From: Branchiostoma floridae
Lineage: Eukaryota; Chordata; Leptocardii; Amphioxiformes; Branchiostomatidae
Length of the DNA: 64,000 nucleotides
Assembly (NCBI RefSeq): GCF_000003815.2
Contig: NC_049986.1
Location: 7,651,665 to 7,715,664, forward strand
Direction: 5' to 3'
Position numbers and translations under genes: made by a program. Below are positions 1 to 64,000 of the stretch, one piece after another (positions within the stretch are counted from its first letter, which is position 1; each line of letters opens with the position of its first letter). Under the pieces are notes generated by a model. It did not search any database. It saw nothing but the letters and a program-made list of their open reading frames with translations, and was not told where the DNA came from.

Positions 1-437
1 CATGTATGAAGTTAGCATGAATTGCATGATACTATTAGTATCTGTGTTGGTATAATCCATATTGAAAATTCGAGGTGAGCAAAATTCTTGTGTTGAGGAC
101 AGTTAAAAACTTCCATATGTATGAAGGTTATTTTGTGTGTCAGTTTGTGAGTATTTAGAAAGCAGCAGAGTGGCTGCTAGGTACCATGGGAACTCTGGCA
201 GGAAGTTAGGTCTAAGGTCCCACAATAGGTTATATCATTTCCTGTCTTCAATTTTTTGCTGTATCTTTGTCTGAGGCATTATGATGGCCATTGGGAAAAT
301 GTAGTAGACAAACATGACAATGAATTAAAGAAAAATATTTTAAAAGGATCTTCAATTTCATGCTGTATATGTCACCAGAAATTATGTAGATTTGTTGCTT
401 CAATAGATTCTAATATGTTGGTGTTTTGTTCCGTCAG
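1..437 (+). other. Intron of PRRC2 upstream of first visible exon
   Basis: AT-rich sequence ending in a weak polypyrimidine tract and AG at 436-437. I see no coding signal and no clear repeat in it. It is read as the 3' part of an intron whose upstream exons lie outside the window. Confidence 0.6.
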
Positions 438-3010
438 CAGTACTACTTCTTCAGCAGCCAATCAGCAGCCGGAACAGCAGCCGCCGCAGGCTTCACAGCC
501 GTCGGCAACCTCACAGGGACAAACTTCCACAGCACAGAAGGTAGCTGCCCCCCTCCCGCACAGTTGTAGGGTTCTGATAACTGTTATGATCAGTAAAGCA
601 TTCAGGCCTGGATACCCAAAATGCTTCAGATGCATGGAGAGATAGAGATGCTATATGGAGTATTTCCTCTTTAGATTGTAGCATAACATTTGCATATCTC
701 TGGTAATGGAGTTGCATACTCAGTTCGACATACAAATGATTCTCAAACACATTGGAGTCTAATACTGTAAATGCAGAAACTTTCGCGGTGGTTTAATAAT
801 GTTCATGGTTTTCGCGGTGGCCACTTCACCGCAAATTAAAATCCACCGCGAACATTTTTCCATGGCAGTTACTACAGTGCATGGGAGAGAATACAGTGCA
901 TGGTGCTACCATGAACTTAGAACCACTGAGAAAAGTCCCTTTTCCCGCTAACACAAAACTAAATCCCCACGAACTTAGATGCATTTACAGTACTTCTGTT
1001 TTTAATGTTATTTTTGTGTTTTTTCAGACATGGAAACAGGCAGGTGCAAAACCACCAGAGAAGAAAGGAGGTAAGTTACCATTGTTATGAAAATGTTCAT
1101 GCAAAATTGATCTTTTCGCCTAAAATGACTTTACATGTACAACTAAATGATGCTATGTTGTTTTGACGTCAAACCCTCCTGTGTTGTAGGTGCTTTTCCG
1201 CAGAATTCCCAGTACTTCAACAAAGAATTCCCAACCTTGGGGAAAGAAGAAGAAGAAAACAAACCTGCCAAGGAGCAGCAATATGGCCCTGGACCAAGCC
1301 TCCGCCCGCAAAGTTAGTATTTTTCGCAGAGGCCAAGTACTGATCAAAAAGGGTATATTATATCATAGCCATTTAGTATGTCTGAGGTTTTTCTTGTGTT
1401 TTGAAATTGCATTGGAATAATTTGATACTTATTGATAGGATCATGAACTAGAGACATAAAACCGCAGAAAAAATTTAGGATTTACAGTATAGCAGAAGCC
1501 GTGTGATTGCACACCCCATTTGCCAGCATATTTTGTGCAGTTATCTGGGTGGTGCAACAAAGCAAAGTTATCCAACTGCACCGCACAACACACAGGATTT
1601 TGGGATTCTCTGCAATTTTCAGAAGTGTGCGGTAATCTGTTGTGCAATTAACTGGCTTCTACTGTGATTCATTTACTGATAACCACCACTCGTGTAAATA
1701 TATTCGTACGGCAAGGTTAGTGTGTTTTTATTGTTTCCTGGTTCTGATTTTGTTTATTGTTTATGATTCCAGACGAGGGCAGTTGGAGAGCAGGAGGTGG
1801 TTCAAACCAGAAAGAACAGCAGCCGAAATCCGATCAGGACCAAGGAAATGGTACACCATCCTCCCCTGGCCCAGGTGGCGGTGGAGGGGCCGCCCCGGCC
1901 GGGGGCCCCCCTGCCCCTGGCCGCCCGGGCATGGGGATGAACGGTGTACCTCCAGGGGGACCCCCTGGATCTGGAATGCCACCTTATCCCCAGTATAGAG
2001 CAATGCCACCTTATGTAAGTATGAACCATCAATAAGCTAGTCTTCATGTTTTGAAAGGCATGGTTGGACAAGTTTTCCATCTGTTGTCCTTTTGGGCAAG
2101 TACATAAAAAGTATACTTGTGCAAACTTCACTTGCCCAAAATTTAAAACACAGCTATAGATTTTTTAAAAATAATTGGTACTATTTTTTGTGTTGACCAA
2201 TGCTTGATTCCATGATTGCAAAAAGTAAGAAGGGTATCAAAGTCTGACTTATAGGAAGAATCTTACTTGCCGGATCGGACAAGTAGGATAGGACATGCAC
2301 TTGCCCGGGACAATCAGACTAGTGGACTTGACCAACCCTTTCCTATTGCAATGAAGTTATAGGCTATACACATTTCAGTGTCTTATCTGGTTGGCATGTG
2401 AGCTATTTGAATAGTAAATAGTGTCTGCTTTAGCTAAGCTTTTGTAAAATATTTTGAGTACAGATTTCTGAGGTTCACATATCCATTTTCCCTAAGTGTT
2501 TTGTATGCTTTTTTACAGATGTATGGTCGTTTTCCGCCAGGAGGTTTTCCTCCTAATTTTCCTGGCATGCAAGGAGCCCCCAGGTACCCATATCCCTTCC
2601 CTGATGCCCGCTACGGACCACAGGCCCCCGGCCGCGGGCCCCCGCAGCACTCTGGCCGCCCACCGGTGGAGGGTGAGGACGGTTACTCGCGACCGTCGGT
2701 GGTCCCGGACTTGAACCAGCCCCTGGACAATGACGATGACGGTGGCTGGGCAGGGGCACAAGAGGAAGTGGACTACAGTGCAAAACTTGTCTTTTCTGAT
2801 GATGAAGATGCAGAAGCAGGCTCTTCATCCCACAAAAAGTCCTCCAAAGAAGGCTGGTAAGTGTCTGTTTAACATTATTTTGTGTATCAGTGCTCAAAAT
2901 ACTTTCAGTCAACCTGAGTCAATAGCCACGTTGTGCCAACATTTCAGGTTGCCCCACTTCCAAGTTATTACTATCTTCAAATCAGCTACTTATCCATAAT
3001 CTTTTCTTCC

Positions 3011-3078
<68 letters not shown>

Positions 3079-6000
3079 GTGCATTTTATCTCATCAAGAA
3101 ATTGATACACGCTTATGCATGTAGGTGGGGAAAAGCGGTGTTCCTACTGAAAAATTTCTGGTTGCGCCCTGTACTACCTGGGTTTAAAATTAAGTTGTGC
3201 CAAGCAAAATGTGGTTGCATTTGCAAGAAGGTATTTCGAGCACTGTGTGAATGAGATAACTTCATGTTTACTTTCTTCTTTAAAGTTATTACTATTGCCA
3301 CATGATTGATGTGTTGTTTTTTTCATGTTTTATCCCCATAGGGATGACAGATCCCAGGATGACAGGCCTAGAGAGCGGTCCCGGGAAGACAGAGGACAGG
3401 ACAGGAGAAAGGACTCAGAGAGCTCTGACAGAAGTGGAAAGGTACATACAAATCAGTGTACAAAATACTTTTCTGAGCCAGGTTGCACGCTGTGGAAGCT
3501 GGGGCAAAACTAGGTTGCACAACTGAATTTCAAGTTGCACCACCTACAATTCACTAACTTCTGAAAAAAAAGGTACAATACATACATGTTTGGCTGATAT
3601 GAAACGGAGCTGCCTCGGTCCATTTATTTCTTCCAAGTAAATTGATAACAAAATCGAGTTCTGAGGATCAAAATCTAAGTTGCACGCTGTGCAACCTGAG
3701 TTTAGAAGTAGGTTGCACCAAGGAAAAAGTGGTTGCAGTGTGCAAGTGGGTATTTTGCACGCTGCAAATCAAGACACAGTACCTGTACCTCTGCTATACT
3801 ATTTATTCCAACTTCCCATTGTTTTTTACTTCATTGTAGAAAGATGTTGAAAGTAGTGATGCTTGTTCTACGAATGAAGTAAAGACCATTCTGTGAAAGA
3901 ATTGTTCCAATGAGATTGATGCACAGTGCTTTGTGTTTGACCCACAGGACTTAGAAAGGCCTGGTCCACCAAAGGAAGCATGGGCGCAGCAGCAGATGTC
4001 TGGCAGGGGACCTCCTCCCCCTGCTGGCCGCATGCCTGCTGGTATGGATCCTCAGGTAAGTGCAACTACATGCATCCTCATCTTTCGTATAGAAGTCCAT
4101 CAGGAAGTTGTGAAGTTTCTAAAGTATGTTACTGGAGAAAATGTTTGTTTGCTCAGGGTTGGACAGAGGTTACGCTGTCTGCACCTCGTAGTGGAACCCC
4201 CACATTCGCAGGGTTTATCAGTTTTCTAAAATTCACTATCAGGCAAGAACCTAAAAGACTCACTTGCCAGAACAAACGTTTTACTTACATGTTTATGTAT
4301 TTTCACTTCCAGTAATGGAATCTTTAATCATTGGCTCTCTTTGTCTGTGTTGACCAAAGTTTGATGCCATGACTGTGAACTAGTAACGAGTACATCAAAA
4401 TAGAAAAATTTTGGGGTAGGACAAGTGCTTGCCCGATCAGCACTTTGACTTGCCCGGGACAATTGGACTATTGGACTTATCCAACCCTGGTTTTCTGTGT
4501 ATTTTTGTAGACATGGAGCCGTATGCAAGCCCAGTGGGATCACCGTGGACCTCCACCTGGCTACTATCCCTACCCCTTCCATGGACAGTACAGAATGCCC
4601 CCGCCAGGGCCCCCTCGGGAAGGCATGGTGCCCCCTGCCGAGGGGATGGCAACACAGCCCCCCAGGGAGGGGGTCCCTGGGCCCCAACCAGGCCAGCAAA
4701 GAGTGAGTATTCTCAAATACCACCCACGCATGCACAACTTGTTTCAGTAAGAATTTGTCTAGGAGCTGGACATCCAAACCACTAGCATTTTTAGTCTCTT
4801 AGTTGTAGGAAATGTTAACAGAATTACAACATTTTGATAGACTTTTCAGGGTGCCAAAGTAATGGTAGTGGCCCCAGCATTCACTGCAATACACATTTCA
4901 CAATGCACATCCCAGATGGGTCATTTTGAGCAACACGCATATAGACTTGTCGTTTTGCTTCAGTAGTGCTGCAACTGGTACACTTTGATCAGTAAATTTT
5001 TTTTTTGAGATTTAGTCAGGCTAAGTAGTCTGGTAGTGGTAATACCCTCCTCACATTAGGCGCGATTCGATCGGACGACGAGTCTGCGACCTCTAATTTA
5101 CGAGGAGGCATGACCCTTATGCCTACGAAGAAATGTCATGACGTCCAAATTACAAAATGTGCGTTACTTTTATCACTTGAAGTGCATAGTACAACCCATG
5201 GGCATAGCGTAAAAAGTCATTTCACTACCAAAAATTACTTAGTGACTTTTTCACAAGGGTTTAAAACATTGAACCTCANNNNNNNNNNNNNNNNNNNNNN
5301 NNNNNNNNNNNNNNNNNNNNNNNNNNNNNNNNNNNNNNNNNNNNNNNNNNNNNNNNNNNNNNNNNNNNNNNNNNNNNNCGTCGTCCGATCGAAATCGCGC
5401 CTAATGTGGAGTGGGGCATAATGTAGACAATAATAGAGGTCTGAATAAATGCTGACTATTTTGTACCTTTCCCTCCCAGCCACCATACCCCACTCAGCGC
5501 TTCCCGCAAGGTGTTCCCCCTGCTCAACAGCAGCTTGAGAAGGATGTGGAGGAAGTTGGGCGCAAGGCTCGCCACAACAAACCTGTGTCCGACGAAGTTG
5601 CCGCCGCCATCGAGCGAGCTCGCAAGCGACGCGAGGAGGAGGAAAAACGGGAAGAAGCCGAACGCAAGAGAGCTTGTGCAGAAAAACTGAAAAAGCTTGA
5701 AGCAAAGATGGGCTTGAAGGAAGAAAAGGAGGGGCAACAGAAAGAGGGGACGGAGGTAGAGGAAGTTACTGATGAGAATAAAGAGAACATTGTGAACGCA
5801 GCATCAGTTTCTCCATCTCCCAAACCACCTGCGGAGCCCGCAAAGCCGGAACCTTTTCACGCTGGACCGGAGACGATCGTGAAGCGGCCACGAACGGAAA
5901 GCGAGAGCAGCCGCGACAGCGGCAAAGGACGGGAGAACTTCATTCCTCCCAGTGAGTTGGACATTTTTCTTGTGTGATTTACAGTAAATTCATTTATTTT

Positions 6001-9000
6001 GCAGGACTCAGTAGGAGTGGAAAAGAGGTTTTGGCATTGTTTATATCCCTGCTGGAAACAATACCATAGCACTAAAACATATCCAAATTTTCATGATTCC
6101 GAATTGGAGAGGTACAGCCAAAAATATAAAAATAGCACCACTGCAAATATTTCAAGATTTATACGCCCTGAAAGCAGTTACTCAAGCAAATGGGTATGAT
6201 TCGGAATCAGTCATGTTTCAAACAATATCCTTCATAATTTTTCGTCAGTGACACTGGAGAAATCCTGTTAAAAAGAGTTTTTGTATCCTAGCTGTGAATT
6301 GGTTTGCAAGAGATCTAGTTGAAGAATTATTTCTTTAGTGTCACTGATGAAAAACAAAGGATGTCGTTTGAAACGTCAGACTGTTTGTATCCAGTTGCTA
6401 GAATAACTGCTTTTTGGCATATCCTATTACCTGGATGTCTAATCTTCATTGACGTTTCAAGAAGTACAGTATTTTGACTTCTGCAATGTGTAGTTATCCT
6501 TGATGAGCAAAGAAGTACAAACATGTCAAGTTGAGCTTTTATTGTCTGTCGTGCCAGGTGGACAGCAGACCTTTGCAGAGCGTGGGCCAGGCGGGCAGCA
6601 TCCCAGCTACTCCCGACAGTTCCAGAGGAACCTGCCACCTCGCTTCATGAAACAGTACCTACAGCAGCAGCAACACCATCAACATCAGCACCAGCAACAA
6701 CAACAACAACAACAGTCCTCCCAGCCTGCCCAGCAGGAGAGCAGACCTCAGCCACAAGCTGCTGCCCCTGGAGGTACTTGGGATTTTCAATACACCTTCT
6801 TCATTCAATGGACATGACAGAACAAAAAGGAAGTCATTGAGGGAAACAGACAACAGTTATTTATCGAATAAGCTCACATTTAGTTTTTCTCTATTTTCTG
6901 AATATAAAATCAAATGATAAGTAATGTTGTGCACAGGTAGATGTAGCAATTTGAAGTAATGTAAAGATGCAAAATAAAAACATAATAATGTAAATATTTG
7001 ATGGACATGCAGCTATTCACTCTCTGTTCTTGCAAGGTGCAAGGATATCATTGGTAGATGAAATCCTAATTATGATTAACATCGGCTTCATTTTCAAGAA
7101 CTTTGTCTTTTTATAAGTGGCCCTTTTTGACAATGACGATTCTGCTTTCTTTTTATACAAGTGCCCCCTCATCACACCATGGGGCCGGCTCCTGGGATGC
7201 CGTTTGACCCACGGATGGACCCACGCGATCCCCGGTTGTGGGGACCACCACACCACCCGCACATGGGCATGCCTCCACAGTGGGACCCGCGTATGCAACA
7301 GAGAATGCAAGTCATGGAGGGCCAACATGTCATGGCACCAATACCTCCGCAAGGTTGGTTCTTTTACAAATTGCTATGCAAGTGCCAAATTAAACGTTTG
7401 CATATGTTTTACTGGTTCCCTTTCTGTGATATATTATGTATGATGGCTGTGTAGTTTTAGTTACTTATTGTCAAGGTTTTTCTTTCCAGTTATACCACAA
7501 AAGAGGATCATGCGACGGGACCGCACAGACAGCATGGGCTCCGGATCGGACAGTCACGACGGCGACCGTCGCACTCCGGAACAACGAGGGCCGACTCCCA
7601 ACCAACACGAGAGGGACGGCAGAGGACCTCCTCTTCCGCAGGTCAGCGAGAGGCCACAGCAAGAGGAGCCCAAGAGGTCCACGGTACAGCAGGACCCGTT
7701 TGAGGAGTCTGAACGTTCTGAGGAACTGAAGCGAACTGAAAAAAGAGACCACAAGCGAGAGGACTGGAGGTCGCATCATGAGCAGCCATCTGCAGACACT
7801 CAACAGAATGAAGACACTCAAAGGAACGAGAGAAGAGCTCTCAAGAGGTCAGCCTCAGCTCTGTCCAATACATCCAGCCAGTCAGACGAACTTAAGCACA
7901 GAAACGAGCCTCCAAAGATGCCTCTTCCTGATACTGCTAAACCTACAGGGGAAGAAGGGATGAAAGACCACCAAGCTAAGAGCAGGGATTCGTCCCGTGA
8001 AAGCTCTGGCTATAGGCAGCGGCAAGAATACGAGAGACCCAGAGCCTACCGTGACAGGGACAGGTCTGGGCGCCCCAAGCCTGAGCTTCGAGACAGAAGA
8101 CTTGCAGACCGGGACAAGAAGGACAGTAAACCTGACAGTTCCAGATCCGGCCCCAAGGATTCTGGCAAAGACCGCAAGCAGAAGGACACCTCGGAGAAAT
8201 CTGCCGAGCCAAGTGCCAAGCCCGTGTCAGCCTGGGAGAACAGAAGCAGAACAGCAGAAGTGGTCAAGAAATCCACCACTGATGATAGTAAGCCATCAAA
8301 GGAGCCAACAAAGGAAGATAACAAAGACAAAATGGAGTCCAAGGAGAACAAACTACCAGCTAAACCTGACAGACCCACAGACAAACAGGAAAGAATTGAA
8401 GACAGACCTGTACAGAGAAGAGAGGACTCCCGGCAGGACTTCCATCAGGACAACAGGCCTCGGAGAAGAGATGACCGCCCAGAGCGTCCGCCCAATCAGC
8501 AGCGTAAAGATCGTTCTCGAGACAGACCGCCACGTGATAGGACGTCATCGCGTGGTAGAGGAACTAGAGGACCGAGCTACAGGGGCACGTATCCCGCAGT
8601 AAGGGGGAAAGGTCGCGGGCGTGGAGAATACAGAGGTGGACGAGGAGGACCCAGCAGGCCGTTCCACAGTCGAGAAAAATCTCTGGACGACAACGCTCCC
8701 AGCGGCAGCTCCGACAACGATGAAGCCCCTCAGCGCAGGAGAAAGCCTGACGAAGTGAGTGATGTTGATAGTGATGTCGAAAGTGCGGAGACCATCAGCG
8801 AATCCTCACACAGTGCCAAAGCCTCGCAAGAGGACCTGTCTAGGGATAAGGAAAAGGCAGACAAGGAGAAATCCGAGAGGGAGGGAGGCAAACACCCAGA
8901 CACAGTTAACAAAGGGTTTCCCAGAGACAGGGATGCCAACAGGCGAGGCAGGGATGATCGCGGTTTCCGAGCCCGTGGGGAGCCCACCAGAAGAGGCAGG

Positions 9001-12000
9001 GGTGGGAGTGCGCCAGTCCGCGGCTCTGGCCGAGGCATGCCGAGATTCGGCAGCAGAGGCAGGGGTGGCAGTGCTGCGCCTCCCAGAAATCATTACGAGG
9101 AGAGGGACGACAGAGAACACAAAAACTTTGACATGAACAAGAGGGAGGAGGGTGAAGGCAAAGATGACCATCGCCCTAATAATGATCGCCAAAGAAACAG
9201 CATGCAGCGCAAATCTGACGGAAGAGGTCCTCCTCTCCGCGACAGGCCTGACAGGGAAAAGAGAAGGCGACCTCCCCGACCAGAAAGACCGCCTCGGTTC
9301 CAGCGCGGCCCTCGCCCAGACAACAGATACAGATCGAACGATAACCGAGGTCAGGGTGCCGGCCGCCCCCCTCCCAGGGGCAGCGCTTCTGTCAACAGTC
9401 TACCCAACGCCGTGACCAGTAAGCCTCCTCTCCAGAGGCAGAACTCCGCAGGACAAGTCGACGAGGTGGAAGAATGGGAGACTGCATCAGAGAGCAGCGA
9501 CTTCAACGATAGGAAAACCAAGGACACCAAGCCCGACTCAAAAGATGCCAAGCCCACGTCTGCACAGATGAAGAAAGAGCCCCAAGCCAAACGCACCTAC
9601 TCCAGCCAGCGACCGGGGAACGAACGGCAGAATCGTCGCGGCGGTGACGGCCCGAATAGAAGGGACGGGGGACCCAACGGTCGCCCTGATAGGAGACCTC
9701 CTCGTGGTGACAATAAAGACTCAAACACAGGAGGCAATGGCCCAAACAGAAAGGGACTTCCTTCAAAACCACCCGCAAGTAACAGGCGCATGGACAGTAC
9801 CTCTGGATTGAGTGCAATAGATACCAAGAATGTCAGCACAGTCTACCGTGTGGATGAGATCATACCAACAGACCCAGTGGCCATCCAAGGAGCACTGCGA
9901 GACCTCCAGAATCGCAGCAAGAAGAAAGAAGTCAACGGGAAGACCAAACCACAGCAGGAGAAAGTGGACAAGCTGGCTGGGATTGATATCAACAATTATG
10001 CAAGTGAGTAGCTTTTTTTCTTTGATAGCTTAGAGTTATGAGGTCGTTATCTATAAATGTTAGGTACCAGTATTTGTCAGCAGCATTATGCTGTTCTGCT
10101 ATGTCCTGATCTATTTCATTGCACATATTTTCAACTTTGATTTATTCAGTTGTGTCCAACTAATCATCACCCGAGTTCTACACTGTAATACATAAAATTT
10201 GTTGATCGTACACCAAGCCCTTAGAAATTACGAGGGAACACTCTATATGGTGTCCATCATGATGATGATGTCCAATCCCAGTACTAGCTGATTCAATTTC
10301 AATTTAATTCAATAATAAGGTACAAAACGTACCGTCAGTCCATATATCAACATTCAACAAACAGATAATGAATATTTCCTTCTTGCTAATGCCCATGTCG
10401 CCGGTGTATTTTTAAACACCACTCTTGTTATTTATGTCAACTGACACATCATTGCCTCCTCTACAGGTGTTGTGGTAATCGACGATGTCCCAGAAATGAC
10501 AGACGAGGACCCGATAGCACTGATGAATGACGAGGGCTTCACGGAGGTCATGTCCAAGAAGAAACAGAAGGCCCTGGCAGACGAGGAGCGCCGGCGCAAG
10601 GAAGAGCAAATGCTCCGAGAGGTAAAACCACAGTATGCAATACAAGTTAGGCTTAGGGCAAAAGTGTTGTGTTTCCTGTTTCCCTACCTACTCTTGAAAA
10701 CCCTGCCAACCCTTTACTTTCTTTGGGGTGGGCAGTGGAGTCACATAGCTTCCAGTTAGAATTTTTATTCAGCCTGCTTCCTATTGAAGTAAAAACACTT
10801 CTTGTCCTATGTAATGGAGGATAAATGTATCCATTATGCACAAAATTAAAGCTTGACATTGAAAGACAAGTGTCCTCATGCATTTCAGTTGACTTTGTTC
10901 AACTCTATTGTAATATGTATCACTATAGTTTGGGCCAACCTAAAAAAAATGAAAAAAAAAAAAGATAATCCCTACCCTACCGACCCTAATTTTTTCTGGA
11001 CTTGGAACAGGAAACACAACATTTTTCCTAGGCCTTAACATGCTTTTATGTAAAAGAATGCATTTGTCCAGTTAGGTTCTGAGCCAATGATGTTGTTTCC
11101 TTCCTATTGGCTTTGCCAATTTGAGGACATCATAACTACCACCCTTTTCTGATGGCTCATTTTTTGCTGAATGCACTGCTTGTTTTTAGTAACAGTTTTT
11201 AAAACATCATGATTCTGTGGTTTTCAGTAAAGTGCAGAAATTATGCATGGGGACGTAAAAACAACGAATACACATCTTCTATTCCTCAGGCCCTTCAGAA
11301 GGCAAGGCAGAACAACATGCACGACAAGGGAGGGAAGAAACTGCCACCTCGGTTTGCTAAGCAGATGAACAGCACGACCGCCACGACCAATGGACAGCCA
11401 CCCCTGAAGATTGACACATGGGATGCCAGCCAAGCAGACAACATGACAAAGACTGAAGCACCTGCTGCAAATAATAAAAGTGAGTGCATCGTATGATACT
11501 TCAAATGCATATGTTTATTCATACTCTGATTCAGAATATTTTTATCATGTTGGTATGTCACTGAGTAAAGAGGCTCTTGTTTTCAAGACTCTGCTTTATT
11601 TCAATCAACGTTGCGGTGGCCGTTTGTCATCTTCCTCAGGGCAATTCTGACTAGTTCACATTGCACTGCAGCTATAGGTGTCTCTGCTTACAGATGTGGT
11701 CTGAAATTGTTGTGAACCGGTCAGAATTGCCGTAAGGAAGTTGACACACGGTCATCAAAACTTCAGTGGAAATAAAGCATGGGTTGTGATATTAAAAGTC
11801 TTTTACTTTAGCTTGTTGATGCTATCTAAGATGGAAGGTGCTTTGGTCTTATCCTGTAGTTCTTAGAATAGTTTTCCTGTGTTGACAGTGTTTTAAACTT
11901 CCTTTCCTTTTGTAGATGTGAGGCTGACTCCACCTCCGCCACCATCCGTGAATGCCTGGGACAAGCCCATCTCGTCCATCAACGCCCAGTCCCCGATCCC

Positions 12001-15000
12001 TCTCATCTCCAGCCAGACACCCACAGTCACAACCAGCACACCCTCCACCACTCAGAACCTGCTGAACAAGGCTGTGGGCGCGGAACGCACGCCCGACAAG
12101 AAGGCCAAGATGAACCAGCACGACAGCGGCGTGGATTTGAGCGTGGACTCGCGGGGCTCGTCCCTTTCCTCTTCCCAGCGAAGTTCGCCTGAGAACGAGG
12201 AACACAAGGCCTCCCAGCTGGGGTTAGACCCAAGCCTGTTGAACCACATCGGGGAAACGGCCGTCGAGAAGGATGGAAAACACTCCAAAGGCGGTCAGGA
12301 AGGAACTAGTACTTCAACACTGGAGCCTCCCAAGCCACAGAGATCCATGCGTCAAGACAGGGTAAAAGACAGGTCCGTCTCCAACACCAGGTCCAAGTCC
12401 TTCGACACCACACGGAACCACAGCGCTGGTGACGGTGGTCCGGAAAGTGGTGCCAAAGGGAAGGAGGGCTTCCCCAAGAAGTCGTCTTCCTTCGATATGG
12501 ATGATGCCACACAGGTACTGATGGTTCTGTGTAGTGTAGCTGTTCTATCTTTCCAGCTGCTTTCAAACTTCTTACGTCTGTAGTCGTCTACCACTGAAAT
12601 AGTAAAACGCAGTTTGCACAGTTATCTATCAACAAAACGTGGTTCCAAAATTGAGAAAGAAAAGCTTAAGTATGGGTACCAAATTGCAGCTCTCTCTTCT
12701 CCCACTGCTGCATAGGTACCTCCAAGTGAAGGCTCTGTAAAAGCACCTGACCAGACCGAAGGTGCTGTTGATCAATTCAGACCAGACACTCCCAAGGTTT
12801 GTTTGCACCCTTTCTCTCCTAGTCTCTATCACGAACCTCTTCTTCTATCTGTTGATCTGAGTTTTGATGCATGCAGCATGTTCCTCTTTCAGGTGGTGGT
12901 GGAAGTGAGGTCAGTCATCCATTTCTGAAGACAGGATGTATTGTTATGTTGTTGGAGCAGGGTTCTAGCCAACGTCCTTCCTTCCGTCCTTTCCGAATTT
13001 TCCTGTTGGGGACGGACAAAAATTTTGCCCATTCTGTCCTCTATGATGGACAAAAGTCGTCATGAAAATATATTACAACAGATGCCATGAAAATTTTGCC
13101 TTTTCCGTCCTCTATGATGGACAAAAGTCGTGAAAATATATTAAAACAGATGCCATTGAACCAAGCAAAGTGGACAAGCAGAATTTGCCCCCAAAATGCA
13201 GGAAATATCTTTTCAGAGGGTCTAGATTTCAAAATTTTCCAGGGGGAACATGCTCCTAGACCTCCCCCCTAGGATCACCTTCTGCATTCGACAGAATTTC
13301 CAAATTCAATATCCAGGGGACGGGAAAAAGATTCAGGCTGGCTAGAACACTGTGTTGGAGATAGAAGAATATTTTGTTGAGGCGGCATTTCTAAGAAACA
13401 ATCTTTTCCCCTCCCAGGGTGGTGGTGATGGCGACGAGTTGGCGTCCAGTGTGGCATCAACTCTGGACATCAAGCCTGACGTGTCCCTCCTGAACGCTGG
13501 GTCCCCCCGTCCCGTGGACAAGACCAAGGCTGGCCTCCCCCAGTCCATCCCCATCACCAAGGGTGTGACTGCGGGCATCCAGTCCCCCGTCTCTCCAGCG
13601 ACCGCTGACCTGACCTTGAAAATGGAGCTCGGAAGGAAGGCTTGGGAGAACCTCCCGCCTGTTATGGAGCATAGTGTCCCTTCGCCGAGCTCTGTCACGC
13701 CGTCCAGCAACCAGCCCATGTCCTCCAGCCCCTCCATTGGGGCCTCCATAGGGACCACGGACACCAAGACCTACAGTACCTTCTCCACTGTAGCTGCCGA
13801 GGGCCCGGGGGTGGGCAACGTCAGTTCTGATGGAGGGAACACAGGTTCGTGGTAATTTCTAACAATATAAGATCAGATCACATCTTATTCCAAGTTTTCA
13901 GTTGTAGGCATGATACTCAGCAACAAGACACTCTAATCTTAATTTGAAAGTTCATCTGTGTTGGTAGAAGTCATTCTTGAACTAGTTTAACTGTAACACA
14001 AGAATTGGACTCACCCAAATTTTTGACTGAACAGCACCAGTCTTTGTCAAGGCATGAACAATCCAGCGCTGCTGTGACGTCATGTTATGCAGATAGAACA
14101 CGTGACTCAGTTAGCAGTGGATCATAGGTTGCAGGCAGTCAATGCCACCCACCATCTCTATTCAGGGATGGTTGTAAAGCTCTGATGTAGATGCTTCTTT
14201 AATCCCTCGAGCAAAAAAGTTTGTTTCTATCTCCAAGATTTTCACTTTGTCCAGTGAGATCAAATGACCTAGTGATTCTATATGTATTTGTTTAAGACAC
14301 TCTAATGTTACGTTTGCAAGCATGGTAACTTCTGGAGAGATAATACTATTAATGATTTCCCCACAGGATCCCTGTCTCCTATTGTGTCCATGCCGGTGGC
14401 ATCAGCTGTGACCACCAGCTCGATCCAGCAGCCCTCCATGAAGCCCAGCAATGACCAGCCCAATGTGGCTAAAGTCAAGCCTCAGCAGTTACAGATAACA
14501 TCTATGACCTCAGGTACGTAGTCTGTAACCAAGTGGTAAACTGGGCTTACCTTAGATGTTGCATCAAGGATTAAGAAAGGACTGTACGCTGGGACTACAT
14601 GATGTTGGCTCTTCTTACTTCTGTGTCAATTCAATTGAACCTTTTTCTCTCTTGAATCCAACTCGCAGCTGCCTCACAAATCTCCTGTCCTATTCTGCTT
14701 TACAGCTAAGCAACTGTCAACTCACACTGCACGGCATTGTTTACATGTTGTTTCTTCATCCCTGGCTTTGTAGTCTCTTCATGAAAGAATGATGCAAAGG
14801 ATAACATGTTTATTATAAATGGCATAATGATAACAGACAAAAACAGACATTTGCCAGCGCATTTAGTCCAATTATCCGAATGGTGCAACAAAGCAAAGTT
14901 ATTCAGCTGGACCCGCACCAGTACTTCGGGATTCCGTGCAATTTACAGAAGTGTGCCGTCACCCGTTGTGCAATTAACTGGCTTCTACTGTACAGTGGTT

Positions 15001-17210
15001 TCATCATGTCCTTTTGTACTTTGCAGGCAGTAGCTCAGCCTCATCTATATCTGGTGGAAACTACCAGGCCCAGTTCTCCAGCCAGGCTGATCAGATGCAG
15101 AGTCTGCAGGCCTTCAGTGTGACCAAACCCAGCCAGTTCCAACCATTCTATGCACTGGACACCACTCAGTTGTTGCCCCAGGCACAGGTTGGTCACAGCC
15201 TAACATTGCATAATGTTTGATTGCTAGAGTGTGATTCAACACCAAAAGCTTCTAACCAAGTTGCCTTGGTAAAATGTACCCCATGTTGATTGTGTCAATG
15301 TTTTTTAGTGTGTAAAGTGAAGTTAGAAGCAGATTTGTTAATGTGCAAGTATGTTGGATACAGTCAATACTGAAGACCACCTAAGGGACCAGTAGAATAT
15401 GGTCTATGTGGAAAAGGGCACTACTAAAGACAAATTCTAGGAGGCCACCAAAAAGTGGCCACATTGGTGAGGTGTTCAGGTTTGACTGTATACCAATAGT
15501 CAAGATTGAAAAAGAAAGTGTGTCTCCAAAATTTAATGCATCTGACATTGTGCAATTTGCCACCTTTTTACACTCCAGGTTTTGGCCAGCCTTCAGCAGC
15601 AACAGCCTGGCACTGGGTACCAGTTCCCGATGTCCCAGCCTCAGCAGCTGCAGCCTCTTCTCAACACCACCTTCCAGACACAGTTGAGCATGAACCAGAT
15701 CCAGCTGGGGGGCCACCAGACACAGTTAGGAGGCATGAACCAGACTCAGCTGGGGATGAGCCAGACTCAGCTGGGGATGAGCCAGGGCATGCAGCCCCCG
15801 CCGCCCCAGTCTCAGGCCCAGGAAATGTTCCAGTCTACTGCGATGCAGGGCTTCCGTTCCCAGCAGCAACTCTCGCAGACCAGCTTCTCGCAAGGGTCCA
15901 TGCTGATTTCCGGTAGCGGAGGACCCCTGATGTCCGCGTCGGCGTTCAAGCCCCCGCAAAACACGGCATCGAATCTCCAGTACGGCCAAACGCCGGTAGG
16001 GGCGCAGCCTTCCCAGCAGGTGTTCCTGCAGTACGACCCGACCCAGGCCAACCAGGGCCTGGCGGCCAACACGTCCATCCTGAGCTCGCAGGTGTTGCAG
16101 GCTCGTCCAGCGACCCTCCAGCAGCCGACCTCTTTCCTTCAGAACCAGCAGCAGTCCCAGAACACGTACTACACTGCCGCTCCATCTCCATCCAACCAGC
16201 TGCAGCAGCAGTCCCTACAGCTGGGCCAGTTCTCCCTGCAGGGGTACCCCAGCACTGCGCAGGCAGCTCCGCAACAACTACACATTCCATTACCCCCCTC
16301 GGTGCAGCAGCAGCAAAACCAGGGACTGAAGTCGGCACTGGAGGCCATGGCACCGGGCATCGCCGCCGAGGTTAGTCGGCAAGAGGCCAACGCAAAAGTG
16401 TACGGTGTCGGGAAGGACCACGCGGGGAACGCTACGCCGCCTACGAGCTACACGCCGAAGAACGTGACTCCGACGTCGAGTCCGTTCCGCCCCAGCACGA
16501 CCAGCCCATCGTGGCAGACTGGAACGAGCGGGTTGTCTCAGTACCAGAAGCAGCAGAGCCACCTGCGGCACTCCCAGCCGCAGTACCAGCACCAGGCTGG
16601 CTTCCCTCCCACCGGGCAGCAGAAGTTCCAGGTCCTCCAGGGAGGAGGGCTTCCCACTCAGCTGGGAGCCACCATGCTCGCTCAGAGTGCAGGATTGGTG
16701 CGACCTCAACAGGCCATGCAGCAGACCATGCTGCAGCGAGCCCCGCATCACAGTGCTTACCCGGCACCCATCCAGCGCCCCACCATCCCCCTCCCCAGCC
16801 AGATTCCTGGAGTCATGACTAGTGTCCCTCGGCAGCAAAGGCCTGTGGCGGGGATTCCAGTGATGCATCAGCAGGGGCAACAACAACAGCAGCAGCAACG
16901 ACAACAACAACAGTCACAAACAGTCCCAGGCACCTCATCTGCCCAGCAGAAGCTTAAGGATGCTCAAGCACGACAGAGAGCTGAGTTGCTGCAGCATGCC
17001 CAGAAGTTCCTGAGCCAGCAGGGGAAACCTCCATCCAAGTCTTCTCCGTCGCCTGGAACCCAAGACGAGAAGGGAGACAAAGCCAAACCAAGTCCAGATA
17101 CCATGGGTGCCGCCTCCGCTGCAGGCACTAGAGCTGAGGACACCCATGCAGCTGCCAAACCTGATGAAAAGATGAAAGAAGGGAGTGATCACAAGGATGG
17201 CTCCAAGTAA
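438..17210 (+). CDS. PRRC2: PRRC2 (BAT2-like) protein, 5' end outside window
   Basis: Large, mostly disordered proline/glutamine/arginine-rich protein of the PRRC2A/B/C family (Drosophila nocte is the insect relative), known for roles in translation initiation and RNA granules. Twenty exons join in one frame: 438-540, 1028-1070, 1190-1312, 1773-2014, 2519-2856, 3342-3441, 3948-4055, 4511-4702, 5480-5951, 6558-6773, 7162-7353, 7490-10003, 10467-10621, 11290-11479, 11916-12514, 12716-12796, 13418-13844, 14367-14513, 15027-15187, 15579-17210, giving 2677 residues. Family hallmarks seen: NKEFPTLG and GPGPSLRPQ (about 60-88); an acidic GGWAGAQEEVDYSAKLVFSD block (about 245-270); an ER-rich helix IERARKRREEEE (from about 454); LPPRF followed by poly-Q; WETASESSDF and SSQRPGNERQNRR (about 1370-1425); LPPRFAKQ; HDSGVDLS (about 1730). 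The N-terminal exons must lie upstream. A single PRRC2 rather than an A, B or C paralogue is inferred. Confidence 0.95.
765..990. mobile_element. TA-flanked MITE, CTGTAAATG family, copy 1
   Basis: A 226-bp element in a PRRC2 intron runs from CTGTAAATGCA to TGCATTTACAG and is flanked by TA on both sides. Inside are GCGGTGG and CCACCGCGAA blocks in inverted orientation. A sibling copy lies at 58605-58818 with the same ends and TA flanks. TA duplication and a small non-coding body point to a non-autonomous Tc1/mariner-type element. Confidence 0.8.
1484..1665. mobile_element. MITE, ACAGTAGAAGCC family, copy 1
   Basis: The left end reads ACAGTATAGCAGAAGCC and the right end GGCTTCTACTGT, with inverted subterminal GTGCAAT/ATTGCAC sequence. 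The body (TTTGCCAGCA, GGTGCAACAAAGCAAAGTTAT) recurs at 14848-14991, which lacks the left end. It sits in a PRRC2 intron. Confidence 0.7.
2062..2338. mobile_element. MITE, GGTTGGACAAG family, copy 1
   Basis: The ends GGTTGGACAAG and CTTGACCAACC are inverted repeats. The body repeats ACTTGCC/GGCAAGT words and contains TTGCCCGGGACAAT. A second copy at 4156-4489 shares the ends and internal words. It lies in a PRRC2 intron. Confidence 0.7.
2888..3245. mobile_element. MITE with CAGTGCTC ends containing a (TA)n tract
   Basis: The ends CAGTGCTCAAAATAC and GTATTTCGAGCACTG are inverted. Near-matching flanks (TGTGTAT and TGTGAAT) may be a target duplication. A pure (TA)n run of about 60 bp at 3016-3076 lies inside. 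The right half (GTTGCATTTGCAAGAAGG) matches the neighbouring element at 3454-3764. Confidence 0.65.
3016..3076. repeat. (TA)n microsatellite
   Basis: A perfect run of about 30 TA dinucleotides lies in a PRRC2 intron, inside the MITE at 2888-3245. It is likely polymorphic in length. Confidence 0.95.
3454..3764. mobile_element. MITE related to 2888-3245
   Basis: It runs from CAGTGTACAAAATAC to GTATTTTGCACGCTG. The internal sequence (GGTTGCACCAAGG, GTGGTTGCAGTGTGC) is shared with the element at 2888-3245. It begins 12 bp after the donor of PRRC2 exon 3342-3441. Confidence 0.6.
4156..4489. mobile_element. MITE, GGTTGGACAAG family, copy 2
   Basis: The left end GGGTTGGACAGAG and right end TTATCCAACCC are inverted repeats, and the right half (TTGCCCGGGACAATTGGACT) closely matches the copy at 2062-2338. 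It ends about 20 bp before the acceptor of PRRC2 exon 4511-4702, so part of that intron's 3' end is transposon-derived. Confidence 0.7.
5047..5416. mobile_element. Inverted-repeat element interrupted by assembly gap
   Basis: The left end CATTAGGCGCGATTCGATCG, followed by GACGACG, has its inverse at the right end (CGTCGTCCGATCG, then AAATCGCGCCTAATG). The 100 Ns at 5279-5378 lie inside. The gap probably marks a hairpin or a repeat that could not be assembled, and its true length is unknown. Confidence 0.75.
5279..5378. other. Assembly gap of 100 N
   Basis: One hundred undetermined bases lie within a PRRC2 intron. The flanking exons (4511-4702 and 5480-5951) join in phase 0 without needing an exon here. 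A missing small phase-0 exon cannot be excluded. Confidence 0.98.
6262..6460. repeat. Dispersed repeat with GTTTGAAACGTC / AACTGCTTTTTGGCA motif
   Basis: The segment carrying GTCACTGATG, TTTGAAACGTCAGAC, ATCCAGTTGCTNGANTAACTGC and CCTGGATGTCTAA recurs in part at 39238-39330, and its tail at about 56330-56385. It looks like the 3' end of a dispersed retroelement, although no coding part is visible. Confidence 0.5.
7490..10003 (+). CDS. PRRC2: PRRC2 giant central exon
   Basis: This 2514-bp exon encodes about 838 residues of nearly uninterrupted Arg/Lys/Asp/Glu/Ser/Pro-rich disordered sequence. It holds an RG/RGG cluster (RGRGTRGPSYRG, GKGRGRGEYRGGRGG, near 8530-8660), a second GRG cluster near 8990-9070, and the PRRC2 signatures EEWETASESSDF and SSQRPGNERQNRR. 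It ends with VYRVDEIIPTDPVAIQGAL, which matches the vertebrate VFRLDQVI..NPAGIQQAL segment. RGG clusters usually bind RNA and are methylated on arginine; that is family knowledge, not visible here. Acceptor tttctttccag and donor gtgagt frame it. Vertebrate PRRC2 genes also have one outsized central exon. Confidence 0.93.
11592..11780. mobile_element. MITE, TGCTTTATT ends, copy 1
   Basis: The ends TGCTTTATTTCAATCAACG and GGAAATAAAGCA are inverted, with subterminal CAGGGCAATTCTGAC and GTCAGAATTGCC inverted to each other. A second copy starts at 63888, directly downstream of CRAT. Confidence 0.75.
12958..13352. mobile_element. MITE, CAGGGTTCTAGCCA family, copy 1
   Basis: The ends CAGGGTTCTAGCCA and TGGCTAGAACACTG are inverted. 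The body has GGACGGACAAAAATTTTGCCC and an internal duplication (CTCTATGATGGACAAAAGTCGT appears twice, near 13040 and 13110; each instance is given here only by its key words). A related copy lies in opposite orientation at 22399-22723. It is in a PRRC2 intron. Confidence 0.75.
14848..14991. mobile_element. MITE, ACAGTAGAAGCC family, copy 2 (5'-truncated)
   Basis: It matches 1515-1665 through CATTTGCCAGC, GGTGCAACAAAGCAAAGTTAT and AATTAACTGGCTTCTACTGT, but the left terminal repeat is missing. It ends 36 bp before PRRC2 exon 15027-15187. Confidence 0.7.
15361..15488. mobile_element. MITE, CAGTCAA/TTTGACTG family, short copy
   Basis: A 128-bp element is flanked by TA, beginning CAGTCAA and ending TTTGACTG. 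It contains the inverted GACCACCTAAGGG and GTGGCCACATT words. Relatives lie at 18859-19328 and 19748-19890. It is in a PRRC2 intron. Confidence 0.7.
15579..17210 (+). CDS. PRRC2: PRRC2 terminal coding exon, Gln-rich
   Basis: The last coding exon gives 543 residues and a TAA stop at 17208-17210. The sequence is extremely Gln/Pro/Ser-rich. It includes short imperfect repeats near 15680-15790 (MNQTQLG, MSQTQLG), a CAG/CAA-coded Q run near 16876-16918, and a conserved-looking helix ARQRAELLQHAQKFLSQQ near the C-terminus. The acceptor is cactccag at 15571-15578, and phase 0 matches the preceding exon (15027-15187). The low-complexity Q tract fits the prion-like character of PRRC2 proteins in RNA granules, which is an inference from family behaviour. 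Confidence 0.93.
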   Translation, partial: VLASLQQQQPGTGYQFPMSQPQQLQPLLNTTFQTQLSMNQIQLGGHQTQLGGMNQTQLGMSQTQLGMSQGMQPPPPQSQAQEMFQSTAMQGFRSQQQLSQTSFSQGSMLISGSGGPLMSASAFKPPQNTASNLQYGQTPVGAQPSQQVFLQYDPTQANQGLAANTSILSSQVLQARPATLQQPTSFLQNQQQSQNTYYTAAPSPSNQLQQQSLQLGQFSLQGYPSTAQAAPQQLHIPLPPSVQQQQNQGLKSALEAMAPGIAAEVSRQEANAKVYGVGKDHAGNATPPTSYTPKNVTPTSSPFRPSTTSPSWQTGTSGLSQYQKQQSHLRHSQPQYQHQAGFPPTGQQKFQVLQGGGLPTQLGATMLAQSAGLVRPQQAMQQTMLQRAPHHSAYPAPIQRPTIPLPSQIPGVMTSVPRQQRPVAGIPVMHQQGQQQQQQQRQQQQSQTVPGTSSAQQKLKDAQARQRAELLQHAQKFLSQQGKPPSKSSPSPGTQDEKGDKAKPSPDTMGAASAAGTRAEDTHAAAKPDEKMKEGSDHKDGSK

Positions 17211-18370
17211 ATCCAGTCCTCTGCCATGTCAGAGATAGATATAACACTATACAGTATATATATCGAGGCTAGGAAGAGATAACGTGTCATCCCTTGAGGA
17301 GGAGGGACTGGTATGTCTTGCAACGGTGAGAAAAGCCTCGGAATGTCCAAGCCGGCATTCAAGACTTTCTTCTTATGAACGTGAGAAACTATCGTGTGTC
17401 GTTTTCACTGTGACTGATTACATGTGAAATTTTCATTGTGGAGTTTCCAGTGGATTTCGTGTCCTTGAGGAACCTATCACCGAATTGCTTAAGCTGCAAC
17501 AAGATGAGAGAGAAGTCACCAACCTGTCTACCAGAGGGTGTTTAGAGGCTGCAAACCCCGTGGTGTTAGAGTGGTAACGCATCCACAAGCTCTCTGAGAC
17601 ATTTGGTGTCAAGAGATATCTGTCAAAGCAATCTTTTAAGAGACTATTGAACTCTGAAGTCTTCTGTGAAGTGGAAGTAAATACAGGCTACATTGCCCCC
17701 TTAGCCTAAAGATCAAGCAAGGATTTGACTGTTGAAGAATATGGTACATGTATAAAAGGTAACAAGCTTACTTGCAGTGTTGGTGTAAGCAGTCTATTTT
17801 CATCGCCACTGTTGCTTATCCACGCGTGTGTATGTGATAGAACAATTGATGGAGAATTTTGACTTTCCGTTGGCGCCAGTTACGACATGTATAATACGTG
17901 CACTACTATTTGTCGAGACGTTCTGCATTGTTGAAGATTTATTTCATGTTAGCACTATGTGATCAGTGTTTGCAAGTATGTATGTGTCAACACTGCCCTT
18001 CCATGAACTGGATTTTTGCACTGTTAGTTCATGAACATGCACAGAGAATGCTAGAAATGAAAAATAAAACTTGTGTATAGCTTATAGCAACATAGGAAAA
18101 GCTTTATCTCTCCAGGAGGTACCACTTGTTTCTTCCAGTAGGTGGGGAAGAGTGAAAAATAAAACTGGACTGTAGTTAGAAGCATGGGCCTGCCTCGGGA
18201 GTCTTGAGTTAAATACACAGTATATCATGTAGCTCAGTTGGACCGACCTGTGGAAACAATTGTTTAGTACCATGTTGAGAATTTATAAATTTTTGGAAAT
18301 GTATTGCAGTGTACAAATTTCTACATGCTATAAGCGTCAGTCTGCACTAAATAAAGTTACTTAATATGCA
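17211..18370 (+). other. PRRC2: PRRC2 3'UTR with alternative poly(A) signals
   Basis: No ORF of interest follows the PRRC2 stop. AATAAA hexamers occur at about 18063, 18158 and 18350 on the + strand, so the mRNA probably ends near 18.08, 18.18 or 18.37 kb. The QTRT2 gene converges from the other strand with its stop at 19447. The two genes are therefore tail-to-tail, about 1.1 kb apart. Confidence 0.6.
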
Positions 18371-18858
18371 GTTTTTAAAATGATGTTTGTCCAGTCAGGC
18401 TAACACTTTTCTTATCAGTGAAGGTTTGAATGTTTCAAGTGGAAGTGCTAGGATTTGGCCCGTTTTTAGGTCATATTCCCTTGTGACAGTAGGGTTATGT
18501 CTGAGATTCAGTGTAGCATTGGAGCAAGAGTGTTCTGCTAATCCACTTTCGGAATGCCTATGTAACAACCCAGCCATTAGGTTTGGTTAGGTACGCAACA
18601 CTCTTTAAATCCAAAGGCCAGCATACACAGGGAAGTTGAAGGAACCAAGGACTCCTTGAAGGAACATAGCACATCAAGGAAACTAACTGTTAAACATTAG
18701 TCAAACCAATCAACACATCTCAATGGTTGGAACATTTTATTCTGGCCTGCAAAGTACAGACATGGTTTTAAAAGGGCCTGTCAGAGTCTTTCACATTGTT
18801 GAAAATTTTTGCACTACCCAGTTACAAGTCTACTCAAAGAAACACATAATAGTATATA

Positions 18859-19328
18859 CAGTCAAACCTGACCCGGGGGACCGGACAAAAGCGGTCGATT
18901 TGGACAGGTGGTCGCTGAGAAGAGTATCGACTCAAAACATGCCCGATGGAAAGTATAAATGGTTTCCATTGTGCTTAATGGCATAAAGCAAGCACACTGC
19001 ACGCATGCAAAGAAGCGAGATCTTTAATCTCAAATACAACACGCACACTGTAAACTGTAAATTCAACCCCAAAATCCGACGAAAACTGGCCGATTTCTGC
19101 ACAAAATCGTGCTAGTTATTAAAAATCGATGAAAACCTCAATTTTGAAAATGATGCGGTCGTTATGGGTCCCAATTTGGGCCGGTCGCGGTCGCGTTGGC
19201 CAGGTGGTCGTTGAGAAAAGGTCGCTTAATGCTTACGTCAATGGGAAAATAAATCGGGACCGAGAAAAAGCGGTCGAAATGGCCAGGTGGTCGCTGAGAA
19301 GAGGTGGTCGCTCGGGCAGGTTTGACTG
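18859..19328. mobile_element. MITE, CAGTCAA/TTTGACTG family, long copy
   Basis: A 470-bp element runs from CAGTCAAACCTG to CAGGTTTGACTG and is flanked by TATA. The body repeats AAAGCGGTCG and GGTGGTCGCTGAGAAGA words at both ends in direct order. It lies between the PRRC2 and QTRT2 3' ends. Confidence 0.75.
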
Positions 19329-19446
19329 TATAAGTATTACTTATACATTGATAGAATACAAGATTACACAAACAACAGATAGAATTATTGATATTTATGT
19401 CATCCCTGAAATAGTCAACTTCATAGTAGTTAATGACGAGTAACAA

Positions 19447-22400
19447 TCATTTGGTCCTCTGAGTGACCATAGTTTTCAGCTCCTGGAATGTCCCCTGGTG
19501 TAGTGACTCCCTTATAGCTGCGAAGAAGCCGAAATAGTGATGGAAGTTATGCCTGCAGCAACAACAAAATATTCAAAACATTGAATGTTAACATAAGCTC
19601 TATATCAGCCAAGAATAGCAATTTCTTGTACACAATGTATTGAATATATTTTTTCAGGGTAGGAAGGCTTGAAACCTAAATTTCACGATAAAAAAATACT
19701 ATATACAACAACAAAAACATGTACAAGTATCTATACGCAAAAAAATACAGTCAAATCTGTTCAAATGAGACAGTCAAAACTATTTTTCCCATTGAATAAT
19801 CCTGAACCAATACTGTGGTCTAGAGTGACCACCTGTCATAGTGGCCACATAAACCTGATTTTACCAGACCCCTGAGTGGTCATGGGCAGTTTAAAATCTC
19901 CAAGCAGAACCTACGATAGCATAAGATAGTATCAAAACTTGGCAAAGGAGTGTGCATTGCCATTGGCTACTGAAGGCTGGCTACACTCCTTTGCCAGCAT
20001 TTGAGACTATCTTATGATACTGCTCCGAGATCAGGCAGTTTTGACCGTCTATAAATAGGTGTACTTACATCATAAGAAGCACTCTAGCCAGGAGTTCCCC
20101 AGTCTGTAGTAGATGGTGGATGTACGCCCGACTGTGGTTCTGACAACAGTAGCAGGAACAGCCTGGGAGTACTGGTCTGAAGTCACAGGCACTACAGTGG
20201 GACAGGAGGGAGGTATGGTTAAGTTGGAGCTATCATTGGTAACATTCGAGCCATTTCTCTGCTATACTCTGCATACTTTATTACAAATGTATACCCACTT
20301 CTCACATGTGCAATCTGGAACTACCAAAATATAATGTGTATACTTCTTATAGTACTGCATATCTTGAAACTTCTACGGTAACCTCTGCCGGCCATTTATT
20401 ACTACACCATGCCTGCAAATGTATGTCTACTTTTTATGACTACTTAATTAAATAATTGTTTCAGTTGCAACTTTTCACACACCCCCCAAATGAATTTTGA
20501 CTTACTACTTTTCCTTGTCATTAAGATCCATCTCAAACTTAGTCCTCTGTGACCGCTTGTCTTCGATTGACCCCCGGCAGTGTTGATTCTCTGTCGTTTC
20601 CTGACTGGAATCATCTGGACCCTGTATCATTGTCTCATCACAAACATCTGAGTGTGATCTTTTTGAAAATGGAAAGACAAGAGCACAGCCCCTCTCTGTA
20701 ACCTGGTAGGGAAATCTGTACTGAGTTAAGGTAAGGCCTTTGTAATGAAAGAGGCCATCTACATCAGAGCCCATCAACTTTCCCTCAACTGAGACGGGGG
20801 CCGACACAGACTTCCAAGCACCTTTGACCCTTTGCTGACGTCACACTTCCTAGTCTGGCTGTGTGACATAGGCATTGGGTCATTACAACTTGAGAAGGAT
20901 CAAAGGACTGATCGAAAGCTTGTTGGTAAGCGCTTTATTTTTGTGTATGGTTATAAAGTTAAAAATTTTATCATATTCATAATATGTTACTATGTTGCAT
21001 AATGGTAGAAAGATTTTTGGTGACACCTCAGGGGCGAGGCCCTTTGATGGATTTGGTTTGAAAATGTTCTGTGTATGGTAAGATTGATAAGAGATTGGTG
21101 TACACAATAGATGAGTAGGTGTAAGGTCAATGGTGCATATACAGACATGTTTTACTTGCATTTTTCAACAACTGAAATTAATAAAAAGGATACGAGCTGT
21201 CAAAGAAGTCCACACCACACTCAACAGCCTCTAGAACCTCATCTGGAAGGAAAACAATAATAAGATCAAACCTACAATTCACTCTTTTCAATTTTCAATT
21301 AACGTTTCTTTGAGCCCCTACCACACAATTTTAGCAAGCTCCTGGAGCTATATAAACGGATCGCAAGTCAAGCACACATTTCGACTGAAAATCTACCCTA
21401 CAACATTATACGGGGTAAATTGGCCTACAAATAAATATCCACCAATCTTTTAAAATTACTAATTATAATAATTATTAATGATTATAAGGACAGAGTCAGG
21501 TGGACTTCTGCCCAAAATGTAGTTTTGAGCTAGCAGACTCGTTGGTCGATATCTAGGGAGTGAGTATAGGAGCCAAAATAGTAGATCAGATCACACCCAG
21601 GCTAGGTTATTTCTACTGAAGCAAATTTATCTTGGACATAAGAATGAAAGGTTAAATTTGCCAAAATTCTTCTGCTCTACTGTCTTTGAAAGTAGACTGT
21701 ATTGATACAGTTATGTCTAGTGATGGCTAGGTTGCTGGAAGGCTCATTTAGTCCACTAAAGCTCATTTAGTATCATAGTGCATGCAACTAAACTTTATTC
21801 TTGGTCCATTCACAACTAAAGAGATACCTGGCCTGCTGACAGCATGGATGATCCTGGGCTTGTCCTCAGGTAACACTTCCTACAAAGTTGACAAAAAGAA
21901 AAAGTTAACTACAACAACAGACTTGCTTTTACAGAAAGAGGCTAATCTAATCAGAATCACAACAATATAATCTAGATCAGTGTTTTGTGTTCAGATGTAT
22001 TTTAGTTAGCTACTGTATTATTTTTTCAATTCTTAACACAAATGCACATGGTTTTTGAAATGCATTACACCCTTAGGTTTTGCCAAATTCAACCATGATG
22101 TTAACACTTGCATAACAAATTATACTATCAATAATTTTGATTTACCAGAACAGCTTTGAGAAGATTTTTCCTGGTTTCTCTCTCCATGGCAAAGCTCTGG
22201 AAACCATCCAGTACAAAACCTGAAATTGTAAAAATATGACTTGGATACATACAAAAATAAACAATGTATGCAAACTCTTCCTAATACCAACATGTAATGG
22301 TTTCAAAAAAGGTCAAATTAGTATATCCTAACATAGAAAAGTTGTCACAAAGAGCATGAAGAAACAACAGATCTATCTGATTTATACAATACTTGATACA

Positions 22401-25215
22401 GTGTTCTAGTCAGCCTGAATTTTTTTCCATCCCATAGATTTTAAATTTGGAAATCCTGTTGAGTGTCAAAGGCTGAATTCTATGGGGGTTCAGAAGCATG
22501 TTCTCCCTGGAAAATTTTGAAACTTGGACCATAAGAAATGCTATTTCCTGCATGTTGAGGGGCAAATTTTGCTTATAGACTCTGCTTGGTTCAAAGGCAT
22601 CTGTTTTATATTTTAACATGCAGATTTTTGTCCATCAAAGAGGATGGAATGGGCAAAATATGTCCGTCCCCAGCTGCAAAATTCCGTCAAAGGATGGAAA
22701 GATGGATGCTGGCTAGAACCCTGAGCTGGTAGCTTCTAAATTCCTAGAACAAGACAAGAGAAGAAATGAAAAGAATGCTAAGTTCTTACCTGCCACAGGT
22801 CTTTTACATGTCTCCCTTGCAGACCTCAGTCTTTCCTCTAACAGATCTCCTCCTTCTATCACACCCAGAATTTCTGAGCCCTTCAACTCCTAAGAGAATA
22901 TATATAATTGTTAAAACATAGCAAATTGCATCCAAAGCTTCAATCTTTTGATTTTTGTACATTAATTGTGTACAGAAAGTAGCATGGGTACCATACTTAT
23001 ATTTCTACTGGGGCTCCAAAAAGGGCAGTGAGTGAAAGGAGCCCCAGTATAGTAAATAGGATGGTACCCAGGCTATAGAGAAAGGGCCTGAATTAGAAGG
23101 TTACGATTACTGCTTAACATCGTTTTTGCTCACAGAAGTTAACACCATGTTGAAGATTTCACAATGGCCCCACAGTTTGTAACATGGTATATAACCTGTA
23201 AAAATAAAAGCTGATAGCCTGTATGCAAGCCTTGTTAAGCTTCTGGCTATGCAATAATCTGCTTAAGTATGGCCCTGGCATGAGCTAAACATTGCATGCT
23301 TATCTCAAAAACGCTGACATCTACCTGTGACTTCTGGTGTATTTCCAGACACTGATCCAAGAAGTTTAATGTCCTGTCGACAGACTTGCGCACCCTCTTG
23401 GTGGAGGTGTCAGCAGAAGCAGTGTCTCCATCACACAGACACTGGTACCAGTCAGGACGGAACGCTTTCTGTATGGCCATGAAGTCTGCCACCTCCAACT
23501 GTGGGGAGGTAAAAGACGTATTAAGCAAAGGTCTGGGAAGAGTCTGCAAATACCGGAGCAAAACAAAAAAATATACACTGTTAGGCTAGCCCCTGAGGCA
23601 TCGCCAAAAAATGAAGAAAAACTTACTGGTGCAGTGGCCAAATGTGTAGAGTGTTCACCTTGTGTTTGGTATGAAGGGAGTATGATCCCTGGCCGATTCA
23701 AGTTCAAAACTCTAAATGGTACATACTGCTTTCTCTGCTTAGCACTGAGTATTTATGAAAGAACATGGGAGTTGAGCATATACCACTACTAGACTAACTA
23801 GTGGACTAGCTCTCTGCTGTAGTGATCATTGTACAAACATGTGTGGCCCAAGGTCAATTGTAACAGAGATGGATGTATGTACCTTTATCCTACCCCCTGG
23901 CCCCCACACTGACACCCCCTTGTTGAAGTTGTATCCCGTCGCCTCCCTCACAGCAGGATCTTGCACAGAGCAGTACAAAAAGAAGTCCTACAGAAACAAC
24001 AGAGACAAGGGCAAGGATTTCAGAAGAGGAACACATTACTCATGTGGCTTTATTTCTTGACAGTTAAGGATATCTTTAATGTGAATGGAACTACTCAAAT
24101 ACAGAATGTACTTTATAATGCTGTAGATTTATAAGATATCATTACATTCCCATTAATCAATCTAAGTCTACCATTCATATTCTTTTAAACTAAAAATGAT
24201 TTTATGATAAAATATGAAAATCATAACTCGTACCTCCATGCCGGTGAATTTTCCGATTCCCTGCTGAAAGTCTTTAACAACATGATGCTGCTCCGCTCTG
24301 AGACACACAAAACGTACAAACAATCTTATCATAGTACAACAATAGTCACCACATGACACTGGGTTAAATATGTATAAAGCAAACATTCATCACAGAATCC
24401 TTATCCTGGAGGCCAGCGAACAGTGCTCAACAGCTATGGGTTTTCCAGTTTATTAATAAAATAAAATAAAAAGCCTGTATACTAGCCCTCTTACAGAGAC
24501 CAGAATGCATGTGCGGCATCAGGAATTCTAGGTTACAATGATTGTCAAAGGTAAAGGCCCTGTAAAAGAAACAAAACCCATCTGGATATTGTTCATGTTA
24601 TGTAAATCAAAACAATGGTAAAGAAAAGGACAGTCCTGTTTTCCTTTACGAGGCCTTTACCTTTGACATATTACCTAGAATTCCTGTTGCCGCTCATACG
24701 TTTTGATCTCTGTGAAAAGGTTTAGTATTAGTGAGTGCATATGTAGCATGAAAGTTCAGCTGTGTTGGTAAATGACATTATGGATAAACTAAACTTTAAT
24801 TAACCAACAAGTTGGGACTTACTCCAACCATTGACATATTATTACCTAGAATTCCTGTTGCCACACATGCATTCTGATCTCTATGAAAGGGCTTATGGCA
24901 GCTACGTTTGCTCTATGGTCAGTAGGCATCCTTCCATCTACTGTAAACCAATACTAGTATATGGCACAGATAACATAAGACCAAAAGCCTTATACATATT
25001 GCTGGTACTCACAGTGTAGGCAGTGTGATCTGTACTCCCTCAGGTACGGTGTCCAGCTTCTGTAGAACATCGTACGTCAGGTGTGGTGCTGATCCACACC
25101 TTGTGTACAACAGACACCCGGGGAACTCCAGAACCTTGTTGCCATGCCGACCGACTTCTGTGATGGACCCCACCCGACAGCCGTTGACAACATTGGACAG
25201 TAGCACTTTCATCAT
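19447..25215 (-). CDS. QTRT2: Queuine tRNA-ribosyltransferase accessory subunit 2
   Basis: Non-catalytic partner of QTRT1; together they replace guanine-34 with queuine in His, Asn, Asp and Tyr tRNAs. Eleven exons in transcript order: 25215-25013, 24297-24234, 23987-23883, 23498-23325, 22889-22790, 22219-22146, 21879-21828, 21242-21194, 20715-20506, 20191-20069, 19552-19447; 419 residues against about 415 in human. Matches include VVNGCRVG and [20 protein letters not shown] at the N-terminus, [55 protein letters not shown], and [10 protein letters not shown] near the C-terminus. Zinc ligands are Cys355, Cys357, Cys360 (GCSCYCC) and His386. A tandem Met pair makes 25215 or 25212 the start. The track-like stop after the third exon's GGG is avoided by using the donor AAAG|gtacat at 23883/23882. 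Confidence 0.96.
19748..19890. mobile_element. CAGTCAA-family MITE fragment
   Basis: It starts TA-CAGTCAAATCTG and contains GACCACCTGTCATAGTGGCCAC, but has no matching right terminal repeat. It lies within the last QTRT2 intron, downstream of exon 20069-20191 on the minus strand. Confidence 0.5.
19897..20031. mobile_element. Inverted-repeat MITE (CATAAGATAGTATCAAA)
   Basis: The left half CATAAGATAGTATCAAAACT and GGCAAAGGAGTG are inverted at the right (CACTCCTTTGCCAGC, GACTATCTTATGATACTG). A left-end fragment of the same family occurs at 44611-44660 (AAGCAGATCCTACGGTG, CATAAGATAGTATCAAAGC). It is in a QTRT2 intron. Confidence 0.65.
22399..22723. mobile_element. MITE, CAGGGTTCTAGCCA family, copy 2
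   Basis: It runs from CAGTGTTCTAGTCAGCCTGA to GCTGGCTAGAACCCTG. The body (AAATTTTGCTTATAGACTC, GAGGATGGAATGGGCAAAAT) matches the reverse complement of 12958-13352. It lies in the QTRT2 intron between exons 22889-22790 and 22219-22146. Confidence 0.75.
24487..24720. mobile_element. MITE, CCTAGAATTCCTG family, copy 1
   Basis: The ends are inverted repeats of about 50 bp: CAGAATGCATGTGCGGCATC then AGGAATTCTAGG at the left, and CCTAGAATTCCTGTTGCCG then TGATCTCTGTGAAAAGG at the right. Subterminal TGTCAAAGGTAAAGGC is also inverted. It is in the first QTRT2 intron. Confidence 0.8.
24838..24891. mobile_element. CCTAGAATTCCTG MITE, solo terminal repeat
   Basis: Only one terminal repeat is present: TTACCTAGAATTCCTGTTGC, CACACATGCATTCTGATCTC. 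It lies between the full copies at 24487-24720 and 25271-25486. Confidence 0.65.
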
Positions 25216-25270
25216 GGAGTGTTCTATTCAACTGCTTGACACAGTCAAAAGTCCACAATCAAATAAAAAG

Positions 25271-25486
25271 CCTTTTCACAGAGATCAGAACGCATGTGCG
25301 GCAACAGGAATTCTAGGTAATATGTCAAAGGTAAAGGCCTCAAAAAACAAAACCGTCTGGACGTTGTTATCTAAATCGAAACAGGGCCTGTTTTCTTTTT
25401 CTGGGCATTTGACATATTGCCTTTATCTTTGACATATTAGTTACCTAGAATTCCTGTCGCCGCACGTGTTCTGATCTCTGTGAAAT
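25271..25486. mobile_element. MITE, CCTAGAATTCCTG family, copy 2
   Basis: The left end CCTTTTCACAGAGATCAGAA and right end TTCTGATCTCTGTGAAA are inverted, with inner AGGAATTCTAGGTAATATG and CATATTAGTTACCTAGAATT. It lies 55 bp upstream of the QTRT2 start codon, so it is in the 5'UTR intron or the promoter. Confidence 0.78.
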
Positions 25487-25499
25487 GTATAATTTGCTT

Positions 25500-26019
25500 C
25501 ACAACTTGATACAAGTTATAAGAATAAGTTTTTATAACTTGAGTGCAGCGCCATATTGTCCTTGTCACTTTTATATGTTTATGAATAAAAACGAATACAA
25601 CTCGTGATTATTGTGCGATACAAAGACATCAGCTTGCAAAACGTTAAACAGCCTCATTACTCAAAAATTGGGAACCTACTGGCAACAAATACACCCGATA
25701 TATCCAAGAAGGTTTTAATCTTATTGAAACCTTCTTGATACATAATATCATTATATATTAAATAATATTAAAGATGAAAGGTTCCTACGTTGTTTACCTG
25801 GCTGAAGTTGCCCCCCTCCCCCTTTGCGTTACTCGGTTCAGCGAAAGGCCCAAATAATAATATTATGTGCTGTAAGGTCCATCTCTTTATAATTTATGTA
25901 CTAAATGTACTACTATACCAACCATACGTACAGATCAAACTCATAGGACGTCATACACGTGATGAAATGTCGAAAAGTAGGACGTCTACGTCTACGAAAG
26001 TCCGTGTGATTTTTTCATG
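25500..26019. other. Upstream region of QTRT2, no coding signal
   Basis: AT-rich sequence between the MITE at 25271-25486 and the candidate promoter at 26020-26068. A small inverted repeat GAAGGTTTTAATC...GAAACCTTC lies at about 25708-25735. I see no exon. Confidence 0.5.
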
Positions 26020-26068
26020 GAGGCGGCCATCTTGAATACTTCCCACTATGCTCTGCGCGGAAGTAAAC
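26020..26068 (-). promoter_or_regulatory. QTRT2: Candidate QTRT2 promoter with YY1 and ETS-like motifs
   Basis: On the minus strand this reads ACTTCCGCGC, then AGTGGGAAGT, then CAAGATGGCCGCC. These are an ETS-like site, a possible ZNF143-like stretch, and a YY1 site of the type found just downstream of TATA-less start sites. A short reading frame (MAASMKKSHGL) starts in the YY1 site and runs into a GTAGAC donor-like sequence. A 5' untranslated exon spliced to the ATG exon (acceptor tcaagcag near 25230) would explain the 0.8-kb distance. This is inference without transcript data. Confidence 0.45.
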
Positions 26069-27040
26069 AATTCGGCAACAACTTTTGAACCGTGTAATAG
26101 AGTGTCACAGACTTTGTGTGGACTCTGTATGGACAGCTTTGTTGCTCTGTTTGGGATTACTTGGTAACTAAACTACTAAGTGTATCTTGACCGTACGTCA
26201 TAAAACCCTTGAAGGTAGACAGTACTAGTACAGCATCACAAGCCACCCCTGAGCACACGCTTTTGGATCGTCCCTCAAGATGTTTGAACTCTCCAGTAAC
26301 GTTAATAATAGAAGTTATTGTGTAGGTTTTCTTCATAGAGAGATCGTGTACATGTATACAGATTTGCTGACATGGCATCCAGACATCACATACTACCTTA
26401 CTTATCACGCTTATAACCCTTAACGGAGGGTCCCCTAACTTCGGACGTAATTTTATGAGTTCCACATCGTATTGCACCAGTGTCGATTGTCTGAAAATTG
26501 TTGCGCTTTGACTAATGATAAATGAGAGTGGTGGTGTTTGTGATTTTTTTCGTTGAGGAGTTAACTTAACGTCGTCCATCACATTATTTACACCTCGAAT
26601 CTCAGCCTTTAAAAACAGAAAAACGTTGTTATGAATGTAATATTCTATAAATGAAAACAAACATGGCTTACCGTTCTGCATAATGAGACTATTCAAAATT
26701 CGTCCGAAGTTACGGGCCGCATGCCCAAGTTACGGAACCCTCCGTTTCGAATTCCTGCTAAATTTCTCATTTTTTTTTACCTCTCTCCTGCTCAGTTTCT
26801 TACGGACAGGAAGCAGTAAGAACAAATCATAGACAAAGACTGACCAGTAAATAATGTCAACATTTTTTTATTTGAAAATAGACAACTACTAGTATCTAGC
26901 ATGTTGGAATTGAATCTTCACTCGCATACAGATTAACGTTGCTATGTAGGTTAGAAGGAAGAACTATAAAAAGTTAAACCCGTGTAACATTTTCTAATAT
27001 AGAACATAAAGATCTGCTACTTCCCAGAAGTCAGACTAAA
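26069..27040. other. Intergenic, with inverted AACGGAGGGT words
   Basis: A 179-codon open frame runs on the minus strand (26696-26157) but has no recognisable domain. Part of it overlaps an inverted repeat pair: TAACGGAGGGTCCCCTAACTT near 26418 has its inverse (AAGTTACGGAACCCTCCGTTT) near 26723. I read the region as repeat-influenced intergenic DNA. An AATAAA for the next minus-strand gene sits at 27056-27051. Confidence 0.4.
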
Positions 27041-27200
27041 ATTTAAAACATTTATTTATCTATGAGTTTTACAGTCACAAAAGTACCTTACATTTGTTAC
27101 TTCAAGTTGTTGAAATACCAGATGAAAGTCTTATTCGAAATGTACGGCACAATACATACAAAACCCCATTGTTGAACTACAGCGCAGATTCATACTGCAT

Positions 27201-28994
27201 TTAGTTAAGAAGTTTCTCCCTCCAGTACTCCACCCATGGTTTCTCGGAAGAACTCTTCAGGTTCAGCTCCTCTATTCTACTGATACTGCCATACCTACTC
27301 CTCTCTACCTGTTGTGCAGGTGGGGCGCTTTGAGCTCTTGCCTTGAGACGTCTTTGCCTTTCCTGCATGAGACACTCGTGTTTTTGTCTGTACTTTTTAC
27401 GGATGAAGTCCTGTTCGGCAGGGCTTAGCCGATTCATGCTACCCTTTTGGTTCTTGTCGTCAAATATGTCCAGTTTCTGGTGCAACACCAGGATAGTAGG
27501 AGGAGTGACCAGTCTTTTCTTCTGGAATGGGTTAGGTTGTGAGATGTTGGTCGCAGGTGGTACACTGGGTGCGACGTTACTGTTCTTTCCTCCCTTTTGC
27601 GCAGGTGTTGTTGTTGTTGCGAGGGACCGCACTTCGACTTTCATCGGAGGGCTTCGGTGGGTTTCGTCTGAGCTCGACGACACGTCGGAGATTTCCGAGA
27701 TCCTGTCGCTGTCGTCGTCCCCCCATGCCGTTCTGTGAGCATGTGGCTGTGCGAAGCTGACTCTGCTCTGGCTCCGTGGCGGCATCGCCTGGGATAGAAT
27801 ACAAGTTATCAGTATCACAACATCACTTTTTGTCAATATTTGTCTGCTCTTTTATGTCGATTCACCCTTTTCATTATCATTTCAATTTTAAAGGTCATAG
27901 CTAGACCACTAGATATCATTTCCTAAGTATTGACTTACGGCACTCTCACTGCACTTGGGGCACCGGTGCTGCACTGCGGGGTTCGAAAGATCACTTAACG
28001 AATTTCAGAGATAAAGAAAGAACGACATTTCTGATGTTTTGCGTATCTTCTAAGTCATACTTTAACTTTTTACTTAATATGTATATTATTTTTTAAAAAT
28101 GGCGAAAATAACACAACAGTACCGCAGTGAACGACCCCCGTAGTGCCGCACCGGTGCCCCAAGTCCAGTGAGATACCACCTTCATAATTTGCCTGTCTGT
28201 CGTCTGTCTGTGTGCTTCTGTATTGTAGTTTATGTATAGAGGAATCAGTGCTGTTCAAATAGGCTCTACCAGATGGAGTGAAAACTACAATCTCTTGTTG
28301 CACATTTGGAGATTAAGACTGAATAGAACCTCCCTTTTCAAGGTTCATATCTGGTGACTTTAAGACATAATATCTCAAGTCACCTCAGCTGACCAATGAA
28401 CAGGACCATGTATCTACTTTGATCCCTACCATTAAGTCATACCATGATATTTCTGAAAAAGAAAATTACTGATAAACTCACCTTGCTAAGGCTGCCTCTG
28501 CGTGCCACATGCGGCTCGGACATCGGTGTCTGGGCCCTCTCGGCTGGCCCTTGAGACCTTGGGAACGAGCTCGTAGCCGGCCTAACCAGGGATGTCCGGG
28601 AGAATTGCTGCGTCAGCTGCGACCGCCGGGACCGACCCGAATCCGCCGTCTTTGCCCTTTTCGTCTTCCCCTTCTCCTTCGTCACCCTTTGCTCTATCCG
28701 AAGTCTCTTCTTTCTTTCTTCTTCCTCCTTCTTGGCTAGCTTCTCCTCTGCGATTTGGCACTGCCTGGCGTAGATCCGGGCTAGCTGGTCTATAATCTTC
28801 TCCTGAGCGAGGTCGTACTCGTGAAGATTTCTCCGACGCATCCATTCTACGTGCGTGTACTCTTTGTCTAGGAACACTCGGTCGATGCGGTTCTTCCTCA
28901 TCTGGTCCTCCATGTTTTTATGCTCCTGTCTGCGCCGCTGGGCCTTCTGTTTCTCAAACTCGGCCTCTAGACTCCCGCCCATACTCCGGATCAT
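27201..28994 (-). CDS. Unrecognised charged coiled-coil-like protein, 366 aa
   Basis: Two exons in transcript order: 28994-28482 (171 codons, donor gtgagt) and 27788-27201 (195 codons plus TAA, acceptor tatcccag), joined in phase 0. An in-frame TAA nine bases before the ATG at 28994 fixes the start unless an upstream exon exists. Residues 8-118 are almost all charged and helical-looking (EAEFEKQKAQRRRQEH, EEKLAKKEEEERKKRLRIEQ), with a distinctive core YTHVEWMRRRNLHEYDLA. Residues 120-260 are Ser/Thr/Pro-rich and disordered. A second conserved-looking segment follows: PPTILVLHQKLDIFDD, LSPAEQDFIRKKYRQKHECL, and a C-terminal KPWVEYWREKLLN. I cannot assign a family. A poly(A) signal lies at 27056-27051 on the minus strand. 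Confidence 0.75.
27936..28180. mobile_element. MITE, GGTGGTATCTCACTG family, copy 1 (in intron)
   Basis: The right end CCAGTGAGATACCACC is intact; the left end (CACTCTCACTGCACTTGGGG) is diverged. Subterminal GGGGCACCGGTGCTGCACTGCG at the left is inverted at the right as GTGCCGCACCGGTGCCCC. It sits in the single intron of the unrecognised gene. A cleaner copy lies at 34109-34317. Confidence 0.75.
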
Positions 28995-29003
28995 GATGAC
29001 TTA

Positions 29004-29550
29004 GCAGTGCGTGCTCCTACCGAGTTCCGAAAGACGAAAGTGCACTGGTTCGAATCCCGGGAGCCAGTAGACTTTTAAATTTCTCCTCTTGTGTTTCCTC
29101 CTCCACTCCTACCGAGTTCTAGAAGACGAAAGTGCACTGGTTCGAATCCCTGGAGCCTGGAGACTGTTAAATCTCTCCTCTTGTGTTTTTTCGTTCACTC
29201 CTACCAAGTTCCGAAAGACGAAAGTTCAAGTTCGAATCCCGGGAGCCAGGAGACTTTTAAATTTCTCCTCTTGTGTTTCCTATTTGATTTCACTCCTACC
29301 GAGTTCCAAAAGATGAAAGTGCAGTGGTTCGAATCCCGGGAGCCAGGGGACTGTTAAATCTCTCCTCTTGTGTTTTCTCTTTCACGGCTACCTAGTTCCA
29401 GAAGACGAAACTGGTTCGAATCCCGGAAGACAAGAGACTGTGTATTTTCTCCTCTTGTGTTTTCTCTTTCACGGCTACCTAGTTCCAGAAGACGAAAGTG
29501 CCGGTTCGTTTACCGGAAGACAAGAGACTGTGTATCCTCTCCTCTTATCA
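29004..29550. repeat. Six tandem ~92-bp units with tRNA B-box-like motif
   Basis: Units start near 29014, 29106, 29198, 29293, 29386 and 29473 (spacing 92, 92, 95, 93 and 87). Each has CTACCGAGTTCCGAAAGACG or a variant, then, in four of the six or with damage, GGTTCGAATCCC, then GGAGCCAG..AGACT and TTTCTCCTCTTGTGTTT. GGTTCGAATCC matches the RNA polymerase III B box (T-arm). I cannot fold a complete tRNA from the unit and see no convincing A box. The array ends about 20 bp upstream of the start codon of the unrecognised minus-strand gene. Confidence 0.85.
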
Positions 29551-31511
29551 AGTTCATAGGAATCTATTTGCAACTCGCTGAAAGGGATTGAATTCTGATT
29601 CTATTGTTATTCTAAAGAGATAGCAAACTTGGAAGTCTCTTGGTAAATTTGCCTCGGGCTGCAGGAAATTGAATGGACTTGGGCATCCCTAGTAACGTTG
29701 TCAACAACAGACGTCAAGTCATTTTACGTTGTGTGGCCTGGCAGCATCTATGGTAGGAAGACATTGACAAGAAATATTTAGCACAGATTATATTCCAACG
29801 TGAACTTAAAACCATTAGTTATCGTTAGGAATACACTGGTTATATCATGTAGAAAGACCTAAAAGCGATATCACGTTGCATGATGTATATGTAATGTCAA
29901 TGGCAGAATTGGATACATAGAAAATACATTTACTCACGATAGACTGAGTGAAAAACAGTTCCATTAATATCAATCCAAAATAGAAATTAGTAGAGCCGAG
30001 AGTTAACGCACCCTCTAACATTTGGACATTACATAGGACTGATAGAAATGGGCACCCACCACTTCTAGCAAAAAACTAGAGCGATAAAGACCTTAAGGTT
30101 ACAGACTCTAATGTAAAAGGGGTTTGTATTTGAAGAGAGAGAAAACGCTGTCGGATACACATGTATGCAACAATAGTTGCCATGGCACGGAGGCGCCATG
30201 AATATGCTGATAGGCATGTTTCTACTGTGCGCTACGGTAGTCATGGCGACGCTGACATGCCCTTCTGTGTAAGGCCTCACTGACTTCTGTGTAAGGCCAC
30301 ACTGGCTAAATTTTATGGATGACATCCTCTGTAGACCCCAAAACTGATGCGCGCGGGCGAAAGAAAAGAATAACTTGTGTAGCAAAAAATGCTGCTAATA
30401 AACCACGGGACTAAGCATCCAGTCCATTCTTTCCCAGGCTTCATTTGTCCTATATATTTACCACTATTAATAGACAATCAACGCCATTTCAATCATGTTT
30501 ATATTGTCATTCTTGTTTAAAGAGCTAGGGAAAAAGGGCACTGTGGCCCCGTGCCCTGACCATGTGCCCTTACCCTGGAGACTAGATCCTCTGGTAAGCA
30601 TAACATTCTGATTGATCAGGGATGCTATTGGTTGCCATTAAAAAAATGTTTTTGAGAACAGGAAAAAATTAATGCGCGCGCGGATGTTATCCATATAATT
30701 AAGACAATGTGGCCTTCAGTGTGTGACAGGAAGATTTAGTGTGCTAACCTATTATCTTTATTCATCGGTCACAGCACCTAGTCTCTGTTGATAACAGCTT
30801 TCTTTGCAATCGTGATGACTTACAGAAAATGAATGACTATGAATGATAGGGAACTACACATCATTAACTTGGCATAAATGTCTCGCTGTTTGTATTTGAA
30901 CAGACATGAAAGGAAACTCAGTCAGTTACGAACAAAAGAAGTATGACAAAAATGCGCGAACTTCGTAAATTCCTTGGGGGCTACTTCATTTAACGAATTG
31001 ACTAGGTCGTTCCAGCAGAAGATCACCTACTGAAACTGTTGTCGCTGAAAATCACCGAATCACCATGATGGCATTTACGTGGAATGCGATATGTAGCAGT
31101 TCTTATTGCACATGTTGTACCTAGTCCTTGTCTGTTATAAAGAAGTATCATTTTGATTGATGTAATTGCCAGCAGTTGCACAAGCCTCCATACCAGTCTT
31201 CACGGTGGACCTTTCTTAGGCTGTTTTCTCATTGTAGTTTTTGTACATCAAGTTTTCTGATAGCTACCTGCTTTCTGGCTGCCGTACAGCGAAATACCTA
31301 CTGCCTACTGGGCACATTCTGTGTCTTGACAATCGCCTGAAATCCAGTTTTATCTAATACCATCTTTACTAGTAGTCGCTACCCCGTCATAAGTGGGAAC
31401 AGACTCAAAGCTAACAAGATACTAGACCGAGCTTCAGGCTATCCTGCAAGCGAGAGGATATGAAAAAGTGTAGCCTCTACCAAGCTCCCCAGGTAGTTTG
31501 AAAAATACATG

Positions 31512-31634
31512 TAGTAGAAATTGGCCAAATAGACAGAAAACACACCAGAGGATTTAAGGTCGCAAACGGGACTCCTCGGTCAAACAACTACTCTGGTGTG
31601 TTTTCTGCCATGTCTTTTTGGCCAATTTCTACTA
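31512..31634. mobile_element. 123-bp near-palindromic hairpin element
   Basis: TAGTAGAAATTGGCCAAATA and GACAGAAAACACACCAGAG at the left are inverted at the right as CTCTGGTGTGTTTTCTGCCA and TTGGCCAATTTCTACTA, leaving a loop of about 45 bp. It is probably a small foldback MITE. Confidence 0.7.
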
Positions 31635-33390
31635 TTTTTTCAGCGACCCGGGGGAGCCTGATAGCGGTTAGAAAAAGACTGGCCGACTGCCCGAAACCCC
31701 GTAGCAACCAGCAAAAAAAGCCCAGCCATGAAGCCTGACTCGACTGTGGGGTAGGGGCCTAAGGGTTGCTCTATATTTACCCCCTATGTTTCTCCGCCCC
31801 ACCCTTGAGTACTTACCGTACCGATATCGATATACAAGATGATATATCAAGGCCTGTACAATAAGCACCAATAGTCCTGTCTATTGGTTACATTCCGTGG
31901 AATCGTGTGATCTGCTTGTGTTACATCCGATGGAAACAAACAAAGCTGGCTGATAAACTCGAGTCGTTGATGACATAGTTGTAACGGCGTATCTAATTAA
32001 TGAGGCCGGCCAGTATGGCGCCATGACGGACCAGGCACGTGCTGATAGTAAAGATGATACTTTGAAACCTGTATGTTGGTCATATGGCCCGAGCTGAAAG
32101 AATTTGTCATGAATTCGGGGCACAAAAACGCATGATCATAGAACACTTTCTATTGCTATTTTCAATTTTGATCGCCAACGTAGATGTAAAATATCAATGT
32201 CTTTTCTTCGCTCATATATGCCATGAATTCAGGTACAAATTAAAGCAAACGTTCGCGGGCTATCCTTTTGTTCTATTTAATATATGGCGATATATATTTT
32301 GATCGCTAACGTAGATGTAAAATGTTTTTTCTTCGCTTCACTCACCCGGTGGTTTATTTAATAGTTAAACAGTTGCAAAAGCTTAGTTCCTATAGTTTGG
32401 TTATAAAAAAAGTGAGCAGGTCCAGTGTCACCACATACACCCTAGAGTGGGACATTAACTCTTTTAATATTGCATGATAACATATTGCAATTTTGCTTCT
32501 AATATTTTCAAATTTCAGGTTGCTGATGTTGTTGAAATGTAAAAGATGTCATCCAATGCCTTTGGTTCAAATTGTATTCGAATACTAGTACATTGTATTC
32601 GCCCAAGGCAAGGCAACTATCCCGTGTTGGATCTTGGTTGAATACACCCAAAGTTGTGTTTGCTTTGTCACGCTTATTTTACTTTCCTGAAGAAATACAC
32701 ATATAAACTGTCTATAGTACATGGTGATTTCAGCTACAGAGGTTGTACGCATTGGCACAACCTTGTAAAACCGAAAAAAAGCACATTAGAAACTATCGTG
32801 TAGAGACGGTATTCTTAGGTGCAAAACCTCCTTGGTAACGGATCTCTTTCGAGAAAATCATTACTTTGATCGTCCTCTTTTATAGAACGCTAGCTCCGTG
32901 TTACAAAATACTATTGCTTTAACATAATCCGGGGTAGAAATTTCTTTGACCAAAAGCTGTGTTCGGCTAGGTCATCACTTAATCTTTAAAGCATGGGAAC
33001 CGACGGTGTAGTCAGTCCATTTTGTTAGACAAAGCCTCTGACGGACCCGACATATTGATGGCCCAGATCCGCTAAAAAAATCCATCGTTCCTATATTCCG
33101 TTATGCTCCTTGACAAAAATGTCATTCCAGAGCAAGCTGCTAGGGGGCCCAGGCATACATCACTTCTTCCTTACATCACAAGCCATAAAAAAACATCTGC
33201 CATAAAAAAACAAGACCATAGCATGTCCAGGTCAAAAGATACAAAAACTGAAAGTTCTGCTGCAGCTTACCGCAAATATCCGGAAACACAAACAAACAGA
33301 CACACACACACAAAGTTGATCTTTCTGGGTCCCGCAAAATTTCTCGGGGCAAGCTAGTGGTGTAGGCGGGGGCGGTGTACCGAAAGTGCG

Positions 33391-33471
33391 AAAAGGAACG
33401 AAAAGGAACGAAAAGGAACGAAAAGGAACGAAAAGGAACGAAAAGGAACGAAAAGGAACGAAAAGGAACGA
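33391..33471. repeat. 10-bp tandem repeat (AAAAGGAACG)n
   Basis: About eight to nine nearly perfect copies of AAAAGGAACG. A degenerate AAAGGAACGAATT remains near 33543. Confidence 0.95.
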
Positions 33472-34108
33472 AAAGAAGTCATTACAAGCTATTGTTGGTG
33501 GTGAGAAATGTTTTGCTTGCGTGCTCAGCTTAATGCCAAACACAAAGGAACGAATTAAGAATGATGACATAGTCTTACAGCGGTTCAGTCCATGATATAT
33601 GTCTGTTACAGTCTCAATAACACGCGAACAAATATGTACTTTTGTAATATTTTCATGCATAATTCAGATGCATGACAAATATCTATTTCAACATTAAACA
33701 CATGATGTGACATAAATAAATATCAATTGGATTTACTTTGTCTGCACGTTATTTATAGCATGAATTGTATTCTGCAGTTTCTTTTTTTAGTTCTGCAGGG
33801 ATTATTGAGTTTTTATCTGACTATCTGTCCTTTTAGACCACGCCTAACCAATTATGGCGTGTCCACTGAAAAACCTCTTGGTATTAAAGAATGAAAAAAA
33901 AGCTTTTGTCGTTTCGTGGCTTCTATCATAATATGTCAGATTAAACAATGGAAGGGTCAGACATAAACTTGTTTGTAAAGATAATCTTGGATTTAAGTTC
34001 CATAATCTTATAAGTCTCATTATGCACGTAATGACATGTGTATGTATCTTAAGTAGCTATAGCCTGAGTCTTACAAGGGGGGAAATTTAACGTATGTTTT
34101 TCTTACCG

Positions 34109-34317
34109 GGTGGTATCTCACTGTACTTGGAGCACCGGTGCGGCACTGCGGTACTGTTGTGTTATTTGTCGATTTTTTTTGTATATTACATCATGCTTTA
34201 TACGTAAAAGTATGGCTTTGAAGACAGCAAAATACATAAAACGTAAGAAAATTCGTTGAGTAAGCATCTAAACCACGCAGTGCCAAACTGGTGCCACAAG
34301 TGCAGTGAGATACCACC
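34109..34317. mobile_element. MITE, GGTGGTATCTCACTG family, copy 2
   Basis: A 209-bp element runs from GGTGGTATCTCACTG to CAGTGAGATACCACC. Its terminal inverted repeats extend through AGCACCGGTGCGGCACTGCG and CGCAGTGCCAAACTGGTGCC. No clear target duplication is seen. Confidence 0.85.
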
Positions 34318-37170
34318 TTTAGGTCCCCCACTTTTAACCGTCGTTTCCAAAATTATCACATTTCTTTTCATATCATTCCAAATGGCAAACTTTTAGTTGC
34401 AAGAATCTCTGAGATTCTTTGGAGGAACTTGTCTCAAGTTATGCCATCTTCGTCCATTTTCACAATCCATTTAGTTAGTTCAGTTCCATTTAGTCATCGG
34501 TTTAAAACAATAGCCCGAGCCAGGCAAGTACGAACAAATATAAATTCGACACCATATTAGCAACATTCTTTCTCAACGTTAAAATAACACACTCCGATAA
34601 CAATAAAACTGTAATCCAAAGCAACATACATTCACATTATATGTATCAGTGTACAGTAAACTCTCGTCTTAAGCTTTAAATTTTAATGAGCCCCTGGCTA
34701 TTAACAGGTGTTTATGAACTGTTTGTTGACTTATACCCTCCATATTGACAAAACATTCTTTCTCGTAGTCATGCAACCGCACAGAACGATAATTAGATCT
34801 AATCGAAGAAAAAAATCCTTGTAGAGAGATAGATAGTGTAGAGGATACGGAATAAAGGTGTTGTTTATACCGAAACGGGAAAAGGTACTTACCGGTATGA
34901 TTTCCTGGTCGAAAACTATACTATGAACAGTCACACCCAATTTACAGACGGATCCCTGAATAATTGGTCGTTTGGGCGACGATTTGTTTGTTCATTCCTG
35001 ATCATCCGAAGCTTTTCGCCGGGAAACTTAATTACTTGACTTTCTTATCGACACATAGGGTGCGACAAAATAACAGCGCAGCCAAGGCGTGTAAAGTGGG
35101 TCAAACCATTCAGAAAAGTGGGAGCTTTAAAATTTATTTTGACAGAAACGTTGAACCCCTTAGCTAGACTGCGACATAATTAAAATAGAATAATTACCAA
35201 TTTATAGTATTTCATACCACTCAATCTTAATTTAGAAATAGCCAATTTAGGAAGTATGAAAAATACGTGATATTTCCTGACACCCCGCTTTTAGAAAATA
35301 GAACACTCCACCCTTTGAAAACATCTGGTGGTAGCGTGGGGTTGGGTTTTGGCTGGTTTCTACCAAACACAATCCACCAGCAGATACAGTTACCCATCTC
35401 CATATCAGTTTCACCCAATCAGAGTTCGCTTTCACCCCCGGACGGTAACGTTACCCCTCCCCGTTGTGTGTCTACCTGTGCGTTAGCACGTCAAGGTGTG
35501 CCGTACCTGTGGCAAAGGTTTTGTTTTGAGCTGACCCCCTGAAAGATGTGTAAGTAGTAGGAGGCAGTGGGTAGACCCCCGGGGATTATATAAACCTACG
35601 TTGTCGCACTTTTGTGGTAATAAACAAAAGCTATTTATTTAGAACTTGGAGAATAAGCGGTAGGAGGGACTATGTGGTAAGTCGTGTGTAACGTGTCAAT
35701 TGTATATGAGCGGTAGATAGACTGTTGTATATCGTAAGCGATATATACAATAGATATATACATATGACTTTTATTTCTGAAGAAAGCAGCTTTCCTAAAA
35801 AGTATGCGCCAATTTATGGTCGTTGTGTTTTTGTTTATTTTAGATAGATAGTCTTGCTCATCTCTCTTACGAATTTCACCAAATTCACTGCTTTGCAGTA
35901 TTAAAATAAATAAAGTGTTCTTGTACTAGCAAATATCGCAATTATTCTACCTTAGTTATCTTGATTATATGTGAAATAGTGAATTTTCCACGAGAGAGTA
36001 ATGGATAGATAAAGGTGTGAAGTTGTGTTTGCGGGAAAAATCTTGTTTTTCACGTGTGGCATATATTTAAGAGACTTAAGATGAAATATCTACGTGAACG
36101 CAAGTACAACCTACCATAAACACGAACATGTGAAGAAACTGATTGTCTGTAGCACAATTGGGATTGGAGTGATGGCGAGCAAGGTGGTCCGGTAAAACGC
36201 CGACGTACAATTCAATCATAAATCGCCAGATGGCGTGCATACACAAGTCGCAGCCAAATAAATGGCTTGGAGACTGAAACAAAATGTCGTAGCAACTGCC
36301 CAGTTAAATACGTTTGTATATGTAAAGAAACGTTTCACAGTTAGAGTTTTTTCGACATATTTTGAAAAAGCCTCCCCTGAAAATACGTTAACGTTATGTG
36401 TGAAAGAAATGGCAAATGTTACCAGACATAAATTGAAACACATGCAGGCAGACCCGTCCTTGGTACTGAACGCCATCTACATGTTGATACCTGTATTATG
36501 TGCTCACCACTGTCCACACACATGTCCCTGGTCTTCAACGCCTGTCTTATGTGCTCAACAGTATCCACAAACATGGAATTTGGAAACACACATGTCCCCA
36601 GTGCTGAACACCGGCCACACACAAGCAAAAACACCTGTCCTTGGTGCTGAACACTGTACACACAAGGGCTCAAAGGTCCCAGCAGTAGAATTCTAGCATG
36701 CTATCGCGTGCACACACACACACATACGCTGTTGTGCATTTCTTGAGTACAGGAACAAAAGACTTGTTAGCTCATAGTGATACCACAATTGTTGTTACGA
36801 CGTTTATGGTGTCCAAATAAGCATGTTTTTTTTTTACAAATAATTTTTTTACCTTCTCTAAATAAATTTGGAGTCTTCAGATGTCATCCATAAAATTTAC
36901 TTGCTTTGGCCTAAAACCGGTTATGTATTTAAACTTAGAAGTTCTGCATTTACTTTACAATGTAACGTACATTGTAAGAAGTGTTATGTACACTGTAACC
37001 CTATACAAACCTTGATATGATATCAAGATAAAACTAGAAAGGCAACATTTTTGAAAAAAATGCAGGATGTGGACGAAGGGAAAAGAAAGCAAAAATCGCA
37101 GGAAAAGAAGCAACAAGAAAGGCAACATTTTCGCGAAAATGCAGCAAAAAGAATTAAAAAACATTGTCTG

Positions 37171-37235
37171 TCCACGGATTCGATCCCGGAGCGTTGGTTT
37201 ACCACGCGTGAATAATCCCATTGAGCCAGTGCTAC
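37171..37235 (-). ncRNA. tRNA-like sequence (degenerate tRNA or SINE head)
   Basis: On the minus strand, TGGCTCAATGG (A-box-like) is followed about 40 bases later by GGATCGAATCC (B-box-like). The T-stem pairs poorly and no acceptor stem closes, so this looks like a decayed tRNA or the head of a tRNA-derived SINE. Confidence 0.4.
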
Positions 37236-38263
37236 AACATGTTACGAGTGCCCGTTTTAACAGGTAACGTTATAATTATACAAATGTATTGCGTTGCTTG
37301 AAAAAACCCGCGAGCTTCCGCTGGCTATTTTTCTCGCTTATAATCGAAGGTATTTCACTAAAACTTGGACAGAATACTAAAATATTTTTTGTGGGGCATT
37401 TTTATGTTGTTATTTAGCCGATTAGATGCTCTGAACTTGCTGCATTTTCAACGTTTTTTGGCCCCGTAACCGGTTCTACCCAACGTCCAATACCCCTACT
37501 TTTTGTGATACTGCGCTGCCGAGTGCCATTTTGTGACCTGTGCGTTGATAGGTTTACCCCTGACGTATCCACCAGACAGTCAGAATGTTAGCCAATCAAA
37601 AAGCTGGAAACGTGGACTGCATGCTACAGGTTCCATTTTTTCTGAGTTTTGATTGGTCGGGTGGAATATCTGTAGAGAATACTAAATGTGTGGCTTCGCC
37701 CACATAATAAACAATGTAAAACGAGAACATAGGTAGAGAACATAGTGGCTTGTGTTGGTTTTATTGTTTTTTTCCCTAATATACACTGTGAAATGCACAC
37801 CGGATTCCAAACTGGCAAGATCTGTAACATGAAATTCAAGCTGCTGAGCCAGTCTAGTTGGTGCAAAATATCCCAAAATATTGTCAATATTGAAGTTGGA
37901 CTTCAGTGTAACAGCTCAACAAAAACAACACATACATTTACAACAATAGCTCATGCTTCTGCTAATTGTTTAAACATCATAAATGTTTAAATGAACATTT
38001 TAATAATACTACATTTTCAGCATACTTGCCAGAAAATCTGCAGTGTTCACAGTTTGAAAAGATGTTTTCTTTCTATATCAATGAAGCAGGCAGGTACTGA
38101 TGGCCATATTGGTGTCCCTATTTGCATTTTAGTGGATAGAAGCTTGTGTTTTAATTGCAGGTTTTTGAGTATGCTCTAGGTATTCTCATACAGGGTGCTA
38201 CCATCATCTGGAAAGATGGAAGGATGTCTACTACCAGGTATTCTCGACTTAGTAGTCATATTC

Positions 38264-38269
38264 TTTATT
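38264..38269 (-). terminator. PTPA: PTPA poly(A) signal
   Basis: AATAAA on the minus strand lies about 215 bp beyond the PTPA stop codon and is the first such hexamer downstream. Confidence 0.6.
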
Positions 38270-38481
38270 AGAGTGTCGTAAGATCTGAAAACACAGCTAC
38301 GATTCACTGGTATGCAAATCTGGACACCAACATGGTGTCAGACAGAGGGATGACATCATATGAAAATGCTCTCTTTCTCTTTGACCATACATGATGACAA
38401 TACACTCATCTAAAAGTGTCATGGGCTGACTCAACTGTAGCATACATAAGAAGACAAAGGTTCTAAATTTACATCTTGGCG

Positions 38482-41400
38482 TCATGCAGGTTGAATGGAC
38501 AGGAGAGAGCCGAATAAGAAATGCTGGATGACCGGGAACTTGTTCAAAACCTGTAAAAACAAATAACCACAACAACAGGAGTGAGTTACACTTTTCAATG
38601 ACATTAAATTCATGTTTAAAAGCAGGCTACATCATGTGATGTTGCTATACAATAGCTCCATCTATCATTTCCTTTTTGAAGTGCACCCACGTCAGCTTTG
38701 TACAACTTGATGAGTCCTGAGTTTATTGTTGTTTGATAGCAGTCTACATCATTACATTAAACATGGTGATGTTGCTGTACAATAGCTCCACCTATCATTT
38801 CCATTCTGAAGTGCACCCACCTCAGCTTTGTACATCTTGATGAGTCCTGAGTTGACCTTGCCCCAGTAAGGCACACCACTGATGCCCCACAGGGTGTGGG
38901 AATGCTCTGCAAACGGTCCCGTCTTCATCTAAACAAGATGGAAATGTTGAACTAGGCCATGTTAATTTGCTTATATGACGTATATCCTGTGGCAATCCCA
39001 AAACCGATGCAAGCACGTCAAAAAGCAAGCATGCAAAAGAAAAAGTTTGGCCAAAAAAAGCTGCCTTCAGTATGAAATCTAAGTAGTCCGAAAGGTTGAA
39101 CAAATGCTAGAACAACCAGTATAGTATGCCAAACAATTCCAAATTCAACTTCAAAATTGACTTTGGCATTGAATTTCGCATTCTACATTATTAAATGTTT
39201 TCATATATTTTATTTCTAATTTCCAGCATATATTTGCTCACTGACAAAAACTGGTGGATCCCAGTTGAAACGTCTGACAGTAAATCATATCCAGTTGCTT
39301 GAGTAACTGCTTTTTGGCACATATATTTGCTCATTTTGCAGCTGCTTTGTACAATTTACAGAATGGTAGAAAACCTTTTATTTGGATGAAATTTGATAGT
39401 TAATGTGCACACAGATTCCAAATAATTGAACAAATATGTAGCCTGGAATCCAGCCGTATTGTGCTTTGGTCGCTCCCCTGATGTACGCTTCCTGCCAATA
39501 CGACTGGCCTTCGTTACCATTCGAACGATCGGCATTTCAATATTCGCACACTTTATGTGCGCGATTTCTGATTGGCTGTTAGCACCACCAAGGTGGAAAT
39601 CGAACACAAACAATCATGTTTACAGTTTGTAATCGAACGGAACACTACTTCTATCTTTCGACTCATTAGTGACGTAAGGGCCGATTGTTCCAATCCTAAC
39701 GAAGGCCAGACGTGTTGGCAGGAAGCAGAGCGACCAGAGCACAACACGGCTGGATTCCAGGCTAACAAATATGGCCATACCAAAGAAAAAGTTCAGGACA
39801 CTTTGAAAATGGAAGAAGTAAAATAATCTTCACACAACTTACAGTGTTGATGAATCTGATACAGTCCAGGAACATGTACTCTGTGTGATGGTGCTGTACT
39901 ATGTCTAGCTGGGGGAAGTGTTTGGGCTCTATTGTAGGGTGATCTGTGGAGAAGACACATTCTAATTATCATTACATCACAACAAACAATTAAACACACA
40001 GATGTACTGTATTATATAGAACGTTTCTCCAAGAAGGACAACTAGTACTTGCGATAACGTATCTTCTTGCAATAATATCACTAGAAATTCTTGCACACAT
40101 CTTTCACCAAAAGGCAACTATGTACATTTGTATTGAAAGAATGACACAAATAATACAAAAAAACTTCAATTTCTATGAAAGATATACACAAATAGCACAG
40201 TGAGGGAGAGGGTGATTGAGTGATTGCATGACTGATTGTGTCATTGAGTGACTGAGTGTGTGCGTGTGTTTCAGTCAGTGCGAGACTGACTGAGTTAGTG
40301 AGAGTATGCGTGTGTGAGCATGAGTGAGTGAGTGAGTGTGAGCATGAAAGAGTGAGTTGTGAGCATGAATGAGTGAGCATGAATGAGTAAGTGACATAGT
40401 CTCCTACTCATGAGCTGTGAGCTGCCCCCGAGGAAGGGTAGGAACTGGGATTCTTCTTGTCGTGAGCATGAGTGAGTGTGAGTATGAGTGAGTGTGAGTA
40501 TGGGTGAGTGTGAGTATGGGTGAGGGAGTAAGTGACTGAGTGCCCTACTTATAAGCTGTGAGCTGCCCCAGAGGAAGGGTAGGAACTGGAAGTCGTCAAG
40601 TCATGAGCATGAGTGAGTGTGAGTATGAGTGAGTGTGAGTATGGGTGAGTGAGTAAGTGATTGAGTGCCCTACTCATGAGCTGTGAGCTGCCCCAGAGGA
40701 AGGGTAGGAACTGGAAGTCGTCAAGTCATGAGCATGAGTGAGAGTGAGTATGAGTGAGTGTGAGTATGGGTGAGTGAGTAAGTGATTGAGTGCCCTACTC
40801 ATGAGCTGTGAGCTGCCCCAGAGGAAGGGTAGGAACTGGAAGTCGTCCAGTCATGAGCATGAGTGAGTGTGAGCATGAGTGAGTGAGTGAGTTGGTAAGT
40901 GAGTTGGTGAGTAATTGACTGAGTGCCCTACTTATGAGTTGTGAGCTGCCCCAGAGGAAGGGCAGGAACTGGAAGTCGTCCAGTCGTGAGCATGAGTGAG
41001 TGTGAGCATGAGTGAGTTGGTGAGTGAGTAAGTAACAGAGTGTCCTACTCATGAGTTGTGAGCTGCCCCAGAGGAAGGGCAGGAACTGGAAGTCGTCCAG
41101 TCGTGAGCATGAGTGAGTGTGAGCATGAGTGAGTTGGTGAGTGAGTAAGTAACAGAGTGTCCTACTCATGAGTTGTGAGCTGCCCCAGAGGAAGGGCAGG
41201 AACTGGAAGTCGTCCAGTCCCCAGACTCCCTGACTCCCCGCCGGCTCCATCCTGTACACTGTCTGCAGCTTTCTCATCACCTCCAGATATCTACACATGC
41301 AGAAACCAGGGGATCAGGAGTTGTATATTGTTGTTGCATTTTATTTCAAACTGTTCCTTCTACAATCACGAATGAAAAGTGATTTTTAACGAGGCCACTA

Positions 41401-44400
41401 AATTCCACACAAACATCTCCATGTTTACAGACAATTTAGAAAACTACTTACTCTTTACATCATTGAACCCACACATTATAGAAAAGGTGGGATCCTTTGT
41501 CTTCCACTGTCTCAAGAAAAGAAGTCGAACCCAACAAGTTACAGTTTAGCTTTTAGACTAGAGTAGACAAATTCTATACTGTTCTACACTATATGTTATT
41601 CATGTTACCTGGAATAAACCTTGTGCAAGAATTTGCAATAAACTATTATAATTGATATAGCACAGTTATGGTAAAGTGCAACCTGGTGATTCTGGGGGAA
41701 GAATCAGTGACTCTGCCAAATGGCATATCTGTCCATTCACTCAAAAAACACTGGGTCCATCATCTATTTATTGATCAATCAATTGACAGTGTCAATCATC
41801 TAATCCAAATCCCTGTCTTTTGTCTTGTCTTTGTTAGACTTCATCTTTCAAGTGGCATGTTTTTTCATCATATACTTCCTTTAACACTCAACTTCTTCAG
41901 TTATTTTATCTCAGAAATAACATATGTCTATAATACTGTAATCATAGAGCTGAACGCACCTGTGAAACACTCTGAAGACGAGGGCTAGCATGTCCTTTTC
42001 TGTGAAGATACGCAGCTTAAAAAGGCAGCACAGAAATGCAGTAAATGCTGCCTCATGTCCTGTATAAGGAACAAATCAAGGTGGGTCTTGTAAACGTTGT
42101 CAGTTTTAAAGACTTCATGGTCTCAAAATACATGTATGTGCAAAAGGATACACTATCATAGCATTTTTAGATCTTATGCATTAAAAGCAACAAAGGGATT
42201 AGCCTTGAACTTAAGATAATATATTGTTCATCACAGGACTATGGTTGATCAATGCAATCAGTGCTTATATATGGGCTTTGACATCTCAAATCATTGACAG
42301 GGATGTTGTAACCAAGTTGTTCATTCAAACCTGTACACATGGTCCATGTTTTTTGTGCTGTTTCCATACCTCTGACTAGAGTCAGGGGTTAAGAATCTAG
42401 ATGATGCCACTCTGTCACACTTGGGCAATCCATTGGCCACTACAGAAAATCTTGTTGCGTATCTGTAACTACAAGTGGTATAAAAATCTTGTGTCTATTC
42501 TTATGTTTTGAGAGGCAAAGAATCAAATTAAGCCATTTCAGGAAGATCAACGAAAATTTCGTGCTGAATAGGCATACAACATTTGCAATTTATGGTGGTC
42601 ATTACCGAAAAGAAAATTTTCCATCATAGGTATGGAAACAGCAAAAAACATTGCATGCTTTTCTGTCTCTGCCACCAGACTAATAGAGTGCTACCCTCAC
42701 CTGTGCCATAGTCTATCCTAGTCTTGTTGCCCACTCCCTCCCGTAGGTAAACTGCTATCTCAGGTGCAGCTGTGTGGTACTTCTCAGGGAGCAGGGGCTC
42801 AACTAAAGACTCAACATTCTGGAACCAGAGATAACACATGTTACAAAACAAGCATGAAATAGTTTTCTGTACAATTCTATGGTGATATCATTGTGTGCTT
42901 ATCATACACGAACTGTGCAGCTGCGATAAAATCAATTACCTGAAAAAATAATATAACTTTGAAAAAAATGAAACCACTACATACAGATAAACTTCTAAAA
43001 TATATAGTACTGTAAATTCATTTAGGAAGGTACAGCCAATTTCCCTTCCACCACCTTTAACTTCCTAACCGAAGTCAGGTACCTATTTTTACACCTAGGT
43101 GTAGCATGACAGGATTAGAACCCAGGACCTGTGGGTTCAAACAGTTATACCCTGCAGTTATGTCACACAATCCCAGAGTTCACTTTCATTCAACACAAGC
43201 AAATTGCTTATGTCAGATTTTCATTCGCAAATTTGTCCACCAATTTCAGGAGTGGTGATTCAATTTGAGGTAAGCTATTTGCTTGTGTCAAAAGGAAGGT
43301 TACAAACTCCAAAATGGATTCTATCTAGAGCTGTGTACCTAAAGAAATTTTAGGTGTACGTGCAGATACAGGGGTTTAGGTACAGGTCCGGACTTATAAC
43401 CCGTAGTCCTGTACCAAAACATGTTTGATCAAATATCTGTAAGTTACAAATGTAGCCAGCTGTCTTTTTTTAGTGAAAAACTGTCATCTTTGTATAAAGA
43501 TTCTGATATTTGAACCTCAAAACAAACTTTAAGTTTTATTGATTTTCAACTGCAAGTTTACCTCTTCCAGCCTCTGGAACCATGTGCGGTAGGCCTTGTT
43601 GCCGAATCTCTGAGGCTGCTCTACAGGAGGGGTCTCGTCCACCCACCTGTCTAAGGTGTCCAGTATGCCTAACAACTTCTCTGTCGGCTAGGATCACAAA
43701 AGCAATTAACTGATTGTAAAATAAAGTTACAAACAAAGAAGAACAAGAGCACAGATCTCATTTCTCCATTAGACATTAACTATCTTCGATTTCTTGCCTT
43801 ATAAATGCTGAGAACACAGATCTTTTAGTCCAATTTCAATCAGTTCTTTAGAATGATCAGAAAAATATGGAGAAAGAATATGATGCTTCTATGTATGTAC
43901 AGGCAAATCTATATTACAAGTGGCCACCTCAACACAAAGACTACCCAGCCAATGTGACCTGTACCTTTTTGGTGGTCCCTTGTGTTATTACCCTTAGATA
44001 ATTTTTCCCAATTGACACAAGCATTAATGATGCTATCTTTAGTGACATCTGTTGAAAAAGACCACATTTTGTTGGTTACAGGACTGGTCCTATAGTAGAG
44101 CCTATAGTATTGCCTATAGTAAGTTTGACTATCGAACATATAGTTGACAGTTACTGAGTTAGACTCACTTCAGAAATATGGCATTCGCATGTTCTGGACT
44201 TCCCCTTCACAGCCTCATTGAGTGTCAGCACAAACCCCATGTAGTCCCTGTGTGCCTGAGATTTCTGCCACTTCCCCATGTGCATCGGGCTCATAATCTC
44301 TCTCTTTGGTACGGAAAACTCGTGTTCCGGAGAACTGCTCTCCGCTCTCTCCTTCTTCTCTCCGCCATCTTCAGGAGGATTGGAGACAGCTGGGAAAAGA

Positions 44401-46199
44401 AGAAGATCAGTGAGGATTGTTGAATTTTGGATCTGAGTTCAATTCCCTTGGGCAAGACAGTCCAGTGCTAAGATACCTTTATCAGCAGCTACACAGGTTG
44501 CCCCACTTCCAAATTATTACTTTCGGCCCAAAACGGGACGTCTAGAATCACTACCGGCTGGTACCAAACAATATGACCGACAACGCGATTCCAAGTGTCC
44601 CGTTTTTGTAATCTCCAAGCAGATCCTACGGTGCCATAAGATAGTATCAAAGCTGGCCAGGGACTATAGCCGGCTAAGGGAGTCAAATGGGCACCTATGG
44701 GGAGTTTGATACTAACGTTATACATAACGCACCGTGGATCTGGTTCGAGATTCCTATGGGGAGTTTGATACTAACGTTATACATAACGCACCGTGGATCT
44801 GGTTCGAGATTACCGTTTTTGGCCAAAACATTACCGAACATGACCAACTACACTTCGGAAGATTCCTGAACTTTCCAAGATGGCGTCCCGTGAGGTTGAA
44901 CAGTGAGAAATGTTTGTTACAGGTCGGGTTGTGGAGTACTTTAGTGCAGTACGGTTTCGAGACGACTCGGCACCTGAGACAACTCGGCCCTAGTCGGCAC
45001 CATACTTACTCGGCACATAACTTTTATATTTTGCACTCGAAGAATGATATTCCTATCATTCCGGCAGCATAAGAAGTGACATAAGAATGTACAAATCAAT
45101 CTCACCCCACAAGGTAACGTTTTGGATACAAATTTTTAGGATACAAGACCCCCAAAACATGTTGCGGGCCGCGCCGGCGACGCCATTTTTTAGTTGTTAT
45201 ATCGGCGTTCTTTCACGATGTCACTCTACTTCTCTTCTATATCACCGTGTTTGCAAGTTAGTACAAATGAATATAGATGTAATAAGCAGTTCAATATATT
45301 TTGTTGGTCATAAATTACAACTGTTTGTAGGTTTCAAAAACGCGTTGAGATGACCGATCTGATATAGACAGAGCCTCGGCCGTTCAAAGTTAACGTACCT
45401 TGAAGTGACGTTCAGAGCCTCAAAATGTCCGTAAAAATGTCCGTAAAATTGTGCTGACTGTATGACTTACAAGTTATTGCAGTGAGAGAAATGTTTTGCA
45501 GTTAAACATCTTGCATTTCTCACAAACCTTCACAATTTTATGGCATATTCTTGGTGCCAAGTTTTCCCACTTGGCTAGGTGCCGAGTCGTCCCAGGTGCC
45601 GAGTTGTCCTGATACCGTGCAGTACTAGTAGGCAAGACTTCAGGGAAGCCAGGGACGTGCAGAAAACTGGAGAAAGAGGTATCTTCATGCGGCAGATACG
45701 CAAAAACCGTTATGGCTAATGGGTGTTTCCTCAGACGCAGAAAAACAACACAATATATTTTCCTTGCGATGTTGCCCCAGCTTGGCTAAATGTTTACGGG
45801 GGGGGGGGGGGGTATTAAAAAAGGAAAGCTAATAGCATGCCATCATATGCAGGCACCACTGCACAAGAGGCTTTTTTTTTCAGTAAAAAGGATTAGAAAT
45901 CGGTGACATCTTGAATCAGAAAATATTATTCAAATAAAGTCGGCATTATAATAAGGCATCTCTTTATGATGTGTATCCTTTATGAATCAAGATAATTTTA
46001 GCACGGACCGGAGCCGGCCGGCCGGTTACCTGTCAGACTGATCGTTCAAACCACCATGTCAGTTCTTCTACCTCTTGAATAAATCAAGTTGTGTTTAGAA
46101 ATCGCAAAATGGCTCGTACATGGTAAAACAGTGTCATAATCAAATGAAAACCACGCAAAACTGACGAAGAATTTTGTACAAACCTGATTTTTCCGCCAT
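38482..46199 (-). CDS. PTPA: Serine/threonine phosphatase 2A activator (PTPA)
   Basis: PTPA is a peptidyl-prolyl isomerase-class chaperone that uses ATP-Mg to activate the PP2A catalytic subunit. Nine exons in transcript order: 46199-46184, 44389-44169, 43687-43562, 42818-42701, 42059-41960, 41290-41166, 39943-39843, 38928-38821, 38550-38482; 327 residues, close to the 323-residue human form. Matches run the whole length: [25 protein letters not shown] (given here only by its first and last words), [76 protein letters not shown], and [13 protein letters not shown]. The first exon carries only MAEKS. Exon 6 and exon 8 have duplicated 3' ends in the following introns. The gene is head-to-head with CRAT. 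Confidence 0.96.
38627..38731 (-). repeat. Partial duplicate of PTPA exon-8 donor end
   Basis: The segment CAATAGCTCCATCTATCATT, GAAGTGCACCCACGTCAGC, TTTGTACAACTTGATGAGTC duplicates 38766-38855, which spans the end of exon 8 and its donor, 130 bp away. The copy keeps a GTGGGTGC donor after GCTGAC. The spacing is not a multiple of three. Confidence 0.85.
39238..39330. repeat. Dispersed repeat fragment, AACTGCTTTTTGGCA type
   Basis: It shares CAGTTGAAACGTCTGACAG-like and ATCCAGTTGCTTGAGTAACTG sequence with 6262-6460. It is in a PTPA intron. Confidence 0.5.
39439..39764. mobile_element. MITE with ~38-bp TIRs (TAGCCTGGAATCCAGCC)
   Basis: The left end TAGCCTGGAATCCAGCCGTA, TTGTGCTTTGGTCGCTCCC is inverted at the right as GAGCGACCAGAGCACAACAC, GGCTGGATTCCAGGCTA. 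Inner CTGGCCTTCGTTA and TAACGAAGGCCAG also pair. It lies in the PTPA intron between exons 7 and 8. Confidence 0.85.
40196..40400. repeat. GTGAGTGA-type simple-sequence tract
   Basis: Degenerate GAGTGAGTGA/GTGAGCATGA repeats continue the spacer sequence of the exon-end array without the exon part. They lie in the PTPA intron between exon 6 and exon 7. Confidence 0.8.
40405..41165 (-). repeat. Six tandem copies of PTPA exon-6 3' end plus donor
   Basis: The anchor GTGAGCTGCCCC (+ strand) occurs at 40417, 40558, 40683, 40808, 40941 and 41058, and in the true exon at 41175: spacings 141, 125, 125, 133, 117 and 117. Each copy carries the codons for about [15 protein letters not shown] and a GTAGG donor, followed by ACTCACTCATGCTC-type simple sequence. 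The two copies nearest the exon are in frame with it (117 = 39 codons); the next spacing (133) breaks the frame. The most distal copy is the most diverged. Confidence 0.92.
41166..41290 (-). CDS. PTPA: PTPA exon 6, parent of the intronic exon-end array
   Basis: This exon encodes residues 194-235, including [17 protein letters not shown], the most conserved stretch of PTPA. Its donor is CTCATGA|GTAGGAC. From inside this exon onward (LDDFQF...donor plus about 70 bp of intron) the sequence is tandemly repeated toward lower coordinates. The downstream exon 39943-39843 starts AT|CAC, so the join gives LMNHPTIEP, compared with LIDHPYLEP in human. Confidence 0.92.
42346..42652. mobile_element. MITE with ATGTTTTTTGTGCTGTTTCC ends
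   Basis: The left end ATGTTTTTTGTGCTGTTTCC, ATACCTCTGA is inverted at the right as TCATAGGTATGGAAACAGC, AAAAAACAT. Body about 305 bp, non-coding. It lies 49 bp downstream of PTPA exon 42818-42701 in transcript direction. Confidence 0.7.
43085..43172 (-). mobile_element. tRNA-derived SINE head
   Basis: Minus strand: TGACATAACTGCAGGGT, then GAACCCACAGGTCCTGGG, then GGGTTCTAATCC (B box). The order and spacing match the SINE on the + strand at 53144-53270 (GTGGCACAACGGCAGGGTG, GAACCCAGAGGTCCTGGG, GGGTTCAAATCC). Confidence 0.65.
43327..43440. mobile_element. AGAGCTGTGTAC MITE, partial copy
   Basis: It starts AGAGCTGTGTACCTAA and contains GGTTTAGGTACAGGTCCGGAC, as in the right half of the full element at 52679-53082. 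No second end is found. Confidence 0.5.
44690..44812. repeat. Tandem duplication of ~58 bp
   Basis: CTATGGGGAGTTTGATACTA, ACGTTATACATAACGCACCG, TGGATCTGGTTCGAGATT occurs twice, nearly identically, starting near 44696 and 44754. It lies in the first PTPA intron. Confidence 0.85.
44952..45616. mobile_element. hAT-like non-autonomous element with 8-bp TSD
   Basis: It is flanked on both sides by GTGCAGTA (44944-44951 and 45617-45624). The ends CGGTTTCGAGACGACTCGGC and GCCGAGTTGTCCTGATACC(G) are inverted, with extra GACGACTCGGCACC copies near each end. The 665-bp body has no transposase frame. It lies in the first PTPA intron. Confidence 0.85.
45796..45813 (+). repeat. Poly-G run
   Basis: A run of about 16-17 G in the first PTPA intron. 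Its length is probably unreliable in the assembly. Confidence 0.9.
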
Positions 46200-46998
46200 C
46201 TTGTTCACGATGAGTTACGCATGCGCACATCACCCACTTTAGTTAAGGGGCGGTACATTGTACCCTGCGGGAGGGTTTAGATTAGAAACGTAATAATTTC
46301 TGTGAGAAAACTTGCAGCTTGCAAATTGCATAAAGAAATTGATGAAATTGTCTTTTCCATCAATTTCATGCAAGGCCCTTGTTAATTGTGACATCAATGA
46401 TTACTGTGGCATCCATTCCAGTGTGTTAATGGCTTGTCCCCAAATTAAAAGAAGATGCTGAGAAGTACCTGTAGCAAGTCTTGCACAGACACCAAATAGA
46501 GCAACCGTCAGCCAGGTTTGTCCTTCAAATAATCAGCAAAGTTTCTAATTGATTTTTCTCTTTTTTTAACACTAGCACTAATGTTAACAGTAATTAAATG
46601 ACTAAAAACACAACGATGAAATACACATTTAGCGTTTAATCTAAATTGTTGAGTGCTGCAGATCATTCTAATTGCTGGGTTGCAGAGATGCCCATAACGT
46701 TATTTAGGAGCTGTCCTTATTGTATAAAACCTTCATTACAGCTGCAGATGTCCTTGTTGGTATTACTTAATCATACCTGCATGCAACTATCTGTGAGAAA
46801 CTACTGCCATATTTGGGCATGAATAATGAATGAGTCCCACAGTGTCATGCTTGGGGCCATCACATGACCCACTCCACTAGCTGAGAATCATTTGACCTCA
46901 CTGCCTTTTGTCAGAATCATTCTCCCAACATGCTCTGTACTGTGGGGTGATCCAAACCACATGTGTACTGAAGTTGTGTATGATGTACCACAACAAAC
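46184..46998. promoter_or_regulatory. Divergent PTPA-CRAT promoter region
   Basis: The PTPA start codon (46199, minus) and the CRAT start codon (46999, plus) are 0.8 kb apart, pointing away from each other. AACAAGATGGCGGAAAA on the minus strand (46189-46206) is a YY1-type motif overlapping the PTPA initiator, typical of TATA-less promoters. CATGCGCACA near 46220 resembles an NRF1 half site. The CRAT side is AT-rich without a clear core motif, so a CRAT 5' untranslated exon closer to PTPA is possible. Confidence 0.6.
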
Positions 46999-49900
46999 AT
47001 GGCATTCTCTGTCATCACAAGAAGTCATTCCTATGATTATAATGATGCTGAAGACAGCGTGTTTGGTATGAGACAGGACCTCACAGTTCAGAATTTACCC
47101 ACGAGGCGCAAGAGGTTTGTGAGGCGCCATTCCTACAGTCCTTATGAGGTCAAGGTGAATGGATCTTTCTTCTTTTTCTCTAGTTTATAGAGGGTCTGCT
47201 TGGGGGGTCCTGACAACGATTTACGCTGAATTCAGAAGAACCCCCTACGTATTACACTATCAAGAAAGGCAATTACGCTAAATTTGGTTGCCATGCTACG
47301 AATTACGTAAATAAGCTGGTTTTCCCTACGAGTTACGGGAAACAAAAATAGGCTGCCTATGCCTTATGGAAAAGAGCATACAGACCCTCTTTATAGAACT
47401 GGTTGTCCCTGACCTCTGGGTCATTGGACTATACTACTACTTTTTACTACGCCCTAGGGGGGTGTATGGCCTCTTACAATATGTCACAATACTCTGTCAG
47501 ACATTGACCAAACATTCTGGACTAAAAACATGAAAGTTTTGTTAATTGTGAGTCCTATGTTCTGACAGTCCCCTATGGCTGGGTGTGTTAAGAACATAGG
47601 GGTGTAATGTTAATATGCATGAAGTTCATGTACTTCTGGCACTACATGTCATTTGAACAATGGTGGTCCTTGGCAATTGTAGACCTGTGCAACTTGTTCA
47701 CTGTGGGTTAAACAATGATTATTTTGTGACTATGTGGTTTAGTATATATATACACATTGGTTTCCCTCTGTCAGTGCCCTCTGTATAAGCGTCCATACCC
47801 CCTGTAGTGTCCGTACCCCCTGTAGTGTCCGTACCCCCTGTAGCGTCAGTACCCCTGTATTATTTTAATTTTTGCTAGCTTAGCAATCACTGTTTAATGG
47901 AAAGCAGGCTATACCGCCTTCACTTGGGTTTTTCTTTTGAATGATTGTTGGATTTTACACATTGGAAACTTTCCTTTCTGATAGGTGAAGACACTTGCCC
48001 ACCATCACCAATGGAAGGCGCCAGAGTTTTTCCGTGGAGCGAAGCTCCCCCCGGGGAGGATGGTTTCGCACCAGTCCAGCCTGCCCCGCCTGCCTGTCCC
48101 CGACCTGTGTCAGACCCTGGAGAAATATCTCCTGACTGTCAGGCCATTGGTAGATGACACTGCCTTTCAGAAGACAAAGCAGGTCAGATGATTAGTCTCT
48201 TAGTGGAACCATATTAAAAATTGTTAACCCTTGAAATATTTGCTGTGTTTTTTTTGCACGACCTCAACTGGGAAGTAGCGATTTACCAATTTTTATAAAA
48301 CATGATGAATTCCATGTAATCATTTTTTGGTCATAGCAATCTTCAGTAAAACAACAATGAATACATTCCTGTTCTTACCACATTCATATTTTTTGATATC
48401 AATATTTGACTAATAATTGAATTCTGCCTGATTCCAGTTAGTTGAAGAGTTTGGCAAATCAGGAGGCCTTGGTGAGAGTCTACAGACCAAACTGAAGAAG
48501 AGGGCACAGGAAAGACAAAACTGGGTAAGTCGTAAACATAACTTTTTTTTAAAAGCTTGGGGCTTTGAGAACAAGGAAATTGTTTGTCACCTATATAAGC
48601 ATTGGCAGAATTTTGCCTAGGTGAAAACACTTCATCTTTAGGATTATCTTATCTATTTTAAGTGTCATTTGCCTTTGTTTGGAGCAGCCCACTAAGTTAG
48701 GAACAGAATGATCTTAGCTAGATTGTTCTTTCTCTTCCTGGTAAACATTTTGTAGAATAGTGAATGTGTATGTGTATGTGTGTGTGACTTCATTGGCCAA
48801 AAATCCTTTAACTAAAGGCTAAAGCTGGAATATGGTTCTTCCTCAAGAGTTTGTTTACAGAAAATTGTTTCTAGAAATAATCAACAGATTTTTAAACAAT
48901 GTTTCATTTTTTAGCTATTGTATGCAAATGTGCAAATGAGTTTTACTACACATTTCATCTTGGCGTTGTCATCCCCAGCTTGACGATTGGTGGCTTCATA
49001 CGGCATATCTAGACTACCGTGAGCCTGTTGTCATACATGTGAGCCCTGGGATTGTATGTCCGCCACAGAACTTCTCTGGCAAGGAAGAGCAACTTCAGTA
49101 AGGAGGGACCACATATTATCATACTTCTGTCGTTTATAGTCATCATAACATGAGCATTACACCAAAATATGTTGGCAGGATTTAAAAAGATTATTCATTA
49201 TACCAACAGCATTATAATCTATAAATTTTGAATTCCTGATTTTTATGACAAAGTGTTTTGAAATAATGACAGTCATTAAACACTAAGAACAGCTATACCA
49301 ATGTCATTAGGACAGTCATTCAGCACCAGGACAGCTATAGCAGTGCCATTAGGACAGTCATTCAGCACCAGGAACAGCTATACTAGTGTTATTAGGACAG
49401 TCATTCAGCACCAGGGACAGCTATACTAGTGTTATTAAGCCCCCTTTACAAATCAAGAATTTAGCTCGGCCGAGTTGTTGGCGAGCACCAAATGGACATT
49501 TTCGTCCGGAGTATGACTGGCGTTTTGGCGATTATGCGGGCCTCAACCAATTTTTAGCAGCTCGGCCGGCGTTTGCGGGGCACTTGCAGCTGCGCTTAAT
49601 GTAGCGAGGCCTCGGCGGCGAGTGTTGAGCTCGGAGAGCTCGTCAATGGGTTGCCTTTAGCTCGACCGGAGCTTGTCCGAGCAATGGCCAAGACTTGGCC
49701 AATACTCGAACGGCAACCCGACGTTTTTTTACCCTCTTTTTTTCGGTCGGAGTTTGCGCAAACTCTTCGGCCTCGCGCCAGACTCGTTCGGGCTTCCTGC
49801 AATAACCGGACGATATTCCGTCCGACTTTTAACAAGTTTGGCATGCTTTGGGCGAACGTTGTGCTGGTGTCGCTGGGAGCTTGGGAGGGCTCCGGCAGAA

Positions 49901-52900
49901 TTTTAACTGTCACCTAATCAATTTGAACACGTGCCTTTGTTTTAGGCTTTCATTTTTAGTAAACAGTTTGTTTCGACATATAAAATAAATAAAGACTACT
50001 GTACGAACTTTTCTAAGAAAGCTGCGTGCCTTTTACAATATAAGGCAATTGGACACCAAGACAGTACTTCCTATCATTTTTTTTTGCTACAGGTTTGGAT
50101 GTGTGAGATCATATATTCTTCATGTCTGAAGGCTTCCAGTCTGAAACTTGGACGGCCTTTGCCGGCCTTCGCTCGAGGTTTGCCCAAGGTTCGCCCGAGG
50201 TTCACCCGATTTCAGCTCTGTCAAAATTATTGTATTATGGTGAATAAGACTGGTCTGTTCACTTTGTGGCTCTTGTGGTAGTTTTTGGATTGGTGTATCA
50301 CCACATTCCTGTTAATACTATTGTTTTCAGTGTGCCTGTCCACTCCACTCATGTCCTACATATATCCCGCAACTCAGAAATTAAATTTTGCACAAATATT
50401 GCCTTTTTACAAGGTTAGTCAGCTCTGACTTCGTACATGTTTAAGACATAGTACAATCTCATTAACGAATTATAATCAGTTGTGTTGGACGGACATCGGA
50501 CGGGCTCCGTCCATTTGTAAAGGGGGCAGATTTTCAGCGAAAAATACAGCCGATACTCGGGCGATGTTGAAATTTGGCGAGCTCTGACTGATCTACAAAT
50601 TCGGCCGGCGTCCGCATGAATTGTAAAGCCGGCTTTAGGACAATCATTCAGCACCAGGGACAGATATAGCAGTGTTATTAGGACAGTCATTCAGCACCAG
50701 GACAGCTATAGCAGTGTTATTAGGACAGTCATTCAGCACCAGGGACAGCTATAGCAGTGTTATTAGGACAGTCATTCAGCACTAGGAACAGCTATACCAG
50801 TGTTATTAGGACAGCCATTCAGCACCAGGGACAGCTATAGCAGTGTTATTAGGACAGTCATTCAGCACTAGGGACAGCTATACTAGTGTTATTAGGACAG
50901 CCATTCAGCACTAGGGACAGCTATAGCAGTGTTATTAGGACAGTCATTCAGCACCAGGGACAGCTATACTAGTGTTATTAAGACAATCATTCAGCACTAG
51001 GGACAGCTATAGCAGTGTTATTAGGACAGTCATTCAGCACTAGGGACAGCTATAGCAGTGTTATTAGGACAGTCATTCAGCACCAGGGACAGCTATACTA
51101 GTGTTATTAGGACAGTCATTCAGCACTAGGGACAGCTAAACTATTGTTATTAGGACAGCCATTCAGCACTAGGGACAGCTATAGCAGTGTTATTAGGACA
51201 ATCATTCGACACCAGGGACAGCTATAGCAGTGTTATTAGGACAGTCATTCAGCACTAGGGACAGCTATACTAGTGTTATTAGGACAGCCATTCAGCACTA
51301 GGGAAGCTATAGCAGTGTTATTAGGACAGTCATTCAGCACCAGGGACAGCTATACTAGTGTTATTAAGACAATCATTCAGCACTAGGGACAGCTATAGCA
51401 GTGTTATTAGGACAGTCATTCAGCACTAGGGACAGCTATAGCAGTGTTATTAGGACAGTCATTCAGCACCAGGGACAGCTATACTAGTGTTATTAGGACA
51501 ATCATTCAGCACCAGGGACAGCTATAGCAGTGTTATTAGGACAGTCATTCAGCACTAGGGACAGCTAAACTATTGTTATTAGGACAGCCATTCAGCACTA
51601 GGGACAGCTATAGCAGTGTTATTAGGACAGTCATTCAGCACCAGGGACAGCTATACTAGTGTTATTAGGACAATCATTCGACACCAGGGACAGCTATAGC
51701 AGTGTTATTAGGACAGTCATTCAGCACTAGGGACAGCTATACTAGTGTTATTAGGACAGCCATTCAGCACTAGGGACAGCTATAGCAGTGTTATTAGGAC
51801 AGTCATTCAGCACTAGGGACAGCTTTACCAGTGTTATTAGGACAGTCATTCAGCACCATGGACAGCTATACCAGTGTTATTAGGACAGTCATTCAGCACC
51901 AGGGACAGCTACACAATATATACTAGTGTTATGATGATAGTCATTCAGCACTAGGGACAGCTATGTTAGCTGAGTGTGTACTGGTAATTCTTCCTCACAT
52001 ATTTTCTCCTGCAGATTTGCTGCTAAGCTTGTTGCTGGTGTCTTGGACTACAAAGTACAAGTAGACGAGTAAGTACAAATAGACGAGTAAATAAAAAAAA
52101 TTAAAAACTGCTGATTTTTGCTACATAAATCTTACATAAAGATAGTTGTTTAAGCTGAGTTATGATATTTTCAAGTAAACACTATGTCACATTTGCTATC
52201 AGATTGTGCAAATTGTCTCCAACTACTTTCATTTTTTTTTCAATTAACTAAGGCAGCCGCCTTCATCCTGCTGAAGATTATGCTGCCTATAGTATGAAAG
52301 TCCACTGCTAGGCGTGGACAAGAATGGAGTATTGTAACCAGGGAGGGAGGAAACTATATGTGTAATTTGAAACTATCTAGAGTGGCACTGAGGGCTACCT
52401 GTGCTGGGAGACTGTTCCACTCCTTGACAGTACTACATGTAGTTGTGTAATACTTGTTCACAGCCAATCCGTGCCCATTGACAAGCTGAGAACTCAGCCC
52501 CTGTGTATGGACCAGTACTACAAGTTGTTCTCAGCCTGCCGTCTGCCGGGGGACCAGCGAGACCAGGTGGTGGTGTACGGGCCTGACTGTGACGATAGGC
52601 CCAGGCACATTGTAGTGGTGCACAACAACCAGGTCAGTCATGGCATGGGATTTTTCATGTCATTTTGGCCCTGTAACTAGAGCTGTGTACTGATACAGTA
52701 CCGGTACAATCAATTCGGTAGGTCCAAGATACCAGAACCCTGTTGTACCAGTACTGAACCTGTATCTAATAAGTGCAAGCCAGACGGTATAACAGGTCCA
52801 GGGATGGCCAATTTGATAGATATAAATAAGATTACCATTATAGCAGTCTCAGAGCCCCAGTGAGGGAAAATGAACAATTTTGTAAGGACCAAATTTTTGT

Positions 52901-55900
52901 TGCATCATGTGTCTACCACAATTAAACATATTTTTATTGGTTCAAATATGCTTCTATACCTATTGAAGATCGACCATAATTTGAACTGGTAGTTCAGGTA
53001 CAGGTACAGGTCTGGACCTGTACCTAAACCAATGTACCTGTATCTATACCTGTGCCTAAAATTTGTGTAGGTACACAGCTCTCCCCGGTTGGTAACACCA
53101 AGAGAACTCTTATCATTCTAGTATTCTGAGATGACCACATTTGTTGGGTCGTGTGGCACAACGGCAGGGTGTTTCCCCCGGAACCCAGAGGTCCTGGGTT
53201 CAAATCCGCTGACAAGACACCAATTTTTGTGCCTTTGGGAAAGGCACTTAACACAAATCTCCTCACATTAATGACTAATAGCTTCAGATAGGGTGTTTGA
53301 GGAGAGCCTCACAGTGAGCAATGTAGTAAGCAGACTGTTGATTTATTATATCTAGCAAGATAGGTTTTGAAAAAAGATTCAATACACTGATAAAATTTTA
53401 GGATGGATCTGAATCAAGTTGTTCTTGATGTATTTAGCTGTTTCAAGGTAAGACTTATATAGTAACTCCTTCAGCTTATGTTGTGAGTCTCTGCCTCGCT
53501 CATAATAGTATTTGGGTTACGTTGCAGTTCTTCTCTTTGGATGTTTACGATAACAACTGGAAGCCTCTGAGCCAAGACCTCATCCATGCCCAGCTGCAGA
53601 GGGTAGTATGTCAGTCCAAACACCCTGGTGTGCCAGTGGGGATCCTCACTACAGAGAACAGAGACACGTGGGGCAGAGTCTACAAGGTACTCAAGAAAGG
53701 TGAATGACAACAATAATGGTTCATTACTTTTCTCAAATTTTCTACAGGCTGTTGCAGCCCATGTTGCTGCCAAAGGCTAAATTGCGTGAGGACTTTTATA
53801 TGATAAGTAAAATCATTGATAAAACGGTAGCTGTTTTCTCAAATTATCATTGAAGCTCGTCTGTTTTGATCGTAATCGTATAATAGAATAGTTGCTGATA
53901 TTATATACAAGATTTAAAAGGAAAAATGTTGATCAAGAACATCACAAAATTACTACATCAGGGCTCGAAATACCACCTGCATATGCACTATAGTGCAGGT
54001 GAAATTGGAGCTGTGCAGGTATTTCTGATGTCTACCTGCTCCTAACCTGCACTGGTCCATGTACTGGGTTTTATACATACATGTCATATGATGTAAGTGT
54101 ATGTGGATTGTTATTAGCTGCATTGAATGTTACTACCTATAAAGTATAAGAGAAAAAAATAGCAATTGTTCCCGAACAATTTTAGTATGATCCATACTTC
54201 CTAAATTCAGAGTGGTGCAGGTAAAATTTGTCTGGTGCAGGTAATTTTCAATGTTACCTGCACCAGTGCAAGTATGCAGAAAAAAGTATTTCGAGCCCTG
54301 TACATACATATACTATACAGACCAATTACAACTTTCTCTGCCTAGCAGTCAGCACTTCATAGGAAGAGTATGGTACACGACTTTTAGTATTAGTGGACTA
54401 GCTTTTGCTGTAACGCTAGTGCTTGCATAAGTGTTTGGTCCAAGGGCTATAGCAGGGAAGAGTTTATCCTAGAGCCTAATTTGTTGTACAGTCATTGTGC
54501 GTTTGCAAACTCAGAGTACACATTCTTTGATTAGTCATGCATGTATCATAAAAGATTCTGCTGTGTTCTTACCAAAAGGCTATCTTTTTTTCTAAGCTTC
54601 TTGTCGGCGGTTGGTTCTTTCACAGCCTACTTGACAATCCCACAACCTAAAACTGTATGCAGATCCATGACAAATGTGATCATGCCATTAACAAACTCAT
54701 ATCAGAATGCACCTTCAACAGGGGCAGGGGACTCCATTATCTCAAGCCCGTTTATAACTTTGTCTTGTCATGTGACAGTCATGTAACAAGAGTCAACATC
54801 TACTGGGTTGGTAAAGAGCCAGCATGTGTCTCGAAAGCTCTCCAAATAGCACACTTTTTCGTGTGAAATTGTTTCAATATTTCATAAACAGAATGCAATC
54901 TTCATACCTTGTTCCCAACCTACAGATAAACATAACAAAAGGTCGCTGGAAGCCATCAACAAGAGCATGTTCATGCTGTGCCTGGACCAGGAGACAGACA
55001 GGGGGGCGGACAGGTGGACCAGCATGGGTCATCAGCTGATGCACGGGGGAGGGAGTCAACTCAACAGTGGCAACAGGTGGTTTGACAAGACATTACAGGT
55101 ACATCTACAACTAATGTTACATTCTACATCTAACATCTGCATCTAGATTCTACATCTACATCTACATCAAATCTACATCTACATCTGCATCTACATCTAC
55201 ATCAGATCTACATCTAACATATCTGATTCAACATTTACATTCTACATCCACATCTGCATCTACATCTTTATTCTACATCAGATTCTACATTCTACATCTA
55301 CATCTTCATCTATGCTACGTCTTCATTCAACATCTACATCTACATCTTCATTCTACATCTACATCTATATCTACATCTACATCTACATCTATATCTATAT
55401 CTACATTCTACATCTACATTTACATGTACATGTACATGACAGTCCATCTACATCTACATTCTACATTCTACATGTACATCTATATCGGATCTACATCTAC
55501 ATCAACATTTACATTCTACATCTACATCTAAATCTTAACATCATATCTACATCTACTTTTCTACATCTTACATTCTACATCAGTGACTGTCACAAATTGA
55601 CTGTTACATTATGCTATACTGCTGTACTGGTAAGTTGTACAAATTGTTTCAGAAGTTTTTAACCAAAGTCTCTTCCCTATGGCAGTTCATTGTTGGTACA
55701 GACGGAGCTGTAGGGATTGTCTATGAACATTCACCAGCTGAAGGACCCCCTATCATTGCCTTACTGGATCACATGTTGGACTACTGGTAAGATCATTTGC
55801 TGGCAATACAGTTCTCATTCAATTTCTCAATGGCTGTATCTGAATAGCCAGTACAATATCATATTATAAGTGCTGTAAGTACCGCCTACTGTCCTTGCCA

Positions 55901-58900
55901 AGGAGCTTTTTGTGACGACATTGGTAGCATACTGGGCGTGTAATCTGCCGACCCGGGTTCGATGCCGGGTGTCGGCATGTTTGTTTCTTTCTGTTCTTAC
56001 TGGCCCCTCAAAATTCAACACTGCCCTTCAGTGCAACACACCAGCTTCACAAGCACACAGTACTGAGTAGCTGGTTATATTACACTGAATGGCCTGTCAC
56101 ACTTAACCTTTGCACATCTAACCTTTATAAGCATTCGCTCAAAACTTTGAAGTGAGGATGCCCTTAGCTTGGTGCCAATGACTTCTGTTCCACTACCATA
56201 GTTCTTATTATATAATCAAAAAGCCCCTATAATTTTGATGTTTTAACATATAGAAATGTCAAACAGTTACTGCATTTAAAGATTGTGAACAATACTTACG
56301 ACTGGATAATTTGTCCAGTTGCTTGATTTGTCTTGGTTTATGTAATCTTCTTCCTGGATGTCTAACCTTCATCAAATTATGTTATTAAGTTCTGACAAGT
56401 ACATATCATAATATTAACATATAAAATTTTCATTTTCATTTTTTTTGTCCAACAGCTGTCAAGCCCCAGCAGTGAAAGGACCAAGTGTTCAGCCTATGGA
56501 GCCTGAGAGACTATTCTTCTCTCTTAATGACAGCGTACTGGAGGCTATTGACAATGCAAAGCGAAACCTTGATATGTAAGTCTCATTATGTCATACCTGG
56601 GCCGCGAAAATGAACTGAACTGGGCCGCGAAAATGTTTGATACGGGTGTTCCGGACCGTGTGATAACTTTCCGTATCACACAGGTTCTAAGTGGTATCAC
56701 ACTGGCTTCCTTCGAGTAAATTGAACTATTTCGAACGGGCCAAATACGGCACGGTTAAAAATTCGAATACCAGATTTGGACGTTAGAGTTGCTGTTGTTG
56801 CAATTTTTTTGTTCGAGGACACAACATTTTCTCAACTTCTGGTGCATTTCATATCGAAACATGTGTTTTCTCAGGTGAGTATGACATATTAAATAAATAC
56901 AACACGTTGTATTCCGCATCTCCCTCGTGTGATGCGGAATACACTGTGTTGTATTCTATATGAACTTCACAATGTAGACAGTTGGAGAATGTCAATCCTT
57001 CTCCTATGTAGAACCCAGGGACGTAAACTGGGCTGAGGTCTCCACTTTTGTGGGCGTGGCCTTTAGCCAGCTGTCTGTCAATCATAGAATCACCTGAATG
57101 TTTGCTGTCAATTCTCTGATTGGCACAAACTAAGATGGAAACCTCAGCCCAGTTTAGTAAAGCCCCAAGTACCACGATGGTAAAATTTGGCCCAAAAATT
57201 TCCATTCGAACGTGGAGTATCGGGTTACCGGGGCTCCCGCGCGGTCCCCGCGGAGGGCTGACGGTGACTGAAACATCTTCTACAAGATCGTGATAGTGAA
57301 GCAACCTCTCTCAAATATCTCGTCGATATTAAATGAAAACTGGCAGTTTGTACACGTCAAATCTTACCGTGTACGTGTGCTGCACTGTGACGGTTTCGTT
57401 TCAATGTTTTCTGAAATATGCCTTGTTGGTTGATTTAGAAAGGGTGTTTGGTGCACAAAAAAACAAATACCATATTTAGATCGGTCCTAAATTTGACTGA
57501 AAATCCAAATCTTTTATATCATATGACTAATGATAGTAAGATCAAACTGTCTGTCTTAGGGATTTTTGACGACGCCTCAGGGGAGTCGTCAAGTGGTATA
57601 TATTGCATTCAGTCTGCAAAAATTCTAGGAATTGCACAGGCATTTTTCCAAGAATGCTAGTACTCCACAGTATGCTGGGTATGCAAGTCCCCCCCCCCCC
57701 CCCTAAATCTGTTCCAGATGTTTCTCTGGTATCCAATGGTGGAGTGTAGGTCACACTGGCCATACGCCACAGGCAGACAGGAAATACTTCTGTAGTGCTC
57801 AGCTGTAGGTTTAGGTCACTGGCAGACCATTGTGCTGTACCGGGGATAGTACATTTCTGCTGGCTGTAGGTTTATGTTACAGGTGGGCTAGTATATTGTG
57901 CAAGGGATAGTGCGACAGGGAAGTTCCAGTCTATTTCTGATTTGAGCTGTATTGTTGTACCCTCAATCGTCGTCATGGCAATAATACATTTTTATTGCCA
58001 GTCTTGTTGAACTTGTACTTAGAACTATTTTTACAGTCAAGATAAGGTCGAAAATCATGTTTTTCACACTCAAAGACTCGTAATTCAAAATTGCCTCCAT
58101 ATTCCAAAAATCCCTAAGACACAAACCTGGAGATATTAGTTGTCGACAATTTAAGTCCTCAAAGATTTGATTTGCACGCGTTTTGTAAGCGATTTAAATA
58201 CCATGTTTGGCCGTATGTCGAGTTACACTGATAGGGACATGGAGTAATTGATACCGCCGTAAACAAGTGCTGTGATATTCAAGGTCATCAATAATGACGC
58301 CAGCAGCTTTGTTACATGTCACATATTCCAAACTTGGCGGCAGCAAAACTCAAAGCTTGCCAGATAACGTTTTATATTTGCGAAAAAGTTTATCTTCTGA
58401 CGCACGGCACCCAGGAAAACAAGGGTGTTTTCTGCGTGTTTACTGTAACAACCTGCGGATGACCGCGGGTGTCCTCTAATAGAACGCCCGTTCTGTTCGA
58501 TCTCGTCAGCGTTCTGTTCGATTACGTCAGATGGAACTTGATTCCTGTTCTAAATCCCCAAATAGAAGTTTGGAAATTTTGGGGCCAAATTTTACCATCG
58601 TGTACTGTAAGTGCATAAATTTTTGTGGTGGTTTTATGTCAGCGGTTTTCGTATTGCCAATTCACAGCAAACTTAAAACCACCGCAAACGTTTTTTCGTG
58701 GCAGTATTATATAAGAGACTACAGTGCATGGTGCTACCACAAAGGGAAAACCACCGCGAACAGTCCGTTTCCTTGCTACCACGTAATTAAATCCCCACGA
58801 ACTTAAATGCATTTACAGTATATTGTAAAGGCCAGACAAGGTTCTGTATAGGACATTGAATTATATCTATCATTTTGTATTGACTTGAGCAATTCGTTCA

Positions 58901-61900
58901 ACTCTGAGTTACTAATATTATTATTGTTAAGTTTAGATGCTCCATGAGAGTCAAGTCTTAAAATTGATAATCCATTATGATTTTTTTTACAGGCAAGTAC
59001 AGGACCTGGACCTTCATCTGGTCATGTTTAGGACATATGGCAAGGACTTCCCCAAATCTCAGAGACTTAGTCCTGACAGCTACATCCAGATGGCCATGCA
59101 GTTAGCCTTCTACAAGTCAGTTCTCTTTACATAATCACATTTATTTCAAGAAACGAAGATTTTGATTGTGGGTTGTTGTTATTGGGTGGGCTGACTGACT
59201 CTTTCTTTGCAGTCACCAGGGGCTGAATTGTGAGTAGCATAGAATAGGCGGGGCTAAATTGCAAGGGTCTGGAGCGAGCTGCCATTCGGCGCTAACTCAG
59301 TTGACTTCAATATGACTGTCTGGGTCTGGAGCAAGGGTCTGGAGCTGCTGCCATATGGTGCTATCTCAGTTGACCTCAATATGACAGCGATTGCCCCAGT
59401 TGTGGCCATAGGAGATTGGGATCTCTACCTGTATACTGCATAATTGCTGATTCTGTCACTCAATTCAAGGAGGTTTAACCTCCTTGCTCAGTTGAAATCC
59501 CAGAGTCTTTTAGTGACTCAAAACGTTTTTTAGAAAGTCGAAACTTTTGATCGTGTCAGTTGTATTATTATTAGACCATACTGGATTGACAAAATTTAGG
59601 ATTATCAAGGAGGTTACCTCCTTGGATTTATTAGAAAATGGCAGACCATGCTACTAGTATCATATCCCTGATCATAATATCTAACACTAACAGTAGAATT
59701 GACGATTATGAGTTATATATGACTGTCATGTATCATCATAATGTAATAGAGTCCATTCCAAGACACCGTGCGGATGTTTGTGGCCATTGTTTAGAATTGA
59801 TTTTAAAGATTTGTAATTATATGTCTAGGACATTTGATACTTCAGAAATATTTCTAACACTGTTTCAACTTTATAAATATTTCCCTGGTCCTGTAAAACT
59901 TTAGAAATATTCATCGTGTGGAATTGGATACTTCTAATGGTTTCTAAATAATGATAACAGCATTCTACCATTATTTACCATTTTCTACCATTTTTTGTAA
60001 ATGGTTCAGTGGGCTGGGAAGATAGCAATTCACACATCCTTGCAAAGTATGGTTGGGTGCCATGCAACAATGGCCCACCACAAAGGATCCACCAGTGCCC
60101 AGCAGTGAAATCTAAAAATATACAGATACAACAATGGGGCTTACTTTTATGGGGGCAATAAACTAATTTAACCATTTGGCGAGGTTTACCATTTTTTGTA
60201 AATATTTGTAAACATCAAATAATCACACAGAGGTTTCACAATTATTCTAAATAAAGATATTTTTGTACAGTTACTTTCAAAATGTTTCTAAAATATTCAA
60301 AGGAATTCAAATATATGAGTACTTTCTCAGTCAATTTTTTAAAAATAATTTAATTATTGTGGCTCAGATATTCTTTTATTCAAAATAATTCAGACTAATT
60401 ATAAATATCGCCTAAAAACCCTCATGGTGTCTTGGAATGGACTCTAGTGTGCCATTTAGTTATCAGTAACCTTGGTTATGAATTTACGTATGTTTCCTTC
60501 AGAGTGTACAAAGTTGCTTGTGCAACGTACGAGAGTGGCTCCACACGGATGTTCCACCTGGGTAGAACAGACACCATCCGATCAGCTTCTGTCCAATCAC
60601 TGGAGTTCTGTCAAGCTATGCAGGACAGCACGATCCATGTAAGTCAGAACTAAATAGGCCATGTTGATTTGATGACATATGGATGACATATAAAGACGAG
60701 AAGTTGCCTTCTTTATGAACTTTAAGTAGTCAGGAAGGACCAAAAACACAGAGTATACTCAGTCTAAACAAGAGATCCTTCATTTTTGTTTTTCACAACT
60801 TCTTCAATGACCTTGCCATTCTTTCCCATTAGAAGACGTTTTCCGATATCTTAAATATGTGCATATCGTTATGGCATATCATTGCTCATTTTGCAGTTCC
60901 TTGGTACGATTTACAGCATGGTTGCAAACTTCTTATTTTTTACTTTATTTTTGGAAACGGCCGAAATTGATGCAAATTGATGTCATCCATATCATAAAAT
61001 CAACATAGCCTTAAGGTGGTTTATTAAGAACTAATTGAGGGCTGAATTGATGTTGTGAGAAACTTCACAAAACATATGATTATGATAAGTGTAGTAGATG
61101 AATGTTTAGACAAGGAAGTTTTCATACTATTACTTGATGTCAGACTTAGAAAATACTTGGAGTTGAAACATAGAATAAGTGCAATTGAGCGATGATGAAA
61201 TGGACCATGTGATACAAGTAATACGAGTTTTATAATGTTCTGTTTAGTTTGGTATTTTGGTCAAGATTTCTGGCAGAATGGACCCCATTTGATGGCATTT
61301 AAACCTATTATGTTTAAAACAACCTCTAGTAATAATAACGAAAATGACATGTATTTAGAAAGTTTTGTATCTTCACTTCCAACTTAGATTGTGATTTTCC
61401 AATAACACTGTTGATTTGCAGCCCTCCGAGAAAGTGGCCTTATTAAGAAGAGCTGTTGAAGGCCATAAAAAGTATGCTCAGGAGGTAGGCATATGTTCTG
61501 TTCTTATAAATGATATTTTTGGATAAAATGTGATGTACGAGGGGTGACCAATAAGTCCTCGGCCTCACCCAGAAACTTCTTTCTGGTTGAAATAGTGCTT
61601 TTCTCGCCACTTACCTTCTAGTTTTAAAAGAACGAATGCCTGGAAAGTAATGACTGCAATGATTTGAAATTTGGAGGATATTGATAAAAGGCTCCATACA
61701 ATGAAGTTGTGCTTCCAATTCTGAGTTGTGCTTATTATTTCTGGGTGTGGCCGAGGACTTATTGGTCACCCCTGGTATGTGAATAATGTGCAGATATAAA
61801 AAATTGTGCAGGCATAAGAAAACTCGTTGACATTTTATTATTGATACATGTACACATGCAGCCCTATAGGACAGGACATTAAGCTGTGAGCCACTGTTCC

Positions 61901-63848
61901 TAACAATTGTCAAAAGAGCTAGGGGAATTCCTGCGGTTCAATGAACCTGTAGGCACTCAGTACATAGCATCAGTCTTCTCTATCACAACTAGTGGAAGAG
62001 GTTAGTAGCTCAATTGTACAATGAACCTGTAGGCACTCAGTACATAGCATCAGTCTTCTCTGTCACAACTAGTGGAAGAGCTTAGAAGCTCAATTGTTTG
62101 TTGATCTCTTTGAGCTAAACTGATTGAAAATCACTTTCAATAGTTGAAGATCACTTTGATAGTTGAAGATCACTTTGATAGTTGAAGATCACTTTTAATA
62201 CATGTGTAGTTGAAGATCACTTTGATAGTTGAAGATCACCTTTAATAGTTGAAGATCACTTTCAATAGTTGAAGATCACTTTGATAGTTGAAGATCACTT
62301 TCAATAGTTGAAGATCACTTTCAATAGTTGAAGATCACTTTGATAGTTGAAGATCACTTTCAATAGTTGAAGATCACTTTCAATAGTTGAAGATCACTTT
62401 CAATAGTTGAAGATCACTTTGATAGTTGAAGATCACTTTCAATAGTTGGAGATCACTTTGATAGTTGAAGATCACTTTCAATAGTTGAAGATCACTTTGA
62501 TAGTTGAAGATCACTTTCAATAGTTGAAGACCACTTTCAATAGTTCAAGATCACTTTCAATAGTTGAAGATCACTTTCAATAGTTGAAGATCACTTTCAA
62601 TAGTTGAGGACCACTTTCAATAGTTGAAGATCACTTTCAATAGTTGAAGATCACTTTCAATAGTTGAAGATCACTTTCAATAGTGCGTTGTGTTATTTTT
62701 CAGACAGTCAGTGGCCAGGGTATTGACAGGCATTTGCTGGGGTTGAAGCTGATAGCTGTGGAGGCGGGACTAGATGTGCCAGTCTTGTTTGTGGACAGTA
62801 CCTACCAGCAGGCTATGCACTTCAAGCTCTCTACCAGCCAGGTGGGGCAAGTCACCACCATTATAAAGTAGATGGTTCCACTGTAAAATTAACATTCTTG
62901 AACTCTGGATGGTCAATATTGCAGGAGGGGGGAGTTCAGTATGGTAGTTCACCTTTATCCGCAACTGTTAAAGCTATATCCGTTATTTTTATAAAAACAA
63001 GGTATTCAGGGATATCAAATCGACGGATGGTGGTTTCAAATTGCAATATTTTGAAAATAGTGCAATTTGAAACCATCGTCCGTCGACTTGATATCCCTAG
63101 ATACTTTTATTCAACACAATGGATATTGGTCACCCCGCGAATAAAGGTGAACTAACGTTACATGTATGTCACTTCTAAGAAACAATTATCTTTCTAGTTA
63201 GATGTGGTATTGTTTTATTCTGCCAGTTGATTCTAGTGGCACTGAAGAAGAGTGATGGAAATCAATCAAAATGTCCTGAACTAATCTCCAAATCTTTAAT
63301 CCAGTTCTAGAGATTGAATCATCTTTATATGATTATCTGCACCATGCATTTAAAACTGTGAATAAGGTTACAGGTGTCAATTTAGTAAAATATTTATTCT
63401 TTCTCACCCTGTATCACTTAGGTTGTTGTAATTGATGTCATATTGCAACATTCATACTCGTTTAAGGTATCAATGTGATCAGTGGTATGTTGTTATTGTT
63501 GTTGACATTTGCTGGTCAAGTCCACGACTTGGAGCATTCAATGGTCTCATCAAATCTTTATGGTTCTGTATTTGTTTTACACATAGAAGAACAAATTCTT
63601 TCATGTTTTCTTTACTATATGGCTACTTTTTACCACAGGTTCCGTCTAAGTACGACTCTCTACTGTGCTTTGGTCCGGAGGTACCAGATGGGTACGGTGT
63701 CTGCTACAACCCAGCCCAGGATCACCTCAACTTCTGTATCTCAGCCTTCAACAGCAGCCTGCAGACAGACACGGGGAAGCTGGCTGCCGCTCTGCAGCAG
63801 AGTCTGTTGGAGATGCAGGAGCTGCTGCAAACACAGGCTAAACTGTAG
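46999..63848 (+). CDS. CRAT: Carnitine O-acetyltransferase
   Basis: Transfers short acyl groups between CoA and carnitine in mitochondria and peroxisomes. Fifteen exons: 46999-47154, 47985-48182, 48438-48524, 48979-49097, 52015-52068, 52464-52632, 53528-53699, 54926-55098, 55686-55786, 56456-56575, 58993-59115, 60503-60638, 61422-61484, 62704-62841, 63639-63848; 672 residues against 626 in human. The choline/carnitine acyltransferase fold starts at LPRLPVPDL (about 83). Catalytic His358 is in HGGGSQLNSGNRW. RTDTIRSAS, HLLGLKL, STSQVPSKYD and VPDGYGVCYNP follow. The C-terminus AKL is a peroxisomal PTS1, as in human CRAT. Met78 (MVSHQSSLPRLP) could start a shorter peroxisomal form. The position I align with human Met564 is Leu612, still bulky, which favours CRAT over octanoyl- or palmitoyltransferases. 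Confidence 0.96.
47191..47388. mobile_element. hAT-like MITE next to CRAT exon 1
   Basis: It runs from AGGGTCTGCTTGGGG to CATACAGACCCT. The 8-bp flanks GTTTATAG and CTTTATAG differ at one base. The body repeats TACG-rich words (ACGAATTACG, ACGAGTTACG). It begins 36 bp after the donor of exon 1. Confidence 0.7.
47785..47862 (+). repeat. ~19-bp tandem repeat (GTGTCCGTACCCCCTGTA)
   Basis: Three to four copies of a unit containing CCGTACCCCCTGTAGTGT, in CRAT intron 1. Confidence 0.8.
49262..49437 (+). repeat. 43-bp satellite, left block
   Basis: About four units of TTATTAGGACAGTCATTCAG, CACCAGGGACAGCTATAGCA, GTG in CRAT intron 4. The same array resumes at 50635 after an inserted element. Confidence 0.9.
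49438..50634. mobile_element. 1.2-kb element with TTA duplication inside the satellite
   Basis: The ends AGCCCCCTTTACAA and TTGTAAAGCCGGCT are inverted repeats. TTA occurs on both sides, and removing the element plus one TTA restores a normal satellite unit. This proves insertion and a 3-bp duplication. A TTA target is typical of PIF/Harbinger. The body is richer in GC and CpG words (CTCGGCCGAG, CGGCCGGCG) than its surroundings and encodes nothing recognisable. A second end-like sequence (ATTTGTAAAGGGGGC, near 50512) lies inside. Confidence 0.85.
50635..51960 (+). repeat. 43-bp satellite, main block (~31 units)
   Basis: About 31 head-to-tail units with diagnostic variants (CACC/CACT, TAGCAGTG/TACTAGTG, GTCATT/GCCATT/ATCATT). 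Rare variants recur at distances near 9, 10 and 11 units: TTAAGACAATC at 50975 and 51361, ACAGCTAAACTATTG at 51132 and 51561, ATCATTCGACACC at 51201 and 51673. This shows block duplication within the array. It ends 55 bp before CRAT exon 5. Confidence 0.93.
52679..53082. mobile_element. MITE, AGAGCTGTGTAC ends
   Basis: The ends AGAGCTGTGTAC and GTACACAGCTCT are perfect inverted repeats. The body carries many GGTAC/GTACC words. A partial copy lies at 43327-43440. It is in CRAT intron 6. Confidence 0.8.
53144..53275 (+). mobile_element. tRNA-derived SINE
   Basis: An A-box-like GTGGCACAACGGCAGG and B-box GGGTTCAAATCC (53196-53207) are followed by a tail with GTGCCTTTGGGAAAGGCACT. The tail is of the kind seen in many tRNA-headed SINEs. 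A minus-strand relative lies at 43085-43172. It is in CRAT intron 6. Confidence 0.78.
53959..54300. mobile_element. MITE, CAGGGCTCGAAATA ends
   Basis: A 342-bp element with ends CAGGGCTCGAAATAC and GTATTTCGAGCCCTG and internal inverted CCTGCA/TGCAGG words. The ends resemble those of 2888-3245 (CAGTGCTCAAAATAC), so these may be one superfamily, possibly hAT. It is in CRAT intron 7. Confidence 0.8.
55110..55580 (+). repeat. Degenerate (TACATC)n hexamer array
   Basis: About 470 bp of TACATC/TACATT hexamers with interspersed variants directly after CRAT exon 8 in intron 8. It is low complexity and open in several frames, hence not coding. Confidence 0.95.
55914..55977 (+). ncRNA. tRNA-like sequence with intact T-arm
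   Basis: A perfect 5-bp T-stem encloses GTTCGAT (CCGGGTTCGATGCCGGG), with an A-box-like TTGGTAGCATACTGG upstream. The ends GACGACA and TGTCGGC pair at six of seven positions. At about 64 nt it is shorter than a normal tRNA and the anticodon arm is unclear. It is a tRNA pseudogene or SINE head in CRAT intron 9, not a confident functional tRNA. Confidence 0.5.
56898..56955. repeat. 58-bp hairpin
   Basis: ATACAACACGTTGTATTCCG, CATC at the left pairs with GATGCGGAATACACTGTGTTGTAT at the right (given in part: key arms TTCCGCATC and GATGCGGAA), with a loop of about 10 bases. Confidence 0.8.
57023..57156. mobile_element. 134-bp foldback element
   Basis: TAAACTGGGCTGAGGT at the left is inverted at the right as ACCTCAGCCCAGTTTA. 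Inner ATTCTCTGATTGGC and CAATCATAGAATC also pair partly. It is in CRAT intron 10, 17 bp before the next element. Confidence 0.75.
57173..58602. mobile_element. 1.43-kb non-autonomous element with 33-bp TIRs
   Basis: The left end CACGATGGTAAAATTTGGCC, CAAAAATTTCCA is inverted at the right (TGGAAATTTTGGGGCC, AAATTTTACCATCGTG) with one mismatch. TAC flanks both sides. No transposase frame is seen. A poly-C run of about 14 lies at 57690-57703. Confidence 0.85.
58605..58818. mobile_element. TA-flanked MITE, CTGTAAATG family, copy 2
   Basis: It runs from CTGTAAGTGCAT to ATGCATTTACAG with TA on each side. The inner GGTGGTTTTATG and AAAACCACCGCGAAC words match the copy at 765-990. It directly abuts the element ending at 58602. 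Confidence 0.82.
59130..60480. other. CRAT intron 11, no exon seen
   Basis: AT-rich intron. It contains a short inverted pair (AGGAGGTTTAACCTCCTTG near 59468; AAGGAGGTTACCTCCTTGG near 59608) and repeats of GGTCTGGAGC.. near 59265 and 59330. I found no further exon between 58993-59115 and 60503-60638, and the phases join without one. Confidence 0.5.
61538..61775. mobile_element. mariner-like MITE (CGAGGGGTGACCAATAAGT)
   Basis: A 238-bp element flanked by TA. The left end CGAGGGGTGACCAATAAGTC, CTCGGCC is inverted at the right (GGCCGAGGACTTATTGGTC, ACCCCTGG). The terminal ACGAGGG...CAATAAGT resembles mariner ends. It is in CRAT intron 13. Confidence 0.88.
61938..62100 (+). repeat. ~82-bp direct tandem duplication
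   Basis: AATGAACCTGTAGGCACTCA, GTACATAGCATCAGTCTTCT, then CACAACTAGTGGAAGAG occurs twice (from about 61940 and 62022), each followed by AGCTCAATTG. Confidence 0.88.
62125..62684 (+). repeat. 19/20-bp satellite (TAGTTGAAGATCACTTTCAA)
   Basis: About 28 units alternating between a 20-bp form ending TTTCAA and a 19-bp form ending TTTGA. The array stops about 20 bp before CRAT exon 14, so its last unit is close to or part of that exon's branch-point region. Confidence 0.95.
62945..63154. mobile_element. 210-bp foldback MITE (TAGTTCACCTTTATCCGC)
   Basis: TAGTTCACCTTTATCCGC at the left is inverted as GCGAATAAAGGTGAACTA at the right. Inner arms GGGATATCAAATCGACGG, TGGTGGTTTCAAATTGC and GCAATTTGAAACCATCGTCC, GTCGACTTGATATCCC form a near-perfect long hairpin. 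It is in CRAT intron 14. Confidence 0.88.
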
Positions 63849-63859
63849 ATCAGGTAGAG

Positions 63860-63865
63860 AATAAA
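63860..63865 (+). terminator. CRAT: CRAT poly(A) signal
   Basis: AATAAA lies 12 bases after the CRAT stop codon, an unusually short 3'UTR if used. The next sequence is a MITE starting at 63888, whose terminal TTTATT does not supply a plus-strand hexamer. Confidence 0.6.
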
Positions 63866-63887
63866 GAAACTCTTTTTACACAACCAT

Positions 63888-64000
63888 TGCTTTATTCTCA
63901 ACGACGTTTTGGTGACCGTCTGCTACCTTCTTCAGGGCAATTCTGACTGGTTGAATCATTATACTGCAGGACAGGTGTCGCTGCTCACAGCTCAGATGCG
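63888..64000. mobile_element. MITE, TGCTTTATT ends, copy 2 (runs off window)
   Basis: TGCTTTATTCTCAACGACG, GGTGACCGTCTGCTACCTTC and CAGGGCAATTCTGACTGGTT match the left half of 11592-11780. The right end is beyond the window. Confidence 0.75.

What the first reader, a model, noticed from the sequence alone, without database searches (positions are those of the whole stretch)
40405..41290. Tandem array of a coding-exon end plus its splice donor inside PTPA
Seen directly: the 3' part of PTPA exon 6 ([15 protein letters not shown]), its GT donor and about 70 bp of intron are repeated six more times downstream in the same intron, with spacings 117, 117, 133, 125, 125 and 141 bp. The first two extra copies are in frame, with no stop between them and the exon. 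Choosing donor 2 or 3 would insert 39 or 78 residues made of [21 protein letters not shown] sequence plus another copy of the conserved segment. Donors 4-7 would change frame. Inference: the array is either a decoy-donor system that the spliceosome must ignore, or a length-polymorphic source of PTPA isoforms. The repeated segment is the most conserved part of the enzyme, so insertion there should affect activity.
Basis: partly seen in the sequence, partly recalled or inferred. Interest (0 to 1): 0.88.

Follow-up and report, generated by a model that had tools for sequence, protein, structure and literature searches.

The report
Repeated exon end in amphioxus PTPA
In an amphioxus (lancelet) gene, the end of one coding exon together with its splice signal has been copied six times into the neighbouring intron; this is a new example of a known oddity of this animal's genes, called a mirage, and is probably ignored when the gene is read.

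Summary
Seven tandem units, each the last 54 nt of a PTPA coding exon, its GT donor and 63 nt or more of intron, run from 41219 to about 40378 on the minus strand, spaced 117, 117, 133, 125, 125 and 141. The genome (513 Mb) is very likely Branchiostoma floridae. The structure matches the amphioxus 'mirages' known from Adh3, troponin C, globins and PGBD5; both published globin mirages turn up in this genome. PTPA has a second, two-copy mirage. Tandem duplications overlap 11 of 70 sampled exon loci (9 distinct arrays), about 7 expected from flanking DNA: no clear enrichment at exon ends. The authentic donor is the weakest located in the gene by a recalled table, and two decoys score better. Pooled over ten arrays, exon and copies differ mainly by silent changes (59 of 86 sites), carried by globin and proteasome arrays; PTPA alone shows no excess (5 of 13). 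This suggests exchange between exon and copies. Use of donors 2 or 3 (+39 or +78 residues) is untested. A new member of a known kind.

The parts
41166..41290 (-). PTPA coding exon (6th if one short first exon precedes); its last 54 nt (41219-41166) are the exonic half of array unit 1
   Evidence: acceptor GTGTAG ending at 41291, donor GT at 41165
41103..41219 (-). array unit 1 (authentic exon end + donor 41165, TGA|GTAGGA + 63 nt intron)
40986..41102 (-). array unit 2, identical to unit 1 over 117 bp; donor 41048, in frame (+39 residues)
40853..40985 (-). array unit 3; donor 40931 TAA|GTAGGG, in frame (+78 residues), scores above the authentic donor
40728..40852 (-). array unit 4; donor 40798 (+367 nt, frame shift)
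40603..40727 (-). array unit 5; donor 40673 (+492 nt, in frame by length but with an in-frame stop at 40797-40795)
40462..40602 (-). array unit 6; donor 40548 TAA|GTAGGG (+617 nt)
40378..40461 (-). array unit 7, most decayed ([17 protein letters not shown]); donor 40407 (+758 nt); its far end is not sharp and runs into ACTC-rich short repeats
39843..39943 (-). next PTPA exon (acceptor CCACAG|ATCACC)
38821..38928 (-). PTPA exon ending AAAGCTGAG|GTGGGT, source of the second mirage
38636..38723 (-). second, two-copy mirage: 88 bp, 93.2% identical to 38853-38766 (33 nt exon end + donor + intron), shift 130

Best explanation
It is an amphioxus 'mirage': a minisatellite whose unit spans an exon-intron boundary. 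It probably began as a tandem duplication in the ACTC-rich start of the intron and grew by unequal exchange or slippage; the identity of units 1 and 2 places the newest duplication at the exon (shown: structure, identities, gradient; inferred: mechanism). In the mRNA the first donor (41165) is most likely joined to the exon that begins at 39943, and the six intronic copies leave with the intron. The likely reasons are that donor 1 closes the short 125-nt exon and is transcribed first (inferred, by analogy with mirages tested by RT-PCR). The copies are probably passengers: I see no clear sign of selection for their donors or frame.
For: All seven units keep GT. Exonic distance from the exon rises step by step along the array: 0, 1, 2, 3, 5, 8 of 54 for units 2 to 7. 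The same genome shows arrays matching the published BflGb6 mirage (158-bp unit, acceptor side, L021) and BflGb9 mirage (shift 157, donor side, L017). A proteasome-family exon has a donor-side array with five donors (L072), and PTPA has a second mirage. Literature: PMC3087553 and PMC3902484 (passages). Exon ends are not clearly preferred: exon hits overlapped by tandem duplication are globin 2 of 12, CCT 1 of 30, proteasome 8 of 28 loci (6 distinct arrays), against 8.6%, 6.7% and 14.3% of random segments of the same loci, about 7 expected in all. Only 3 of 6 spacings are multiples of three.
Against: No transcript data were available. By a recalled human-like table the authentic donor scores -2.5, against 2.8 to 6.8 for the six other located PTPA donors; decoys 3 and 6 score 0.16 and are predicted to be less structured (opening 5.1 and 6.5 kcal against 8.0). 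Nothing in the sequence explains why donor 1 should win. In globin and proteasome loci taken apart, exons were overlapped about twice as often as random segments, so some preference for exon ends is not excluded by this small sample.
Confidence: 0.82

Rival explanations
1. Regulated or noisy isoforms: donors 2 and especially 3 are used, giving PTPA with +39 or +78 residues inserted next to the conserved [16 protein letters not shown] segment, with dosage set by copy number.
For: Donors 2 and 3 are in frame and open; donor 3 scores above donor 1 and is predicted to be more open. A JGI gene model took PGBD5 repeats as an exon, without transcript support (PMC3902484 passage).
Against: Units 1 and 2 are identical, so the open frame is little more than one event; spacings are not kept in frame. 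The Adh3 data and globin RT-PCR are said to suggest regular splicing. The insertion would follow a segment 15/16 identical to a solved PTPA (2ixm).
Confidence: 0.12
2. The downstream donors help rather than compete: U1 bound at intronic copies strengthens definition of an exon whose own donor is very weak, and splicing still occurs at donor 1.
For: The authentic donor is the weakest located in the gene and has six U1-like sites downstream. Intronic U1 binding can enhance the natural 5' splice site, as in PAH exon 11 (PMC5933811, abstract only).
Against: Most copies are as weak as the donor itself; spacings of 117 nt and more are far larger than the +17/+20 of the PAH case; mirages are not clearly enriched at exon ends.
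Confidence: 0.06
3. Assembly artefact: copies of two divergent haplotypes, or misjoined reads, placed in tandem in the assembly.
For: The B. floridae assembly merged two highly divergent haplotypes with HaploMerger2 (PMC7269912 passage); units 1 and 2 are identical; the authors of PMC3087553 found the BflGb6 haplotype-1 mirage aberrantly assembled in the draft and rebuilt it from traces.
Against: Seven units with six different sequences, more than two haplotypes can give; four different spacings; no N in 38001-45500. For PGBD5, re-examined Sanger and new Illumina data confirmed the repeats. Copy number, rather than existence, is the doubtful part.
Confidence: 0.04

Closest known systems
Amphioxus mirage minisatellites (Adh3: Canestro et al. 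2002, not held, known here through citing papers; BflGb6 and BflGb9: PMC3087553, passages; PGBD5: PMC3902484, passages)
   Same: Tandem duplication spanning an exon-intron boundary in a lancelet gene; real exon as the end unit; many copies keep the splice signal; units of 60-160 bp in the globin and PGBD5 cases
   Different: New gene; seven units, donor side; authentic donor very weak; two such arrays in one gene (PGBD5 also has two). Polymorphism and splicing not tested here
Intron gain by tandem duplication (e.g. PMC4974935, seen in a search listing only)
   Same: Tandem duplication that carries splice signals
   Different: Here the duplicates lie within an existing intron; no new intron is shown
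Downstream U1-binding enhancers of weak exons (PAH exon 11, PMC5933811, abstract)
   Same: U1-like site downstream of a natural donor
   Different: The PAH sites are at +17/+20; here whole exon ends are repeated at 117-141 nt, with no functional data

Membership tests
Amphioxus mirage | Tandem repeat unit spans an exon-intron boundary | tested here: met
   54 exonic + 63-87 intronic nt per unit for units 1-6; unit 7 decayed
Amphioxus mirage | The authentic boundary is one end unit of the array | tested here: met
   unit 1 = end of the PTPA exon, joined to the next exon by conserved protein
Amphioxus mirage | Copies carry AG/GT splice signals (many but not all do in the published cases) | tested here: met
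   7 of 7 units keep the GT donor
Amphioxus mirage | Host is amphioxus | tested here: met
   Indirect: both published B. floridae globin mirages found with matching unit lengths; the contigs seen among C1-C19 are 17-35 Mb and the three others seen under 1 Mb, which fits n = 19 (PMC7269912); total 513 Mb (the species figure is recalled, the paper passage gives 489 Mb of contigs); mir-2060 in the window (its amphioxus origin is recalled). No named record was compared
Amphioxus mirage | Length polymorphism between alleles, somatic instability | not testable with these tools
   one merged haplotype only
Amphioxus mirage | Regular splicing undisturbed | not testable with these tools
   no transcripts held
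Duplicated alternative (mutually exclusive) exons | Copies are whole exons with their own acceptor | tested here: not met
   copies hold only the last 54 of 125 exon nt and not the exon's acceptor

The most novel reading that the evidence does not exclude
In mirages the coding exon end is itself a recombining unit of a minisatellite: units take turns in the coding slot by unequal exchange, so intronic, even out-of-frame, copies carry a record of selection on the protein and can hand sequence back to the exon. Pooled over ten arrays of this genome, 59 of 86 exonic variable sites are silent (35 expected if the exon is constrained and copies neutral, P about 2e-7; 15 and 13 silent in the other two frames). 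The excess comes from BflGb9, BflGb6, L055 and L064 (each P < 0.03; L056 3 of 3); L072, L078 and both PTPA arrays show none. Copies founded from other exon alleles would give a similar pattern. PTPA: 5 of 13 over both arrays; 4 of 5 for units 2-6 of the exon-6 array against 1 of 6 private changes in edge unit 7 (Fisher P 0.08).
Probability: 0.35. Interest if true: 0.6.

Novelty: new member of a known kind. Interest (0 to 1): 0.42.

Why it matters
It adds a clear donor-side mirage in a conserved gene, with decoy donors equal to or better than a very weak authentic donor. That makes it a natural test of how the spliceosome picks among near-identical donors. The small survey suggests that exon-overlapping tandem duplications are frequent in this genome. 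The silent-change pattern in several of them suggests that a coding exon can evolve in concert with an intronic minisatellite, which could be tested with population long reads.

Tried and rejected
Paper searches for 'mirage minisatellite' with amphioxus gave 0 papers; broader terms found the globin and PGBD5 papers. Canestro 2002 is not held. Searches on the assembly size and on amphioxus heterozygosity and passages of PMC10927551 gave nothing that I used beyond a reference. A phmmer search of a 40-aa translation of 41165-41284, given without checking that it was in the coding frame, found nothing; joined exons did.

I considered and set aside: frame selection (3 of 6 spacings are multiples of 3); whole-exon duplication (copies lack the 5' part and the acceptor); preferential origin at exon ends (not supported, but not excluded either: 11 loci or 9 distinct arrays against about 7 expected, and the random segments come from flanks that hold parts of the same arrays). 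RNA folding of the array gave z = -5.2 on 20 shuffles; part of this is a stem in which the donor (GAGUAGG) pairs with CUUACUC a little downstream, also in the authentic unit, so it does not separate real from decoy donors.

Dropped rows: L051 (56 bp, 78.6%) was left out of the silent-site pool; L069 gave no exonic variable site; L080 and L081 are the same array as L055. Exon limits were trimmed by eye; untrimmed hits give 61 of 96. Without contig C156 (L055, L056, L064; the L055 and L064 hits lie within 1 kb) the pool is 28 of 51, P = 0.02. An earlier survey pass took wrong hit limits for truncated loci and was replaced. The CCT survey covers 30 of 68 matches; the 14 aldehyde dehydrogenase matches came without loci and were not surveyed. 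Papers on intron gain and U1 enhancers were seen only as listings or one abstract.

Full report
What is there. The window lies at G000:C8:7651665-7715664 of a 513,431,437-base genome in 431 contigs. On the minus strand it holds PTPA, with coding exons at about 44389-44169, 43687-43562, 42818-42701, 42059-41960, 41290-41166, 39943-39843, 38928-38821 and 38550-38482 (read by hand; each has a Pfam match). A first exon with the start codon was not located, so the array exon is the sixth if one precedes. Four joined exons match solved PTPA chains at E about 5e-65. Of 15 family matches in the genome, 13 lie in this gene: eight exons and array units 2-6. Units 2-5 each pass the family cut-off of 27 bits alone; unit 6 scores 26.8 and passes only with its neighbours; the two matches elsewhere score 14.6.

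The array. Seven donors stand at 41165, 41048, 40931, 40798, 40673, 40548 and 40407, spaced 117, 117, 133, 125, 125 and 141. Each unit has 54 exonic nt ending in ATGA or ATAA, then GTAGG and C/A/T-rich intron; spacings differ by multiples of 8 and a 16-bp short repeat lies inside the units. Units 1 and 2 are identical over 117 bp. Exonic differences from the exon rise along the array: 0, 1, 2, 3, 5, 8 of 54. Extensions are 117, 234, 367, 492, 617 and 758 nt.

Class. Amphioxus 'mirages' are minisatellite-like duplications of exon-intron boundaries. PMC3087553 reports them in globins BflGb6 and BflGb9 and cites Adh3 and others (passages); PMC3902484 reports PGBD5 and cites troponin C (passages). 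As positive controls I searched the globin exons of this genome: of 12 loci, L021 has a 158-bp, 4.2-copy acceptor-side array and L017 a donor-side duplication with shift 157, matching the published 150-160 and 157 bp. This makes B. floridae very likely; its published assembly has 19 chromosomes, built from Sanger reads with two divergent haplotypes merged (PMC7269912, passages).

How common, and is it targeted? In 70 exon loci (12 of 12 globin matches, the best 30 of 68 CCT matches, 28 of 28 proteasome matches), tandem duplications overlap the exon hit in 11 loci (9 distinct arrays): globin 2 of 12, CCT 1 of 30, proteasome 8 of 28 (6 distinct arrays). Random segments of the same loci are overlapped at 8.6%, 6.7% and 14.3%, which gives about 7 expected loci. 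There is no clear sign that exon ends attract the duplications, though globin and proteasome exons lie at about twice their own background and the sample is small. The proteasome set includes a donor-side array with five GTGAGTT donors (L072). PTPA itself has a second, two-copy mirage (88 bp, 93.2%, shift 130) whose decoy donor GAC|GTGGGT is weaker than the authentic GAG|GTGGGT.

Donor choice. With a human-like 5' splice site table recalled from general knowledge, the six other located PTPA donors score 2.8 to 6.8, the array donors -2.5, -2.5, 0.16, -2.2, -2.2, 0.16 and -2.5. In 200-nt folds the authentic donor needs 8.0 kcal to open, decoys 3 and 6 need 5.1 and 6.5, the other array donors 9.3 to 11.5. 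Sequence alone does not say why donor 1 should win over decoys 3 and 6; short exon length and order of transcription are my inference, and published statements on other mirages are the main support. Isoforms from donors 2 and 3 are not excluded.

Silent differences. In PTPA units 2-6, 4 of 5 exonic variable sites are silent (P 0.007-0.020 against random change; 0.07-0.10 if only the exon is constrained). With unit 7 it is 5 of 11, and 5 of 13 with the second mirage: no excess. Pooled over ten arrays, 59 of 86 sites are silent, against 22 expected at random and 35 if exons are constrained and copies neutral (P about 2e-7); the other frames give 15 and 13. By array: BflGb9 9 of 12, BflGb6 10 of 15, L055 15 of 17, L064 13 of 15 and L056 3 of 3 carry the excess; L072 2 of 6, L078 2 of 5, PTPA exon 6 5 of 11 and exon 8 0 of 2 do not; L069 has no variable site. 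The two published globin mirages alone give 19 of 27 (P = 0.0009); leaving out contig C156 gives 28 of 51 (P = 0.02). I read this as exchange between exon and copies, or copies founded from different exon alleles; these are inferences. The passages I saw mention concerted evolution within clusters but not this pattern; I have not read the full literature.

Verdict. Real, correctly described apart from donor 5, and a new member of a known kind.

Noticed in passing
38636-38723 and 38766-38853: Second mirage in PTPA: exon end plus donor duplicated once with shift 130, 93.2% identical.
   Followed up: yes
L055, L056, L064 (contig C156), L069, L072, L078: Proteasome-family exons in the same genome with exon-overlapping tandem duplications; on C156 an array with shifts of about 136-142 bp (L055) differs from the exon mostly by silent changes (15 of 17).
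   Followed up: partly
L017 from about position 1922: The assembly shows a run of N just after the duplicated BflGb9 boundary, so the array may be longer than assembled.
   Followed up: no
36580-36671: Rfam mir-2060 precursor (75.1 bits) on the minus strand, within a stretch that repeats itself weakly at 51 bp (36490-36664, 67%).
   Followed up: no
29014-29546: 92-bp tandem array whose unit holds GGTTCGAATCCC, like a tRNA B box (recalled motif), perhaps from a SINE; it lies next to an open frame at 29000-28437.
   Followed up: no
52381-53707: Carnitine acyltransferase exons (Pfam) beside PTPA; human CRAT and PTPA are also neighbours (recalled), so the pair may be an old linkage.
   Followed up: partly
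50635-51911 and 49263-49437: 43-bp minisatellite of about 30 copies with a four-copy outlier 1.2 kb away.
   Followed up: no
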